Origin: Arthrobacter sp. SLBN-112 | GTDB lineage: Bacteria; Actinomycetota; Actinomycetes; Actinomycetales; Micrococcaceae | Reading direction: 5' to 3' | Length of the DNA: 64,000 nt | Assembly: GCF_006715225.1 (NCBI RefSeq) | Contig: NZ_VFMU01000001.1 | Location: forward strand, 806,001-870,000 | In this document: positions 1 to 64,000 of the stretch, in pieces | How the letters are laid out: every line of letters starts with the position of its first letter | How positions within the stretch are numbered: the first letter of the stretch is position 1 | Made by a program: the position numbers and the translations under genes | Notes under the pieces: model-generated | Told to the model about the DNA's origin: nothing | The model's database searches: none | What the model saw: only the letters and a program-made list of their open reading frames with translations

Positions 1-1235
1 ACGTCGCCTGGGACATTCGAGGCATCGAAGTGGATGCCACAACACAGGTTGCCGGCGTAGGAGACCGCAGCGACGCCGAGCCGCACGTTGCCGGCAAGCA
101 CCGCAACCGGCCAGAGCGCGGTGACCGGAGCCCCCGCGAGGAGAAAAGCCCCTTTCGGGCCCGGCACGTTGGTGACGAACCCGCCCACCAGATGCTGCCT
201 TCTGGCGAGGTGGTCCATGACGCGCGCGCCGATCGGGCCGCGCATGAACTCCAGGGTGCCCTGGTCCCTCGCCCGCAGCTTCTCGTCACGCGTCTGGGCT
301 GCGATGAGCCGCAAGCGCTCATCCGGGTCCGGCTCGCCGAGTGGCAGCCGCACCAGCATGACTCCCACCTGATTGCCCGCAGTCCCGCGGCGCCGCAGAG
401 CCACCGGTTCCGAGACCGGCAACCAAGCCGGAACCGGTTCACCGGCCGCCAACAAAGCTGCCCGGAAGCCAGCCGCCGACGCAGCAAGCAGTGCATCGTT
501 GACGGTGGCACCCCACGGGCGCACCGCCGCTTCAAGGGCTTCGATTTCTGTCTGCAGGAAAGCGACGCCATGGTGGGCGCTGCGCTCACCGAGCAGCACC
601 GTGCGGCCCACGCCCTGGCCCCATAAAGTTTTGCGGATGCGGCTAAGCCCCGTCCCAAGTCGACGAAGTGTGCTGCGCGGATCGTTCCGGGGATGGCGCC
701 GCGGAGCCTCCGCCGGCCCGCGCGCAGACGGCTGGTTCAATGGGCTCTCCACCGGTTCTCCGGGGTCAAAAAGCCGCTGCACGATGACAGCCGCCGTCAT
801 CCCGTCGGCCACCGCGTGATGGATACGCAGCACGACGCCGAGTCCTCCCGCTGTGGCACCCGGTACCACCAGGATCTCCCACATCGGACGGTCCCCTGCC
901 AGCGGCTGCCCCATAAGCTCAGCGCACCTGTCCCCAAGTCCTGTGAGGCCATCCACGGGCTCTACGGCGCGGATGTGGTGCTCGAGGTCGGGAATGGCTT
1001 CAATCCAGTGGTGTCGACGGCCTGCTTGGACGGCGGTTTTGCGGAGTGCCGGCAGCTGCGCAATCCGTTCATGGAGGACCGCCCTCAGCGCTGCGATGTC
1101 CGCGGTGCCGTCCGGAGCCAGGAAGCCGCCGGGTGCGAGCAGCGCAGCGACGAGGAACACGTTGACCTGGCCGGCGTGGTCGAGCACCAGGTTCGCCTCA
1201 TCGGCAGGGGCCAGCCGTTGGGTCGCTGGGCGCAT
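1..1235 (-). CDS. WS/DGAT-family acyltransferase, 3' end cut by window edge
   Basis: Reading the minus strand from ATG at 1235 gives 411 open codons that run off the left edge. The start MRPATQRLAPADEANLVL resembles the N-terminus of wax ester synthase/diacylglycerol acyltransferase proteins. The diagnostic condensation motif HHAVADG lies at about residues 144-150 (about position 800), in the context LRIHHAVADGMTAAV. Such enzymes transfer acyl-CoA groups to long-chain alcohols or diacylglycerol to make storage lipid, with the two His and Asp of HHxxxDG at the active site; some relatives have other acyl acceptors. No clear Shine-Dalgarno precedes the ATG, and the frame stays open further upstream, so a longer start (for example TTG near 1300) is possible. 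Family assignment is strong; the substrate is unknown. Confidence 0.88.
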   Translation of the reverse strand, partial: MRPATQRLAPADEANLVLDHAGQVNVFLVAALLAPGGFLAPDGTADIAALRAVLHERIAQLPALRKTAVQAGRRHHWIEAIPDLEHHIRAVEPVDGLTGLGDRCAELMGQPLAGDRPMWEILVVPGATAGGLGVVLRIHHAVADGMTAAVIVQRLFDPGEPVESPLNQPSARGPAEAPRRHPRNDPRSTLRRLGTGLSRIRKTLWGQGVGRTVLLGERSAHHGVAFLQTEIEALEAAVRPWGATVNDALLAASAAGFRAALLAAGEPVPAWLPVSEPVALRRRGTAGNQVGVMLVRLPLGEPDPDERLRLIAAQTRDEKLRARDQGTLEFMRGPIGARVMDHLARRQHLVGGFVTNVPGPKGAFLLAGAPVTALWPVAVLAGNVRLGVAAVSYAGNLCCGIHFDASNVPGD

Positions 1236-1347
1236 GTCTCGAGGGTAGCGGTGAAACAGCCGGACTGTCAGTGGTTCTGCTGGAGACCTGGCGTCATACA
1301 AGGGGACGGCCTCCTGCTCCGGGCGGGCAACGCCCTACCCTTGACAG

Positions 1348-1908
1348 GTGACTTTGACTAACATCCGTACCGCCGCCGCAGGCTCACTCGCCGCCGCCGG
1401 TCTCCTGATTGCCCTCGCCGGCTGTTCCACGCCGGCCGCCAACCAGCCCAGCCCCTCCGCCTCCTCGGCACCGTCTTCGGCCGGCGCTTCATCCAGCGCC
1501 GCAAGCGAACCCTGCGCGGGAGTGAAGGTCATCGTTGATTCCGGCGCCCTGAAGCGGGCCGCCGCGGACACCTCCACCTGCGTCTCCGTGGATGGACCCA
1601 CCGTGGCATCGGCCGTTCTGAGCAAAGCTGACGTGAAGATCGAGGGCACCGCCAAGTACCCCACGAGCTTCGCGTGCCGCGTCAACGGCGTGCCCGCCGC
1701 GGACTTCGACATCAAGCACAAGGGTGGCACGACCCGTGAAGCGTGCGATGACAAAAACACTGTCTCGTATTGGGCACTCTGGGTGAAGCCCGCCGCCGGC
1801 GCGTGGGGTTACGCGCAGGAAGGCCTGGACAGCCTGAAGCTCAACCCCGGCGAGAGCCTTGAACTGCTCTACACGGTGGACAACGAACCGGCAGCCCCCG
1901 CGGCATGA
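1348..1908 (+). CDS. DUF4430-like secreted lipoprotein
   Basis: A 186-residue protein starting at GTG. The N-terminus has a hydrophobic segment ending in a lipobox (LIALAGC, Cys at about 26), followed by a Ser/Pro/Ala-rich linker typical of actinobacterial surface lipoproteins. The C-terminal part (TVASAVLSKA...FACRVNGVPAADF...SYWALWVKP..GAWGYAQEGLDSLKLNPGE) matches the general pattern of DUF4430 domains, which resemble the C-terminal domain of transcobalamin. The stop overlaps the start of the ECF transporter gene by 4 nt (ATGA), so the two are translationally coupled. The likely role is an extracellular capture or docking domain for the coupled importer. No good Shine-Dalgarno is visible before the GTG; a TTGACA hexamer immediately precedes it. 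Confidence 0.75.
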   Translation: MTLTNIRTAAAGSLAAAGLLIALAGCSTPAANQPSPSASSAPSSAGASSSAASEPCAGVKVIVDSGALKRAAADTSTCVSVDGPTVASAVLSKADVKIEGTAKYPTSFACRVNGVPAADFDIKHKGGTTREACDDKNTVSYWALWVKPAAGAWGYAQEGLDSLKLNPGESLELLYTVDNEPAAPAA

Positions 1909-4733
1909 CCTTCCGGCCCGCGCCGTTGCGCGCAGCGGCAGTCCTCGCCGCTGTGTTCATCGCGGCGCGGGTCGTCTACCGCATCCTTTTCAACGGCGCG
2001 GGCACCGGCAGCCCCGTCCTGCTCCACCTGCCGCCGCTAAGGCTTCCCGCCCCCTATGCCCATGTGGTGTTCCTCGGCCCGGTCACCGGGCCCGGGCTGT
2101 GGGCGGCAGTGCTGTCCGCCCTGCCCATCGCCGCGACCATCCTCGGCTTCGGCCTGCTCAATGCCTGGGTGGATATCTCCCGCGGCTTTGTCCGCCTGGC
2201 CCGCGGCGGCCCCCTGCAGGGCGTGGCACGGATGCTGGTGGTGGCGTGGGCGGCGCTTCCCGCACTGGCCGACGCCGTGGCCTCCGTCCGCCTTGCGTTC
2301 CGGTTGCGGGACGAAAAGTTTGGGCCCCGCGCCTTGGTTCCCGTGCTGGAGCGCACCCTGGAACACGCCGGCCGGGTTGCCGCAGCCCTGGAATTGCGCG
2401 GTTTTGGCAGCCGTGGGACGCAGACGCAAGAGTTCGACGGCGGCGCACCGCTTGTGGTCCGGAACGCCCAGTTCCGGATTGGGGACACCTGCATCAACGC
2501 CGACGCGTTTGTTCCGCCGCGCGGCTCGGTCACGGTGGTCACCGGGCCGACCGGCTCCGGCAAGTCCACCATCCTGCGCGGCATCGCCGGCCTGCTCTCG
2601 CACGTGGACGGTGGAACGGTTTCCGGCATGGTGCGGGTGGGCGGACTGGACCGTGCGGCTGCGCCGCCGCGTGACACCGCCCGGCTTCTCGGCGTCGTCC
2701 TGCAGAATCCCCGTGCGGCCTTTGCCACCACCCGGGTCAGCGACGACATTGGCCTGGCTCTGGAGCTGCGCGGCGTGCCGGCCGTTGCCGTGAAGGCGCG
2801 GGTGCTTGAGGTGGCGGAGCGGATCGGGGTTTCCGGGCTGCTGGACCGGAACGTCAGCACCCTTTCGGCCGGTGAGGCGACGCTCGTAGCCATCGCCGCC
2901 GCCGTCGTGGATTCTCCTGCCCTGCTTCTGGCCGACGAACCCCTGGCCGACCTTGACGCCACCGCACGCGCGCGCGTCATCACCGTGCTCAGCGCCCTGG
3001 CCCGGGAGGAGGGTGTCTGCGTCATCGTGGCGGAGCACCGGGCGGAAGCGCTCGCCCCCATTGCCGATTCGTGGTGGACCATCGACGGCGGCGCCCTGGT
3101 GCCGGGTACTGCGCCGTCCGCGCCCGCTGCCCATCCCGAAGCCGCTCCCGGCCGGAAGGTGCCGGATTCCGTGCCCGTGCTCACCGCGGAACACCTCGCG
3201 GTACACCGCAGGGGCAAGCCGCTGGTGCGCGACGCGTCCCTGGCCCTGCACGGCGGCGAGGTGGTGGCCCTGGTGGGGCCGAACGGGGCCGGAAAGTCCT
3301 CCCTCCTGGTGGCGCTGGCCCTGGGTGACGGAGCTGTTAAGGGCAAGGTCGACGGCGGCAGGGTGGCTTTGGTGCCGGACGCCTCGGACGACCTCTTCAC
3401 CAGGGACACTGTCGCCGGAGAGCTGCGCGCGGCCGAGCGGCGCCTGGCGCGGGGAAAGAGCCTCCAGCCTTCTGCGCCCGGATTTGCCGCCACACGCCTG
3501 GCCCGGCTGCGGGGAGGCGTGCAGATTCCCATCGGGCATGAACATCCACGGGACCTGTCCGCCGGCGAGCGCAGGATCCTTGCCATCGCGCTGCAGACCA
3601 TGGACCGCCCGCAGGTGCTGCTGATCGATGAGCCCACGCGCGGCCTGGATCCCGAAGCGCGGGCAGCCGTCTCGGCGGCGCTGCGGGCAGCGGCGGACGA
3701 CGGCGCAGCAGTCCTGATCGCCACCCACGACCTCGAGTTCGCCCGCGGCGCGGGCGCCCGCATCCTGCCGATGCGGGACGGTGTGGCACCTGCAGCCGAA
3801 CCAGCCATCAGCCCCAAGCCGCTTGTCCTCCCACCCCGGCCGGCAGCAACCAGGCCCCAGCCGGCCACCCTCAACGAGCAGGCTGACCCCCAGGACTCTG
3901 TAAAGCCCCGCCGCCTTCGGATGCCGCGCCCGGTCGAGCTGGCAGTCCTTGCAACCGCAAACCTGCTGGCCCTCGCGGCCTTCTGCTGGCCGCTGCTCGC
4001 CGCGGCGCTCCCCGAGGATGCCACGGCCGCCCTCCCCTACGCGGCGCTGGCCATCGCACCCGTGGCGGCTGTCGCCGTCGTGGTGTCCCTCGATGGCTCC
4101 GTCCGGTCGGCACATACCGTGGCGCTGCTGGGCGTCTTGGCCGCCGTCGGTTCCGCTGTCCGGGTGGCGAGCACCGGCGTTGGCGGCGTGGAAGCCGTTT
4201 TCATCCTGCTGATCCTGGCCGGCCGGGCGTTCGGTGCGCGTTTCGGCCTGCTCCTGGGCGCGGCCACCATCGCCGTCTCCAGCGTGCTTTGGGGTGGCGC
4301 TGGGCCGTGGACGCCGTTCCAGATCTTCGCGTGCGCGTGGGTGGGCGCGGGCGCTGGCCTGCTCCCCCGCCGGGTGCGGGGCAGGGCGGAACTGTGGATG
4401 CTGGCCGGTTACGGCGTGGTGGCGTCGTACCTGTTCGGGCTGCTGACCAACCTGTGGTTCTGGCCGTTCGCAGTGGGCGCCGGCACCGGCATTTCCTACG
4501 TTCCGGGGGCGCCGCTGGGCACCAACCTCAGCAGCTTTTTCTTGTACTCGCTGTTGACGTCGACGGCGGGCTGGGACACCCTGCGCGCCGTCACTACGGT
4601 CATCGGCATCGCCGTGGTTGGCCGGGCCATCCTCGCCGCACTGCGGCGCGTGAAGCCGGTGTCCGGCGGGGGCGGGCAGGCCGCGAAGGCCCAATCCACC
4701 CACGTCAGGGACCCGCTACAACTCAGGGCCTGA
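1905..4733 (+). CDS. Single-polypeptide ECF-type importer (T-A-A-S fusion)
   Basis: A 942-residue protein. Residues about 1-190 are hydrophobic and end in an EcfT-like coupling region (ALADAVASVRLAFRLRDEKFG...ALELRGFG). The first ATPase has Walker A GPTGSGKST at 214-222, signature LSAGE and Walker B LLLADEPLADLD. The second ATPase has Walker A GPNGAGKSS at 458-466, signature LSAGE and Walker B VLLIDEPTRGLD. Residues about 670-930 form a multi-spanning membrane domain resembling an ECF substrate-specificity (S) component. Energy-coupling-factor importers normally use separate S, T, A and A' subunits; T-A-A fusions are known in actinobacteria, and here the S-like part appears fused too. Partnership with a DUF4430 lipoprotein suggests a cobalamin or corrinoid substrate. 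That is inference, supported only by the nearby B12-dependent metH. Confidence 0.85.
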   Translation: MTFRPAPLRAAAVLAAVFIAARVVYRILFNGAGTGSPVLLHLPPLRLPAPYAHVVFLGPVTGPGLWAAVLSALPIAATILGFGLLNAWVDISRGFVRLARGGPLQGVARMLVVAWAALPALADAVASVRLAFRLRDEKFGPRALVPVLERTLEHAGRVAAALELRGFGSRGTQTQEFDGGAPLVVRNAQFRIGDTCINADAFVPPRGSVTVVTGPTGSGKSTILRGIAGLLSHVDGGTVSGMVRVGGLDRAAAPPRDTARLLGVVLQNPRAAFATTRVSDDIGLALELRGVPAVAVKARVLEVAERIGVSGLLDRNVSTLSAGEATLVAIAAAVVDSPALLLADEPLADLDATARARVITVLSALAREEGVCVIVAEHRAEALAPIADSWWTIDGGALVPGTAPSAPAAHPEAAPGRKVPDSVPVLTAEHLAVHRRGKPLVRDASLALHGGEVVALVGPNGAGKSSLLVALALGDGAVKGKVDGGRVALVPDASDDLFTRDTVAGELRAAERRLARGKSLQPSAPGFAATRLARLRGGVQIPIGHEHPRDLSAGERRILAIALQTMDRPQVLLIDEPTRGLDPEARAAVSAALRAAADDGAAVLIATHDLEFARGAGARILPMRDGVAPAAEPAISPKPLVLPPRPAATRPQPATLNEQADPQDSVKPRRLRMPRPVELAVLATANLLALAAFCWPLLAAALPEDATAALPYAALAIAPVAAVAVVVSLDGSVRSAHTVALLGVLAAVGSAVRVASTGVGGVEAVFILLILAGRAFGARFGLLLGAATIAVSSVLWGGAGPWTPFQIFACAWVGAGAGLLPRRVRGRAELWMLAGYGVVASYLFGLLTNLWFWPFAVGAGTGISYVPGAPLGTNLSSFFLYSLLTSTAGWDTLRAVTTVIGIAVVGRAILAALRRVKPVSGGGGQAAKAQSTHVRDPLQLRA

Positions 4734-4737
4734 GGAT

Positions 4738-4858
4738 CCCGCCGAAAGATAGTGGCGGAGATATGAGCTGAGACCAATCATGCATCGATTCTGCATGGTT
4801 ATCTTCAAAATCTCGCGCTTTTGTTGCACGGCTTGTGACCCCTAGTCTCATCATTGCA
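4738..4858. other. Intergenic stretch with weak hairpins before the fdhA leader
   Basis: This stretch follows the ECF gene. It contains a small CCGCC/GGCGG inverted repeat near 4738-4758 and an ATGCA/TGCAT repeat around 4781-4797, neither with a T-run, so termination here is uncertain. A promoter for fdhA probably lies toward the right end, but no convincing -35/-10 pair was identified. Confidence 0.3.
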
Positions 4859-5055
4859 AGCTCTTCGATCATCAGAGGCATGAAGAGCTGTCCCATACCC
4901 GTGAAGGGTGCTTCGGTGGCCTGAAACCTGGGGAGGTATCCCTATCGAAGCACCGCTCTCGGGCAATGGGGCAGCGCCTGCAGCGTTGCAGGACCAGTGC
5001 AAGGCCATCCAAATGGAGGGCCTTGCACCAAATACCCCTACCAAAAGGAGTGTCC
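4859..5055 (+). promoter_or_regulatory. Structured 5' leader of fdhA with serial hairpins
   Basis: Four perfect inverted repeats follow one another: AGCTCTTC 4859-4866 with 4882-4889; GGTGCTTCG 4907-4915 with CGAAGCACC 4946-4954, enclosing a smaller GGGA/TCCC hairpin at 4931-4942; CCTGCA 4977-4982 with TGCAGG 4987-4992 closing a GCGT tetraloop; and GTGCAAGGCC 4997-5006 with GGCCTTGCAC 5019-5028. The last hairpin ends 18 nt before the Shine-Dalgarno AAAAGGAG (5043-5050). The arrangement looks like a cis-regulatory RNA or attenuator controlling fdhA. It did not match any riboswitch consensus I could recall (TPP, cobalamin, glycine, SAM, ZTP, THF, guanidine-II). Repeats seen directly; function inferred. 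Confidence 0.5.
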
Positions 5056-6273
5056 ATGTCAGGAAACAGAGCCGTTGCCTACAAAGAACCCGGCGTCGTC
5101 GAAATCATCACCACCGACTACCCGACGTTCGAACTCAAGGATGGGCCTGGCGTCAATCCCGCGAATGTGGGCCGAAAAGTACCCCACGGCGCCATCCTGC
5201 GCACGGTGACCACCAATATCTGCGGCTCGGACCAGCACATGGTCAGGGGCCGGACCACGGCCCCGAAGGACCTCGTCCTTGGCCACGAAATCACCGGCGA
5301 AGTGGTGGAGGTCGGTCCGGATGTGGAGTTCATTAAGGTGGGAGACATTGTCTCTGTACCTTTCAATATCTCCTGCGGCCGTTGCCGGAACTGCAAGGAG
5401 CGCAAGACGGGCATCTGCCTGAACGTCAACCCGGACCGCCCGGGCAGCGCCTATGGCTATGTGGACATGGGCGGCTGGGTGGGCGGCCAAGCCGAATACG
5501 TGCTGGTCCCCTATGCTGACTGGAACCTGCTCAGGTTCCCGGATCGCGACCAGGCCCTGGAAAAGATCATGGACTTGACCATGCTCTCCGATATTTTCCC
5601 CACAGGCTTTCACGGCGCCGTCACCGCCGGAGTTGGCGTCGGATCCACCGTCTACATTGCCGGTGCCGGTCCGGTGGGCCTCGCGGCCGCCGTCGGCGCA
5701 CAGCTGCTCGGTGCAGCGGTGGTGATTGTCGGTGACATGAACGAAGACCGCTTGGCCCAGGCCCGCTCCTTCGGCTGCGAAACGGTGAACGTCACCAAGG
5801 GCGATCCGAAGGACCAGATTGAGCAAATCCTTGGCGTCCCCGAAGTGGATTGCGGCGTGGACGCCGTAGGGTTCGAGGCCCGCGGTCACGGCAAGGACGC
5901 CTCCCACGAGGCCCCCGCCACCGTGCTGAACTCGCTCATGGACATCACCGCTGCAGGCGGCGCCCTTGGCATTCCCGGCCTGTATGTCACCGGCGACCCT
6001 GGTGGAATTGACGAGGCCGCAAAGCACGGTTCACTGTCGCTGTCCCTAGGCACCGGATGGGCAAAGTCCCTGTCCTTTACCACCGGACAGTGCCCCGTCA
6101 TGTCCTACAACCGCCAGCTGATGATGGCGATCCTGCACGACAAGGTCCAGATCGCCAAGGCAGTAAACGCCACAGCGATCCCACTTGAGGATGCACCGCG
6201 CGGTTACGCCGAATTCGACGCCGGGTCGGCAACGAAGTTCGTGCTGGATCCGAACGGATACGTCAAGGCGTAG
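5056..6273 (+). CDS. fdhA: Glutathione-independent formaldehyde dehydrogenase, zinc MDR family
   Basis: A 405-residue zinc-dependent medium-chain dehydrogenase. ATG at 5056 is chosen because AAAAGGAG sits 5-12 nt upstream; the frame is open further upstream, but through the leader hairpins. Catalytic zinc region NICGSDQHMVRGR near residue 55, GHEITGEV near 76, structural-zinc cysteine cluster CGRCRNCKERKTGIC near 108-122, and NAD-binding GAGPVGLAAAVGA near 205. The long loop and overall length are typical of the Pseudomonas putida FdhA type, which oxidises formaldehyde to formate with tightly bound NAD and needs no glutathione. It would serve formaldehyde detoxification or C1 catabolism in the cytosol. 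The transcription unit is probably closed by the hairpin at 6335-6361. Confidence 0.9.
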   Translation: MSGNRAVAYKEPGVVEIITTDYPTFELKDGPGVNPANVGRKVPHGAILRTVTTNICGSDQHMVRGRTTAPKDLVLGHEITGEVVEVGPDVEFIKVGDIVSVPFNISCGRCRNCKERKTGICLNVNPDRPGSAYGYVDMGGWVGGQAEYVLVPYADWNLLRFPDRDQALEKIMDLTMLSDIFPTGFHGAVTAGVGVGSTVYIAGAGPVGLAAAVGAQLLGAAVVIVGDMNEDRLAQARSFGCETVNVTKGDPKDQIEQILGVPEVDCGVDAVGFEARGHGKDASHEAPATVLNSLMDITAAGGALGIPGLYVTGDPGGIDEAAKHGSLSLSLGTGWAKSLSFTTGQCPVMSYNRQLMMAILHDKVQIAKAVNATAIPLEDAPRGYAEFDAGSATKFVLDPNGYVKA

Positions 6274-6334
6274 AACCGCAGCTGGTGGAGGGCCTCGCCC
6301 CACCTTTCAGCGAATCCTTAGCAACCGGCCCCGA

Positions 6335-6361
6335 TGGCACGGGCTTTCAGGGCCCGTGCCA
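6335..6361 (+). terminator. Hairpin terminator after fdhA
   Basis: Perfect 10-bp stem, TGGCACGGGC (6335-6344) with GCCCGTGCCA (6352-6361), and a 7-nt loop. It lies 62 nt after the fdhA stop. There is no T-run, as is common for actinobacterial terminators. Confidence 0.6.
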
Positions 6362-6403
6362 CCGGCGCGCATGCACTCTCCATACATCAGCAAAGGCAAT
6401 CAC

Positions 6404-6592
6404 ATGACCCTTCTCACCGACCAAGAATCAATTCTCCGCCTTAGCAGCAACGGGCAGGAGCATGTCGACATTCGGCTCGAAGCATCGAGTCCGGTGACCG
6501 TTCGGCTGCAGCTGGATGGTGGCTGCAATTGCCAGCATGGCACTCAGGTCCGCCCGGGTTCGTACGTGGACAGCGACCTCGGCGTCCGCTGA
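6404..6592 (+). CDS. Possible small protein of unknown function (62 aa)
   Basis: ATG at 6404 is preceded by CAAAGG about 10 nt upstream. The translation begins MTLLTDQESILRLSSNGQEH and ends with CNCQHGTQVRPGSYVDSDLG. It has two close cysteines (CNC) and no membrane segment or recognised domain. It sits between the fdhA terminator hairpin and the convergent 3' end of metH. The N-terminal part does not have the extreme GC3 composition of neighbouring genes, so it may not be coding. I do not recognise the family. Confidence 0.35.
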   Translation: MTLLTDQESILRLSSNGQEHVDIRLEASSPVTVRLQLDGGCNCQHGTQVRPGSYVDSDLGVR

Positions 6593-6624
6593 CAGCGGCT
6601 GGGCGAAAGACCGCCCGCTTCACC

Positions 6625-9600
6625 TCACACCTTGAAGTACTTCGCCTCCGGGTGGTGGAACACGAACGCGTCCGTGGACTGCTCGGGGTGCAGCATCAGC
6701 TCGTCGCTGAGGATCACGCCCATCCGCTCGGGCTTGAGCAGCTCGGTCACCTTGCGGCGGTCCTCCATGTCCGGGCACGCGGGGTAGCCGAGCGAGAACC
6801 GCGCACCGCGGTAGTCGAGCTTGAAATACCCTGCAGTTTCCTTCGGCTCCTCGGCCGAGAAGCCGAGTTCCTTGCGGATCCGCGCATGCCAGAACTCCGC
6901 AAGCGCCTCGGTGAGCTGCATGACCAGGCCGTTGAGCTCGTAGTAGTCGCGGTACTGGTTGGCGGCGAACATCTTGGACGTGAACTCTTCGATCTTCGAG
7001 CCGGCGGTGACCAGCTGGACCGGCAGGACGTCGATCTGCCCGGATTCGCGCGGCTTCACGAAGTCGGCCAGGCAAAGGTGCCGGTCGCGGCGCTGCCGCG
7101 GGAAATCGAACCGCAGCCGGTCGGTGCCGATCGGACCGCCTGAACCACCGTCGGGGGCGAGCAGGCCCGCCTGGCCCAGGACGCCGTCGCGATCTTCCCC
7201 GTGGTGCAGCACCACCACCTGCTCCCCCTCGGAGACGACCGGGAAGTAGCCGTAGGCGACAGACGCATCGAGCATACCCTCACCAAGGATGCGGTCCAGC
7301 CAGTAGCGCAGGCGCGGCCTGCCCTCGCGTTCCACCAGTTCCTCGTAGGAGGCGCCGTCCTCGCCTCGGCCGGGCTTGAGCCCCCACTGCCCCATGAACG
7401 TGGCGCGCTCATCGAGGAACGCCGAGTAGTCGTGGAGCGAGACGCCGCGCACAATGCGCGTGCCCCAGAACGGAGGCGCGGGCACGGGGTTGTCGGAGAC
7501 GACGTCGGACCGGCCGGGCATTGCCTCGGGCTCGGTCACCGTGAACTTTGCGCCGCCCTTGTGGATCCGCTTCTTCAAAGGCGGCAGGCCGACGTCGTCC
7601 GGCGACGCGCCGCGGGCGACGCGCACCAGCGGTTCCATGAGGGACAGACCCTCGAAGGCGTCCTTGGCGTACCGGACAACGCCGTCGAACTGCTCGGCCA
7701 GGTCCTGCTCGACATAGGCGCGGGTCAGGGCTGCCCCGCCGAGGATCACGGGCCATTTCTTCGCCAGGCCGCGGGACTGCAGTTCCGCGAGGTTTTCCTT
7801 CATCACCACGGTGGATTTCACCAGCAGCCCGGACATGCCGATCACGTCGGCGTTGTGCTCCTCGGCCGCGGCCATGATCTCGGCGATGCCCTGCTTGATG
7901 CCGATGTTGACGACCTTGTAGCCGTTGTTGGTGAGGATGATGTCCACCAGGTTCTTGCCGATGTCGTGCACGTCGCCGCGGACGGTGGCGATCACCATGG
8001 TGCCTTTGCCGGAGGAGTCCGACTTTTCCATGTGCGGCTCGAGCAGGGCGACGGCGTTCTTCATGACCTCGGCGGACTGCAGCACGAACGGCAGCTGCAT
8101 TTCACCGGCACCGAAGCGTTCGCCCACCACCTTCATGCCCTCGAGCAGGTGGTCGTTGATGATGCCGAGCGGGGTCATGCCCTCACTGCGGGCCAAGTCC
8201 AGGTCGGCTTCGAGGCCCTTGCCTTCGCCGTCGATGATGCGCCGTTCCAGCCGCGCGCCCGTGGGCAGCGCCGCGAGTTCGGCGGCGCGCTGGTCCTTGA
8301 GGGCTGCGGTGTCGACGCCGGCGAACATGTCCAGCATGCTGGCCAGGGGGTCGTACGTGGTGTTGCCGTCGGCGTCGTATTCGCGGCGGTCCCAGACCAG
8401 GTCCAGGGCCACCTTGCGCTGCTCTTCCGGCAGGGAAGCGAGCGGGACGATCTTGGCAGCATCGATGATGCCGCTGGTCAGGCCGGCCTGCACGGCCTCG
8501 TGCAGGAACACGGAGTTCAGGACGACGCGGGCTGCCGGGTTCAGGCCGAAGGACACGTTGGAGACGCCGAGGGTGGTGTTGATGCCGGGGTACTTCGTGG
8601 TGATCTGGCGGATCGCCTCGATGGTTTCGATGCCATCCCTTCGGGTCTCTTCCTGGCCGGTGGCGACGGGGAAGGTCAGGCAGTCGACGATGATGTCCTC
8701 GACGCGCATGCCCCATTCGCCCACCAGGGCGTCCACGAGGCGGGAGGCGATGGCCACCTTGCCTTCGGTGGTGCGGGCCTGGCCCTCTTCGTTAATGGTC
8801 AGGGCGATGACGGCGGTGCCGTGTTCCTTGACCAGCGGCATGATGCGGGCGAAGCGGCTGTTGGCGCCATCGCCGTCCTCATAGTTGACGGAGTTGACCA
8901 CCGGGCGGCCGCCGATGAGTTCCAGACCGGCCTGCAGGACGGGCGGTTCGGTGGAGTCGATGACCAGCGGGAGGGTGGAGGCGGACGCGAAGCGGCTCAC
9001 CACCTCCTTGATGTCCGCGACGCCGTCGCGGCCAACGTAGTCGATGCAGACGTCCAGCAGGTGCGCGCCGACGCGGATCTGCTCGCGGGCAATGTCCACG
9101 CAGTCGTCCCAGCGCTCTTCGAGCATTGCTTGGCGGAAGGCCTTGGAGCCGTTGGCGTTGGTGCGCTCACCGATGGCAAGGTACGCGGACTCCTGGTCGA
9201 AGTTCACGTGCTGGTAGAGGGAGGCGACGCCGGCTTCGCGTTCTTCCGGGATTCTTGCCGGCTTTCCGCTGTTGGTCACCACGGCTTTGGCGCGGAAGGG
9301 CGCAAGGCGTTCGACGACGGCGGCCATGTGTTCCGGCGTCGTACCGCAGCAGCCGCCCACCAGGCCCAGGCCGAATTCGCGGACGAACTGCTCGTGCGCG
9401 GTGGCGAGTTCGGTGGGTGAGAGCGGGTAGTGCGCGCCGTTGGCGCCGAGCACCGGCAGGCCGGCGTTGGGCATGCAGGCGATGGCCACGGAGGACTGCT
9501 TGGAGAGGTGGCGCAGGTGCTCGCTCATCTCGTCGGGGCCGGTGGCGCAGTTCAGGCCGATGGCGTCGACGCCGAGCGGTTCTAGCGCGGTGAGGGCGGC

Positions 9601-10266
9601 GCCGATTTCGGAGCCCATGAGCATGGTTCCGGTGGTTTCGACCGTGACCTCGACGAAGATGGGGAGCCGGATGCCGCGGGACACGATGGCCTGCTTGCAG
9701 CCGTTGACGGCGGCCTTGGTCTGCAGGAGGTCCTGGCTGGTTTCGATGAGGAACGCGTCCGCGCCGCCGTCGATGAGGCCCTCGGCCTGCAGGGCGAAGG
9801 TCTGCTTGAGGTAGTCGTAGCTGGTGTGGCCGAGGCTGGGGAGCTTGGTCCCGGGGCCCATGGAGCCCAGGACCCAGCGCATGCGGCCGTCAGTTTTCTC
9901 TGCCGCTTCTGCCCGTTCGCGGGCGATCCGGGCCCCCTTCATGGCGAGCTCTTCGATCCGGTCGTCGATGCCGTAGTCCGAAAGGTTGGACCAGTTGGCG
10001 CCGAACGTGTTGGTTTCCACGGCGTCGATGCCGGTGGCGAAGTAGGCATCGTGGATGTCGGCGATGACGTCCGGCCGGGTGTCATTGAGGATCTCGTTGC
10101 AGCCCTCGAGGTTCTGGAAGTCCGTGTCGAGCTGCAGGTCACGGCCTTGAAGCATGGTGCCCATGGCGCCGTCGGCGATGACCACCCGGTGGTTCACGGC
10201 GTCCAGGAGTTCCTGGGAACGGGCGGGGCGGGGGACGGACTCGATGTCCAGTGCAAAACGAGGCAT
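6625..10266 (-). CDS. metH: Cobalamin-dependent methionine synthase
   Basis: A 1213-residue protein with the complete four-module architecture. Homocysteine S-methyltransferase module at about 15-330, with DGAMGTMLQ near the start and zinc ligands in GLNCATGPDEM and GGCCGTTPEH (about 305). Pterin (methyltetrahydrofolate) module at about 360-640. B12-binding module with DVHDIGKN (about 768), whose His is the lower cobalt ligand. C-terminal AdoMet reactivation domain at about 900-1213. It transfers the methyl group of 5-methyl-THF to homocysteine through methylcobalamin. The gene is monocistronic here. Upstream on the minus strand TTGAGG and AATAAT, 18 nt apart, form a plausible promoter near 10350-10380. 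No cobalamin riboswitch elements were seen. The putative B12-type ECF importer 2 kb away would be a logical partner. Confidence 0.97.
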   Translation of the reverse strand: MPRFALDIESVPRPARSQELLDAVNHRVVIADGAMGTMLQGRDLQLDTDFQNLEGCNEILNDTRPDVIADIHDAYFATGIDAVETNTFGANWSNLSDYGIDDRIEELAMKGARIARERAEAAEKTDGRMRWVLGSMGPGTKLPSLGHTSYDYLKQTFALQAEGLIDGGADAFLIETSQDLLQTKAAVNGCKQAIVSRGIRLPIFVEVTVETTGTMLMGSEIGAALTALEPLGVDAIGLNCATGPDEMSEHLRHLSKQSSVAIACMPNAGLPVLGANGAHYPLSPTELATAHEQFVREFGLGLVGGCCGTTPEHMAAVVERLAPFRAKAVVTNSGKPARIPEEREAGVASLYQHVNFDQESAYLAIGERTNANGSKAFRQAMLEERWDDCVDIAREQIRVGAHLLDVCIDYVGRDGVADIKEVVSRFASASTLPLVIDSTEPPVLQAGLELIGGRPVVNSVNYEDGDGANSRFARIMPLVKEHGTAVIALTINEEGQARTTEGKVAIASRLVDALVGEWGMRVEDIIVDCLTFPVATGQEETRRDGIETIEAIRQITTKYPGINTTLGVSNVSFGLNPAARVVLNSVFLHEAVQAGLTSGIIDAAKIVPLASLPEEQRKVALDLVWDRREYDADGNTTYDPLASMLDMFAGVDTAALKDQRAAELAALPTGARLERRIIDGEGKGLEADLDLARSEGMTPLGIINDHLLEGMKVVGERFGAGEMQLPFVLQSAEVMKNAVALLEPHMEKSDSSGKGTMVIATVRGDVHDIGKNLVDIILTNNGYKVVNIGIKQGIAEIMAAAEEHNADVIGMSGLLVKSTVVMKENLAELQSRGLAKKWPVILGGAALTRAYVEQDLAEQFDGVVRYAKDAFEGLSLMEPLVRVARGASPDDVGLPPLKKRIHKGGAKFTVTEPEAMPGRSDVVSDNPVPAPPFWGTRIVRGVSLHDYSAFLDERATFMGQWGLKPGRGEDGASYEELVEREGRPRLRYWLDRILGEGMLDASVAYGYFPVVSEGEQVVVLHHGEDRDGVLGQAGLLAPDGGSGGPIGTDRLRFDFPRQRRDRHLCLADFVKPRESGQIDVLPVQLVTAGSKIEEFTSKMFAANQYRDYYELNGLVMQLTEALAEFWHARIRKELGFSAEEPKETAGYFKLDYRGARFSLGYPACPDMEDRRKVTELLKPERMGVILSDELMLHPEQSTDAFVFHHPEAKYFKV

Positions 10267-10642
10267 CTAAACAGGTTACGTGTGGGGGCCGGAACGTTGC
10301 GCTGTGTGTCCGTGTACTACGGCGGGGGTGGATGCTTTGGGCCGTCGCCGCTGTGCGATTATTCCCTAGCTGCGCGTCTTCCCTCAATGCGTGGGGTTTG
10401 TCGATCCCAAATCTAGCAGACCAGGCCCTTGGTGAGAAGCCGGCCATCAGCGAACTCGGGCATGACTGCGATCGCTAATGCTTTTGCGGAACCTTGAGCG
10501 TTGGTCATCAGGGAATTGCCTGAGTCATGTGCACGCGGAGGACTACTAGTTTGGTTTGACCGCTGCGCGCACCTTTAGGCAACCAGAATCAGTGCGGCAT
10601 GTCTGCCAATTCAACTGGACCTTCACGGATAGTATTCGTTAC
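10267..10642. other. Divergent intergenic region, metH promoter and left border of accessory island
   Basis: Contains the likely metH promoter on the minus strand (TTGAGG, 18-nt spacer, AATAAT). On the plus strand it holds a possible -10 (TAGTAT) about 5 nt before the ATG region of the zinc-ribbon gene. Base composition drops visibly in the right half, marking the start of the AT-richer island. No RNA gene, repeat or integration site was recognised. Confidence 0.45.
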
Positions 10643-10843
10643 ATGCCAGATTTCCTGACCCTAAGCGACGCGGACTTGACCGAACTGGATCGAGCTCTCC
10701 GCAATGAGCGGTTACGTCGACGAGGAGCTTGGAAGCATTGTGAGAACTGCCAAGACCCATTCTTGGGCCGCGGTGACGCTCGCTTCTGTTCCACCCGGTG
10801 CCGCGTATCTGCTCACCGTTCCACGGAGCAGAGATCTCTATGA
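10643..10843 (+). CDS. Small zinc-ribbon / treble-clef protein (66 aa)
   Basis: MPDFLTLSDADLTELDRALR begins a short acidic helix, followed by a basic segment (NERLRRRGAWK) and a compact zinc site CENC...FCSTRC, with spacing C-x2-C-x12-C-x3-C. Such modules bind nucleic acid or mediate protein contacts. No Shine-Dalgarno precedes the ATG, so translation may be leaderless (a possible -10, TAGTAT, is very close). The stop overlaps the ATG of the DNA methylase by 4 nt (ATGA), indicating a two-gene unit. The coding frame is upheld by the intact four-cysteine motif. Possibly an accessory or regulatory subunit of the methylase; function not known. Confidence 0.6.
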   Translation: MPDFLTLSDADLTELDRALRNERLRRRGAWKHCENCQDPFLGRGDARFCSTRCRVSAHRSTEQRSL

Positions 10844-11746
10844 GCAATACGTTGACCGTGCTGGCCTCACGACGCTACGGCACGCTGTCACCTCTGCGCT
10901 ATCCAGGCGGTAAAGCTTCGTTGGCCGGATTCTTTGCTGATCTCATCCGAAACCTTGGACTTAGACAAGCCCGGTATGTCGAGCCTTACGCCGGCGGAGC
11001 AGGGGCTGGTATCGCGCTACTCCGGGAAGGCATTGTAGACCACCTCGTCATAAACGACATCGATCCCGCTGTCCATGCTTTCTGGCATTCAGTCGTAGAC
11101 AATAATTCCATATTTGTCGACTTGGTGAAGTCAACACCATTGTCCATCGTGGAATGGCAAAAGCAGCGCGAGATATCGGGCCGGGGACCAAGGAGACAAG
11201 CTCAGCTTAGGATTCGCGTTCTTCTTCCTCAACCGCACAAATCGCTCAGGGATATTGAACGCCGGCGTCATTGGTGGGCAAAAGCAAGACGGAAACTATA
11301 AAATAGATGCCCGATTCAACAAAGAAACCCTAGTCGAACGCCTTGAAACGATAGGCGCTTTGGCTGAGCGCATCACGGTCTCAGACTTGGATGGACGGAC
11401 TGTGATCCAGCACTACGGATGTGACAACACAACCTTCATGTATATAGACCCGCCCTACGTTGAAGCAGGGTCACGGCTATACCTGAATGCCTTTGACGGC
11501 CGTGACCACAAAGCATTAGCCTCGTCCGTCAAATCGGTGGAAGCGGCGCATTGGCTCATGACTTACGACACGGCGCCGTTGATCGAAAGCCTATACCGGG
11601 GGAACTTTCAGTGCAGGCTTGAAATCACATATTCAGCTCACCACCCAGGCAAAGCTGAGGAACTCTTAGTGGCATCCCCACTAGTTGGTAATGCCGTCAG
11701 GTCCCTCATGAAGCCAGCGGAACCGGCGGCCGCAAAAGGTGCCTGA
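10840..11746 (+). pseudogene. Dam/D12-class DNA adenine methylase, frameshifted
   Basis: The 5' part starts MSNTLTVLASRRYGTLSPLR with the AdoMet-binding motif LRYPGGKASLAGFF, then YVEPYAGGAGAGIALL and INDIDPAVHAFW. In this frame the sequence loses family character after QKQREI at about 11173. One frame over it resumes as YRAGDQGDKLSLGFAFFFLN, then RTNRSGILNAGVIGG and the catalytic motif YIDPPYVEAG (about 11450), to a stop at 11746. The shift is explained by loss of two bases or gain of one near GAGATATCGG (about 11168-11178). The intact product would be a class D12 N6-adenine methyltransferase of about 300 residues. The alternatives are a sequencing error or a recently inactivated gene. The 3' end overlaps the convergent ParB-like gene by 41 nt. 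Confidence 0.8.
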
Positions 11747-13208
11747 GTATCGGGCCAACCAGCTTCCATCCTTCACGTACATCCTCGGCTGATACTGCGG
11801 CATCTGAGCTGTGTACTACGAGGTTGAACCACTGGATGGACCCAGGCTTCTGGGCGCTGCCAGACTGAATGGAGTTGATGGTGTTACGCAAGGCCTTCAC
11901 ATTGCCATATGACTTGGACACTTGTGCAAAGACGGCGCTGAGCTCGCCAGACACGGGAGTCGACGAAGATTCGAAGTGAACTTTGACAGTCGACTCCAAC
12001 ACCGACCGAAGTAGGATTGCTGTCGCTGTCGGCAGGGTTGACAAAGTTATCCTTCTTAACTCGAAGTACCGCAACTTAAGGTTCAACGGAGCAGTTTCAT
12101 AGCCAAGACCGCTCAGATCCAAAGTGTCCCGCGTATCTGGATGATTTGGTCCCCGACTTGTAGCAGCCACCGCCCCAGGAACTGGCTGGGGCGAACTGAC
12201 AGGGTTCAAAGCGCCACTATGTCCGTGCTCAGCAGTCGAAGGCTTGGAAAAAGCCGGTGTAGCAGCTGGTGCTGAGGGCAAGTCTCCCACATGCACTGAA
12301 GTTGAATCATCGGCCCCAGACAGTTTTTCCAGTAAGTGCTGGTGTTCCGCGCTTTCCTTCTTAAATTCAAGGGAACGGGTATTCAACCGGCCGGCTCGGA
12401 ACTCACCAAGGAGAAACTCAAGTGCGCCTAGCTCACGCTTCGAGAGGTTCCCAGAAACTTTTTCCGGTGACAGCGTGGCCGGGACGAGACTCCCATCCTT
12501 GTTGAGAGCCACTCCGATGAAAGCGGCAATGTCCTTGTTTCGATAGGCGTACTCGAATGCAGACATGCGAAGATCGTCGCTGGCCGCATATTGGCGCAAA
12601 CTGTGATCGGAGAATGGCGCGGCAACCAAGAATCGTCGCACGACAGCCATCTTGATGAACCGAACGACGTTGACGCCTGGATACTGGGCTTTGACCCCCT
12701 CAACAGTGGTCTCTTCGTCAAGAAGGGAATAGTAAAAGGTAGCCTGCTGGTCCAGGCTCCACGGTTTTTTCGAAAGCCCGGTATGTAGCCGCGCGATGTG
12801 AGGTGCAGCCATGACCCGGTCCACGGCCACAAGCACACGAATGCGCTTGGGAAGATTTTGCGCTTCGACGGCATACCGTTTGAGGAGTGTCCGGACCTCT
12901 TGCTCATGACCAGGGATGAGTGTTGGGTCGTTCAGCGCCTTCAGGGCACTAACCCGGCGGTTGCCCTCGAGGACGGTGTACTTGGTTTTGCCGGATCCGA
13001 CGTCTTCAGCGATGACAATGGGTACCTCGTTGTCGAAGTACCCATCCCGAAGGATTAACAGTGCGGCTCCCATGACGTTTTCTGAAGCGAAGAGGTACTT
13101 CAGCGCACTTGCTTCGTCACCGCGCTTGGTTGGAATTCTATAGTTTTCGAGATCGAGGCTTAGGTCGTCTACGTCGACCTCCACCATGGGTAACTGCTCG
13201 TACGCCAT
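11706..13208 (-). CDS. ParB/Srx-fold protein with C-terminal domain of unknown function
   Basis: ATG at 13208 (MAYEQLPMVEVDVDDLSLDL) has GGAAGG 7-12 nt upstream; a TTG eight codons earlier is the alternative. The N-terminal ~150 residues are ParB/sulfiredoxin-like: DLENYRIP, a segment entering a beta strand (VPIVIAED), then the key VLEGNRRVSAL at about residue 80. In this superfamily the ExxRR motif binds nucleotide (CTP or ATP) or supports nuclease activity. A linker rich in Ser/Pro/Ala (about 315-385) leads to a C-terminal helical domain (SVLESTVKVHFESS...NTINSIQSG) with no function I recognise. It is not a chromosomal partition ParB: no parA neighbour and no conventional ParB helix-turn-helix. 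It is the last gene of the minus-strand island set. Confidence 0.75.
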   Translation of the reverse strand: MAYEQLPMVEVDVDDLSLDLENYRIPTKRGDEASALKYLFASENVMGAALLILRDGYFDNEVPIVIAEDVGSGKTKYTVLEGNRRVSALKALNDPTLIPGHEQEVRTLLKRYAVEAQNLPKRIRVLVAVDRVMAAPHIARLHTGLSKKPWSLDQQATFYYSLLDEETTVEGVKAQYPGVNVVRFIKMAVVRRFLVAAPFSDHSLRQYAASDDLRMSAFEYAYRNKDIAAFIGVALNKDGSLVPATLSPEKVSGNLSKRELGALEFLLGEFRAGRLNTRSLEFKKESAEHQHLLEKLSGADDSTSVHVGDLPSAPAATPAFSKPSTAEHGHSGALNPVSSPQPVPGAVAATSRGPNHPDTRDTLDLSGLGYETAPLNLKLRYFELRRITLSTLPTATAILLRSVLESTVKVHFESSSTPVSGELSAVFAQVSKSYGNVKALRNTINSIQSGSAQKPGSIQWFNLVVHSSDAAVSAEDVREGWKLVGPILRHLLRPPVPLAS

Positions 13209-13321
13209 GCCCTGCCTTCCAATGATTCGCAATTCCTCGCTACGTACTACTCCATCGAGGGGCCGCGGGAGTTGCCATTTTCCTACCGTAGTGCCCTTGG
13301 GGTGATGGGTCGACGAACAGA

Positions 13322-13771
13322 CTAATCAGTCGCAGCCGTGAGTCGTGCCAGTAGATCGTCACCGAGGGCCTTGTGCAGTGAATTTATCCAGACCGCGCTT
13401 CCTGCCCCGAGCCCAATGAAGTCAGTGATCCTGTCGTCCCAATAGTTCCTCTGAAAGTGAAAAACCCCATTTCGAAAACGCCTCAGAGAACCCAGATTTT
13501 CGGAATTGGACAGCAGTATTTCTACTTTTGGACTTGAAAGCGATAGTTCTAGCCAGCCCTCGGCAACGACGTACAGGCTCCCATACCAAAGGCTTAGGTA
13601 TGCAAATTGCTGAACCCAGTCGCTGTCTGCTGGTCCCGAAGCTAAGCCAAACTCCTCCGCGCGCGATCGATATAGCCGCCTTAGAGTTGAAGCGTTCAGA
13701 AAGTACCTGTGCAGCGAATGCACTCGCCGCAAATACTCGATGCGCTCATTCGCATCGGCTTTATCGCTCAT
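13322..13771 (-). CDS. HEPN-like hypothetical protein
   Basis: ATG at 13771 (MSDKADANERIEYLRRVHSL) is preceded by GGTGGAG at a good distance; a TTG 12 codons upstream is less likely. The 149-residue, mostly helical protein carries RNGVFH at about residue 100 in the context LRRFRNGVFHFQRNYW. This matches the R-x4-6-H signature of HEPN-fold ribonucleases or nucleic-acid-binding proteins, many of which are toxins or effectors in defence systems. The WVQQFAYLSLWYGSLYVVAEGW segment would be the preceding long helices. It lies 113 nt upstream of the ParB-like gene and in the same direction. HEPN assignment is by motif only. Confidence 0.6.
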   Translation of the reverse strand: MSDKADANERIEYLRRVHSLHRYFLNASTLRRLYRSRAEEFGLASGPADSDWVQQFAYLSLWYGSLYVVAEGWLELSLSSPKVEILLSNSENLGSLRRFRNGVFHFQRNYWDDRITDFIGLGAGSAVWINSLHKALGDDLLARLTAATD

Positions 13772-13951
13772 ACGTCGGACTCCACCAACTGATAAATTGG
13801 AAACCAAAAACCGACATCCAGACTGGACCCCAGCTCGGAGCAGATTTAATTGGCATTGATTCCCTTACCACTTACGTAACCCAGACTCAAGATAGCGACC
13901 TTCTTCTGCAGGATCGACAAACACGATCCACAGTTACTCTAAAAGCACGAA

Positions 13952-15049
13952 TCACATTGCCAACTTCTCAACAAACCGACGCCATCGAACGAGCTTAGCT
14001 AATTCTAGAACCAATATCTCATCATCAGCATCAAGCATCATGGAATTTGTCCGAAAAGACCGTGTCGCCACAAGATCGGTCATTCTTAGCCTATCAATCA
14101 CAAGGCCGTAAATGCGTTCGTCCCGAACAGCTTCCGCGTGGGCAATTTCTTCAAATGGCGTATCACGTGATGGCTTACAATTCTCGTGCGCAGGAAACGG
14201 AATAAACATAGAGTGCAAATACTCGCGAGACGGCTTAACCGAAAACCATTCCATGAAGTACGGATCTATGTATGATCGCAACGGCTTTTCGCGCCAGTTG
14301 CTACCCGAAGCCACCTGGCCGTAAAGGATTACGGATCCAGGCGCACGTCCGGCCAACTTTTTCCAAACAATTAGATCGACAGTCCCATCCTTTTCCGAAT
14401 CGGAACTCCATCCAGGGTCCTTCGCATGCAACTCACCTAAGTTCAATTTCGAAGAAGCAACCTTGATTGCTTGGCGCATGGTGGAAGTGTTGTCCGGACG
14501 CGGCCAGCCCATCCAGTACGCGCTGCCTCCAAGGATCTCCGGCGCCGCGAGGTAGGCCATCATCTGAAAATGTTTCGCGATCTCCCGATATTCCGGCTTT
14601 AGATGGTGGAGGCTTATGTACTTGTACTTTATAGACGAGATTAAAAGGCAGGAGAGGTAACAGTACTGAGCCGGCTTGGCAGCACCGTCCTTGGCTGATT
14701 CGTAAGATACGATCCACGATGTTCCGACGGCAGAAATTGAGAAAGGATAGTTGATTCCGAGAATCTCGCTACGATACTCAATTTCTTGAAGAGCCCGGTC
14801 TGCCATGTTCTCTGCGCGTTCGTCAAGGATGTGCCTGGCACCCTCCCCGTCGCGCTCATCATCCTCGTCGTAGCCGAGGTCCTCGTCGTCCTCATCGAAA
14901 GCTGGCTCGTCCAGCGTGGATACGGCCCTCAGAAACTGGCCCTTACTTATGCGCCCAACCGGCGATATGAGAGCACATAGCTCTACCCAGTCCGCCAGTC
15001 GACTCCGCGTATCAGTCGGAGAATAGGCACTAATCGGCATTCTCATCCT
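13952..15049 (-). CDS. Hypothetical protein, possible PD-(D/E)xK-type nuclease
   Basis: ATG at 15049 (MRMPISAYSPTDTRSRLADW) overlaps the 3' end of the upstream ParB-like gene by 20 nt and follows CTGAGG; a second in-frame ATG is two codons later. 365 residues. An acidic stretch (DEDDEDLGYDEDDERDGE) lies at about 53-70. Around residues 220-250 the pattern DGTVDLIVWKKL ... VILYGQVASGSNW resembles the core of PD-(D/E)xK restriction-type nucleases: Asp on one strand, then Q-x-A/K on the next followed by G-x-NW. The usual Lys is replaced by Ala, so activity is uncertain. It could equally be a degenerate nuclease-fold sensor. It is translationally coupled to the upstream ParB-like protein. Confidence 0.55.
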   Translation of the reverse strand, partial: RMRMPISAYSPTDTRSRLADWVELCALISPVGRISKGQFLRAVSTLDEPAFDEDDEDLGYDEDDERDGEGARHILDERAENMADRALQEIEYRSEILGINYPFSISAVGTSWIVSYESAKDGAAKPAQYCYLSCLLISSIKYKYISLHHLKPEYREIAKHFQMMAYLAAPEILGGSAYWMGWPRPDNTSTMRQAIKVASSKLNLGELHAKDPGWSSDSEKDGTVDLIVWKKLAGRAPGSVILYGQVASGSNWREKPLRSYIDPYFMEWFSVKPSREYLHSMFIPFPAHENCKPSRDTPFEEIAHAEAVRDERIYGLVIDRLRMTDLVATRSFRTNSMMLDADDEILVLELAKLVRWRRFVEKLAM

Positions 15050-16094
15050 CAGGCTGCCAAGCTCTAACTGTTGAATGGAGAACACGTGCGGACTTGCTAA
15101 TGCTTTCGGTGGCAATTACTAGGTCTTTATCTCCGTCGTAGCTACCGCTGAGCCGTAACGCTTCCTCCACATCTTGCACTAACTTATAGACCAACTGTGA
15201 AAACTTTGCCCCTTTGTCCTCAGCTACGTCATACGCGCGATTGAGATTACGTGTTGCCTCAAGGGTGGCAAGTGCTGCCTTATTTCCTAGAACTTGAACG
15301 AGCCGCCCTAAATCAGGATTCTGACTTTGAACTATCGCTGGTTCCTCACCTTGGCCGTAAAGCCAAGATGTAAGTTGGCGTAGCTTGGGAATCTGTGGAG
15401 CAGGTACCGGCGCCTGCGTCAAAAGACCCTCTGCGACGTCTGGTAGACCGAGGTACTCTCGTGTTGCGGGCCGAGAAAGCGCCGTGTACAAGTGCGAAAA
15501 GGCGAATGTTCGGCGAGAGATGGCCTCACGGTCAAAACCTTCATCTTCGGCTTGCTGGAGCACTTTCCACCCATTGACCAGGCGGCTTATGGTGTTGTGA
15601 TTGTCGCCCAGTCGCTGACTGACCATATCGATCTCGCCGCCGTCTTCAAGCCATTCCGCCGCATACCTAGCTTTGGCCAATGAGTCCCATTTGAAGGCAC
15701 CATTGATGTGCTTGAAGCCAATGAAGTCTCGAGCATCCTTTTTGGACTCAACCAAGCGAACGCGAACAAACGGTGGGCGCGCTAAGGGATTCAGAGGTTC
15801 AGGCAGTGAAACTCCGAGGGATACTGCGAGTCGAGGGTCATTTATGAGGCGAAGCGCTGCCAAACGCCGATTACCCTCGATCACGATGTTGGATGACTTG
15901 AGGACAATTAGTGGCTCGTAGTCGTACCAGCCGGATGTGCCAATCGACTGCACAAGTTCAGAAACGTCAGCATGGTTAGCCAAATACTCGATTGCCTCAA
16001 GTTCAGTTTCAAACTTAGCATCCGGCATTCTGGGATTCTCTAAGTCCAGACGCAACTCTGAGGGATCCTTGGGGACGTCTTCATTCACTTGCAT
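15030..16094 (-). CDS. ParB/Srx-fold DNA-binding protein, first gene of island operon
   Basis: ATG at 16094 (MQVNEDVPKDPSELRLDLEN) with AGGA just upstream; an in-frame TTG at 16172 is possible, but a likely -10 (TATATACT, about 16126-16133) falls inside that extension. 354 residues. The ParB/sulfiredoxin-like domain has SGWYDYEPLIVL and the nucleotide motif VIEGNRRLAAL at about residue 73. A helix-turn-helix-like segment follows (DMVSQRLGDNHNTISRLVNG, about 153-172), as in ParB proteins. The remainder is helical (KLRQLTSWLYG...LVQDVEEALRLSG). The two ParB-like proteins of this island share the DLEN.R.P opening and EGNRR motif but are not close copies. It is probably a nucleotide-dependent DNA-binding or nuclease component acting with the coupled downstream gene. 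Confidence 0.75.
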   Translation of the reverse strand: MQVNEDVPKDPSELRLDLENPRMPDAKFETELEAIEYLANHADVSELVQSIGTSGWYDYEPLIVLKSSNIVIEGNRRLAALRLINDPRLAVSLGVSLPEPLNPLARPPFVRVRLVESKKDARDFIGFKHINGAFKWDSLAKARYAAEWLEDGGEIDMVSQRLGDNHNTISRLVNGWKVLQQAEDEGFDREAISRRTFAFSHLYTALSRPATREYLGLPDVAEGLLTQAPVPAPQIPKLRQLTSWLYGQGEEPAIVQSQNPDLGRLVQVLGNKAALATLEATRNLNRAYDVAEDKGAKFSQLVYKLVQDVEEALRLSGSYDGDKDLVIATESISKSARVLHSTVRAWQPEDENAD

Positions 16095-16247
16095 GTCCTC
16101 GATCCGTTGTTGACTTCCTCGGAGTATATACAAAGCTGCGGTGCCAGAGGGGACAGTGGCTAGCTCGCGCAATGGTGCTATGCCTTCTGTGTGTCCAGAT
16201 GACCGGGTCGCGGGATGAGTCCCTCTATGGCCCGAGACTACTCGTCC

Positions 16248-17479
16248 CTAAACCTCCGCCGCAGGAGCAGCGAACTGCGCCTCGTACAACCGCGCGTAAG
16301 CCCCACCCACGGCCAGCAGTGAACCGTGCGTGCCCTGCTCCACGATCTGGCCGGCCTCCATCACCAGGATGAGGTCGGCGTCGCGGATGGTGGACAGACG
16401 ATGGGCAATAACAAAGGAAGTCCGGTCCGACCGCAAAGCGCTCATTGCCTTCTGCACCAATACCTCGGTCCGGGTGTCCACGGAAGAGGTCGCCTCATCC
16501 AGGATCAGCACAGACGGCCGGGCCAGGAACGCCCGCGCGATCGTCAGCAACTGCTTCTCGCCCGCGGACACGTTGGAGCCCTCGTCCTCCAGCACCGTGT
16601 CGTACCCCTCGGGCAGTGACCGCACGAACCGGTCCACGTACGTCGCCCGCGCCGCCTCCAAAATTTCGGCTTCAGTTGCCGAAGGCCGGCCGTACGCGAT
16701 GTTGTCCCGGATGGTCCCGCCGAACAGCCACGTATCCTGCAGCACCATCCCCAGCCGCGAGCGCAGCTCGCGCCGCGGCACCGAGGTGACGTCCACGCCG
16801 TCGAGCGTTATCCGCCCCGCATCCAGCTCGTAGAACCGCATCATCAGGTTCACCAGCGTAGTCTTGCCCGCGCCGGTGGGCCCGACAATCGCCACCGTCT
16901 GCCCCGGCTCCGCCACCAGGGAAAGCCCGGAGATCAGCGGCTTGTCCGGCGAATACGAGAACGACACATCCTCGAACACCAGCCGCCTCCGCCCAAACAC
17001 CGGTCCAGAAGAAGGAGCAGGCTCAACAGATTCCTCCTCCTCATCCAGCAGCTCAAACACCCGCTCCGTCGAAGCCCCCCGGACTGCAGCAGGTTGGCCA
17101 TGGACCCCAGCTGCGCCAGCGGCTGCGTTAACTGCCGCGAGTACTGGAGAACGCCTGCACATCACCCAACTGCATCGCGTCGGACGTCACCTGCAGCCCG
17201 CCCACCACGGCGATCCTCACGTACACCAGGTTTCCGATGAACGTCATGGCCGGCATGATCAGCCCGGAAATGAACTGCGCCCCGAAGCTCGCCTCATACA
17301 GTTCGGCATTCTTCTGCCGGAACCGCTCCCCCACCTCCTGCTGCCCGCCGAACACCTTCACCAGCGCATGCCCGGTGTACGTCTCCTCGATCTGCCCGTT
17401 CAGCTCGCCCGTGTTCTTCCACTGCTGCACGAACAACTTCTGCGAGCGCTTGGCAATCAGCGCAGTGACCCTGAGCTAA
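16248..17479 (-). pseudogene. ABC exporter (TMD-NBD) remnant, 5'-truncated, two frameshifts
   Basis: The minus strand encodes the C-terminal part of a heterodimeric multidrug/lipid exporter half: ALIAKRSQKLFVQQW, then IEETYTGHALVKVFGG and a membrane segment (FISGLIMPAMTFIGNLVYV). The nucleotide-binding domain follows with Walker [11 protein letters not shown]-loop LQDTWLFGG, signature NVSAGEKQ, Walker [13 protein letters not shown] and IAHRLSTI. The frame breaks near 17145 (GDVQAF then out-of-frame [20 protein letters not shown]) and again near 17077, where six Gs precede CTTCGACGG. Each break fits a one-base deletion. Homology stops near 17479, next to the LLM gene stop, so roughly the first 280 codons are missing. 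The NBD segment 16248-17165 remains open but is unlikely to be functional. Confidence 0.85.
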
Positions 17480-17487
17480 GGCAGCTG

Positions 17488-18528
17488 CTACTTGCCTTCC
17501 ATCCGAGACCAACCCAAAGCCGGCCCCAACTTGCCCGCGATATCGGTAAGGATATGGACGTAGTCCTCGTGGTCGAAGCTGAAGGGCAGGGCGAAGGCCA
17601 CCTCATCCACCTCCTGGAAGCCTGCGTGCGCGTACAGCTGCGCGGCGATCTCCTCGCTGGTGCCGATCAGGTCCTGGGCAAACATCATGCCCCGCGGCCC
17701 CTGCGGAGCAGCAGTGCGCGGAGTGCGTTCATCCACATATCGCTGGTACTTCTCCCGCTGCGCCGGCGACGCCGAGTCGGTGGGGATCACCACCAGGCCC
17801 TGCGAAACCCGCGCATGGGCACGCCCTGACGCTGCTGCCGCCTCCCGGAACGCCCGGATCTGTGACTGCTGGACCAGCGCGAAATCCGGCTCCTGATCCT
17901 TGTCCGGGAAGATCACGCTGCTGGACAGCAGGTTGAACCCATTCGAACCGGCCCAGACAGCTGATTTCTTGCTGCCGGCCCCGTACCAAAGGCGGTCCCG
18001 CAGCCCGGGCGAATGCGGCTCCACGCGGTTGGAGAATTCCTCCACCACGCCCTGCTTGCCCGAAAACTCCCGCACCGGCTCACCCGCAACCAAACGCACA
18101 AACCGCTCCACCCGGGCGTAGCTGAAGTCCTCCACGTCCGCGGTATCCGGGTACAGCTCGTGCTTCACGGTGTCGTACTGCATCGGTTCGCCCACGCTCA
18201 CGCCGGGATTGATGCGTCCTCCGGCGAGCAGGTCCACGGTGGCCAGGTCCTCGGCCAGGCGCAGCGGGTTCTCCCAGCCCAGCGGCGTCACGGCGGTGCC
18301 AAGCTCGATCCGGGAGGTGCGCTGGCTCGCCGCAGCCATCACCGCAACCGGCGAAGAAATCCCGAACTGCAGGTGCCGGTGGCGCAGCCAGGCGCTGTCG
18401 AACCCCAGCCGCTCCCCCAGTTCAATAATCTGCAGCGTGGACTCGTGGCCAGCGGCGGGATCAAGCGGATCAAACAGCCCAATGGTGAGGAAACCAAGCT
18501 TGCGCAAAGGACGGTCGGGCTGCGGCAT
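17488..18528 (-). CDS. LLM-class flavin-dependent oxidoreductase
   Basis: A 346-residue bacterial-luciferase-like protein. The N-terminus KLGFLTIGLFD, the segment ERLGFDSAWLRHRHLQFG, the strand RIELGTAVTPLGWENPLRLAEDLATVDLLAGGRINPGVSVG and the C-terminal SFDHEDYVHILTDIAGKLGP are characteristic of the TIM-barrel LLM family (FMN- or F420-using). ATG at 18528 gives MPQPDRPLRKLGF. It abuts the truncated ABC exporter remnant (9 nt) and is divergent from the alpha/beta hydrolase. Substrate and cofactor cannot be decided from sequence; an oxidoreductase or monooxygenase of small organics is most likely. Confidence 0.85.
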   Translation of the reverse strand: MPQPDRPLRKLGFLTIGLFDPLDPAAGHESTLQIIELGERLGFDSAWLRHRHLQFGISSPVAVMAAASQRTSRIELGTAVTPLGWENPLRLAEDLATVDLLAGGRINPGVSVGEPMQYDTVKHELYPDTADVEDFSYARVERFVRLVAGEPVREFSGKQGVVEEFSNRVEPHSPGLRDRLWYGAGSKKSAVWAGSNGFNLLSSSVIFPDKDQEPDFALVQQSQIRAFREAAAASGRAHARVSQGLVVIPTDSASPAQREKYQRYVDERTPRTAAPQGPRGMMFAQDLIGTSEEIAAQLYAHAGFQEVDEVAFALPFSFDHEDYVHILTDIAGKLGPALGWSRMEGK

Positions 18529-18702
18529 GGCTTCCTCCAGGAATCAGGGACGTGGCTGATCCTCAGCCTAGGCACTGGGCCACCGCATGAACCAACATGT
18601 CCCTCGGCCCAGCGCCGCCTGCAAAGACAACCTTGACGGCATCGTCCATCCGAGGGTTAGGCTCGCCAAGAGCCAGCGACGGCGCCGGCACGGGAGGAAG
18701 AT

Positions 18703-19680
18703 ATGTCTTTGCAGGAAATCGAGTTCACGTCCGCCAACGGCCGCGACACCATACAGGCGTGGGTCTACGAACCCATCGGCCAGCCCAAGGGGATCGTGCA
18801 GCTGATCCACGGGCTCGGCGAGCATTCCCGCCGCTACCTCCACCTCATCTCCACCCTGGTGGACGCCGGGTTCATCGTGGTGGCAGGTGACCACTCCGGG
18901 CACGGACGCACCGCGATGCAGCAGGGCACCTGGGGCGATGCCGGCGAGGACGCCGCCAGCGTGGTGGTCGCCGACGAGGTCACCCTTCAGGCCAAGGCCC
19001 GGGAAGCACTCCCCCAGCTCCCGTACGTGGTGTTCGGCCACAGCTGGGGATCCATGATTGCGCGCGGTTTGGCCATCAATCCACAGGCTCAGCTTTCCGG
19101 CCTGATCCTCTGCGGAATCGCGGCCCAGATGCGGGGCATCGAGAAAATGATCAACCGGCCCGAACTCGCCCGTCTTGCCTCCGGCGAGCGCGCCACAGAG
19201 CCCGCACCCGAGGAACTGGTGGGCCAGCTGTTCGACGGTTTCCTGGGCCGCTTTGGCGAAGATGCCGGCCCCACCGCCTGGGTGGCGCTGGACGTTGACG
19301 TCGTTGCCGACCACGGGCGGGACCCCTTCAACAACTTCGGCGCACCCTTGAGCGCGCGGTTCCTGCAGGGCTTCGTGGACCTCTACGACCAGGTCAACTC
19401 CGACGACTGGTACAAACAGCTCCCCGCGGACCTCCCCGTGCTGATCCTCGCCGGCGACCAGGACCCCGTGACCAACTACGGCGAAGGGGCCTACCACGTG
19501 GCCAACCGCCTGGCCGATTCAGGCCACGCGGACGTCCGCACCCGCGTCTTCCCCGGCGTACGCCACGAGGTGCACAACGAACCCACCACCCGCGCCGAAA
19601 CGGAACGCGAGACGGTCGAGTTCATCCAGCGGGTCGCGCACCAGCGGCAGGACTCCCCCGCACCGTCAGCTACAGCCTGA
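18703..19680 (+). CDS. Alpha/beta hydrolase, monoacylglycerol-lipase-like
   Basis: A 325-residue serine hydrolase of the Hydrolase_4/lysophospholipase group. The oxyanion loop HGLGEHSRRYLHL (about 37-49) is typical of monoglyceride lipases. The nucleophile elbow is GHSWGS (Ser about 115). The acid residue lies in LILAGDQDPV (about 250) and the catalytic His in GVRHEVHNE (about 290). GGAGGAAGAT just before the ATG supplies the ribosome binding site. Likely cytosolic ester hydrolysis of lipid or xenobiotic substrates. The 3' end runs into a repeat element also found at 28303, so the last ten codons or so may derive from that element. Confidence 0.88.
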   Translation: MSLQEIEFTSANGRDTIQAWVYEPIGQPKGIVQLIHGLGEHSRRYLHLISTLVDAGFIVVAGDHSGHGRTAMQQGTWGDAGEDAASVVVADEVTLQAKAREALPQLPYVVFGHSWGSMIARGLAINPQAQLSGLILCGIAAQMRGIEKMINRPELARLASGERATEPAPEELVGQLFDGFLGRFGEDAGPTAWVALDVDVVADHGRDPFNNFGAPLSARFLQGFVDLYDQVNSDDWYKQLPADLPVLILAGDQDPVTNYGEGAYHVANRLADSGHADVRTRVFPGVRHEVHNEPTTRAETERETVEFIQRVAHQRQDSPAPSATA

Positions 19681-19754
19681 CGGTCCCGGAGGAAAGCAGC
19701 CCAGCGGAAGGGGTCGACGACGGCACCCGCCCCGCCGCCGTCGTCGCCCCTTCC
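19661..19754. repeat. Dispersed intergenic repeat, copy A, with convergent terminator hairpin
   Basis: About 90 bp similar to 28303-28395. Both begin CACCGTCAGCT-CAGCCTGAC-GTCCC, share CGGAAGG and TCGACGACGGCAC in the middle and end in a GC-rich arm. Within it GGAAGGGG-T-CGACGACGGC (19706-19724) pairs with GCCGTCGTCGCCCCTTCC (19737-19754) with a single bulged T, giving an 18-bp stem. It lies between the convergent hydrolase and deaminase genes and should act as a bidirectional terminator. Confidence 0.65.
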
Positions 19755-19791
19755 AGCGAAGCCAGCCAACAGCGGCCGGCCCCGCGGGCTG

Positions 19792-20274
19792 CTAGGCGGC
19801 GTCCTCGGCGATGTCCTCCGCCCACAAGTCCGGGTTGTCTTCCTGGAACGCACGCATCATCTCCACGCACCGCGGATCATCCAGGACCACCACCTCAACA
19901 CCGCGTGAGCGCAAAAGGTCGAACTCGCCGTCGAAGGTGCGCGCCTCCCCCACCACCACCCTCGGGATCTTGAACTGGATGATGGTTCCCGTGCACATGG
20001 CACACGGGGCCAGCGTGGTGTAGAGCGTGGTGTCCCGGTAGCTCTTCTGCCGTCCGGCCGCGCGGAGTGCGGACATTTCCCCGTGCGCTATCGGGTCGCC
20101 GTTCTGGACGCGTTCGTTGTGTCCGCTCGCGATGACCACCCCGTCACGGGCCAGCGCTGCCCCGATCGGGATGCCACCCTCTTGGAGGCTCTTCTGGGCA
20201 GCCTGGTACGCGGCTTCGAAGGCAGGGTCGGAAGTCGCTGGCTTAGCGGCGGACGCGTGATGTTCGTCAATCAT
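19792..20274 (-). CDS. Nucleoside/cytosine deaminase family protein
   Basis: A 160-residue zinc deaminase starting at ATG 20274 (MIDEHHASAAKPATSDPAFE). The zinc site is HGEMSAL (His ligand and catalytic Glu) and PCAMC (two Cys ligands), in the order and spacing of CMP/dCMP deaminase superfamily members such as cytosine deaminase and guanine deaminase. GGIPIGAALARDGVVIASGHNER is the standard first strand pair. It follows the gluconokinase gene by about 35 nt in the same direction, so it could be the last gene of the operon. The physiological base or nucleoside is unknown; yeast-type cytosine deaminase activity is one option. Confidence 0.88.
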   Translation of the reverse strand: MIDEHHASAAKPATSDPAFEAAYQAAQKSLQEGGIPIGAALARDGVVIASGHNERVQNGDPIAHGEMSALRAAGRQKSYRDTTLYTTLAPCAMCTGTIIQFKIPRVVVGEARTFDGEFDLLRSRGVEVVVLDDPRCVEMMRAFQEDNPDLWAEDIAEDAA

Positions 20275-20308
20275 GCGGTCATTCTCGCATGTGGCCGTCA
20301 CGCGCAAT

Positions 20309-20815
20309 TCAGACCGATACTGCTCGCTCCAGCAGTTTCCGGATCCGCTCAACCGTTGTATCGATGCCTCCCGTTGACTCAATCATCAGGCCGGATTCGT
20401 CGTCCTGGAGCTCCTCCAGGGTCTCCAGCTGGGACGTGAGCAGGGATGCCGGCATGAAGTGTCCGGGGCGTTGGTCGAGCCGGTCCTGCAGTGCGGGCCT
20501 GTCGGCCTGCAGCAGGATGAACGTGGTGGCCGGCGCGGCGGTCCGGATGGCATCCCGGTAGCTGCGCCTGAGGGCCGAGCAGGCAACAATGGTTCCGTTG
20601 TCGGGGCTGCTGGACAGCCGGGTACCCACGAGGTGAAGCCACGGCCACCGGTCCTCATCGGTCAGGGGAACGCCTGAGGCCATTTTCTTGACGTTGGCTT
20701 CGGGGTGCAGGATGTCACCATCGATGAAACGGGCGCTCATCTGGGTGGCGAGCGCCTGGCCGACAGAGGATTTCCCTGCACCGGAGACGCCCATCACCAC
20801 GATGCTCTGGGACAC
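20309..20815 (-). CDS. gntK: Gluconokinase
   Basis: A 168-residue P-loop kinase of the GntK family: MGVSGAGKSSVGQALA (Walker A at the N-terminus), FIDGDILHPEANVKKMASGVPLTDEDRWPWL, CSALRRSYRD and RPGHFMPASLLTSQLETLE are all hallmark segments. It phosphorylates D-gluconate to 6-phosphogluconate with ATP. The GTG start overlaps the upstream stop (TAGTG), so it is coupled to the ABM-domain gene. In this operon it would feed an aldonate taken up by the TRAP system into the pentose-phosphate or Entner-Doudoroff pathway. Confidence 0.95.
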   Translation of the reverse strand: MSQSIVVMGVSGAGKSSVGQALATQMSARFIDGDILHPEANVKKMASGVPLTDEDRWPWLHLVGTRLSSSPDNGTIVACSALRRSYRDAIRTAAPATTFILLQADRPALQDRLDQRPGHFMPASLLTSQLETLEELQDDESGLMIESTGGIDTTVERIRKLLERAVSV

Positions 20816-21126
20816 TACAGGGCGCCCTGGTGCGCGGTGCCGGCGGGAATGGGCGTCAGGCGGGTGACCTCGACCGGTTCCGCCAGAAGTCCCTCGAGTG
20901 AGGCGTTAAGCCGCTTGACGGCGTCGCCGGCGCCGTGCGCGTCGAGCAGCCCGGCGCTTTCCCATTTCTCGATCATGACGATCTGGCCGTTCGGCGCGTC
21001 GTGGATGGCGTACAGGAGGCATCCGGGTTCTTCGTGGACCTCGGCGATGGCGGGCTCGAGGGCCGCGACAACCCGGTCGCGGGCACCGTCGTTGGGGGTG
21101 AATACTGCTGTGACGACGATGGTCAT
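20815..21126 (-). CDS. ABM-domain putative quinol monooxygenase
   Basis: A 103-residue protein with the antibiotic-biosynthesis-monooxygenase (dimeric ferredoxin-like) fold: MTIVVTAVFTPNDGARDRVV, then EPGCLLYAIHDAPNGQIVMIEKWESAGLLDAH. Members of this group (YgiN-like) act as cofactor-free quinol monooxygenases or as small sugar-pathway accessory proteins. Start overlaps the upstream oxidoreductase stop by 4 nt and its stop overlaps the gntK start by 1 nt. The exact reaction is unknown. Confidence 0.82.
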   Translation of the reverse strand: MTIVVTAVFTPNDGARDRVVAALEPAIAEVHEEPGCLLYAIHDAPNGQIVMIEKWESAGLLDAHGAGDAVKRLNASLEGLLAEPVEVTRLTPIPAGTAHQGAL

Positions 21127-22046
21127 GATGGTTCCTTTGCTCGATTGCTGGTGATGCTCAAATAGATGCCGGTATGGTCCAGGTCCCCGAGGCCGTCGGT
21201 GACCATTGTTTCGAAAGCGGATTTCAGCGTATTGGCAACGGGCAGCGTGAGTCCTGCATCCGCGGCTGCCTCCGTGATAAAACGCAGGTCCTTGAGCTGG
21301 TTCTTGGCCGAACCGCCGCCGTCGAAGTCCCCGGTGATCCAGCGGCCGCCCTTTTGTTGAAGGACCTCTGAATTGGCCAGACCGCCCTTGAGGATTGCCT
21401 GGACGTTTTGCAGGTCCAGGCCCGAGGCCTTCGCCAGCGCCATCGATTCAGACAGGGCGGTGACCGTCGCCGCCACCACGATCTGGTTGCAGGCCTTCAC
21501 AATGGCGCCGGCCCCGGCTTCCCCGAACCACATGACTGTGGAGCTGTAGAGCTCGAAAAGCGGTGTCAGCCACTGGACCACGCCCTGGGGCCCGCCGGCC
21601 ATGATGCTCAGCCGCCCCTGCTCTGCCCCGATGGTCCCGCCGCTGAGCGGTGCGTCGATGACCACCACCCCGTAACGGGACTTGCAGTCGGCTGCGAAGG
21701 CGGCAACCGCCGTGGGGGACACGGTGCCGTGGATGACCAGGACAGGTTCAACCACACCTGCCCTGGCCCACCCCGCGAGCAGGCCGTCATCCCCGTCCAG
21801 GAGTGCTTCCACCTGGGGCAGGTCCGGCAGCACGGTGAGGACAACATCCGCTGCGGCATCGGTCGGCCGTGCAGCTACCGTGCCCCCTTGGATGGCTTCG
21901 GCTTTATGGAGCGTGCGGTTCCACAAGGTCAGGGACACCCCGCCGTCGATGAGGTTCCGGGCGATCGGGGCTCCCATGGGGCCGGTGCCGAGCAGTGAGA
22001 CGGAGACGCCGGGATTGAGGGGTGAGGGAGGTTGGGTTTCTGTCAT
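21123..22046 (-). CDS. NAD(P)-dependent dehydrogenase, 3-hydroxyisobutyrate dehydrogenase family
   Basis: A 307-residue beta-hydroxyacid dehydrogenase. Rossmann motif LLGTGPMGAPIARNLIDGG at about 18-36, the substrate-binding segment DAPLSGGTIGAEQGRLSIMAGG (SGG loop) at about 130-150, and the catalytic Lys in GAIVKACNQIVVA. The family includes tartronate semialdehyde reductases, D-threonate/erythronate dehydrogenases and 6-phosphogluconate-like enzymes. With a gluconokinase and TRAP transporter in the same operon, oxidation of a sugar-acid intermediate is likely. The start is four nt after the TRAP gene stop. Confidence 0.87.
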   Translation of the reverse strand: MTETQPPSPLNPGVSVSLLGTGPMGAPIARNLIDGGVSLTLWNRTLHKAEAIQGGTVAARPTDAAADVVLTVLPDLPQVEALLDGDDGLLAGWARAGVVEPVLVIHGTVSPTAVAAFAADCKSRYGVVVIDAPLSGGTIGAEQGRLSIMAGGPQGVVQWLTPLFELYSSTVMWFGEAGAGAIVKACNQIVVAATVTALSESMALAKASGLDLQNVQAILKGGLANSEVLQQKGGRWITGDFDGGGSAKNQLKDLRFITEAAADAGLTLPVANTLKSAFETMVTDGLGDLDHTGIYLSITSNRAKEPS

Positions 22047-22049
22047 GGA

Positions 22050-23969
22050 TTAGAAGGGGATCAGGCCGGCGAGGGCAGGGAGGAAGGTGCTGAACCAGGG
22101 CACGGCGGCGAGGACGAGGAGGCCGACGAACACCGCCACCAGGTACGGCCAGAAATGTTTGAGACTGTTTTCCACGGTTTCGCGGGCGGTGGCGCAGGCG
22201 ACGTAGAAGCCAACCCCAGCCGGCGGGGCGAAGGAGCCGATGCCCATCGAGATGATGAGGACCATGGCGTACTGCACCGGGTTGACGCCGAAGTCGGTGG
22301 CGATCGGCAGCAGCAGCGGGGCGAAGATGAGCACAGCGGGCAGGCCTTCGAGGAGCTGGCCCATGATGATCAGCAGCACCACGGTGAAGAGCATGAACAG
22401 GATGGGGGAATCGCCCAGTCCGGACATCAGGTCGTGGATCTGCTGCGAGACGCCCGCCAGGGCGAGGGTCTGGGCCAGGGGCGACGCCGCGGCGATGATG
22501 AACAGCACCATGCCCGCCGTCGTGGTTGTTTCGCGCAGGGTGTCGCCGAGAAGGCGCCGGCTGCCGCGGCGGTAGGCGGCGGCAAGCACGAAGGCGTAGG
22601 CGACGGCGACCGAGGACACCTCGGTGGGGGTGGCGAACCCGCTGAGGATCCCCACCACCATGCCCACCGGGAGCAGAAGCGTGGGCAGGGCGAAGAAGGT
22701 GGCGGAGCCCCGGGCCCGCCACGTGGCCTTGGCGCTTGGCACCCCTCCCTGCTTGCGCGCCCTCAGGAACACCATAGCCATGACCACCAGGGCGAGGAAA
22801 GCTGCCGGCACGAAACCTGCGAGGAACAGGGTGGTGGTGGAGATGGTGGTGATGGAGCCCAGGATCAGCAGGACGATGCTGGGCGGGATGGTTTCACCCA
22901 TGATGGCCGACGCCGACAGCACGGCCACCACTTCGCCCCGCGGGTATTTGCGCTCTTCGAGCATGCCGCGCATGGTGGTGCCCACAGCTGCGACGTCAGC
23001 GACTTTGGAGCCGGAGATGCCGGAGAAGATGTACATGGTGACCACCACCACCTGCAGGAGCCCGCCGCGAAGGTGGCCGATCAGGGCATCGACGAGCTTG
23101 GCCAGCGGCAGGGTGAGGCCCGCCGAGTTCATGACTGTGCCGGCCAGGATGAAGAACGGGATGGCCAGCAGGACGAAGCCCTTGGCTCCGGATGCCATGC
23201 CGATGGGGATGGCGCTTACGTCGGAAATGCCGCCGAGGTACAGGTAGATTCCGGAGGCCAGTGCCAGGACAAACGCGATGGGCAGGCCCAGGAACAGCAG
23301 GGCAAACAGGGCCACGAGGACCACCAGAAGCAGGACGTTCGGGGAGGCGTAGTAGAACAGCGGCGGTGAGACAAGGACGACGACGACCAGGGCTGCCGCG
23401 ATTCCGGCACCCACCAGAGCGGGTCGCCAGGCCTCGCGCCGGAGTTTGACCAGGGCGAACCAGGCAATGAGTACCATGCCTACCGTGAACGGCATGTTGA
23501 CCCAAAAAACGGGGAGCTGCAGGATGGGTGTCTTCTCCTCGATCTGCTGGACGAGGGTGGGCACGAACAGCGCAAGCGCGCCGGCGCTCATGACAAAGAC
23601 GAGCCAGTCCACAAGCGCTGCGAGGTACGGCTTCCATGTTGCGGGCAGGCGCATGATGAGCGCCTGGACGGACATGTGTGCGCCCTTCGGGTAGGCAATG
23701 GCGCCACCGATGAAGGCAATGGTCAGCAGGGCGATCTCGGACACCTCCTGTGTCCAGAGAACTGAGTCCCCCGTGATGACGCGGACGGTGATGTTCAGCA
23801 GGATCACCACGAGCTCCGCGAGAATCGCCGCTCCCACAATCCATTCGAGGGCCTTGTCGAGCCATGCAGCACCGCTCCAGCCGGAGGGCACGTGGTCGTG
23901 GTGAAGGATTTCCTCCGCTTCGAGGGGAAGGACTTCCTCGTAGTCCTGGGGAGCAACGGTGGGTTTCAT
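22050..23969 (-). CDS. TRAP transporter fused small and large membrane subunits (DctQM)
   Basis: About 640 residues. The first ~200 residues have four predicted membrane spans with DctQ features (LVVILLNITVRVITGDSVLWTQEVSEIALLTIAFIGGA). The rest is the 12-span DctM domain (LALASGIYLYLGG, GFVLLAIPFFILAGTVMNSAGL, VADVAAVGTTMRGMLEERKYPRGEVVAVLSASAIMGETIPPS). Start taken as ATG 23969 (MKPTVAPQDYEEV) after CTGGAAAACC; an in-frame ATG at 23990 is possible. TRAP systems import carboxylate substrates using an ion gradient and a binding protein, encoded immediately upstream at 24064-25098. Confidence 0.92.
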   Translation of the reverse strand: MKPTVAPQDYEEVLPLEAEEILHHDHVPSGWSGAAWLDKALEWIVGAAILAELVVILLNITVRVITGDSVLWTQEVSEIALLTIAFIGGAIAYPKGAHMSVQALIMRLPATWKPYLAALVDWLVFVMSAGALALFVPTLVQQIEEKTPILQLPVFWVNMPFTVGMVLIAWFALVKLRREAWRPALVGAGIAAALVVVVLVSPPLFYYASPNVLLLVVLVALFALLFLGLPIAFVLALASGIYLYLGGISDVSAIPIGMASGAKGFVLLAIPFFILAGTVMNSAGLTLPLAKLVDALIGHLRGGLLQVVVVTMYIFSGISGSKVADVAAVGTTMRGMLEERKYPRGEVVAVLSASAIMGETIPPSIVLLILGSITTISTTTLFLAGFVPAAFLALVVMAMVFLRARKQGGVPSAKATWRARGSATFFALPTLLLPVGMVVGILSGFATPTEVSSVAVAYAFVLAAAYRRGSRRLLGDTLRETTTTAGMVLFIIAAASPLAQTLALAGVSQQIHDLMSGLGDSPILFMLFTVVLLIIMGQLLEGLPAVLIFAPLLLPIATDFGVNPVQYAMVLIISMGIGSFAPPAGVGFYVACATARETVENSLKHFWPYLVAVFVGLLVLAAVPWFSTFLPALAGLIPF

Positions 23970-24026
23970 GGTTTTCCAGACTGTCGACATTGAGAGCGGG
24001 ATTTCTATGGAGGTGGAGGGTCAGTG

Positions 24027-24057
24027 CGGGTGGGAGCCCTGCGGGGGCTCCCACCCG
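24027..24057 (-). terminator. Intercistronic hairpin between TRAP binding protein and membrane subunit genes
   Basis: Perfect 13-bp stem, CGGGTGGGAGCCC (24027-24039) with GGGCTCCCACCCG (24045-24057), and a 5-nt loop. It lies 6 nt after the binding-protein stop. It probably acts as a partial terminator or mRNA 3' stabiliser, making binding protein more abundant than permease. Confidence 0.65.
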
Positions 24058-24063
24058 TCCTTG

Positions 24064-25098
24064 TTATTTCTTGCCGGCGAAGGCGATGGCCTGGTCGAAG
24101 AATTCCCTGCCGATGAGCTTGGAAAACTCCGGGTAGAGGCTCTGGGAAGCGGCCTTGAACTCGGCGAGTCCTGACGCGCTGAGCTCGTTGGCCTTCATGC
24201 CCTTGGCCGCCAGTTCATCCAACTGCTTCTTGGACTGTTCCTCGTCATAACCCGTCTTGAAGGTTGCCGTTTCCTCGGAAGCGGTGGTGAGCGCCTTCTT
24301 CTGGTCATCCGTCAGTGAATCCCACTTCTTCGATGACAGGGCCAGTACCCAGGCGTCGTTGATGTGGTTGGTCATTGAGACGTATTTCTGCACCTCGGAG
24401 AACTTGTTGGTCCAAGGAACTTCAATCGGGTTTTCCTGGCCGTCAATCGTCCCGGTCTGCAGCCCGGTGAAGACTTCCGAGAAGGCCATAGTGGTGGGGC
24501 TGGCGCCCAGCTTGCCGAAGAAGTCGGTCCACAGGGTGTTGCCCGGCACGCGGATCTTCAGCCCCTTCAGGTCCGAAGGCTGTTCGATCGGGCGCACGGA
24601 GTTGGTGATCTCGCGGCCGGTCCGGGTCAGGAAGGAGAGCGCCACGGTGTCCTTTGCCGCCAGCTTCTCCTTCAGGACCTTTCCGGGTTCCCCGGCGAGG
24701 AACTTTGCCTCTTCCTTGGTGTCCGCGAAAAGGTAGGGGATGCTGATGCCGTTCATCTCCGGCACCACCGAGGCGTAGACGGAGGTGGACAGAATCAGTC
24801 CGTCGAGCGATCCGCCCTGCAGACGGGTCACCGCGGCATTCTGGTCACCGCTGAAGCTCGTGCCGTTGGGCACAACGGTGACCTGGACGAAACCGTTGGA
24901 GGTCTTCTTGACCTGGTCGGCGAAGTGCTGGGCGGTGACGCCGACGGAGGACGTCAGAGGATCGGGGATGGAGAGCTGGATCTTTGCCACCGGGCCGCTT
25001 TGGCCTGCGGGCTGGGCTCCGCCTGCACAGCCGGTCAGCAGCGCTGCGGCCAGGCTGGTTGCCAGTACCCCTGTGATGGCGCGGGTCTTGAGGTTCAT
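24064..25098 (-). CDS. TRAP transporter substrate-binding lipoprotein (DctP family)
   Basis: A 344-residue exported lipoprotein. The signal peptide MNLKTRAITGVLATSLAAAL ends in lipobox LLTGC. Mature DctP-like features include SVGVTAQHFADQVKKTSNGF, the ligand-binding segment DLKGLKIRVPGNTLWTDFFGKLGASP (Arg that binds the substrate carboxylate) and EVFTGLQTGTIDGQENP, with C-terminal EFSKLIGREFFDQAIAFAGKK. It captures an organic acid outside the membrane and delivers it to the fused DctQM protein encoded downstream. Likely ligand: a sugar acid, from operon context only. Confidence 0.92.
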   Translation of the reverse strand: MNLKTRAITGVLATSLAAALLTGCAGGAQPAGQSGPVAKIQLSIPDPLTSSVGVTAQHFADQVKKTSNGFVQVTVVPNGTSFSGDQNAAVTRLQGGSLDGLILSTSVYASVVPEMNGISIPYLFADTKEEAKFLAGEPGKVLKEKLAAKDTVALSFLTRTGREITNSVRPIEQPSDLKGLKIRVPGNTLWTDFFGKLGASPTTMAFSEVFTGLQTGTIDGQENPIEVPWTNKFSEVQKYVSMTNHINDAWVLALSSKKWDSLTDDQKKALTTASEETATFKTGYDEEQSKKQLDELAAKGMKANELSASGLAEFKAASQSLYPEFSKLIGREFFDQAIAFAGKK

Positions 25099-25193
25099 TC
25101 GATGCCTTTCTTCATTGGAAGGATGCGGTGCTGCACGGCAGACACGGCGTGCCGCTGGTCGCAGCGGGTGTGGCTTAAGCCGGGGATACTCGT

Positions 25194-26546
25194 TTAGGAG
25201 ACGGTGACGGGGGTGGCGATCAGCGCTTCGGTCTCGCGGCGGAGCTCCAGTGCTTGGGACAGGGAGTCATCAATGATGACATCGTCCCAACCGACAGTGG
25301 CCCCCTTGGGCACATCGTTACGCAGCTCCACGTGGTGGGCCAGGGCAACAGGGAGGGCGCCCGTTGACACCGAGTGCTTGGCGGAAACCAGCTTGCCCCA
25401 GACGGTGAAGCCGCCTTCGCCGTCGAGGAATTCACCGGCCTTGAGGTCCTTCTTGGCGGTGGCGACCACGTCGCCGTAGAAACCGACCGGGCCACCGGTG
25501 GGGATGCCGCGAAGGGCTGCGTTGGCAATGGACATGTTCAACTCGAGGCCCACGTAGTGGTACGGGCGGTACAGGGCGGCGTACTGGCCAGTGGGGTCCG
25601 GGTGCCAGGGGTATTCGTTGAAGCAGCCGGAAACGTAGTCGTTGGTCGCCTTGACCACGACGAAGACGCCTTCCTGGGTGTTGTGGCTGATCCAGCTGCC
25701 GTCGCGGTTGACGCTGGACATGACGTCGACGCTTCCTTCGTGGGCGAGGGATCCGCCGACGGCGGCCGGGCGGCAGATGGTGGCGATCTCTTCAACATTG
25801 CCGGGCGTGAAGCTCAAGCCGGAATCGGAGGGAGCAAGCCCGGCACCATTGGCCACCGCCGCCATTTCAATGGCGGCCTTGGTCCCGTCGCGGAATGAGG
25901 TGTGCATGTAGGGGTTGAGCTGGCCGGAGTCCGTCAGTTCCTTGGAGAACTCCCAGTTTTCCCAGACGTTGTCCGGGTTCATCTCGTGGTAGTGCTCCAG
26001 GTATTTGGCGCCCTTGCCGGCGCAGACCACGTCGAAGCCGCTGGTGCGGGCCCAGTCCACGAGTTCCATGATGAGGGCCGGCTGGTCCCCGTAGGCCATC
26101 GAGTAGACCACGCCTGCTTCCTCCGCCCGCTTGGCCAGCGCGGGGCCGGCAAGGGCATCAGCTTCGACGGTGACCATGATGATGTGCTTCTTGGTTTCGA
26201 TCGCCTTCAAAGCATGCTTGATGCCGACGATCGGGTTGCCGGTGGCTTCGACGATGACGTCGATGTCCACGTCGAACAGTTCGTCAGCGTTGGCGATGAT
26301 GGCCGTGGAGCGGTCCCGCAAAGCTGTTGCGATATCCGGGGCAACCTGCGAGGCGGGCCATTCCACCAGTTCGAAGGCTCCCTGGGCCCGCTTGACGTTG
26401 ATGTCCGCGATGGCGACGACGTGGATGCCGGGGATGTTGTTGGCCTGGGCCAGGTACATGGTCCCATAGCGGCCGGCGCCGATCAGTCCAACGCGGATCG
26501 GACGGGACTGCTGTTCACGGTCGCTGAGGAGTTTATGAAGGTTCAC
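25194..26546 (-). CDS. NAD(P)-binding oxidoreductase with C-terminal SAF domain
   Basis: GTG at 26546 (VNLHKLLSDREQQSRPIRVG) is preferred. The frame is open for 43 more codons upstream, but those run through the LacI operator, and AGAGAG precedes this GTG. 450 residues: homoserine-dehydrogenase-like Rossmann domain with GLIGAGRYGTMYLAQANN (about 20-37), IVEATGNPIVG, MVTVEADALAG and MAYGDQPALIMELVDWA; then a C-terminal SAF-like domain (KDLKAGEFLDGEGGFTVWGKL) such as occurs in sugar-acid dehydratases and FlgA. Proteins of this architecture occur in sugar and sugar-acid catabolic operons, often without a defined reaction. It is the first gene of the operon and thus probably the key catabolic enzyme. 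A branched-chain or apiose-related acid would be a guess only. Confidence 0.8.
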   Translation of the reverse strand: MNLHKLLSDREQQSRPIRVGLIGAGRYGTMYLAQANNIPGIHVVAIADINVKRAQGAFELVEWPASQVAPDIATALRDRSTAIIANADELFDVDIDVIVEATGNPIVGIKHALKAIETKKHIIMVTVEADALAGPALAKRAEEAGVVYSMAYGDQPALIMELVDWARTSGFDVVCAGKGAKYLEHYHEMNPDNVWENWEFSKELTDSGQLNPYMHTSFRDGTKAAIEMAAVANGAGLAPSDSGLSFTPGNVEEIATICRPAAVGGSLAHEGSVDVMSSVNRDGSWISHNTQEGVFVVVKATNDYVSGCFNEYPWHPDPTGQYAALYRPYHYVGLELNMSIANAALRGIPTGGPVGFYGDVVATAKKDLKAGEFLDGEGGFTVWGKLVSAKHSVSTGALPVALAHHVELRNDVPKGATVGWDDVIIDDSLSQALELRRETEALIATPVTVS

Positions 26547-26643
26547 GGGAATCTCTCTAAGGGGTGCTTGGCCAAAGAAAAGCACCTCCGGCAGGCCGGA
26601 TGGCACAACTTCTTTGTCGCATTTTGTAAGGAAAACTGTCCGG

Positions 26644-26661
26644 AGTGGAACCGGTTCCACT
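26644..26661. promoter_or_regulatory. LacI-family operator (perfect palindrome) in divergent promoter region
   Basis: AGTGGAACCGGTTCCACT is an 18-bp perfect palindrome with the central CG expected of LacI/GalR operators. It lies about 98 bp upstream of the oxidoreductase start and 123 bp upstream of the lacI-type start, placed to control both the catabolic operon and autoregulation. Confidence 0.8.
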
Positions 26662-26783
26662 TTTGTACCAGCCACTGATAAGCTGTGTCAACGATCACCT
26701 TCCTGGCCCGTCGTAATGAAGCGAACGGGCAGGAAGGAATGGCGTACGTAATGACGAAAAGGTCTTGGTCTCAAGGAGGAGCG

Positions 26784-27818
26784 GTGCGCAAAGCGCCTAC
26801 TATTCGCGATGTGGCAGCGGCTGCGGGAGTGTCCGTCTCCGTGGTCTCACGGGTCCTGAACCCGGATTCGGGACCGGTGGCACCCGCGAAAAGACAAGAG
26901 GTTTTGCGGGTCATCGACGAACTGGGTTACCGGCCCAGGGCGGCCGCCCGTGAACTCAGCGCGGGGCAGGCACTCACCATCGGCCTGGTGGTCACCGACC
27001 TCTCCAACCCGTTTTTCGCCCGCCTGGCGGACAGGATCGTCTGGGAGGCACGCGGCCATGGCGTGCAGGTGGTGTTGATGACCACGCAGGAGGATCCGCA
27101 CCTGGAGGCAGACTCCCTGGATACGTTGCTGGACCGCTCAGTGAGCGGCGTGATTGCCACTCCCACCGGGGGCAACATCGAAAAGTGGCGGCGCCTGCGG
27201 GACCTCGGCGTCAACGTGGTCTTCATTGACCGCGCTATCGAAGAGCTCGAAGATGTGGACGTTGTCAGCATCGAAAACTTCGACTCCGCGGAACGCTCCA
27301 CCGAGCACCTCATCACCCTGGGCCATACCCGGATCGGGCTGATCACCGGCCCGCTCACCACCTCCACCGGAAGTGCCAGGCTGAACGGCTACAAGGCCGC
27401 CCACCAGAAGGCCTCCCTGCCGGTAGACCCCACGCTGATACGTGACGTGCCTTTCCGTGGGGACGCCGGCGGCGACGCCGTAGGATCACTGCTTGCGATG
27501 CGTCAGCCGCCCACGGCCCTCATCGTGGCAAACACGGCACAGGTGCAAAGTTCGGTCCGCAGGCTGGTCCAAATGGGCATTGACATCCCCGATGAGCTTT
27601 CCCTCATCGTCTTTGACGACAATCCCTGGACGGAGCTGACCACTCCCCCGCTGAGCGTCATCCGCCAGCCGCTGGACATGCTTGCCGTTCACGCCATCGA
27701 GCTGGTGCTCGGGCGGATGCACGGGAAGCTGCCGGACGGGGCGCGCCGCATCGAGGTCAAAGCCGACTACCTGCCGCGCAACAGCTGCGCGCCCCTCATC
27801 CTGTCAAGCGCCCGCTGA
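26784..27818 (+). CDS. LacI-family transcriptional regulator of the sugar-acid operon
   Basis: GTG at 26784 has an excellent AAGGAGGAG upstream, so it is preferred to in-frame starts up to 26685. 344 residues. The helix-turn-helix TIRDVAAAAGVSVSVVSRVL is followed by the hinge GYRPRAAARELSAG. The periplasmic-binding-protein-like effector domain shows LTIGLVVTDLSNPFFARL, GVIATPTGG, NVVFIDRAIE, HLITLGHTRIGLITG and SLIVFDDNPWTELTTPPLSVIRQP. It is divergent from the oxidoreductase/TRAP operon, with a perfect palindrome between them, so it is very likely its repressor, released by a pathway intermediate. The 3' end overlaps the convergent DoxX-like gene by 15 nt. Confidence 0.93.
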   Translation: MRKAPTIRDVAAAAGVSVSVVSRVLNPDSGPVAPAKRQEVLRVIDELGYRPRAAARELSAGQALTIGLVVTDLSNPFFARLADRIVWEARGHGVQVVLMTTQEDPHLEADSLDTLLDRSVSGVIATPTGGNIEKWRRLRDLGVNVVFIDRAIEELEDVDVVSIENFDSAERSTEHLITLGHTRIGLITGPLTTSTGSARLNGYKAAHQKASLPVDPTLIRDVPFRGDAGGDAVGSLLAMRQPPTALIVANTAQVQSSVRRLVQMGIDIPDELSLIVFDDNPWTELTTPPLSVIRQPLDMLAVHAIELVLGRMHGKLPDGARRIEVKADYLPRNSCAPLILSSAR

Positions 27819-28247
27819 GGTCCGGGTCGGGGCGGGGCTCTTTGCGCGGTTCCGGTCCAGGATCAGCGCGAGGGCGATTCCGAACATCCAGACGTCCTTT
27901 GCCAGCGCGGTGCCTTGCTGGCTTGGCCGGATCCCGTCTTCCAAAGTCATGTCAGGAATTCTTCGGTACATGGTGAGAAGGGATCCGGAGAAGAGGCCCA
28001 GGCCCAGCCCGGCCAGCCGGCTTGGCACGAACGGCGCCAGGAGTGTTGCGCCCAGTGTCATCTCGGCGTAGCTGAGCAGCTTTCCGAACGTTTCCGGCTC
28101 CATCCAAGCCAGCTGTGGGTACACTTTGGCTCCCATGCCCTGCATCTGGGCGGCGCTGTCCTTGTCCAGGTTTCGCTTGCTGTAGCCGGCGTTAAGAATG
28201 AACGCTCCGGTGGCCAGGCGGAGGGGAATATGGCTCAGTTTCATCAT
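27804..28247 (-). CDS. DoxX-like small membrane protein
   Basis: A 147-residue hydrophobic protein with about four membrane spans: IPLRLATGAFILNAGYSKRN, FGKLLSYAEMTLGATLLAPF, RLAGLGLGLFSGSLLTMYRR and AKDVWMFGIALALILDRNR. The GAFILNAGYSK and YAEMTLGATLL segments fit the DoxX/MauE-like superfamily. Function of such actinobacterial proteins is poorly defined; some have been linked to redox stress at the membrane. It stands alone, convergent and overlapping with the LacI-type gene. Confidence 0.75.
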   Translation of the reverse strand: MMKLSHIPLRLATGAFILNAGYSKRNLDKDSAAQMQGMGAKVYPQLAWMEPETFGKLLSYAEMTLGATLLAPFVPSRLAGLGLGLFSGSLLTMYRRIPDMTLEDGIRPSQQGTALAKDVWMFGIALALILDRNRAKSPAPTRTSAGA

Positions 28248-28302
28248 TAAAGTTTAGTCCTGCACCTCCGGCCCGGCCTAGGAACTACGCCCACTGCTCC
28301 CA

Positions 28303-28395
28303 CACCGTCAGCTGCAGCCTGACCGTCCCAAGCAAAGCACCTTCCACGGAAGGCTCGACGACGGCACTCACCTCGCCGTCGCCGTCGTCCCGCCC
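28303..28395. repeat. Dispersed intergenic repeat, copy B
   Basis: Partner of 19661-19754, diverged by several substitutions and short indels. It keeps a 9-bp stem GACGACGGC (28357-28365) with GCCGTCGTC (28381-28389). It lies in the 186-bp gap between the DoxX-like start and the end of the LLM monooxygenase gene, where it may terminate the latter. Confidence 0.6.
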
Positions 28396-28433
28396 AGCAA
28401 ACGCGCCCGTTACAGCGAAAGCGGCCCAGTGCA

Positions 28434-29807
28434 TCAGGCGGTGACCACCTCGGCAGCTGTGTCCGCAGTCCGCACGGGCGTTTCCAGCCCCAGGTGATCA
28501 CGGAGCGTGTTGCCGCGGTATTCGGTGGGGTACACGCCGCGTTCCTGCAGCTCCGGCACCAGGTGGTTCACGATGTCGTCCAGGCCGGTGGGGATCAGCC
28601 ACGGCGAGATGTTGAACCCGTCCACGGCCCCCACCCGGGCGTACTCGGCCAGCTGGTCGGCAACAGCGATGTAGGAGCCGGTGAAGGTGGCATCGATCCG
28701 CGCGGTCTTCGAGGTGACGAACTGGCGGATGGACAGCCCCTTGTCCTTGGCCTCCGCCCGCCACTGGTCCGCCAGCTGCCGCGCCTTGGCACCATGGAAG
28801 CCGCTGCCGCGGGTCTCGGACGTCTCCTCCACCACGGGGTCGATCTCCGGCAGCGGTCCGTCCGGATCGTAGGACTGCAGCTCGCGGCCCCAGAACTGCT
28901 CGAGGTAGGCGACGGCCTGCTGCGGGCCGATCTGCAGGCTCCGCACCCATTCCTTCTTCTCCGCCGCCTCGGCAGCGGTGGGGGCAAGAATGAACTCGCT
29001 GGCCGGCATGATCTGCACGGCGTTCGCGCCGCGGCCCGCGGTCAACGAACGCTCCACCAGGTCCTTGCGGAACTCCACGGCGTCGTCGAACTTGGGGTGC
29101 GCCGAGAAGATGACGTCCGCCTGACGTGCCGCGAAGTTGCGGCCTTCCGGCGAGTCGCCGGCCTGGAACAGCACCGGCCGGTACTGGGCGCTGCGCGGCA
29201 GCCGCGGCGTCACGTCCACCGTGTAGTGCTGGCCCTCGTGCAGAACCCGGTGGGCGGGACCGGCCGGGGTCTCCCATGAGTCCCAGATCCGCTTGGCCGT
29301 CTCCACGAATGCCTCGGCGTGCTTGTACCGGTCAGCATGGTCCAGGTAGCCGCCGCGGCGGAAATTCGCCCCGGTCCAGGCGTTGTCCGTGGTCACGATG
29401 TTCCACGCGGCACGGCCACCCGAGATCAGGTCCAGCGAGGCGAGCCGGTGCGCCAGGTCCGCGGGATCGTTGTACGTGGTGTTCTGGGTGGCCACCAGGC
29501 CGATGTTTTTCGTTAGCGATGCCAGGGCGGCGAGCATGGTCTGCGCGTCCGGGCGGCCCACCACGTCCAGGGCGTGCGGGCGGCCCAGGTGCTCCCGCAG
29601 GCGGAGCCCCTCGCCCAGGAAGAACGCGGCGAACAGTCCGCGCTCGGCGGTCTGGGCGATGCGGCGGAACGATTCGAAGTCCGTCTGCGAGCCGGATTCC
29701 GCGGCCTTCCAGATGGTGCCGGAGTTGACGCCCTGGAAAAAGACACCGAACTGGATCTGGCCGGACGGTACAAAGGCATCGGATTTAGCACGGTTGTGCT
29801 GTGTCAT
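28434..29807 (-). CDS. LLM-class flavin monooxygenase, NtaA/SnaA/DszA type
   Basis: A 457-residue protein with the NtaA/SnaA/DszA/SoxA subfamily pattern: FGVFFQGVNSGTIW, AERGLFAAFFLGEGLRL, the flavin/active-site region GLVATQNTTYNDPADLAHRLASLDLISGGRAAWNIVTTDN, RYKHAEAFVETAKRIWDSW, FQAGDSPEGRNFAARQADVIFSAHP and the C-terminal GFNISPWLIPTGLDDIVNHLVPELQERGVYPTEYRG. These two-component monooxygenases use reduced FMN supplied by a separate reductase and attack C-S or C-N compounds. It is the terminal gene of the transporter operon, overlapping the preceding LLM gene by 4 nt. Likely role: oxidative release of sulfur or nitrogen from an imported organic compound. Confidence 0.9.
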   Translation of the reverse strand: MTQHNRAKSDAFVPSGQIQFGVFFQGVNSGTIWKAAESGSQTDFESFRRIAQTAERGLFAAFFLGEGLRLREHLGRPHALDVVGRPDAQTMLAALASLTKNIGLVATQNTTYNDPADLAHRLASLDLISGGRAAWNIVTTDNAWTGANFRRGGYLDHADRYKHAEAFVETAKRIWDSWETPAGPAHRVLHEGQHYTVDVTPRLPRSAQYRPVLFQAGDSPEGRNFAARQADVIFSAHPKFDDAVEFRKDLVERSLTAGRGANAVQIMPASEFILAPTAAEAAEKKEWVRSLQIGPQQAVAYLEQFWGRELQSYDPDGPLPEIDPVVEETSETRGSGFHGAKARQLADQWRAEAKDKGLSIRQFVTSKTARIDATFTGSYIAVADQLAEYARVGAVDGFNISPWLIPTGLDDIVNHLVPELQERGVYPTEYRGNTLRDHLGLETPVRTADTAAEVVTA

Positions 29808-30895
29808 GGTTTTCCCTTACTTTCCAGCGCCGGCGGGGCAGCGGCGGCGTGTGCGGCAGTGGCGGTTGCGTAGCGGCTCACCGGGCGTTGCAGCCCCAGC
29901 AGGTCACGGAGGGTGCCGTCCTGGACAACCGGACGGAGAGCTCCGCGGCGGCGCAGCTCCGGCAGGACCAAACGGCCCAGCTCCTCCAGATCAACAGCGA
30001 GCGACGCCGGGTGCAGCCGCACGCCGTCGGCCTCCTTCAGGAGCTCCGTCAGGAAGTCGGTGAGACCGGCTGCGGAACCTGCGTAGACGGCACGGCCGGA
30101 ATCAATGCCAGCCACACGCCCAGCCGCAGCCTGCCCGCGCGCGTCCAGGACGACGTCGAGCTCGGCAACAACGGCGACGGACGCGCCCACCCGGGCCCGC
30201 ACGTCGCGGATCTCGGCCGTAAGCAGTTCCGCGGCAGGCGCTGACACCAGCACCCCGTCAACAGCATCCGGCGAAACCACCCCCAGCAGGAACGCCGGAA
30301 CCAGCACCGGCAGCTGGCCCTGCAGCGGCCGCGGAATGATGGACGGCCCCTTGACGGAGTAGCCCGCACCGGCAAAACCGGCAGGCGTTTCAAAATCGAC
30401 GTGGTGCAGCTTGTCCACATCGATGTACCGTCCGGTGGCCACATCGCGGATCACGGCGTCGTCCTCCCACGAATCCCACAGCCGCCGGGACACCTCGATG
30501 GACGCCGCAGCTTCCTGGCCCAGCGCGGCACCGGCCACGGAAGAACGTCCGACGGCGGCAGCAGCCTCCGGCGATTCGGCCGCGGTCGCGATCCAGCCGG
30601 CCCGGCCGCCGGCCACGTAGTCCAGGCTGGCCAGCTGGGTGGAGACGTGGAACGGCTCGGTGTAGACGGTGTCCACCTCGGGGACCAGGGCAATGGTCCG
30701 GGAGACGGGCCCGGCAAACGCCGCGCGCTGCAGGGCGTTCGCCCGGCCGGGCACCGGAGCATCGGTGAAGGTGGCGGCGTGAAAGCCGGCCGACTCGGCG
30801 GCCAGCACGGCACGGGCGATGTCCGCTCCGGCCCAGCCGGCGCCGTCGAGCTCGATGGCAAGGAACCCTGCCTGACGTGGTGAAGAGGTGCTCAC
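29804..30895 (-). CDS. LLM-class flavin-dependent oxidoreductase, second operon copy
   Basis: A 363-residue luciferase-like protein starting with GTG (overlapping the upstream stop as GTGA). It is shorter than its neighbour and more divergent: MSTSSPRQAGFLAIELDGAG, LAAESAGFHAATFTDAPVPGR, PEVDTVYTEPFHVSTQLASLDYVAGGRAGWIATAAESPEA and a C-terminal EELGRLVLPELRRRGALRP followed by DGTLRDLLGL, which resembles the end of the NtaA-type protein downstream (LVPELQERG...NTLRDHLGL). Both are probably paralogous monooxygenase components. Its substrate is unknown; it could act on a second step or form a mixed complex. Confidence 0.85.
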   Translation of the reverse strand: MSTSSPRQAGFLAIELDGAGWAGADIARAVLAAESAGFHAATFTDAPVPGRANALQRAAFAGPVSRTIALVPEVDTVYTEPFHVSTQLASLDYVAGGRAGWIATAAESPEAAAAVGRSSVAGAALGQEAAASIEVSRRLWDSWEDDAVIRDVATGRYIDVDKLHHVDFETPAGFAGAGYSVKGPSIIPRPLQGQLPVLVPAFLLGVVSPDAVDGVLVSAPAAELLTAEIRDVRARVGASVAVVAELDVVLDARGQAAAGRVAGIDSGRAVYAGSAAGLTDFLTELLKEADGVRLHPASLAVDLEELGRLVLPELRRRGALRPVVQDGTLRDLLGLQRPVSRYATATAAHAAAAPPALESKGKP

Positions 30896-31728
30896 TTCTG
30901 GTCCTGACGTTCGTAGGGAATCTTCTCGCCGGCCTCGATGGCCACGGGCAGCCGGTTTTCGGCCGGCGGCAGCGGGCAGGTGGCCAGGTCCGTGTAGGCG
31001 CAGGGCAGGTTCACGGCCCGGTTGAAGTCCAGCAGCACCGACCCGTCCGCCGCAGGCACCACCGAGAGCGACCGGTTGGCCGCGTAGGTTGTCTTGCCGG
31101 AGGTCTGGTCCGTGAACAGCACGGACAGCGAGCCGGGGGCGTGGCCGTTGAACGCCGTCAGCGCCAGCTCCCGGCCGGCCAACTTGAAGCGGATCTCCCC
31201 CGGCGCCTCGTAGACATGCTGGATGCCCTCGACGGCGGCACCCACCGTGGTGGGCCGCGGCGCCTCGAACGGCACGAACGTCCCGCGCACGGCGTAGGCC
31301 GCATCCGGCGAGTAGGCGGGCGTGCCCTGGTAGGCCTGCAACAGCGGGTTCTCCGGATGCCTTGGCCGCACGATGTACTCGCCGCCGCGCTTGGCCAGCT
31401 CAATGACGGTATCGCCCGACACCAGGTTGATGCCGCCGCGTTCCTTGATGGGGCCGAGCTCAACGGCATCACCGGACACAGTGTTTAGTTCCCTGCCGTC
31501 CAGTTGCAGGCTTTCGCCCGCCTCCAGAACCACGCGGACGACGTCGGCCTCCACGCTCCAGGTGCCCGGCGCACCGTCCAGCCGCGCGGGTTCGCTGCCC
31601 AGCCAGTGCAGGTGGGTCACCGCCAGGAAACCGTGCCGGTGGGCCCGGTGCTGCTCGTGGGCGGCGTGCCACTCCTGCCAGTCGGCGTCGAAGGACTCAA
31701 GGGCGGTGTCCGTGGGTATCGCGTTCAT
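30892..31728 (-). CDS. DUF1684-family protein
   Basis: A 278-residue soluble protein. The features HGFLAVTHLHWLGSEPARLDGAPG, LLQAYQGTPAYSPDAAYAVRGTFVPFEAPRP, FTDQTSGKTTYAANRSLSV and the C-terminal LLDFNRAVNLPCAYTDLATCPLPPAENRLPVAIEAGEK (RAxNPPCAY-like) are those of DUF1684. The biochemical function of this family is not established. It overlaps both neighbours by 4 nt and so belongs firmly to the ABC-transporter/LLM operon. Confidence 0.88.
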   Translation of the reverse strand: MNAIPTDTALESFDADWQEWHAAHEQHRAHRHGFLAVTHLHWLGSEPARLDGAPGTWSVEADVVRVVLEAGESLQLDGRELNTVSGDAVELGPIKERGGINLVSGDTVIELAKRGGEYIVRPRHPENPLLQAYQGTPAYSPDAAYAVRGTFVPFEAPRPTTVGAAVEGIQHVYEAPGEIRFKLAGRELALTAFNGHAPGSLSVLFTDQTSGKTTYAANRSLSVVPAADGSVLLDFNRAVNLPCAYTDLATCPLPPAENRLPVAIEAGEKIPYERQDQK

Positions 31729-32771
31729 GATGCCTTCCCTGACGGCGCAGCAGATGAAGTGGCCTGCGTGGCCGCGAAGTTCTCCTCGGTGATGGTCTTT
31801 GATTCCGGCAGCGCTTCCTCGGACAGGCCCCAGCGTTCCAGGACCTTCCCGTAGGAGCCGTCCTTGATGACGGAGTTGAGGGCCTCGGAGATGACCGGGG
31901 CCAGGCCGTTGCCGCGCAGCCTCGTGGCGGCCACCAGCGTCTCGGACGGCCAGCCGGCGTTGACCTTGCCCACCACTCTCAGGTCGTCGCGGGTGTTCTC
32001 GCGGTACACGGTGGACGGGTACGGGGCGATGTTGAGGTCCGTTCGGCCGGAGGACAGCGCCAGAATGGTATCGGCGTCGGACGAGTAGTACTGGAGCGTG
32101 GCCGGCGCCTTGCCCTTGCCCTCCAGTTCCTTGTTCCAGGCCAGCAGGATCTTCTCCTGGTTGGTGCCGGACCCCACGGAGATCTTCAGGCCGGAGATGT
32201 CGTCCGCGCCCTTGATGTCGTAGGTGGACGACTTCTTGGCCTCGAAACCCATGTACGCGGCCCGGTAGCTGGCGAAGTCGAACAGCTTCACCCGGTCCTT
32301 GTTCACGCCCACGTTGGAGAACACGGCCTCAAAGTCGCCCGACTGCGTCTTCAGCGGCCAGTTCTCCCAGGAAGTCACCTGGACGTCCAGTTCCAGGCCC
32401 AGCTTGTCCGCCACCAGCTGGGCGATGTCCAGCTCGGAGCCGATCGGCGTCTTGTCGTCCGTGGCGTGGAAGGACAGCGGGATGGACCCCGCCGTGGTGG
32501 CCACGGTCAGCTTGCCGTCCTTGCCGATCAGCGCGGGGACCTTGGCGGCGAGCGCCGCGTCCTTCTCAGCCCGGATCCGCTGCTGGTCCGGGGAGGTGTT
32601 GTAGACGACGCCGTTGCGGGCCGCCGTCGTCTGCGCCCCTCCGCTGGGGTTGCTGGCGGCTGATGCGCCGGGGTCCGCGCACCCGGCGAGAGCGGCCGTG
32701 CCAAGGAGGACGACGGCGGGAAGCACGTCGAGTGCGCGGCTGCGGCGTAGGCCGCTGGTGGAGAGAGCCAT
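31725..32771 (-). CDS. Amino-acid-type ABC transporter substrate-binding lipoprotein
   Basis: A 348-residue exported protein. The signal segment LDVLPAVVLLGTAALAGC carries a lipobox. The type II (SBP_bac_3) fold is shown by LTVATTAGSIPLSFHATDDKTPIGSELDIAQLVADKLGLELDVQVTSWENWPLKTQSGDFEAVFSNVGVNKDRV, KISVGSGTNQEKIL and the C-terminal IKDGSYGKVLERWGLSEEALPE. Such proteins bind polar amino acids, cystine or related S-compounds. It lies 13 nt downstream of the cognate ATPase gene and upstream of DUF1684 (4-nt overlap). Confidence 0.92.
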   Translation of the reverse strand: MALSTSGLRRSRALDVLPAVVLLGTAALAGCADPGASAASNPSGGAQTTAARNGVVYNTSPDQQRIRAEKDAALAAKVPALIGKDGKLTVATTAGSIPLSFHATDDKTPIGSELDIAQLVADKLGLELDVQVTSWENWPLKTQSGDFEAVFSNVGVNKDRVKLFDFASYRAAYMGFEAKKSSTYDIKGADDISGLKISVGSGTNQEKILLAWNKELEGKGKAPATLQYYSSDADTILALSSGRTDLNIAPYPSTVYRENTRDDLRVVGKVNAGWPSETLVAATRLRGNGLAPVISEALNSVIKDGSYGKVLERWGLSEEALPESKTITEENFAATQATSSAAPSGKAS

Positions 32772-32783
32772 GGGGTGGGTCCT

Positions 32784-33593
32784 TTAGATGTTGAAGGCCG
32801 GTTCGAGCACCTTGGAGAAGAAACTCCGGGTGCGCGGTTCCTGGGGGTTGCTGAAGATTTCCTGCGGGGTGCCCTGTTCCACGATCTGGCCCTGGTCCAT
32901 GAACACCACGGTGTCCGCCACGTCGCGGGCGAAGCCCATCTCGTGCGTGACGATGATCAGCGTGGTGCCGGACGTGGCGAGTTCGCGGATCACGTCCAGC
33001 ACTTCGTTGACCAGCTCGGGGTCCAGGGCGGAGGTGGGTTCGTCGAACAGCAGGATCTTGGGGTCCAGGGCCAGGGCGCGGGCGATGGCGACACGCTGCT
33101 GCTGGCCGCCGGAGAGCTGGCGCGGGTAGGCGCCGGCCCGGTCCTTGAGCCCCACGCGGTCCAGCAGTTCCAGGCCGCGGCGGCGGGCGTCTTCTTTCGA
33201 GCGTCCCTGCGCTACCACCGGTGCTTCGGCCACGTTCTCCAGTGCGGTGAGGTGCGGGAACAGGTTGAAGTTTTGGAACACCATGCCGATCTCGGTGCGC
33301 TGTTTCAGGATCTCCTTTTCGCGCAGCTCGTGCAGCCGGTCGCCGCGGATTTCGTAGCCCACCAGCTGCCCGTCGATGGTGATGTGCCCGCCGTCCACCT
33401 TCTCCAGGTGGTTGATGGTGCGCAGCAGGGTGGATTTGCCGGAGCCGGAGGGGCCCACGATCACGGCCACCCCGCCCGGCTCGACGGTCAGGCTGACGCC
33501 TTTGAGGACTTCGGTGGCGCCGAAGGACTTGCGGACGCCGGTGATTTCCACCAGGCCGCGGGTGGCAGGAGGGGCGGTAAGGGTTGCAGTCAT
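32784..33593 (-). CDS. Amino-acid-type ABC transporter ATPase
   Basis: A 269-residue ATP-binding subunit of the polar amino acid group: Walker [15 protein letters not shown]-loop [19 protein letters not shown], signature [19 protein letters not shown], Walker [17 protein letters not shown] and switch His in [16 protein letters not shown]-terminal [21 protein letters not shown] is characteristic of GlnQ/TcyN-type ATPases. It overlaps the permease gene by 1 nt (ATG/stop at 33593). Confidence 0.96.
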
Positions 33594-34633
33594 CAGAAGT
33601 TCCTCCGGTTGGGGACCGCCGCGTGGGTGGCGAAGAATTTACGGGCCTTCTGCAGGGGCGTCAGCGGCAGGTTCCGCACCGCGCCCTTGGAGTAGTGCCG
33701 CTCGATGTAGTACTGGAAGACGCTCAGCACGGACGTGATCACGATGTACCAGAGCGTGGCCACCAGCAGCAGCGGCAGGACCTGCTGCGTGCGGTTGTAG
33801 ATGACCTGGACCGTGTAGAACAGCTCGGAGTAGGCCAGGACGTAGACGATCGAGGTGCCCTTGACCAGGCCGATGATCTCGTTGAACGCCGTGGGCAGGA
33901 TGGCCCGCATGGCCTGCGGCAGCACGATCCTTGTGGAGCGGCGCCAGGCCGGGATGCCCAGCGCCGCCGCCGCCTCCAGCTGGCCCTGGTCCACGGAGAG
34001 GATGCCGCCGCGGATGATCTCGGCCGAATAGGCCGCCTGGTTCAGGGTCAGTCCCAGCACTGCTGCCGCAAACTGGCTGATCAGTGTGGTGGTCTGCACC
34101 TCGAAGAACCGGACATCGGTGAAGGGGAGCCCTAAGCTGATTTTTTCGTACAGGTAGCCCAGGTTGTACCAAAGGAGCATCTGGACCAGCAACGGCGTGG
34201 ACCGGAAGATCCAGGAGAACGTCCAGGACACCGAGACCAGCAGCGGCGACGCCGAGAGCCGCATGAGCGCCAGGATGAAGCCGAGCACAAACCCCAGGAC
34301 GCCGGAGATTACCGTCAGCTTGAGGGTTTCCACCAGGCCGATGACCACGGACTGGGCGGTGAACCACTGGGCCACCACGCCCCACTCCCAGCGCGGGTTG
34401 GTGGCCAGGGACCACGCCACGGCAAGGACACCAAGCGCGACGACGGCAGTCCCCACCCAGCGCCACGGATGCCTGGCTGCCACCACGCGGTAGGACGAGT
34501 AGTCCGCCGGGATCCGACCCTGGATGCGGTCTCCGTCCGGTGGCGCTGCCGGCGGCACTGCCGCGACCTGGTCCGGCTGCGGCTGGACGGGTTGCGGTTG
34601 CTTTGACTGCGCCACCCTGGTTGCTGAACTCAC
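33593..34633 (-). CDS. Amino-acid-type ABC transporter permease
   Basis: A 346-residue membrane protein of the HisM/GlnP type. A Pro/Gln-rich cytosolic N-terminus (about 40 residues) precedes WVGTAVVALGVLAVAW. The core permease begins GLVETLKLTVISGVLGFVLGFILALMR and carries the EAA loop EAAAALGIPAWRRSTRIVLPQAMRAILPTAFNEIIGLVKGTSIVYVL contacting the ATPase. GTGAG provides the start region at 34633 with a GGTGGC upstream. It is the promoter-proximal gene of the six-gene minus-strand operon. Confidence 0.94.
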   Translation of the reverse strand: MSSATRVAQSKQPQPVQPQPDQVAAVPPAAPPDGDRIQGRIPADYSSYRVVAARHPWRWVGTAVVALGVLAVAWSLATNPRWEWGVVAQWFTAQSVVIGLVETLKLTVISGVLGFVLGFILALMRLSASPLLVSVSWTFSWIFRSTPLLVQMLLWYNLGYLYEKISLGLPFTDVRFFEVQTTTLISQFAAAVLGLTLNQAAYSAEIIRGGILSVDQGQLEAAAALGIPAWRRSTRIVLPQAMRAILPTAFNEIIGLVKGTSIVYVLAYSELFYTVQVIYNRTQQVLPLLLVATLWYIVITSVLSVFQYYIERHYSKGAVRNLPLTPLQKARKFFATHAAVPNRRNF

Positions 34634-34938
34634 GGGGCCACCTCACTTCTCTTTCCTGGGCTGGAGCCGGGTTGCCCGGCGTCGGAGCGGCTGGCCCCGG
34701 GTGCTGGCTGCAAATCTAGGACCGGCCGTAACGGGCCAGCAAGGCGGCCGGTTGCAATACTTCACGGGGCTTCGCACGGCGTCATGAGTCGGTTTTTTGC
34801 GTCCCTTAACGCGCCGTGACGCGGAGTTAACGGCCGTGACCAGGCGCTCGACCGCCGTCGTCACGCCTGCCTAGCATGGGCACTCCGACGGCCGCTCCCG
34901 TGCCGTCCCCTGCACATCACATGCCGTCAGGAGAGCCC
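34634..34938. other. Divergent promoter region of the putative organosulfur-salvage cluster
   Basis: About 305 bp between the permease start and the FAD/NAD(P)-binding protein start. It contains several TTAAC-type elements (CTTAACGCG near 34806, GTTAACGG near 34827) and GTGACGC/GTCACGC words, which could be regulator sites. No clear palindrome or consensus promoter pair was assigned. A 73-codon minus-strand frame here lacks family features and was not called. Confidence 0.4.
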
Positions 34939-36873
34939 ATGCCAGCCACCCTCCCGGCCATCGTCTTCATCGGCGGCGGACCGCGCACGGCGGGCGTGCT
35001 GGAGCGGATCGCCGCCAACCGGCCGGACGTCTTCGCCGGCCCCCTGCAGATCCATGTGGTGGAGCCGCACATCCCGGGGTCGGGCCGCATCTGGCGGTAT
35101 GACCAGGACCCCGGGCTCCTCCTGAATTCGATGGCCGCGGACATCACCATGTTCACCGACGCGTCCGTTGACTGCTCCGGTCCCACCGCGCCCGGCCCGG
35201 GGCTGGCCGAGTGGGGCGCCGGCGTACTGGACGCCTCCATCACCGACGTTCCTGACTTCCCCCAGCCGCTGTGGGACCAGCTGCGGGCCCTGACCGCCAC
35301 CACGTTTCCCACCCGGCAGCTGCAGAGCCAGTACCTCGAGTGGTTCTTCCGCCGCGCCGCCAGGTCCTTGGGCCGCAGCGTGACGGTGCACCGGACCACC
35401 GCCGTGGGCATCACAGCACTAGCCTCCGGTAGCCACGGGGTTGACCTGGCCAACGGCCGGACCCTCCACGCGGACATTGTGGTGACCGCGCTGGGCCACA
35501 CCGACTCCCGCCCGGACGCCATATCCGCCGGTTTCACGGACTTCGCTGCCCGGCACGGCGGCTACCACGCGGCACCCAGCTACACTACCGACGTCGACTA
35601 CTCCCCCATCGCTCCCGGCCAGGACGTGATCGTGGCCGGGATGGGCCTGGCGTTCGTGGACCTGCTGGTCCTCCTCATGGAGGGGCGCGGCGGCAGGTTT
35701 GAGGAGACGTCCGACGGCGGGCTGCGCTACCTGCCGTCCGGACGCGAACCACGGCTGTGGGCGGGGTCGCGGCGGGGCGTGCCGTACCACTCCAAGATTT
35801 CCGCAGCCCTGCGGGGACAGGCGCCGGGGCCGCTGCAGTTCTTCACCAAAACCGCGGTGGAGGCCCTGCTGCAGCAGCACGGCGAGCTGGACTTCCGCCG
35901 GCACCTCTGGCCCCTGATCGCCAAGGAAGCCGGGCACTACTACTACCGCGAGCTGCTGACCGGAAGCCCTGACCGGGCCGCCATGGGCTGGGACGAGTTT
36001 GCCGCCGCCTATGCCGGACTGGACTGGTACAGCCGCGAGCGCGCGGACCTGGTTGCCGCCGCAGTCCCGGATTCCGGCCTGCACTTGGACCTGGAGCGGC
36101 TGGACCGTCCCTTCGAGGGCCTCCACTTCCGTGACCACGCCGAGGTGCAGGAAGCCGTCGCTCATTACATCGACAATGACTTGCGGCTCCGGGACGGCCC
36201 GGACCACCCCGAGACCTTTGCCCTCTTCCTGGCCCTGCTGCACGTCTATATGGAGGTGGGGCGCATGGTCCCGCCCGAGCGGCTGAACGCACGCTCGCAG
36301 CAGGTCATCCACGGCTGGTGGCACGGCTTCTTCAGCTTCGTGGACTCCGGTCCGCCGCCCCACCGGCTCCGCCAGATGCTGGCGCTGCACCGGGCGGGCG
36401 TGCTGCAGTTCCTGGGTCCGGGCCTGCAGGTTTCCGCCGACGAAGCCACCGGGTTGTTTGCTGCTTCGTCCGCGCAGTCGGGGGTAACGGTCACGGCCAA
36501 GGCCCTGATCGAGGCCAGGCTGCCGTCCACCTCGGTGGCCCGCTCGCTCAACCCCGTGCTCGCCTCGCTGTACGGGAGCGGCCTGGGCAGCGAGCAGCAG
36601 CTGCTGACCTCGGACGGCATCCACTCCACCGGGAAACTCCTGGTCTCCCCGCAGCACCAGCTGGTGGGCGCCGACGGCGTACCCCAGCCCACCTTATTTG
36701 GCGTTGGCCCGGGCACATCGGGCTGGGGCGCCGGCGCCTTTGCCCGGCCCAACACCAACGCCGCGCCGTTCCGGGAGAACGATGCCCTGGCCCGGGCCGT
36801 CCTCGGCGTTGCCCGGGACCTGGCTGCCCGGGCCACAATTACTCCAGAACCAGCCGCCGCCGGAAAGAACTAA
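34939..36873 (+). CDS. FAD/NAD(P)-binding protein (NAD_binding_9 type)
   Basis: ATG at 34939 has AGGAGA 7-12 nt upstream; earlier in-frame ATGs at 34876 and 34921 lack one. 644 residues. The N-terminal dinucleotide-binding motif IVFIGGGPRTAGVLERIAAN is a GxGxxG variant, followed by IHVVEPHIPGSGRIWRYDQDPGLLLNSMA, a second nucleotide loop VIVAGMGLAFVDLLVLLMEG, GRTLHADIVVTALGH and a C-terminal FGVGPGTSGWGAGAFARPNTNAAPFREN. This is the pattern of large putative FAD-dependent oxidoreductases related to flavin N-monooxygenases and HI0933-like proteins; no reaction is established. It is divergent from the ABC/LLM operon and 20 nt ahead of the GNAT gene. Confidence 0.83.
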   Translation: MPATLPAIVFIGGGPRTAGVLERIAANRPDVFAGPLQIHVVEPHIPGSGRIWRYDQDPGLLLNSMAADITMFTDASVDCSGPTAPGPGLAEWGAGVLDASITDVPDFPQPLWDQLRALTATTFPTRQLQSQYLEWFFRRAARSLGRSVTVHRTTAVGITALASGSHGVDLANGRTLHADIVVTALGHTDSRPDAISAGFTDFAARHGGYHAAPSYTTDVDYSPIAPGQDVIVAGMGLAFVDLLVLLMEGRGGRFEETSDGGLRYLPSGREPRLWAGSRRGVPYHSKISAALRGQAPGPLQFFTKTAVEALLQQHGELDFRRHLWPLIAKEAGHYYYRELLTGSPDRAAMGWDEFAAAYAGLDWYSRERADLVAAAVPDSGLHLDLERLDRPFEGLHFRDHAEVQEAVAHYIDNDLRLRDGPDHPETFALFLALLHVYMEVGRMVPPERLNARSQQVIHGWWHGFFSFVDSGPPPHRLRQMLALHRAGVLQFLGPGLQVSADEATGLFAASSAQSGVTVTAKALIEARLPSTSVARSLNPVLASLYGSGLGSEQQLLTSDGIHSTGKLLVSPQHQLVGADGVPQPTLFGVGPGTSGWGAGAFARPNTNAAPFRENDALARAVLGVARDLAARATITPEPAAAGKN

Positions 36874-36893
36874 CCAGTGACAAGGAATGACCA

Positions 36894-37427
36894 GTGACCG
36901 CAGAACCCCACCTTCGTCCCAGGCCTCTTGACCCTGCCAGCCTGGCGGTCCTCAGCCTGCCCATGCACGATCCGCGCGTCCGGCCGCTCCTGGACGAGCT
37001 CGCCGTCGAATATGACACCCGGTACGGGGACCTGTTCGGCCGCTCGGCTGCCGCGGAGGAACTGAACCGCTACCCGGCTGCCGAATTCGAGGAACCGCAC
37101 GGCGCCCTGCTGATCATCCAGGAGGACGGCGAGTCAATCGCCGGCGGGGCGTTCCGGAGCTATGACCAAACCACCGCGGAACTGAAGCGCATCTGGACGC
37201 ACTCGGACCACCGCCGTCGTGGTTTGGCCCGGCTGGTACTGGCCGAGCTGGAAGCCCTGGCCAGCGCCCGCGGCTACACCCGTCTGTACCTCACCACCGG
37301 CCCCCGGCAGCCCGAGGCCAAGCACCTCTACCTGAGCACCGGCTACCAGGCGCAGTTCGACCTGGACGCCGATCCGGAAACCATCGGGCACCTGGCGTTC
37401 ACCAAGGACCTGCCAACCCTGCTGTAG
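36894..37427 (+). CDS. GNAT-family N-acetyltransferase
   Basis: A 177-residue protein starting with GTG after CAAGGA. The acetyl-CoA binding region is ELKRIWTHSDHRRRGLARLVLAELEALASARGYTRLYLTTG, with the R-R-x-G-L/x-A pyrophosphate loop (HRRRGLAR), then LYLSTGYQAQFD. The start of the domain is LSLPMHDPRVRPLLDELAVEYDTRYG. It is co-transcribed with the FAD/NAD(P)-binding gene and faces the transporter/monooxygenase operon. In S-(2-succino)cysteine and related salvage loci a GNAT enzyme N-acetylates the S-modified cysteine before monooxygenase cleavage; that role is proposed here by analogy. Confidence 0.88.
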   Translation: MTAEPHLRPRPLDPASLAVLSLPMHDPRVRPLLDELAVEYDTRYGDLFGRSAAAEELNRYPAAEFEEPHGALLIIQEDGESIAGGAFRSYDQTTAELKRIWTHSDHRRRGLARLVLAELEALASARGYTRLYLTTGPRQPEAKHLYLSTGYQAQFDLDADPETIGHLAFTKDLPTLL

Positions 37428-37493
37428 GACGGACTGCGGGGTCGACGGGCCGGGCACCGCCGCAAACCGGACGGCCGCGGCTAAGCTGGCGCC

Positions 37494-39254
37494 ATGGCCA
37501 CCAAAACCACAGCAGAGAAGCTTGCCACCATCCAGAAGGGCTACACGCTGGAAGGGGCCACCATCGAGCTGGGGGCCGCCATCATCGACGGCGAGCTGCA
37601 CAAGGACGCGCCCGTGCGGCTGCCGCTGGCCATGATGAACCGGCACGGGCTGGTGGCGGGTGCCACCGGAACGGGCAAGACCGTCACGCTGCACATGATG
37701 GCCGAACAGCTGTCCACCGCCGGCGTCCCCGTCTTCCTGGCCGACATCAAGGGCGACCTGTCCGGCCTGGCCACAGCCGCCGCCGGCAGTGACAAACTCA
37801 CGGCCCGCACGGACAGCATCGGTCAGGCGTGGCAGGGCAAAACGTTTCCGGTGGAGTTCCTGGCGCTGGGCGGCGACGGCAACGGCGTTCCCGTCCGCGC
37901 CACGGTGACCTCGTTCGGGCCCATCCTGCTCTCGCGCATCATGGAACTGAACGACACGCAGGAATCGAGCCTGCAGCTGGTCTTCTACTTCGCGGACAAG
38001 AACGGCCTGGAGCTGATTGACCTCAAGGACCTCCGCGCCGTCATCCAGTTCCTCACCTCGGATGAAGGCAAGGACCAGCTCGAGGAACTCGGCGGCCTGT
38101 CCAAAGCGACCGCGGGCGTGATCCTGCGGGAGATCGTGACCCTGGAGGCGCAGGGGCTGGAAAAGTTCTTCGGCGAGCCGGAGTTCGACACCGCCGAGCT
38201 GCTGCGCACCGCCCCGGACCGCCGCGGCGTAATCACCTGCCTGGAACTGCCCACCCTGCAGACCAAGCCCATGCTGTTCTCCACCTTCCTCATGTGGCTG
38301 CTGGCAGACCTGTTCGAGGACCTCCCCGAGGCCGGCGACCTGGACAAGCCCAAGCTGGTCTTCTTCCTGGACGAAGCCCACCTGCTGTTCAACGACGCGT
38401 CCAAGGCCTTCCTCGAGGCCATCACCACCACCGTCCGGCTCATCCGGTCCAAGGGTGTGGGCATCTTCTTCGTGACCCAGACGCCCAAGGATGTCCCCGC
38501 TGACGTCCTGGGCCAGCTGGCCAACCGGGTGCAGCATGCCCTGCGCGCCTTTACCCCCGAGGACGCCAAGGCGCTCAAGGCCACGGTGTCCACGTTCCCG
38601 CTCAGCGACTACGACCTCGAAGAGACGCTCACGTCCGCCGGTATCGGCGAGGCCGTCATCACCGTCATGAACGAGAAAGGCGCGCCCACCCCGGTGGCCC
38701 TCACCCGGCTCCGCGCCCCCGAGTCCGTCATGGGCCCCAGTGACGAGGCCCTGGTCCGCAGCACGGTGGCCGGTTCCGCGCTGCTGGGGAAGTACGGAAC
38801 AGCGGTGGACAACCCGTCCGCGTACGAGAAGCTCACCGGCAAGGCTGCAGCTCCCACGGGTCCGGCGGCTGGATCTCCTGCCGGCGCACCCGGGACGCCG
38901 GCCGGGTACGACGTGGACGCCGAAGCCCGGCGGATCGAGCAGGAGATCCTGGGCCGGCCCAGCAGCAGGCCTGCGCCAGCCTCGCCGCAGGATCCGGAAC
39001 CCCAGTACAGCGAACCGGATTACGGCGAGCCGGCGCCGTCCAAGACTCGGGCAAAAGCGCCGCGGGCCCCGCGGACGCGACAGTCCCGGGAGCCCCAGCC
39101 GCAGCCCGGCGGCATGATGGGTGACCTCGGAGGCGTACTCGGCGGTGCCCTGGGTGGCGGGCTCAAGAGCATGGCGCGGTCCATGGGCACGCAACTCGGA
39201 CGCGAACTGCTCCGCGGAGTGTTCGGCACGTCCTCCCGGCGACGCCGCCGCTGA
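37494..39254 (+). CDS. HerA/DUF853-type ATPase
   Basis: A 586-residue P-loop ATPase. It opens with EKLATIQKGYTLEGATIELGAAIIDGE and carries Walker A GATGTGKT (about 60), FLADIKGDLSGLA, Walker B KLVFFLDEAHLLFNDA (about 290), then TVRLIRSKGVGIFFVTQTPKDVPADVLGQLANRVQHALRAFTP, all typical of the DUF853/HerA-like family. The last ~130 residues are a low-complexity Pro/Ala/Arg-rich tail ending in a Gly-rich GGVLGGALGGGLK segment and a basic RRRRR. Relatives are hexameric DNA translocases or helicases, but the cellular job of this family is unclear. Monocistronic; not adjacent to a NurA-type nuclease. Confidence 0.9.
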   Translation: MATKTTAEKLATIQKGYTLEGATIELGAAIIDGELHKDAPVRLPLAMMNRHGLVAGATGTGKTVTLHMMAEQLSTAGVPVFLADIKGDLSGLATAAAGSDKLTARTDSIGQAWQGKTFPVEFLALGGDGNGVPVRATVTSFGPILLSRIMELNDTQESSLQLVFYFADKNGLELIDLKDLRAVIQFLTSDEGKDQLEELGGLSKATAGVILREIVTLEAQGLEKFFGEPEFDTAELLRTAPDRRGVITCLELPTLQTKPMLFSTFLMWLLADLFEDLPEAGDLDKPKLVFFLDEAHLLFNDASKAFLEAITTTVRLIRSKGVGIFFVTQTPKDVPADVLGQLANRVQHALRAFTPEDAKALKATVSTFPLSDYDLEETLTSAGIGEAVITVMNEKGAPTPVALTRLRAPESVMGPSDEALVRSTVAGSALLGKYGTAVDNPSAYEKLTGKAAAPTGPAAGSPAGAPGTPAGYDVDAEARRIEQEILGRPSSRPAPASPQDPEPQYSEPDYGEPAPSKTRAKAPRAPRTRQSREPQPQPGGMMGDLGGVLGGALGGGLKSMARSMGTQLGRELLRGVFGTSSRRRRR

Positions 39255-39483
39255 GGCTGCCGCTCCCGGCCCTGACGCTGACGACCTGCCGCTCCTAACC
39301 CTGCCGCTCCTTGCGCCGCGCCTCATAGCTCTGCACCGGGTGTCCCGGGGACCTGCCCAAGGTTCCTGGTGACGCTGTCCTGGCCTCCCGCCGTCGGGCG
39401 TTAAAGGGGCGTTGCACGGCGGATTAGGGGGGACCCTAACTTTAGTGTGTGTCCGCACTGCCGTTACTGTAAGGAACGTGCAG

Positions 39484-40476
39484 ATGAGTCAAGCGTTGGT
39501 GAGGATCGCGGCCGGATGGCTGTTGGGCCTCATGCTTGCCGTCGCCGGAGCCGTGGTGGCCATCAATGTGGTGAACAATACCGTGGCCAGCCCGCAGCAG
39601 CCGGTCAGGGAGTATCTGGACGCCCTGAAAAGCGGCGACGGCGGGCGTGCGCTGGGGCTCCTGAAGGCCGCAGTCCCGCCAAGCAACGCCGCCATGCTGG
39701 ATGGCCCGGGCCTGCAGACGTCCGCCGCCCGCCTGGCCAATATCGCCATTGGTGATCCCGAAGAACGTCCCAACAACCAGGTGATGGTGCCCCTCGAGTA
39801 CACCATCGACGGCAGCCGGCTGCACACGGAATTCCTGCTGCAGAAGACCGGCACCGAGTGGCTGTTCTTCAACACCTGGGCATTCGTCCCGTCCCGGCTG
39901 CCCACGGTTGATATCACCGTGGTCAACGGCAGCGAGGCAACAGTCAACGGCGTCCCGGTCAACATGCCCAACGGCCGCAACTCCTTCGCGGTGTTCTACC
40001 CCGGCGAGTACGAGGCCTCCCTCGACGGGCAGTATTTCTCGGCACCGGCCACCCGCGCCACCGTCACTTCCAAGGACACCCCCGTGGCGCCGCTCAACCT
40101 GCTGACCCAGGCCACGGACAAGCTGAAGAACGATGTTGCTGCCAAGATCCGGGAATTCCTGGACACCTGCGCGGCGGAGGCCGTCAAGGAACAGAAGCTC
40201 CAGCCCGACTGCCCGTTCTACTACACCAGCAACAACAGGGTCCAGGACGGCAGCATCCGATGGACCGTGACCGAATACCCCGGGGTATCGGTGGAGCCGT
40301 TCGACGGCCGCTGGGTGGTGGCACCCCTGGACGGCAAGGCCAAGGTGGAGGCGCTGCAACAGAACTCGTTCACTGGGGCCTGGTACCCGCTGGACCAGGA
40401 GGTGGACTTTAGCTTCACCACCCGCTTGGACGTCGCCGGTGACACCGTCAAAGTCACCCCGATGCTGAGCTTCTAG
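39484..40476 (+). CDS. Membrane-anchored extracytoplasmic protein of unknown function
   Basis: ATG at 39484 (MSQALVRIAAGWLLGLMLAV) follows AAGGA by 8 nt. The frame is open further upstream to 39412, but without a better site. 330 residues: one N-terminal transmembrane anchor (AAGWLLGLMLAVAGAVVAINVV) without lipobox, then an exported region. NTF2-like and lumazine-binding-type patterns (VREYLDALKSGDGGRALGLL, VPLEYTIDGSRLHTEFLLQKTGTEWLFFNTW) are followed by a PEGA-like strand (VNGSEATVNGVPV...VFYPGEYEASLDG). Both cysteines lie in DTCAAEAVKEQKLQPDCPF and could form a disulfide. I cannot name a function; a cell-envelope role is likely. Confidence 0.75.
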   Translation: MSQALVRIAAGWLLGLMLAVAGAVVAINVVNNTVASPQQPVREYLDALKSGDGGRALGLLKAAVPPSNAAMLDGPGLQTSAARLANIAIGDPEERPNNQVMVPLEYTIDGSRLHTEFLLQKTGTEWLFFNTWAFVPSRLPTVDITVVNGSEATVNGVPVNMPNGRNSFAVFYPGEYEASLDGQYFSAPATRATVTSKDTPVAPLNLLTQATDKLKNDVAAKIREFLDTCAAEAVKEQKLQPDCPFYYTSNNRVQDGSIRWTVTEYPGVSVEPFDGRWVVAPLDGKAKVEALQQNSFTGAWYPLDQEVDFSFTTRLDVAGDTVKVTPMLSF

Positions 40477-40487
40477 CCCCTCCGGTT

Positions 40488-40517
40488 AGTCCGCGTCACG
40501 CCAGACACGCTTTCAGG
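40488..40517 (+). repeat. 30-bp direct repeat, left copy, flanking DUF559 gene
   Basis: AGTCCGCGTCACGCCA followed by two variable bases and CACGCTTTCAGG. The same 30 bp recurs at 41495-41524 with only the two central bases swapped (GA versus AG). The two copies bracket the DUF559 gene in the same orientation. Confidence 0.75.
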
Positions 40518-40604
40518 CCTGGTGCGTGCTGCCGCCCTTGATTTTCCAGGGTTCCGGCAACTCAGCGGTGGTGAAAACCTGCTCCGCGTGACGCCTCCGG
40601 CCGG

Positions 40605-41423
40605 CTACCGCCGTCGTTTCAGGACCGCAAGCACCTGCTCCACCATCTCCTGCGGCCGGAACACCACGTCGGCGTAGTAGTAGCGGAGTGCCGTGTACCC
40701 CTGCAGGACCGACTCGTTGTTGCGGCGATGGTCCTTTTGAACCTGTTTCCACTCCGCGTGATGCCTCCCGTCCAGTTCCACCACCAGCCAGCCATCCAGC
40801 AGCAGATCCACATAGCCCACCCGTTCCAGGTACACCTGCGGCTGCACTTGGATCCCTGCCTTGCGGAAGTACGTCCGTGCCAGGGTCTCCAGGAGGGAAT
40901 CCGCCCCACTGTCCACCCAGTCCAGGACCGCCCTGGCCCTTCCGTTGCGATGTCCGGGTAACCGCTGGCGCAGGAAATCCACAGTCATGTCGCCGCGCGT
41001 GACGGCGCACTCCACCATCACCAGCGACTCCGCGAACGGCAGGCATCGCAGCGCATGGATCAACACATCTGCCAGTGCGGCCACCGGCTGAAGCGGGGAA
41101 GGCGGCAGGAGAAGTCCACTGTGGTGGACGGCGTCGCCACAGACAGCGTCCTGCCGGCGGTGGTAAACGTGGCGCCTTCCGTCCGAGGGGAGTGACCAAA
41201 GGCTGTAAGCAGCCGCGGCGCTGGAACACGTCAGCAGCTCCCGGTTCCGCAGCACGGCAACCAAGTCCGGAGGCGCCGTCGGAAGCGCATAGAGCCCTCG
41301 GTCGGGTTGCATCACCCCGGCCCTTACCGCACGCCGAAGGGCGGCATCATCCACTCCCAGCCTTGACAGGGCTAACCTTCGGGCGGCGCCGCCGCAACTT
41401 TCCAGGGCTTTGAGGGCATCCAT
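40605..41423 (-). CDS. DUF559-domain protein with AbiEi-like N-terminus
   Basis: A 272-residue protein. The N-terminal winged-helix-like part (SRLGVDDAALRRAVRAGVMQPDRGLYALP, then LTCSSAAAAYSLWSLP) resembles the AbiEi/type IV antitoxin regulatory domain. The C-terminal part is a DUF559/Vsr-like PD-(D/E)xK nuclease fold: VDLLLDGWLVVELDGRHHAEWKQVQKDHRRNNESVLQGYTALRYYYADV, with D, E-x-D and the D-x-R-R-N segment. This fusion is common in high-GC actinobacteria and its function is unknown; DNA repair or defence has been suggested for the fold. It is a solitary gene bracketed by 30-bp direct repeats, which suggests gain or loss as a unit. Confidence 0.85.
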   Translation of the reverse strand: MDALKALESCGGAARRLALSRLGVDDAALRRAVRAGVMQPDRGLYALPTAPPDLVAVLRNRELLTCSSAAAAYSLWSLPSDGRRHVYHRRQDAVCGDAVHHSGLLLPPSPLQPVAALADVLIHALRCLPFAESLVMVECAVTRGDMTVDFLRQRLPGHRNGRARAVLDWVDSGADSLLETLARTYFRKAGIQVQPQVYLERVGYVDLLLDGWLVVELDGRHHAEWKQVQKDHRRNNESVLQGYTALRYYYADVVFRPQEMVEQVLAVLKRRR

Positions 41424-41494
41424 ACGCCCATGCTCCCCGGCTCCTGAAGTTACCTGACAGCCTGCCCCGGGCCTATGTGGACAGCAGCGAACAC

Positions 41495-41524
41495 AGTCCG
41501 CGTCACGCCAAGCACGCTTTCAGG
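41495..41524 (+). repeat. 30-bp direct repeat, right copy, flanking DUF559 gene
   Basis: Second copy of the repeat at 40488-40517, 28 of 30 bases identical. It is 71 bp upstream of the DUF559 start and adjacent to the terminator hairpins of the thioredoxin-NHL gene. Confidence 0.75.
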
Positions 41525-41542
41525 GCCCTCGGACAACGAAAA

Positions 41543-41558
41543 CCCCGGAGTTCCGGGG
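41543..41558 (-). terminator. Short intrinsic terminator on the minus strand
   Basis: CCCCGG (41543-41548) with CCGGGG (41553-41558) closes a 4-nt loop. On the minus strand it is followed by TTTT, giving a compact intrinsic terminator for the thioredoxin-NHL transcript. Confidence 0.6.
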
Positions 41559-41579
41559 CTGCCATTACGCCGGAAACGC

Positions 41580-41625
41580 GAAAGGCTGCTTCCCGTGACG
41601 CGGGGTCACAAGAAAGCAGCCTTTC
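41580..41625 (-). terminator. Long-stem terminator after thioredoxin-NHL gene
   Basis: Perfect 12-bp stem GAAAGGCTGCTT (41580-41591) with AAGCAGCCTTTC (41614-41625) around a 22-nt loop that contains a further CCCGTGACGCGGG inverted repeat. It lies 19 bp beyond the stop at 41644. Confidence 0.65.
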
Positions 41626-41643
41626 AGGCAGCAGCCGGCCGGG

Positions 41644-43668
41644 TCAGTCCATGCCGCGCAGGTCCAGGACCAGTTCGGTGTCGCCATCGGCCTGCAGGAC
41701 CACCGGGATGCCCCAGTCCTGCTGGTACAGGTGGCAGGCGGCGTGGTCGGGGATTTCGCCGTCCTCGGTCTCGGGGCCATCGCAGGCTGCGGCCCGGGCG
41801 GTAATGTGCAGCACGCCCTCGGGCACGTCCCGGGACAGCTCCAGGGTACGCAGCAGTCCCACGGAGGTCCCGCCGCCGGACACCAGCAGCTCCGGCGGGG
41901 TGGAGGAGATCTTCAGCTGCGTGGGGTCGCCCCAGCGGTCGTCGAGCTTCTGCCCGGTGGGCGCGGTGAAGCGGACGGTCAGATCCAGCGGTCCGGGAGC
42001 CACGGGGCTCTTGGGTCGGTGGGTCTGGGACGCTCCCTCATCCACCTGCTGTGCTTCCTTGGGGATGGGAACGTAGACGAGCTGGTGTTTGTTCGCCTCC
42101 ACCACCACCAGCAGGGGCTCCGAGCCGGCTGACTGTGTGTGGTCAACAATGACGTCCGAGGGCTCTGCGAGGCCGCGGGCCAGGGTGGACACCGTGCCGG
42201 ACGCGGGATCATAGCGGCGCACGGCTCCGTTGTAGGTGTCCGCGATCGCCACGGAGCCGTCGGGCAGGACTGTCACTCCGAGCGGGTGCTGCAGGCGTGC
42301 TTCTGCCGCGGGGCCGTCGCGGAAGCCGAAGTCGAACAGGCCCTTGCCCACCGCGGACTCCACGGTGACGGTGCCGCCCTCGGCGATGACCAGCTTGCGC
42401 AGGGCGGAGGTTTCAGAATCGGCCACCCAGATGTTGCCGTCGGCGTCCTCGGCCAAGCCGGAGGACTGGGCGAACCAGGCCTCATGGGCGGGCCCGTCGA
42501 GCAGGCCTTCCAGCCCGTTGCCGGCAATGATGGCCACCGCACCGGTGATGGGATCGAAGCTGAAAATCTGGTGCGTGCCGGCCATGGCCACCACCACCGC
42601 GTTCAGCTTGCGCGACCACACCACGTCCCACGGCGAGCTCAGGGCAACCTCCAGCGGATCGCTGCCCAGCGACCCGCTGAACCCGGCACCCTCTTCATCC
42701 ACGCGTGCCGGGCCGGTTTCCAGCAGCCGCTGGATGCCGTTGCCGGCCAGGGTGGAGGCCTTGCCGTCCGTGAGCGAGAGTCCCCGCAGGCGGTGGTTGA
42801 CCGAGTCGGCAATCACGACGTCGTAGCCGGCCTTGGCTGCCACATCTTCCGGCAGCAGGACCAGGCCCTGGGGCTCATTGAACTGTGCGCTGGCGGTATC
42901 GCCCGCGGCGGAACCATCGGCGTAGCCCTTGGTGCCCGAGCCGAAGGTGGCCAGGACGGTCTGGAAGTCGGTGCCCAGCTCCACCAGGCGGTGGTGGCCG
43001 GTGTCGGTGACCAGCCAGGAACCCTTGTCCGCGGCGCCGCCGGCCGTGGCACCTGCGGAGGAGCCGTCGTCGGACGTTCCAGCCGGAGCGCCGGAACCTC
43101 GGCCCGCCGGCAGGAACAAAGCCTTGCCGGGGAAGCGCAGGGTCCCGGAGGTCGCCTCGGGCGCCACGTACGGGCCGGAGCCGCGGTGCAGGGTGCCTTT
43201 GGCCTCGTGTTCGGCGATGAGCTCGGGGATCAGCACGGCGAGCCCGTCCGCGTGGCCCTCGCCGGAGAGGTGGGCCACGATGTAGCCCTCGGGGTCGATG
43301 ACCACCAGGGTGGGCCAGGCGCGGGCGGTGTAGGCCTTCCACGTGTCCAGCTCCGGATCGTCCAGCACGGGGTGGTGGATCTCGTAGCGCTCCACGGCCG
43401 CGGCCAGCGCCACCGGATCGGCCTCGTGCTCGAACTTGGGCGAGTGGACCCCCACGGTGACCAGCACGTCCGAGTACTGCTCTTCCAGCGGCCGCAGCTC
43501 ATCCAGGACGTGCAGGCAGTTGATGCAGCAAAAGGTCCAGAAATCGAGCAGCACGATCTTGCCGCGCAGGGCCTCGAGGTCCAGGCTCTTGCCGCCGGTG
43601 TTCAACCAGTTGCGGCCCACCAGTTCGGAGGCCCGGACCCGGGCATGCGTGCGTACGGTTTCGCTCAT
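41644..43668 (-). CDS. Thioredoxin-like / NHL-repeat protein (NHLRC2-type)
   Basis: A 674-residue protein. A TlpA-like thioredoxin domain at about 15-170 has KIVLLDFWTFCCINCLHVLDELRPLEEQYSD, where the C-x-x-C lies in CCINC, plus WPTLVVIDPEGYIVAHLSGEGHADGL. About six NHL beta-propeller repeats follow (for example FNEPQGLVLLPED...DVVIADSVNHRLRGLSL, and LQHPLGVTVLPDGSVAIADTYNGAVRRYD), then a C-terminal beta domain. No signal peptide, so cytosolic. The protein resembles NHLRC2; a redox or scaffold role is inferred. The ATG overlaps the upstream membrane-protein stop (TGATG), so the two are coupled. Confidence 0.88.
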   Translation of the reverse strand: MSETVRTHARVRASELVGRNWLNTGGKSLDLEALRGKIVLLDFWTFCCINCLHVLDELRPLEEQYSDVLVTVGVHSPKFEHEADPVALAAAVERYEIHHPVLDDPELDTWKAYTARAWPTLVVIDPEGYIVAHLSGEGHADGLAVLIPELIAEHEAKGTLHRGSGPYVAPEATSGTLRFPGKALFLPAGRGSGAPAGTSDDGSSAGATAGGAADKGSWLVTDTGHHRLVELGTDFQTVLATFGSGTKGYADGSAAGDTASAQFNEPQGLVLLPEDVAAKAGYDVVIADSVNHRLRGLSLTDGKASTLAGNGIQRLLETGPARVDEEGAGFSGSLGSDPLEVALSSPWDVVWSRKLNAVVVAMAGTHQIFSFDPITGAVAIIAGNGLEGLLDGPAHEAWFAQSSGLAEDADGNIWVADSETSALRKLVIAEGGTVTVESAVGKGLFDFGFRDGPAAEARLQHPLGVTVLPDGSVAIADTYNGAVRRYDPASGTVSTLARGLAEPSDVIVDHTQSAGSEPLLVVVEANKHQLVYVPIPKEAQQVDEGASQTHRPKSPVAPGPLDLTVRFTAPTGQKLDDRWGDPTQLKISSTPPELLVSGGGTSVGLLRTLELSRDVPEGVLHITARAAACDGPETEDGEIPDHAACHLYQQDWGIPVVLQADGDTELVLDLRGMD

Positions 43669-45827
43669 CAGCGTCCTTCCAGCTTGTTGCGTTCAGCCAG
43701 CTTGGCGTCGCGTTCGGCCAATTTGGCAAACATATCGTTGTAAGCGGTCAGATCGGCGTCATTATTCCTGTCCGCCGCGCGGTCCACCCGTTTGGTCTCC
43801 CGCTGGTCGGACCTGGACCACATGATGGCGACGCCGATCGCCACCAGCAGCGTTGGCACCTCGCCGATGCCCCAGGCCACCGCGCCGCCGGTCTGCTGGT
43901 CAACGAGGGCTGACGGTCCCCAGGCGCGGCCAAGGTTGCCAAAGTAATCCGCGGCCAGCAGCCCAGTGCCGCCCATGATGGAGACGCCGAAGAAAGCGTG
44001 GAAGCCCATGGTGGCCAGCAGCAGGAGCAGCCGCATGGGGTACGGCGCACGGAGCGGCAGGGGGTCGGTGCCGATCATGCTCAGCACGAAGATGTATCCG
44101 GTGAGCAGGAAGTGCAGGTTCATCAGTTCGTGGCCCACATGCTCGCGCATGGCGAAGCCGAACAGGTCCGAGTAGTAGAACAGCACGATCGAGCCGGCAA
44201 AGTTCGCGGCCGCGAACAGCGGGTGGGTGACCAGCTGCGAGAACTTCGAGTGCACGAACACCAGGAGCCATTCCCGCGTGCCGCGTGAGCCATCGCCGCG
44301 CGCGGGCAGCGCGCGCAGGGCAAGGGTCACCGGGGCGCCCAGCACCAGGAAGATCGGGGCCACCATGGTCAGGGCCATGTGGTCCACCATGTGCGCGGAG
44401 AACAGGACGCGGCCATAGACCGACGGCGGCCCGGACGTGATGTAGGTCAGGACCACCAGGCCGATGACCCAGTTCACGGACCGGAACCACTGCCAAGAGT
44501 CGCCGCGGCGGCGGACCTTGGCCACACCCAGGAAATAAGTCACCAGGCCAAAGAGGGCCACTGCCACCCAGAGCCAGTCCAGGCGCCATTCCGTCAACCA
44601 GCGTTCGGGCGTCAGTTCCGGCGGCAGGTCGTAGCCGCTGAGGATGAAGGCGGCCGAGGCATTGGGCGCCGGTTCGGTGGGCTGCGGTGGAGCGGAGCGG
44701 CCCAGGGCCACGGCGATGCCGGAGGTGGCGCCCATGATCAACAGCTCAGCCAGCACCAGCTGCCAGAGGACGCGCCGCGAGGACAGGGTGGAGCCCTTGC
44801 GGCCCAGCTGCGGGATGACCCACTGCCGGTGCATGAAGCCAATGCCGCCCAGCACTACCGCGGCTGCGCTCTTGGCCAGGATCAGCTGGCCGTAGGCGGA
44901 GCCGAAAAGATCAGACCAGCTGGTGACCCGGATACTGGCGTTGATGATGCCCGAGGCGAAGACCAGCACGAACGCGAACCCGGCCAGGGTGGAGAACCGC
45001 CGGAGCGTGGGTTCGGTGATGTCCGTGGCTGCCCCGGCCTTGGTCCCGGTGAGGATCCCGGACAGCAGGGCCAGGATGATGATGCCGCCCACCCAGGTGC
45101 TCACGCCCACCAGGTGCAGGCCGAGTGAGTTGATGGCGCCCTCGTGGTCGGAAGAGCTGGACGAGTGGCCGATCAAGGCGGTGGGGACCAGGCCAATGAG
45201 GGCCAGGACGAGGGTCAGCGCCAGGCCGCCCAGTGACCTGACGCCGAACAGCGCTGTGGTCACCACCGCGGCGATGATGATGACGGCAAGCCAAGCCCGG
45301 CCGGTTTCAATATCCGTCATGAAATACACCAGGGCCTGGGTGAACGCCTGGTCGCCGGACAAACCCTGCCCCGCAACGTCGGCATAGGTGAGCACCAGGA
45401 CTGCGATGGCGGACAAGGTCCACACAGCACCGGCGACGGCGGCCACAGCCAGGACGCGGGTAAAGGCGGGATGTTCGGGTGCACCGTTGACTGCCGCTTC
45501 CCGGTCGCGGCCGCGGGCGTTGAGGGCTCTGGGGAGAATCCCGACGGCGAAGATCAGGCCACCGACGACCGTCGCCAGGGAGACGTTATGGACGGCCTTG
45601 CTGACAGGCAGGCCCCAACGCACCAGGGCACCGGGGTCGGCAACACTGCGGGCCGCTGCAGCGCCGGAAAAGATCAGTGCTGCTGCGAGGCCCAGGAAGA
45701 GTGCTGCCAGGCCGGCCAGCTGCCAAGGCACCGGGATCCCCCGGCTTCCGGCGTCCCGGACCGCAGCTCCCTTGCCAGGATCGGACTGGGGCGCGGTGGA
45801 ACGGGGTTTTGCGGCAGAAGACACCAT
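43668..45827 (-). CDS. CopD-CtaG fusion: copper-resistance D domain and cytochrome c oxidase assembly domain
   Basis: ATG at 45827 (MVSSAAKPRSTAPQSDPGKG) is chosen because the frame upstream crosses the HU terminator. 719 residues with about 15 membrane spans. The N-terminal half is CopD-like (LVRWGLPVSKAVHNVSLATVVGGLIFAVG, then GLHLVGVSTWVGGIIILALL with conserved His). The C-terminal half is the caa3_CtaG domain (VYGRVLFSAHMVDHMALTMVAPIFLVLGAPVTLALRALP, NLHFLLTGYIFVLSMIGTDPLP, MGFHAFFGVSIMGGTGLLAADYF). It probably delivers or inserts copper for cytochrome oxidase and/or imports copper. Translational coupling to a thioredoxin-like protein is consistent with a redox role in CuA/CuB maturation. 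Confidence 0.9.
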   Translation of the reverse strand: MVSSAAKPRSTAPQSDPGKGAAVRDAGSRGIPVPWQLAGLAALFLGLAAALIFSGAAAARSVADPGALVRWGLPVSKAVHNVSLATVVGGLIFAVGILPRALNARGRDREAAVNGAPEHPAFTRVLAVAAVAGAVWTLSAIAVLVLTYADVAGQGLSGDQAFTQALVYFMTDIETGRAWLAVIIIAAVVTTALFGVRSLGGLALTLVLALIGLVPTALIGHSSSSSDHEGAINSLGLHLVGVSTWVGGIIILALLSGILTGTKAGAATDITEPTLRRFSTLAGFAFVLVFASGIINASIRVTSWSDLFGSAYGQLILAKSAAAVVLGGIGFMHRQWVIPQLGRKGSTLSSRRVLWQLVLAELLIMGATSGIAVALGRSAPPQPTEPAPNASAAFILSGYDLPPELTPERWLTEWRLDWLWVAVALFGLVTYFLGVAKVRRRGDSWQWFRSVNWVIGLVVLTYITSGPPSVYGRVLFSAHMVDHMALTMVAPIFLVLGAPVTLALRALPARGDGSRGTREWLLVFVHSKFSQLVTHPLFAAANFAGSIVLFYYSDLFGFAMREHVGHELMNLHFLLTGYIFVLSMIGTDPLPLRAPYPMRLLLLLATMGFHAFFGVSIMGGTGLLAADYFGNLGRAWGPSALVDQQTGGAVAWGIGEVPTLLVAIGVAIMWSRSDQRETKRVDRAADRNNDADLTAYNDMFAKLAERDAKLAERNKLEGR

Positions 45828-45894
45828 TCCATTGTCCGCTACGCCTGCCCGGGCCGCGAATCCGTGCGTGAAAGCCAGCGGGCCCTTAAAAGCG

Positions 45895-45927
45895 AAGGAG
45901 CGGCAACCCTGGGGGTTGCCGCTCCTT
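45895..45927 (-). terminator. Terminator of the HU gene
   Basis: Perfect 14-bp stem AAGGAGCGGCAACC (45895-45908) with GGTTGCCGCTCCTT (45914-45927) and a 5-nt loop, 36 nt past the HU stop. On the minus strand it is followed by CGCTTTTA. Confidence 0.85.
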
Positions 45928-45962
45928 GTATCCAGCCGGCTGAGTGCCGGACGGGACAAGCC

Positions 45963-46247
45963 TTACTTCTTGGAGACTGCAGCCTTCAGCTTGGAGCCGG
46001 CGGTCAGCTTGACGCTGTGGCCTGCTGCAATCTGGATGGTTTCGCCGGTCTGCGGGTTACGGCCGGTGCGGGCTGCACGGTCGGTGCGCTCGACGGCGAG
46101 CCAGCCCGGGATGGTGATCTTCTCGCCCGCGGCGACAGAAGTCTCGAAAACCTCGAACAGTGCATCGAGGACGGAGTTGACGGCAGCCTGGCTGGTGCCG
46201 GCCTTGCCTGCTACCTCTGCAACAAGTTCACTACGGTTCTTAGCCAT
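45963..46247 (-). CDS. hup: HU-family DNA-binding protein
   Basis: A 94-residue histone-like protein: MAKNRSELVAEVAGKAGTSQ, ALFEVFETSVAAGEKITIPGWLAVERTDRAARTGRNPQTGETIQIAAGHSVKLTAGSKLKAAVSKK. The RNPQTGE segment at the tip of the DNA-binding arm is diagnostic of HU/IHF. No long Lys/Ala-rich tail as in mycobacterial HupB. GGAGGACAT precedes the ATG. Nucleoid protein; highly expressed, next to an rRNA operon. Confidence 0.96.
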   Translation of the reverse strand: MAKNRSELVAEVAGKAGTSQAAVNSVLDALFEVFETSVAAGEKITIPGWLAVERTDRAARTGRNPQTGETIQIAAGHSVKLTAGSKLKAAVSKK

Positions 46248-46481
46248 TTATGTCCTCCTGGACGATTCTGATTCTGAAGCCTGCACGCGGCATGCGTACA
46301 AGCCACTGTCCGAAAACTTACCAGCTTGGGCGCTTCCGGTCCGCAAATTCCGCGTGTTTCCGCCACTTTTTGAGGTTAATCACCGCTTCCGAGGGCTATT
46401 TTCAGCCCTCGGCAGAAGCCTCAGTGCTTCCTGGCGGGTTTGCCCAGGGTGGTCCTTCGGGTCCTGGGCGGTTAAATGTGG

Positions 46482-46511
46482 GAGGCCCCAACCGTGTGTG
46501 GTTGGGGCCTC
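46482..46511 (-). terminator. rRNA operon terminator, copy 1
   Basis: Perfect 12-bp stem GAGGCCCCAACC (46482-46493) with GGTTGGGGCCTC (46500-46511), 6-nt loop, immediately downstream of 5S. Confidence 0.85.
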
Positions 46512-46525
46512 GACCATTAATGTGT

Positions 46526-46644
46526 GTCCGGCGGTGACCTACTCTCCCACACCCTCCCGGGTGCAGTACCATCGGCGCTGTGGGTCTTAGCTTCCGGGTT
46601 CGGAATGGGACCGGGCGTTTCCCCCACGCTATGACCGCCGTAAC
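46526..46644 (-). rRNA. rrf: 5S ribosomal RNA, copy 1
   Basis: The minus strand reads GTTACGGCGGTCATAGCG at the 5' end and CACCGCCGGACA at the 3' end, pairing to form helix I. The conserved CCCGGTCCCATTCCGAACC and GGTACTGCACC segments lie between. About 119 nt. Confidence 0.95.
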
Positions 46645-46811
46645 CCTTTTACCCGTCACCCCCGGTGTTTTGGTGGGTGTGGGAAATCTTGTGGTTACAA
46701 CATTGTGGTGTTGTTATTCAATTGTTGGTTCCTGCCAAAACCCCGGTGTTGGGTTGTTGGTTGGGAACCACATAGTGGACGCAAGCAGAGTTTTGTATAT
46801 ATCTGTGTGGT

Positions 46812-51985
<5,174 letters not shown>

Positions 51986-52219
51986 AGTAAAACAAAAACG
52001 AAACACAACCACAACCACCGGAAATAACGGCAGAAACAGCTGCAAAATTTGAAACCAGCTAAAAACACCATGCCAACCACGGGGTGGCGGCACAGCAAAT
52101 TCAACCAATTTATAAAAAATCGGTATCAACAAACTTGGCACACTATTGAGTTCTCAAACAACAGACACACCCGGCACCACCCAAACCTTCGTTCAGGATC
52201 GCTCCGGAGCAACTTTTCA

Positions 52220-52248
52220 AACTTACCCGGTTTCAACGAGCTTCGCAA
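52220..52248 (-). promoter_or_regulatory. rRNA operon promoter, copy 1
   Basis: On the minus strand TTGCGA (-35, plus positions 52243-52248), a 17-nt spacer and TAAGTT (-10, 52220-52225). The equivalent place in copy 2 has TTGCAT-N17-TAAGTT. Sequence identity between operons stops within this promoter. A leader block TTGAGAACTCAATAGTGTGC (about 52137-52156) follows. Confidence 0.6.
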
Positions 52249-52555
52249 ATCGGCGTTTCCGCGATCTTCTTAGCTCTGAAACCAGCCCCACCCACGTCCG
52301 GCACGCCAAGAGGCGAACCATTTTCAGGCTGTTTCGTAAGGGGTTTGGCCGCTATCTTTCCGCTTCAGCGGCGGCGACTCAGAAAACAATACCCGCCCCC
52401 ACACCCAACCGCAAATCGGCCCCAAAAGGCGCCCATGCCCCTCAGGAACCCCGGAAACCCGCGGTTCCTGGGGGTACCGTCAGGCCATTTCCCCCAGCCA
52501 GGACAGGTTTACTGCTTCTATGGAGTGGCTCACACTGACAAGGAGCCAAATGAGG
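52249..52555. other. Intergenic region between lacZ stop and rRNA promoter
   Basis: About 307 bp that should hold upstream rRNA promoter elements and the lacZ terminator. An imperfect hairpin CCCC-T-CAGGAACC (52438-52450) with GGTTCCTGGGGG (52463-52474) is the best terminator candidate for lacZ. No ORF with family features was seen. Confidence 0.45.
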
Positions 52556-55638
<3,083 letters not shown>

Positions 55639-55683
55639 TTTCAGCTCAAAAGCCTATGCGCTTACTCACGATTTGGGTAGGGG

Positions 55684-56691
55684 TCAGGCTGATTGCCTAA
55701 GGATCAGCTGATGCCGCAGGGTCAGATGGGCCTCAGGGCTGCGGTCCGGGATAGCCCCCGTGAGCAGACCATCCAGGAGGCCGACGGCGGCCCGGCCCAC
55801 GCCGCGCAGGTCCAGGGAGAGGGTGGTCAACTCAGGCGTAAGCAGCTCTCCGAGCGGAATTCCGTCCATGCCGATGACAGCACAATCGCCGGGGACGGGG
55901 ATGCCTGACTCCTGCAATGCCTTCAACGCGCCGGCTGCCATCAGGTCATTGAAGGCCAGAATGCCATCAGGTCGATTATCCCCCGCCATAAGGACGGCCA
56001 CAGCAGACTTTGCCGCCGCCGCGGACGGGTGCGCCTGGAAGCGGGCAAGGTGGAAGCCTGCCTCGGCCGCGACGGCAGCTGCAGCGGCGCTCCGGCTGGC
56101 GGACGGGCCCCCCTGGTCCGAGTCCAGGAAGGCAATGCTCCGGCAGCCGCGGGAAACAAGATGGGTGAGCGCGAGCCGGGCTGCGTGGTGGTAGTCAAAG
56201 GAAATCCCGCCGGCGGTGCCGGCGTCCGGGGAGTCCAGGGCGACGACGGGGCGCCGGCCCATCAGCGACTGCGCCTCATCCGGATGGGGTACAAGGTATC
56301 CGATCAGTGCATCAACCTGGGGCGCAAGCCGGGCGGCAGCGTCCACCGCGCTGCCGGTTCCGTGCCCGTAGTCGTCCACCACCACATTCCAGCCCCGCTC
56401 CGTGGCAGCCTCCACCACACTCGACGCAAAGGCCGGGAAGTAAGGGTTGGTCAGGTCAGGGATGGCCAGGCCCACAGAGATCCGCGCACCCTGGACAAGG
56501 CCTTTCGCGAAGCGGCTGGGGCTGTAACCCATCTCGGCAGCGAGCTTCTGGACCCGCTCCCGCGTCCCGGCGCTGATGCCCGCCATGTCATTCATGGCCC
56601 GGGTAACAGTCTGGCGTGATACGCCTGCTGCGGCTGCCACATCCAGGATGGTGGCACGCCGGCCCCTGGGGCTCGGGGTTCGGGGAGTCAT
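55684..56691 (-). CDS. LacI-family regulator of the beta-galactosidase
   Basis: A 335-residue protein. Helix-turn-helix TILDVAAAAGVSRQTVTRAMNDMAGISAGTRERV, hinge GYSPSRFAKGL, effector domain with SVGLAIPDLTNPYFPAFASSVVEAATERGW, DALIGYLVPHP, SIAFLDSDQGGPSASRS and AVIGMDGIPLGELLTPELTTLSLDLRGVG. It is in the same orientation as lacZ and immediately upstream, with one palindromic operator between. Its start lies only 39 bp from the border of rRNA repeat copy 2, so its promoter must be very close to, or formed by, the sequence next to the rRNA terminator. Confidence 0.93.
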   Translation of the reverse strand: MTPRTPSPRGRRATILDVAAAAGVSRQTVTRAMNDMAGISAGTRERVQKLAAEMGYSPSRFAKGLVQGARISVGLAIPDLTNPYFPAFASSVVEAATERGWNVVVDDYGHGTGSAVDAAARLAPQVDALIGYLVPHPDEAQSLMGRRPVVALDSPDAGTAGGISFDYHHAARLALTHLVSRGCRSIAFLDSDQGGPSASRSAAAAAVAAEAGFHLARFQAHPSAAAAKSAVAVLMAGDNRPDGILAFNDLMAAGALKALQESGIPVPGDCAVIGMDGIPLGELLTPELTTLSLDLRGVGRAAVGLLDGLLTGAIPDRSPEAHLTLRHQLILRQSA

Positions 56692-56740
56692 AAACCGTAA
56701 GTCTAGGCGGTGTTAAATCTGGGTGCTTTGTTAAATGTGG

Positions 56741-56770
56741 GAGGCCCCAACCGTGTGTGGTTGGGGCCTC
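56741..56770 (-). terminator. rRNA operon terminator, copy 2
   Basis: Same 12-bp hairpin as copy 1: GAGGCCCCAACC (56741-56752) with GGTTGGGGCCTC (56759-56770). It also separates rRNA transcription from the downstream lacI-lacZ cassette. Confidence 0.85.
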
Positions 56771-56784
56771 GACCATTAATGTGT

Positions 56785-56903
56785 GTCCGGCGGTGACCTA
56801 CTCTCCCACACCCTCCCGGGTGCAGTACCATCGGCGCTGTGGGTCTTAGCTTCCGGGTTCGGAATGGGACCGGGCGTTTCCCCCACGCTATGACCGCCGT
56901 AAC
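56785..56903 (-). rRNA. rrf: 5S ribosomal RNA, copy 2
   Basis: Appears identical in sequence to the copy at 46526-46644. Confidence 0.95.
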
Positions 56904-57072
56904 CCTTTTACCCGTCACCCCCGGTGTTTTGGTGGGTGTGGGGAAATCTGTGTGGTTACAACATTGTGGTGTTGTTATTCAATTGTTGGTTCCTGCCAAA
57001 ACCCCGGTGTTGGGTTGTTGGTTGGGAACCACATAGTGGACGCAAGCAGAGTTTTGTATATATCTGTGTGGT

Positions 57073-60197
<3,125 letters not shown>

Positions 60198-60718
60198 AAC
60201 TTGACCACAAAGATCAAAAACATTTTCGAGAGAACCACGAAAACCAACCACACCCCAACACCCCAAAAAGGATGTCAACAGCGCAGCCAGATCCAGGTTC
60301 ATTAATCTTGGAAATTGCTTCTTATACAAGATGCTCGCGTCCACTATGTAGTTCTCAAACAACAACCCCACACCACACACCCCCGCACACAACCCCCAAA
60401 AGGGAGCCGGCATGCGCGGGAACGTCATGGCAGGGAAACCAGAAACAAAGCACCGACGGCAAAAACCCCCGGCCCTGTTGCCTCAGGACCCAACAGTGTG
60501 CCAAACACTACCCAGCAGAACAAACCACACAACGTTCCTGAACCAACCCACAAAGGAGCCGGCCCGTACTAGCACAAATGGTTCATCCCACCAGGCACCT
60601 ATTCGTTGATATTCCACCCATGAGCACCCGCCACGGAACAAACGTCCATGCTGCGGGCTTGCTTCCTGACAACCCCCCACCCCGGCATTCACCAGGACAG
60701 GAAAAGGTTGGAGGTGCT

Positions 60719-62246
<1,528 letters not shown>

Positions 62247-62480
62247 AGTAAAACAAAAACGAAACACAACCACAACCACCGGAAATAACGGCAGAAACAG
62301 CTGCAAAATTTGAAACCAGCTAAAAACACCATGCCAACCACGGGGTGGCGGCACAGCACAATCAACCAATTTATAAAAAATCGGTATCAACAAACTTGGC
62401 ACACTATTGAGTTCTCAAACAACAGACACACCCGGCACCACCCAAACCTTCGTTCAGGATCGCTCCGGAGCAACTTTTCA

Positions 62481-62509
62481 AACTTACCGGATCAACCACC
62501 CCGATGCAA
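62481..62509 (-). promoter_or_regulatory. rRNA operon promoter, copy 2
   Basis: TTGCAT (plus positions 62504-62509), 17-nt spacer and TAAGTT (62481-62486) on the minus strand. Same architecture as copy 1, although the sequence upstream of the -10 region is unrelated. Confidence 0.6.
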
Positions 62510-62822
62510 ATCCGTCTTTCAGGATTTCCATCAGTATGAAGACCGCCCCCACCAATTTCCGGCGCCCTAAGGAGCAACCAGATTTTGGTTTATATTTTGG
62601 GGGGTTTGCCACCCGCGGTTACCAGCTCTTCGCTGTCTCCCCCGCGGCGACTTAGAAAACAATACACGCACTTTTGGCCCACCGCAAACCGGCCGTCCAA
62701 CGGCTTCCAGACCCCGGAATCCCGGGGCCGCTGGGGGCATGCAGGCACCCAGGCCGCCTCCCGCCGTCGTTATTCCCCTCTGTGTGCTGCCGCACAGTCT
62801 GCGGTACTTCACTGCAGACAGC
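62510..62822. other. Intergenic region upstream of rRNA copy 2
   Basis: About 310 bp between the rRNA promoter and the rpsN terminator. AT-rich near 62580-62610 (TTTATATTTTGG), which could be an UP-type or additional promoter element for the rRNA operon. No gene or RNA was recognised. Confidence 0.4.
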
Positions 62823-62858
62823 AGAAGGGCCGGCAACCCTAAGGTTGCCGGCCCTTCT
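62823..62858 (-). terminator. Terminator of the rpmB-rpmG-rpsN operon
   Basis: Perfect 16-bp stem AGAAGGGCCGGCAACC (62823-62838) with GGTTGCCGGCCCTTCT (62843-62858) and a 4-nt loop, 27 nt past the rpsN stop. Its core CGGCAACC/GGTTGCCG is the same as in the HU terminator. Confidence 0.88.
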
Positions 62859-62885
62859 CAAGCAGCTGGATTCAGCGGTGCTGAA

Positions 62886-63191
62886 TTACCAGGAAGACTT
62901 GGTGACGCCCGGAAGCTCGCCGCGGTGAGCCATGTCGCGGAAGCGGACACGGGAGATGCCGAACTTCTGGAGCGTGCCGCGGGGGCGGCCGTCGATGATG
63001 TCGCGGTTACGCAGACGGATCGGGGACGCGTTGCGGGGCAGCTTCTGCAGGCCCAGGCGGGCTGCTTCGCGTGCTTCGTCGGTTGCGTTTTCGTCAACCA
63101 GGGTCTTCTTCAGCTCGAGGCGCTTTGCAGCGTAACGCGCAACGATGACCTTGCGCTGCTCGTTGCGAGCAATCTTGGACTTCTTAGCCAT
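62886..63191 (-). CDS. rpsN: Ribosomal protein S14, zinc-independent (C-) form
   Basis: A 101-residue S14: [74 protein letters not shown]. It lacks the C-x2-C...C-x2-C zinc site of the short S14 type, so it is the longer cysteine-free form. Starts 3 nt after the rpmG stop. Confidence 0.96.
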
Positions 63192-63193
63192 GT

Positions 63194-63361
63194 TTAGCGC
63201 TCCTCTCGGAATTCAACGTGCTGGCGGATCTTGGGGTCGTACTTCTTCAGGACCATACGGTCCGGGTCGTTACGACGGTTCTTGCGGGTTACGTAGGTGT
63301 AACCCGTGCCCGCGGTCGACTTGAGCTTGATGATGGGACGTACGTCCTTGTCCTTAGCCAC
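63194..63361 (-). CDS. rpmG: Ribosomal protein L33, zinc-independent form
   Basis: A 55-residue L33 starting with GTG that overlaps the rpmB stop (TAGTG). It contains [20 protein letters not shown] and [20 protein letters not shown]. No cysteines, so the zinc ribbon pairs are absent. Short and easily missed. Confidence 0.95.
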
Positions 63362-63597
63362 TAGAGCTTCACCCCACGAGCCAGAATGGCGGCGACGACA
63401 ACGTCGATGCCGCGTACGTCGATGGTCTTGATGCCCTTTGCAGATACCTGCAGCGTGACATTACGGCGCAGGGACGGAACCCAGTAGCGCTTCTTCTGAA
63501 TGTTCGGATCGAACCGGCGCTTGTTGCGGCGGTGCGAGTGCGAAATGCTGTGCCCAAAGCCCGGCTCGGCTCCGGTCACTTGGCAGTGTGCTGCCAT
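63361..63597 (-). CDS. rpmB: Ribosomal protein L28
   Basis: A 78-residue L28: [70 protein letters not shown]. Only one cysteine, so no zinc site. GAGGAG precedes the ATG. First gene of the three-gene ribosomal operon. Confidence 0.96.
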
Positions 63598-63915
63598 GAC
63601 TTCTCCTCAAGAATTGAAAGTAATGATCCGCATATCTGCTGCTGGACCATGCTGCTAAGGGCGACCCAAAAATGAAGAAGGGCAACGGTTAGTCACGCAA
63701 CTTGAGCCCCTAACTACCGGCCACCCTGGAGAAAATTACCGGGCAACCGGAGCAATTGCGCACGCTCCGCGCACTTAGCGCCTACCAAGTCTACGAGTTG
63801 GCGCAATTAAAGACCAATCGGGCCGCAAAGGGTGTATAAGGGCCGCCAAAACATCACAGCCAGGGCTGGCCCTTTTTCACAGCAGGATCATAGTTTTCGC
63901 GCGCATCGTGGATGC
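63598..63915. other. Divergent intergenic region upstream of rpmB
   Basis: About 318 bp. It contains two related 14-mers, GGATCATTACTTTC on the minus strand (63616-63629, just upstream of rpmB) and GGATCATAGTTTTC on the plus strand (63885-63898, upstream of the right-edge ORF). An AAGGGCC (63838-63844)/GGCCCTT repeat followed by a T-run near 63868-63877 could be a terminator for a short plus-strand transcript. No RNA family was recognised. Confidence 0.4.
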
Positions 63916-64000
63916 ATGAAGACGCAGCTCCTGCCGGCATCACCGGCCGCAAACAGCTCCGGCCGCCCGGAGCTTTCACTGCCAGCACCGAAGAATCCCT
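63916..64000 (+). CDS. Possible partial ORF cut by right edge
   Basis: ATG at 63916 opens MKTQLLPASPAANSSGRPEL and stays open to the window end (28 codons). No clear Shine-Dalgarno; another ATG overlaps 4 nt upstream in a different frame. Too short to assign. Its divergent position beside the ribosomal operon and the shared upstream 14-mer make it a candidate co-regulated gene. Confidence 0.35.
   Translation, partial: MKTQLLPASPAANSSGRPELSLPAPKNP

Follow-up and report, generated by a model that had tools for sequence, protein, structure and literature searches.

The block at positions 10643 to 16094 of a 64,000-nucleotide stretch of the Arthrobacter sp. SLBN-112 genome (the window) is built of two adjoining modules, which on balance we read as a restriction-modification-like composite in which two ParB arms share one methylase. 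Module A holds a treble-clef open reading frame (ORF), a Dam-type methylase and ParB1; module B holds ParB2 and a 364-aa protein that we named G387. This reading draws on gene linkage, fold predictions, conserved residues, the changing class of the methylase and recurrence in defence hotspots of phages and bacteria. Because parts of the gene set co-recur in other genomes, it is more than a chance assembly. The features are as follows.

10331..16248, no strand: cargo interval from metH to the 3' end of the ABC exporter gene, set by homology limits in relatives
10643..10843, plus strand: 66-aa treble-clef (zinc-finger-like) protein whose gene overlaps the beginning of Dam
10840..11301, plus strand: N-terminal piece of the Dam-type adenine methylase (D12 class), in the first frame (PD-Lambda-5_B, 3.5e-36; MethyltransfD12, 1.8e-6)
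11255..11746, plus strand: Dam-type methylase, C-terminal part, second frame (PD-Lambda-5_B, 9.5e-45; MethyltransfD12, 8.4e-6)
11706..13208, minus strand: ParB1 (500 aa), with EGNRR in a ParB/Srx-like N-terminal part and with its own C-terminal domain
13322..13771, minus strand: HEPN-like protein, 149 aa, with R-x4-H (FRNGVFH)
13952..15046, minus strand: G387, 364 aa, winged helix plus restriction-endonuclease-like domain from a predicted model (phrog_14650, 2.9e-22)
15030..16088, minus strand: ParB2, about 352 aa, ParB/Srx-like with EGNRR (phrog_3694, 1.4e-65), sharing 17 bp with the start of G387

An earlier note had described a lower-GC block between metH and a broken exporter gene, and this is borne out: GC content is 0.49 to 0.56 within the block (1-kb windows starting at 10,500 to 15,500) and 0.61 to 0.68 in 1-kb windows entirely beyond it, with metH on the left and, on the right, an ABC-exporter remnant (16248 to 17436) in two frames. 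The start of the leftmost gene is reasonably placed at the ATG at 10643. Terminal direct repeats were considered as marks of insertion and rejected, as only short imperfect repeats occur, inside the block. In 7 of the 11 same-genus stretches compared, metH homology ends at 10325 to 10331 and exporter homology starts at 16248 to 16253, while the longest exporter match ends at window positions 17462 to 17476 in 12 stretches (11 from same-genus relatives plus one further copy from the window's own genome). Judged by these homology limits, the interval from 10331 to 16248 is the cargo site of a hotspot. The metH-exporter gap of relatives carries varied and often defence-like cargo, in keeping with the defence-like setting suggested earlier. 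Profile libraries gave no antitoxin family for any island ORF scanned.

ParB2 (motif VIEGNRRLAAL) and ParB1 (VLEGNRRVSAL) have their first ~200 residues in common (hhalign E value, 3e-41), and a 31-sequence ParB2 profile finds the ParB structures 4umk (E value, 1.2e-4) and 6sdk (0.0023). This similarity to solved structures supports the assignment of ParB2 to the ParB/Srx (ParB-CTPase) fold and agrees with the two ParB-type proteins proposed at the outset. Residues E71-G-N-R-R75 are invariant in 31/31 sequences. By our reading, EGNRR lies at the Box II arginine of ParB-CTPase-fold proteins, which passages of PMC12704722 give as needed for nucleotide binding; unlike typical members of that fold, those of the island lack a canonical partition context, and the same passages do not describe this operon.

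G387 has a longest ORF of 387 aa, starting at 15115, and carries DGTVDLIVW..GQVASGSNW, which like all the motifs named in the earlier note is present in the ORF translations. Its structure model (pLDDT, 84.9) retrieves restriction-endonuclease-like folds at middling scores, with MspJI and AspBHI among the closest. The possible PD-(D/E)xK protein would fit this predicted fold but lacks the canonical (D/E)xK lysine: D224 is invariant and is followed by Q244-x-A/T/G, and Lys254, ten residues further on, is invariant in 32/32 sequences. In the model, a winged helix is joined to a restriction-endonuclease-like fold whose active site, D..Q-x-A..K, is unusual; on its residues, G387 is not filed as a canonical PD-(D/E)xK member, and the likeness claimed is one of probable working only. 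G387 has no match in three of four profile libraries, and in the fourth it matches only two phage families, whose function is unannotated there.

The Dam-type methylase gene of module A is frameshifted in this assembly, a split overlooked by the earlier note. Both pieces match the same D12 family. Its LRYPGGK and DPPY motifs lie on the plus strand in different frames, and the pieces have 70 and 73% identity to an intact homologue (homologous stretches 10840 to 11193 and 11159 to 11716). A second Dam that might replace the broken copy was rejected, as none was found with a Dam query, which covers the Dam family only. Apart from Dam, the four other long genes of the island are open. ParB1 and Dam are convergent, and their 3' ends share 41 bp. 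In another actinobacterial genome, L062, the module A trio occurs with an intact Dam and no module B; its ParB1 is 66% identical to that of the window, and an ORF 69% identical to the treble-clef protein, whose Pfam treble-clef matches are weak and below cutoff, sits at the equivalent position. Because of this trio, ParB1 is placed with the Dam gene. The C-terminal domain of ParB1 has no convincing Pfam match (16 members examined).

ParB1 matches the PADLOC PD-Lambda-5_A model (PDLC03998; E value, 2.2e-31) and both Dam pieces match PDLC04018 (3.5e-36 and 9.5e-45), models of the PD-Lambda-5 system (Vassallo 2022, PMC9519451), which operon and stand-alone relatives of the set match as well; the calling is judged here from profile matches. 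As the Dam gene lies in two frames, module A is called PD-Lambda-5-like and, as its sequence stands, not a working member; the frameshifted Dam is also convergent with ParB1. PD-Lambda-5 A models cover only the N-terminal part of ParB2, and, unlike ParB1 and Dam, G387 is matched by no PD-Lambda-5 model. The impression that no named system was present consequently needs dividing: ParB1 and Dam fall under PD-Lambda-5 models, while ParB2 and G387 are without a name in the profile libraries searched.

In the composite as we read it, G387 would cut unmarked DNA. A nuclease arm attacking marked DNA instead (type IV-like or the reverse, Pgl-like) appears improbable to us; it is favored by the place of MspJI and AspBHI, the latter titled "DNA modification-dependent," among the closest folds and by the broken Dam of the window beside genes that remain open. 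T-even phage DNA is modified. It would also suit this alternative that, in section 7 of PMC9519451, the protection given by PD-Lambda-5 is stronger for T-even phages than for lambda.

The HEPN-like protein is supported as a small protein with the R-x4-H motif and a putative HEPN-like fold, as had been noticed; the R and H are invariant in the window, L067, L068, L069 and L094, and no Pfam HEPN model matches it at E values up to 1. A single four-gene effector unit with the HEPN RNase integral had been proposed; the four genes share the minus strand, and their coordinates leave intervals of -17, 180 and 113 bp between them. We regard this unit as very unlikely. A HEPN homologue is found in none of the 47 stretches with ParB or G387 relatives (15 of them only 2.5 to 4 kb), and ParB1, ParB2 and G387 occur in 0/4 loci of HEPN relatives; HEPN as a core part is rejected on the former count. 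The strand is better divided into a ParB2-nuclease pair and a ParB1 tied to Dam, as in L062. In favor of the four-gene unit, the HEPN relative of L067 likewise has a D12 methylase and a DndB-like gene in line with it, and Table 1 of PMC3710099 noted in 2013 operons that combine R-x4-H HEPN genes with those of ParB proteins and methylases. The families of that source (MAE_28990 and Swt1-type ParB fusions) resemble the window in these operons, but Pfam HEPN models do not pick up the window protein, and the C-terminal part of ParB1 does not match the window HEPN family profile (hhalign probability, 0.1%), so that a HEPN of the window's kind was rejected for this domain. No relative of the HEPN-like protein was found in a scan of viral contigs, nor of the L067 protein in phage records.

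The co-occurrence survey proposed earlier recovers ParB1, ParB2, G387 and Dam together, the HEPN gene excepted. Of 23 genome loci with ParB2, 21 have G387 after it and the remaining two are cut or broken; a D12 homologue is present in 19/23 ParB2 loci, which supports the view that a methylase belongs with the set. Methylase and nuclease-like genes thus stand together, as in restriction-modification, though the window's methylase is itself frameshifted. Environmental holders of the four-gene operon include Tessaracoccus and Propioniciclava. In 11 loci, ParB1-Dam-ParB2-G387 form one overlapping operon with a single methylase, which speaks against two independent systems sharing a hotspot, namely a PD-Lambda-5-like Dam plus ParB1 and a ParB2-G387 whose own methylase was lost, with no functional sharing. 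This alternative, which we hold to be a serious though unlikely one, accounts for the varied cargo of the site and for the modules found alone, A in L061, L062 and L064-L066 and B, beside a convergent methylase that belongs to it, in L023 (ParB2, 76% identity), L037 and L040-L042. The window Dam likewise groups with the module A methylases of L062, L061 and L066 (support, 0.965; C-terminal piece only). Trees indicate that the window's gene set was joined separately from the operon loci; on the same footing, the ParB1-Dam and ParB2-G387 combination is one that arose more than once, and L028 is a further mix of the modules, both of which count against independence.

In most loci a methylase adjoins ParB2-G387, and these methylases fall into three unrelated classes. 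The published P2 defence hotspot holds module B in phage Wphi and E. coli W; there, gp98-gp96-mth comprises homologues of ParB2 and G387 (identities of about 24 to 27%) and a methylase convergent with them, with gene order kept. Unlike in the window, the methylase is a C5-cytosine enzyme and neither ParB1 nor HEPN is among the annotated neighbors. Of 5426 complete E. coli genomes, 103, including E. coli W, carry at least 80% of the Wphi cassette (any match, 139). P2 hotspot contents of the study strains appear in Fig. 4b of PMC9519451, and the cassette may be among them. ParB2 finds phages, and at a laxer cut G387 homologues adjoin those ParB2 matches; G387 found none in phage records (tblastn, E 1e-5), single-sequence G387 scans found no relative in genome or viral contigs, and neither ParB2 nor its alignment found one in viral contigs. 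The ParB2-G387-methylase cassette is undescribed in titles and abstract openings among the matches listed, a weak absence drawn from open-licence literature; "ParB" and "methyltransferase" are absent from the main text of PMC9122126, and "ParB" from PMC12707154.

Decaying or non-defence cargo, that is, phage- or plasmid-derived ParB and methylase genes (partition, regulation, anti-restriction) now inactive, is in our view a rather remote explanation. The frameshifted Dam and the truncated exporter beside it would fit, as would the ParB-fold fusions with methylase domains that passages of PMC12704722 describe as common in prophages. Against it stand the four other open genes, the invariant residues kept in ParB2 (31 sequences) and G387 (32), the often defence-like cargo of relatives and the lack of a named ParA next to ParB2-G387 in those annotated records that were viewed, where many products are "hypothetical protein."

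In the composite, the Dam-type methylase would mark the host's own DNA, and ParB1 and ParB2 would probably bind nucleotide via EGNRR, clamp or scan DNA and read the mark. ParB2 would partner G387, while ParB1, with its own C-terminal domain, would act as a second arm of the PD-Lambda-5 kind sharing the methylase. The HEPN-like protein would be an optional add-on RNase, perhaps a back-up stopping the cell when the DNA arms fail. Nuclease activity, nucleotide use, mark recognition and action on phage are all things that we infer. More tentatively, ParB2-G387 could be an unrecognised restriction effector pair, in which a winged-helix nuclease whose catalytic lysine has migrated is loaded by a nucleotide-switched ParB clamp. 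It could be pluggable into adenine, C5-cytosine or N6/N4 methylases and, in some actinobacteria, have a single methylase in common with a PD-Lambda-5 arm; one mark would then control two ParB-guided effectors.

The same partner pair beside other kinds of methylase may point to an overlooked kind of restriction cassette. By profile matches, such loci would read as PD-Lambda-5 or as a plain methylase, and G387 would be missed. Within the genus, the metH-exporter gap is a place to seek further defence genes. If the proposal is true, a widespread restriction cassette would have as its sensing half the ParB fold, which is best known from chromosome movement.

The island between metH and the ABC exporter remnant has a GC content of 0.49-0.56, against 0.61-0.68 outside, and carries the following genes.

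10643-10843, plus strand: treble-clef ORF of 66 aa, from translation of the window
from 10840, plus strand: D12-class (Dam-type) methylase, in two frames
16088-15030, minus strand: ParB2, first in minus-strand reading order
15046-13952, minus strand: G387, 364 aa, second in reading order, after ParB2
13771-13322, minus strand: HEPN-like protein, third in reading order
13208-11706, minus strand: ParB1, fourth in reading order

In window coordinates, ParB2 overlaps G387, named from the length of its longest ORF, by 17 bp, and the convergent Dam and ParB1 genes overlap by 41 bp. ParB1 matches the PADLOC profile PD-Lambda-5_A (2.2e-31), as does ParB2 more weakly and in its N-terminal part only (3.5e-17), while PD-Lambda-5_B matches both methylase pieces. 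G387 has no match in Pfam, NCBIfam, or PADLOC; it matches phrog_14650 (2.9e-22) and phrog_3984 (1.1e-14), two phage families with no function assigned there, and ParB2 matches phrog_3694 (1.4e-65).

A three-sequence ParB2 alignment scanned over genome contigs gave 23 loci, 21 of them new and two (L026 and L041) from the query genomes. ParB2 is followed by G387 in 21 of the 23, the exceptions being L039, where ParB1 and Dam precede a ParB2 within which the contig ends, and L043, whose contig stops a short way beyond a split ParB2. A D12 methylase homologue lies within the cluster at 19 loci; as for the others, L044 has an N6_N4 methylase instead, L024, like L043, ends soon after the cluster, and no methylase was recognized in the L036 cluster. 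Eleven loci (L025-L035) have the single-strand order ParB1-Dam-ParB2-G387, with hosts, by record title, from Kocuria, Brevibacterium (two), Propioniciclava, Tessaracoccus, Helcobacillus, Sanguibacter, Mycobacterium kyogaense, Oceanitalea, an Actinomycetaceae MAG, and a 'Deltaproteobacteria' MAG. Across 29 pairs, ORF spacing ranges from -80 to +6 bp, with a median of -8.

The pairing extends to mobile elements. ParB2 tblastn hits fell in 12 phage records and 4 plasmid records, several of them near-duplicates; among the nine of these 16 examined, a G387 homologue adjoins the ParB2-type protein in 8/8 loci (L046-L053; for L048, only at a laxer cut-off), and the ninth, L054, carries ParB1 and Dam. 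Across 394 class-level genomes, ParB2 matched 15 besides its own; the four best matches span most of ParB2, with G387 in three and absent from L059, and the remaining 11 are mostly ParB1-type proteins, usually with a Dam. A reverse search of these genomes with the G387 profile matched four, all carrying ParB2, a result that is not independent, as all four sequences were already inside the profile. In E. coli W, a ParB2-G387-C5 methylase cassette is flanked by the portal gene on one side and the replication endonuclease gene on the other, an interval described as a P2 defence hotspot (PMC9519451). This cassette is present at ≥99% identity and ≥80% coverage in 103 of 5,426 E. coli genomes, with weaker matches in 36 more.

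The earlier note proposed a four-gene minus-strand effector unit possibly guarded by the methylase; in outline, the data are consistent with a methylase that guards the genes on the minus strand, and not with the four-gene unit. The HEPN-like protein matched no family below E 0.1 in four profile libraries. At L094:2895-7123, an AAA-like ORF and an 870-aa ORF precede a HEPN relative.

Phylogenetic trees suggest different origins for the island's two modules. In the ParB1 tree the window clusters with the actinobacterial locus L062 (support, 1.00) among stand-alone ParB1-Dam loci, and a split of 0.996 separates the operon sequences; in the ParB2 tree it groups with L023 (0.96) and L024, and the operon sequences, L028 excepted, form a clade (0.991). 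For the methylase, a tree of the C-terminal piece only joins the window and L062 at 0.775 and, with L061 and L066 added, at 0.965. L062 has the same treble-clef ORF-Dam-ParB1 trio (69%, 75%, and 66% identity, respectively), and L023 has ParB2 and G387 with its own convergent Dam. No ParB2-G387 module was found in the 10-14 kb stretches that hold five ParB1-Dam loci (L061, L062, and L064-L066), nor in that of L063, which has a ParB1-like fusion. The trees, the L062 trio, and the L023 pair thus indicate that the modules of this island were joined independently of the operon lineage. L028, with operon-type ParB1 and Dam (78% and 71%) beside a more distant ParB2-G387, is a further mix of the two. 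At L062:7202-10542, Gabija-like GajA and GajB genes adjoin the trio.

A search of 61 same-genus genomes, from which eleven stretches around the exporter were chosen, points to a hotspot. In seven, metH homology stops at window 10325-10331 and exporter homology begins at 16248-16253, and the intervening cargo differs among them (L080-L084, L086, and L087) and is often defence-like. Selected cargo ORFs matched Ppl (2e-106), LmuB (1.8e-40) with a SIR2 gene, RmrA (2.5e-138), a TIR-AAA protein, AIPR (5.5e-47), HSDR_N, and PIN_8. PADLOC (E up to 1e-5) matched four of nine ORFs scanned, in four of six loci (L081, L083, L086, and L087), with no match for the scanned ORFs of L080 and L082; L084 cargo was scanned against Pfam only. 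Two large cargo proteins of 1,264 and 1,256 aa (L083:4635-8429 and L081:10106-13876), with N termini similar by eye, adjoin the Ppl and LmuB genes; neither matched PADLOC, nor the former Pfam. Extra partial copies of the exporter 3' end, 84-87% identical to the window copy, lie near the hotspot (L080:13057-13654, L081:8443-9325, L085:15498-16244, and L089:539-1416) and are perhaps scars of island exchange via the exporter end. The window copy (16248-17436) is 5'-truncated and in two frames, homology ends at ~17470 across the 12 stretches compared, and the genome carries a second copy of the exporter-homologous stretch at 538.6-539.7 kb.

By translation and family matches, the window methylase is split over two frames, which is the strongest argument against the strain having a live system. 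Sequencing error may explain the split, or it may be a recent mutation, with the arms silenced; the exporter is a 5'-truncated remnant, so its breakage cannot separate error from decay. With the intact L062 methylase as query (E up to 1), the source genome, one 4.4-Mb contig, yielded just the two window pieces (70% and 73% identity) and no second copy. A modification-dependent mode may also account for the broken gene. We lean, with moderate confidence, toward a reading in which ParB2-G387 would restrict unmarked DNA and a second, PD-Lambda-5-like arm would share the same methylation mark.
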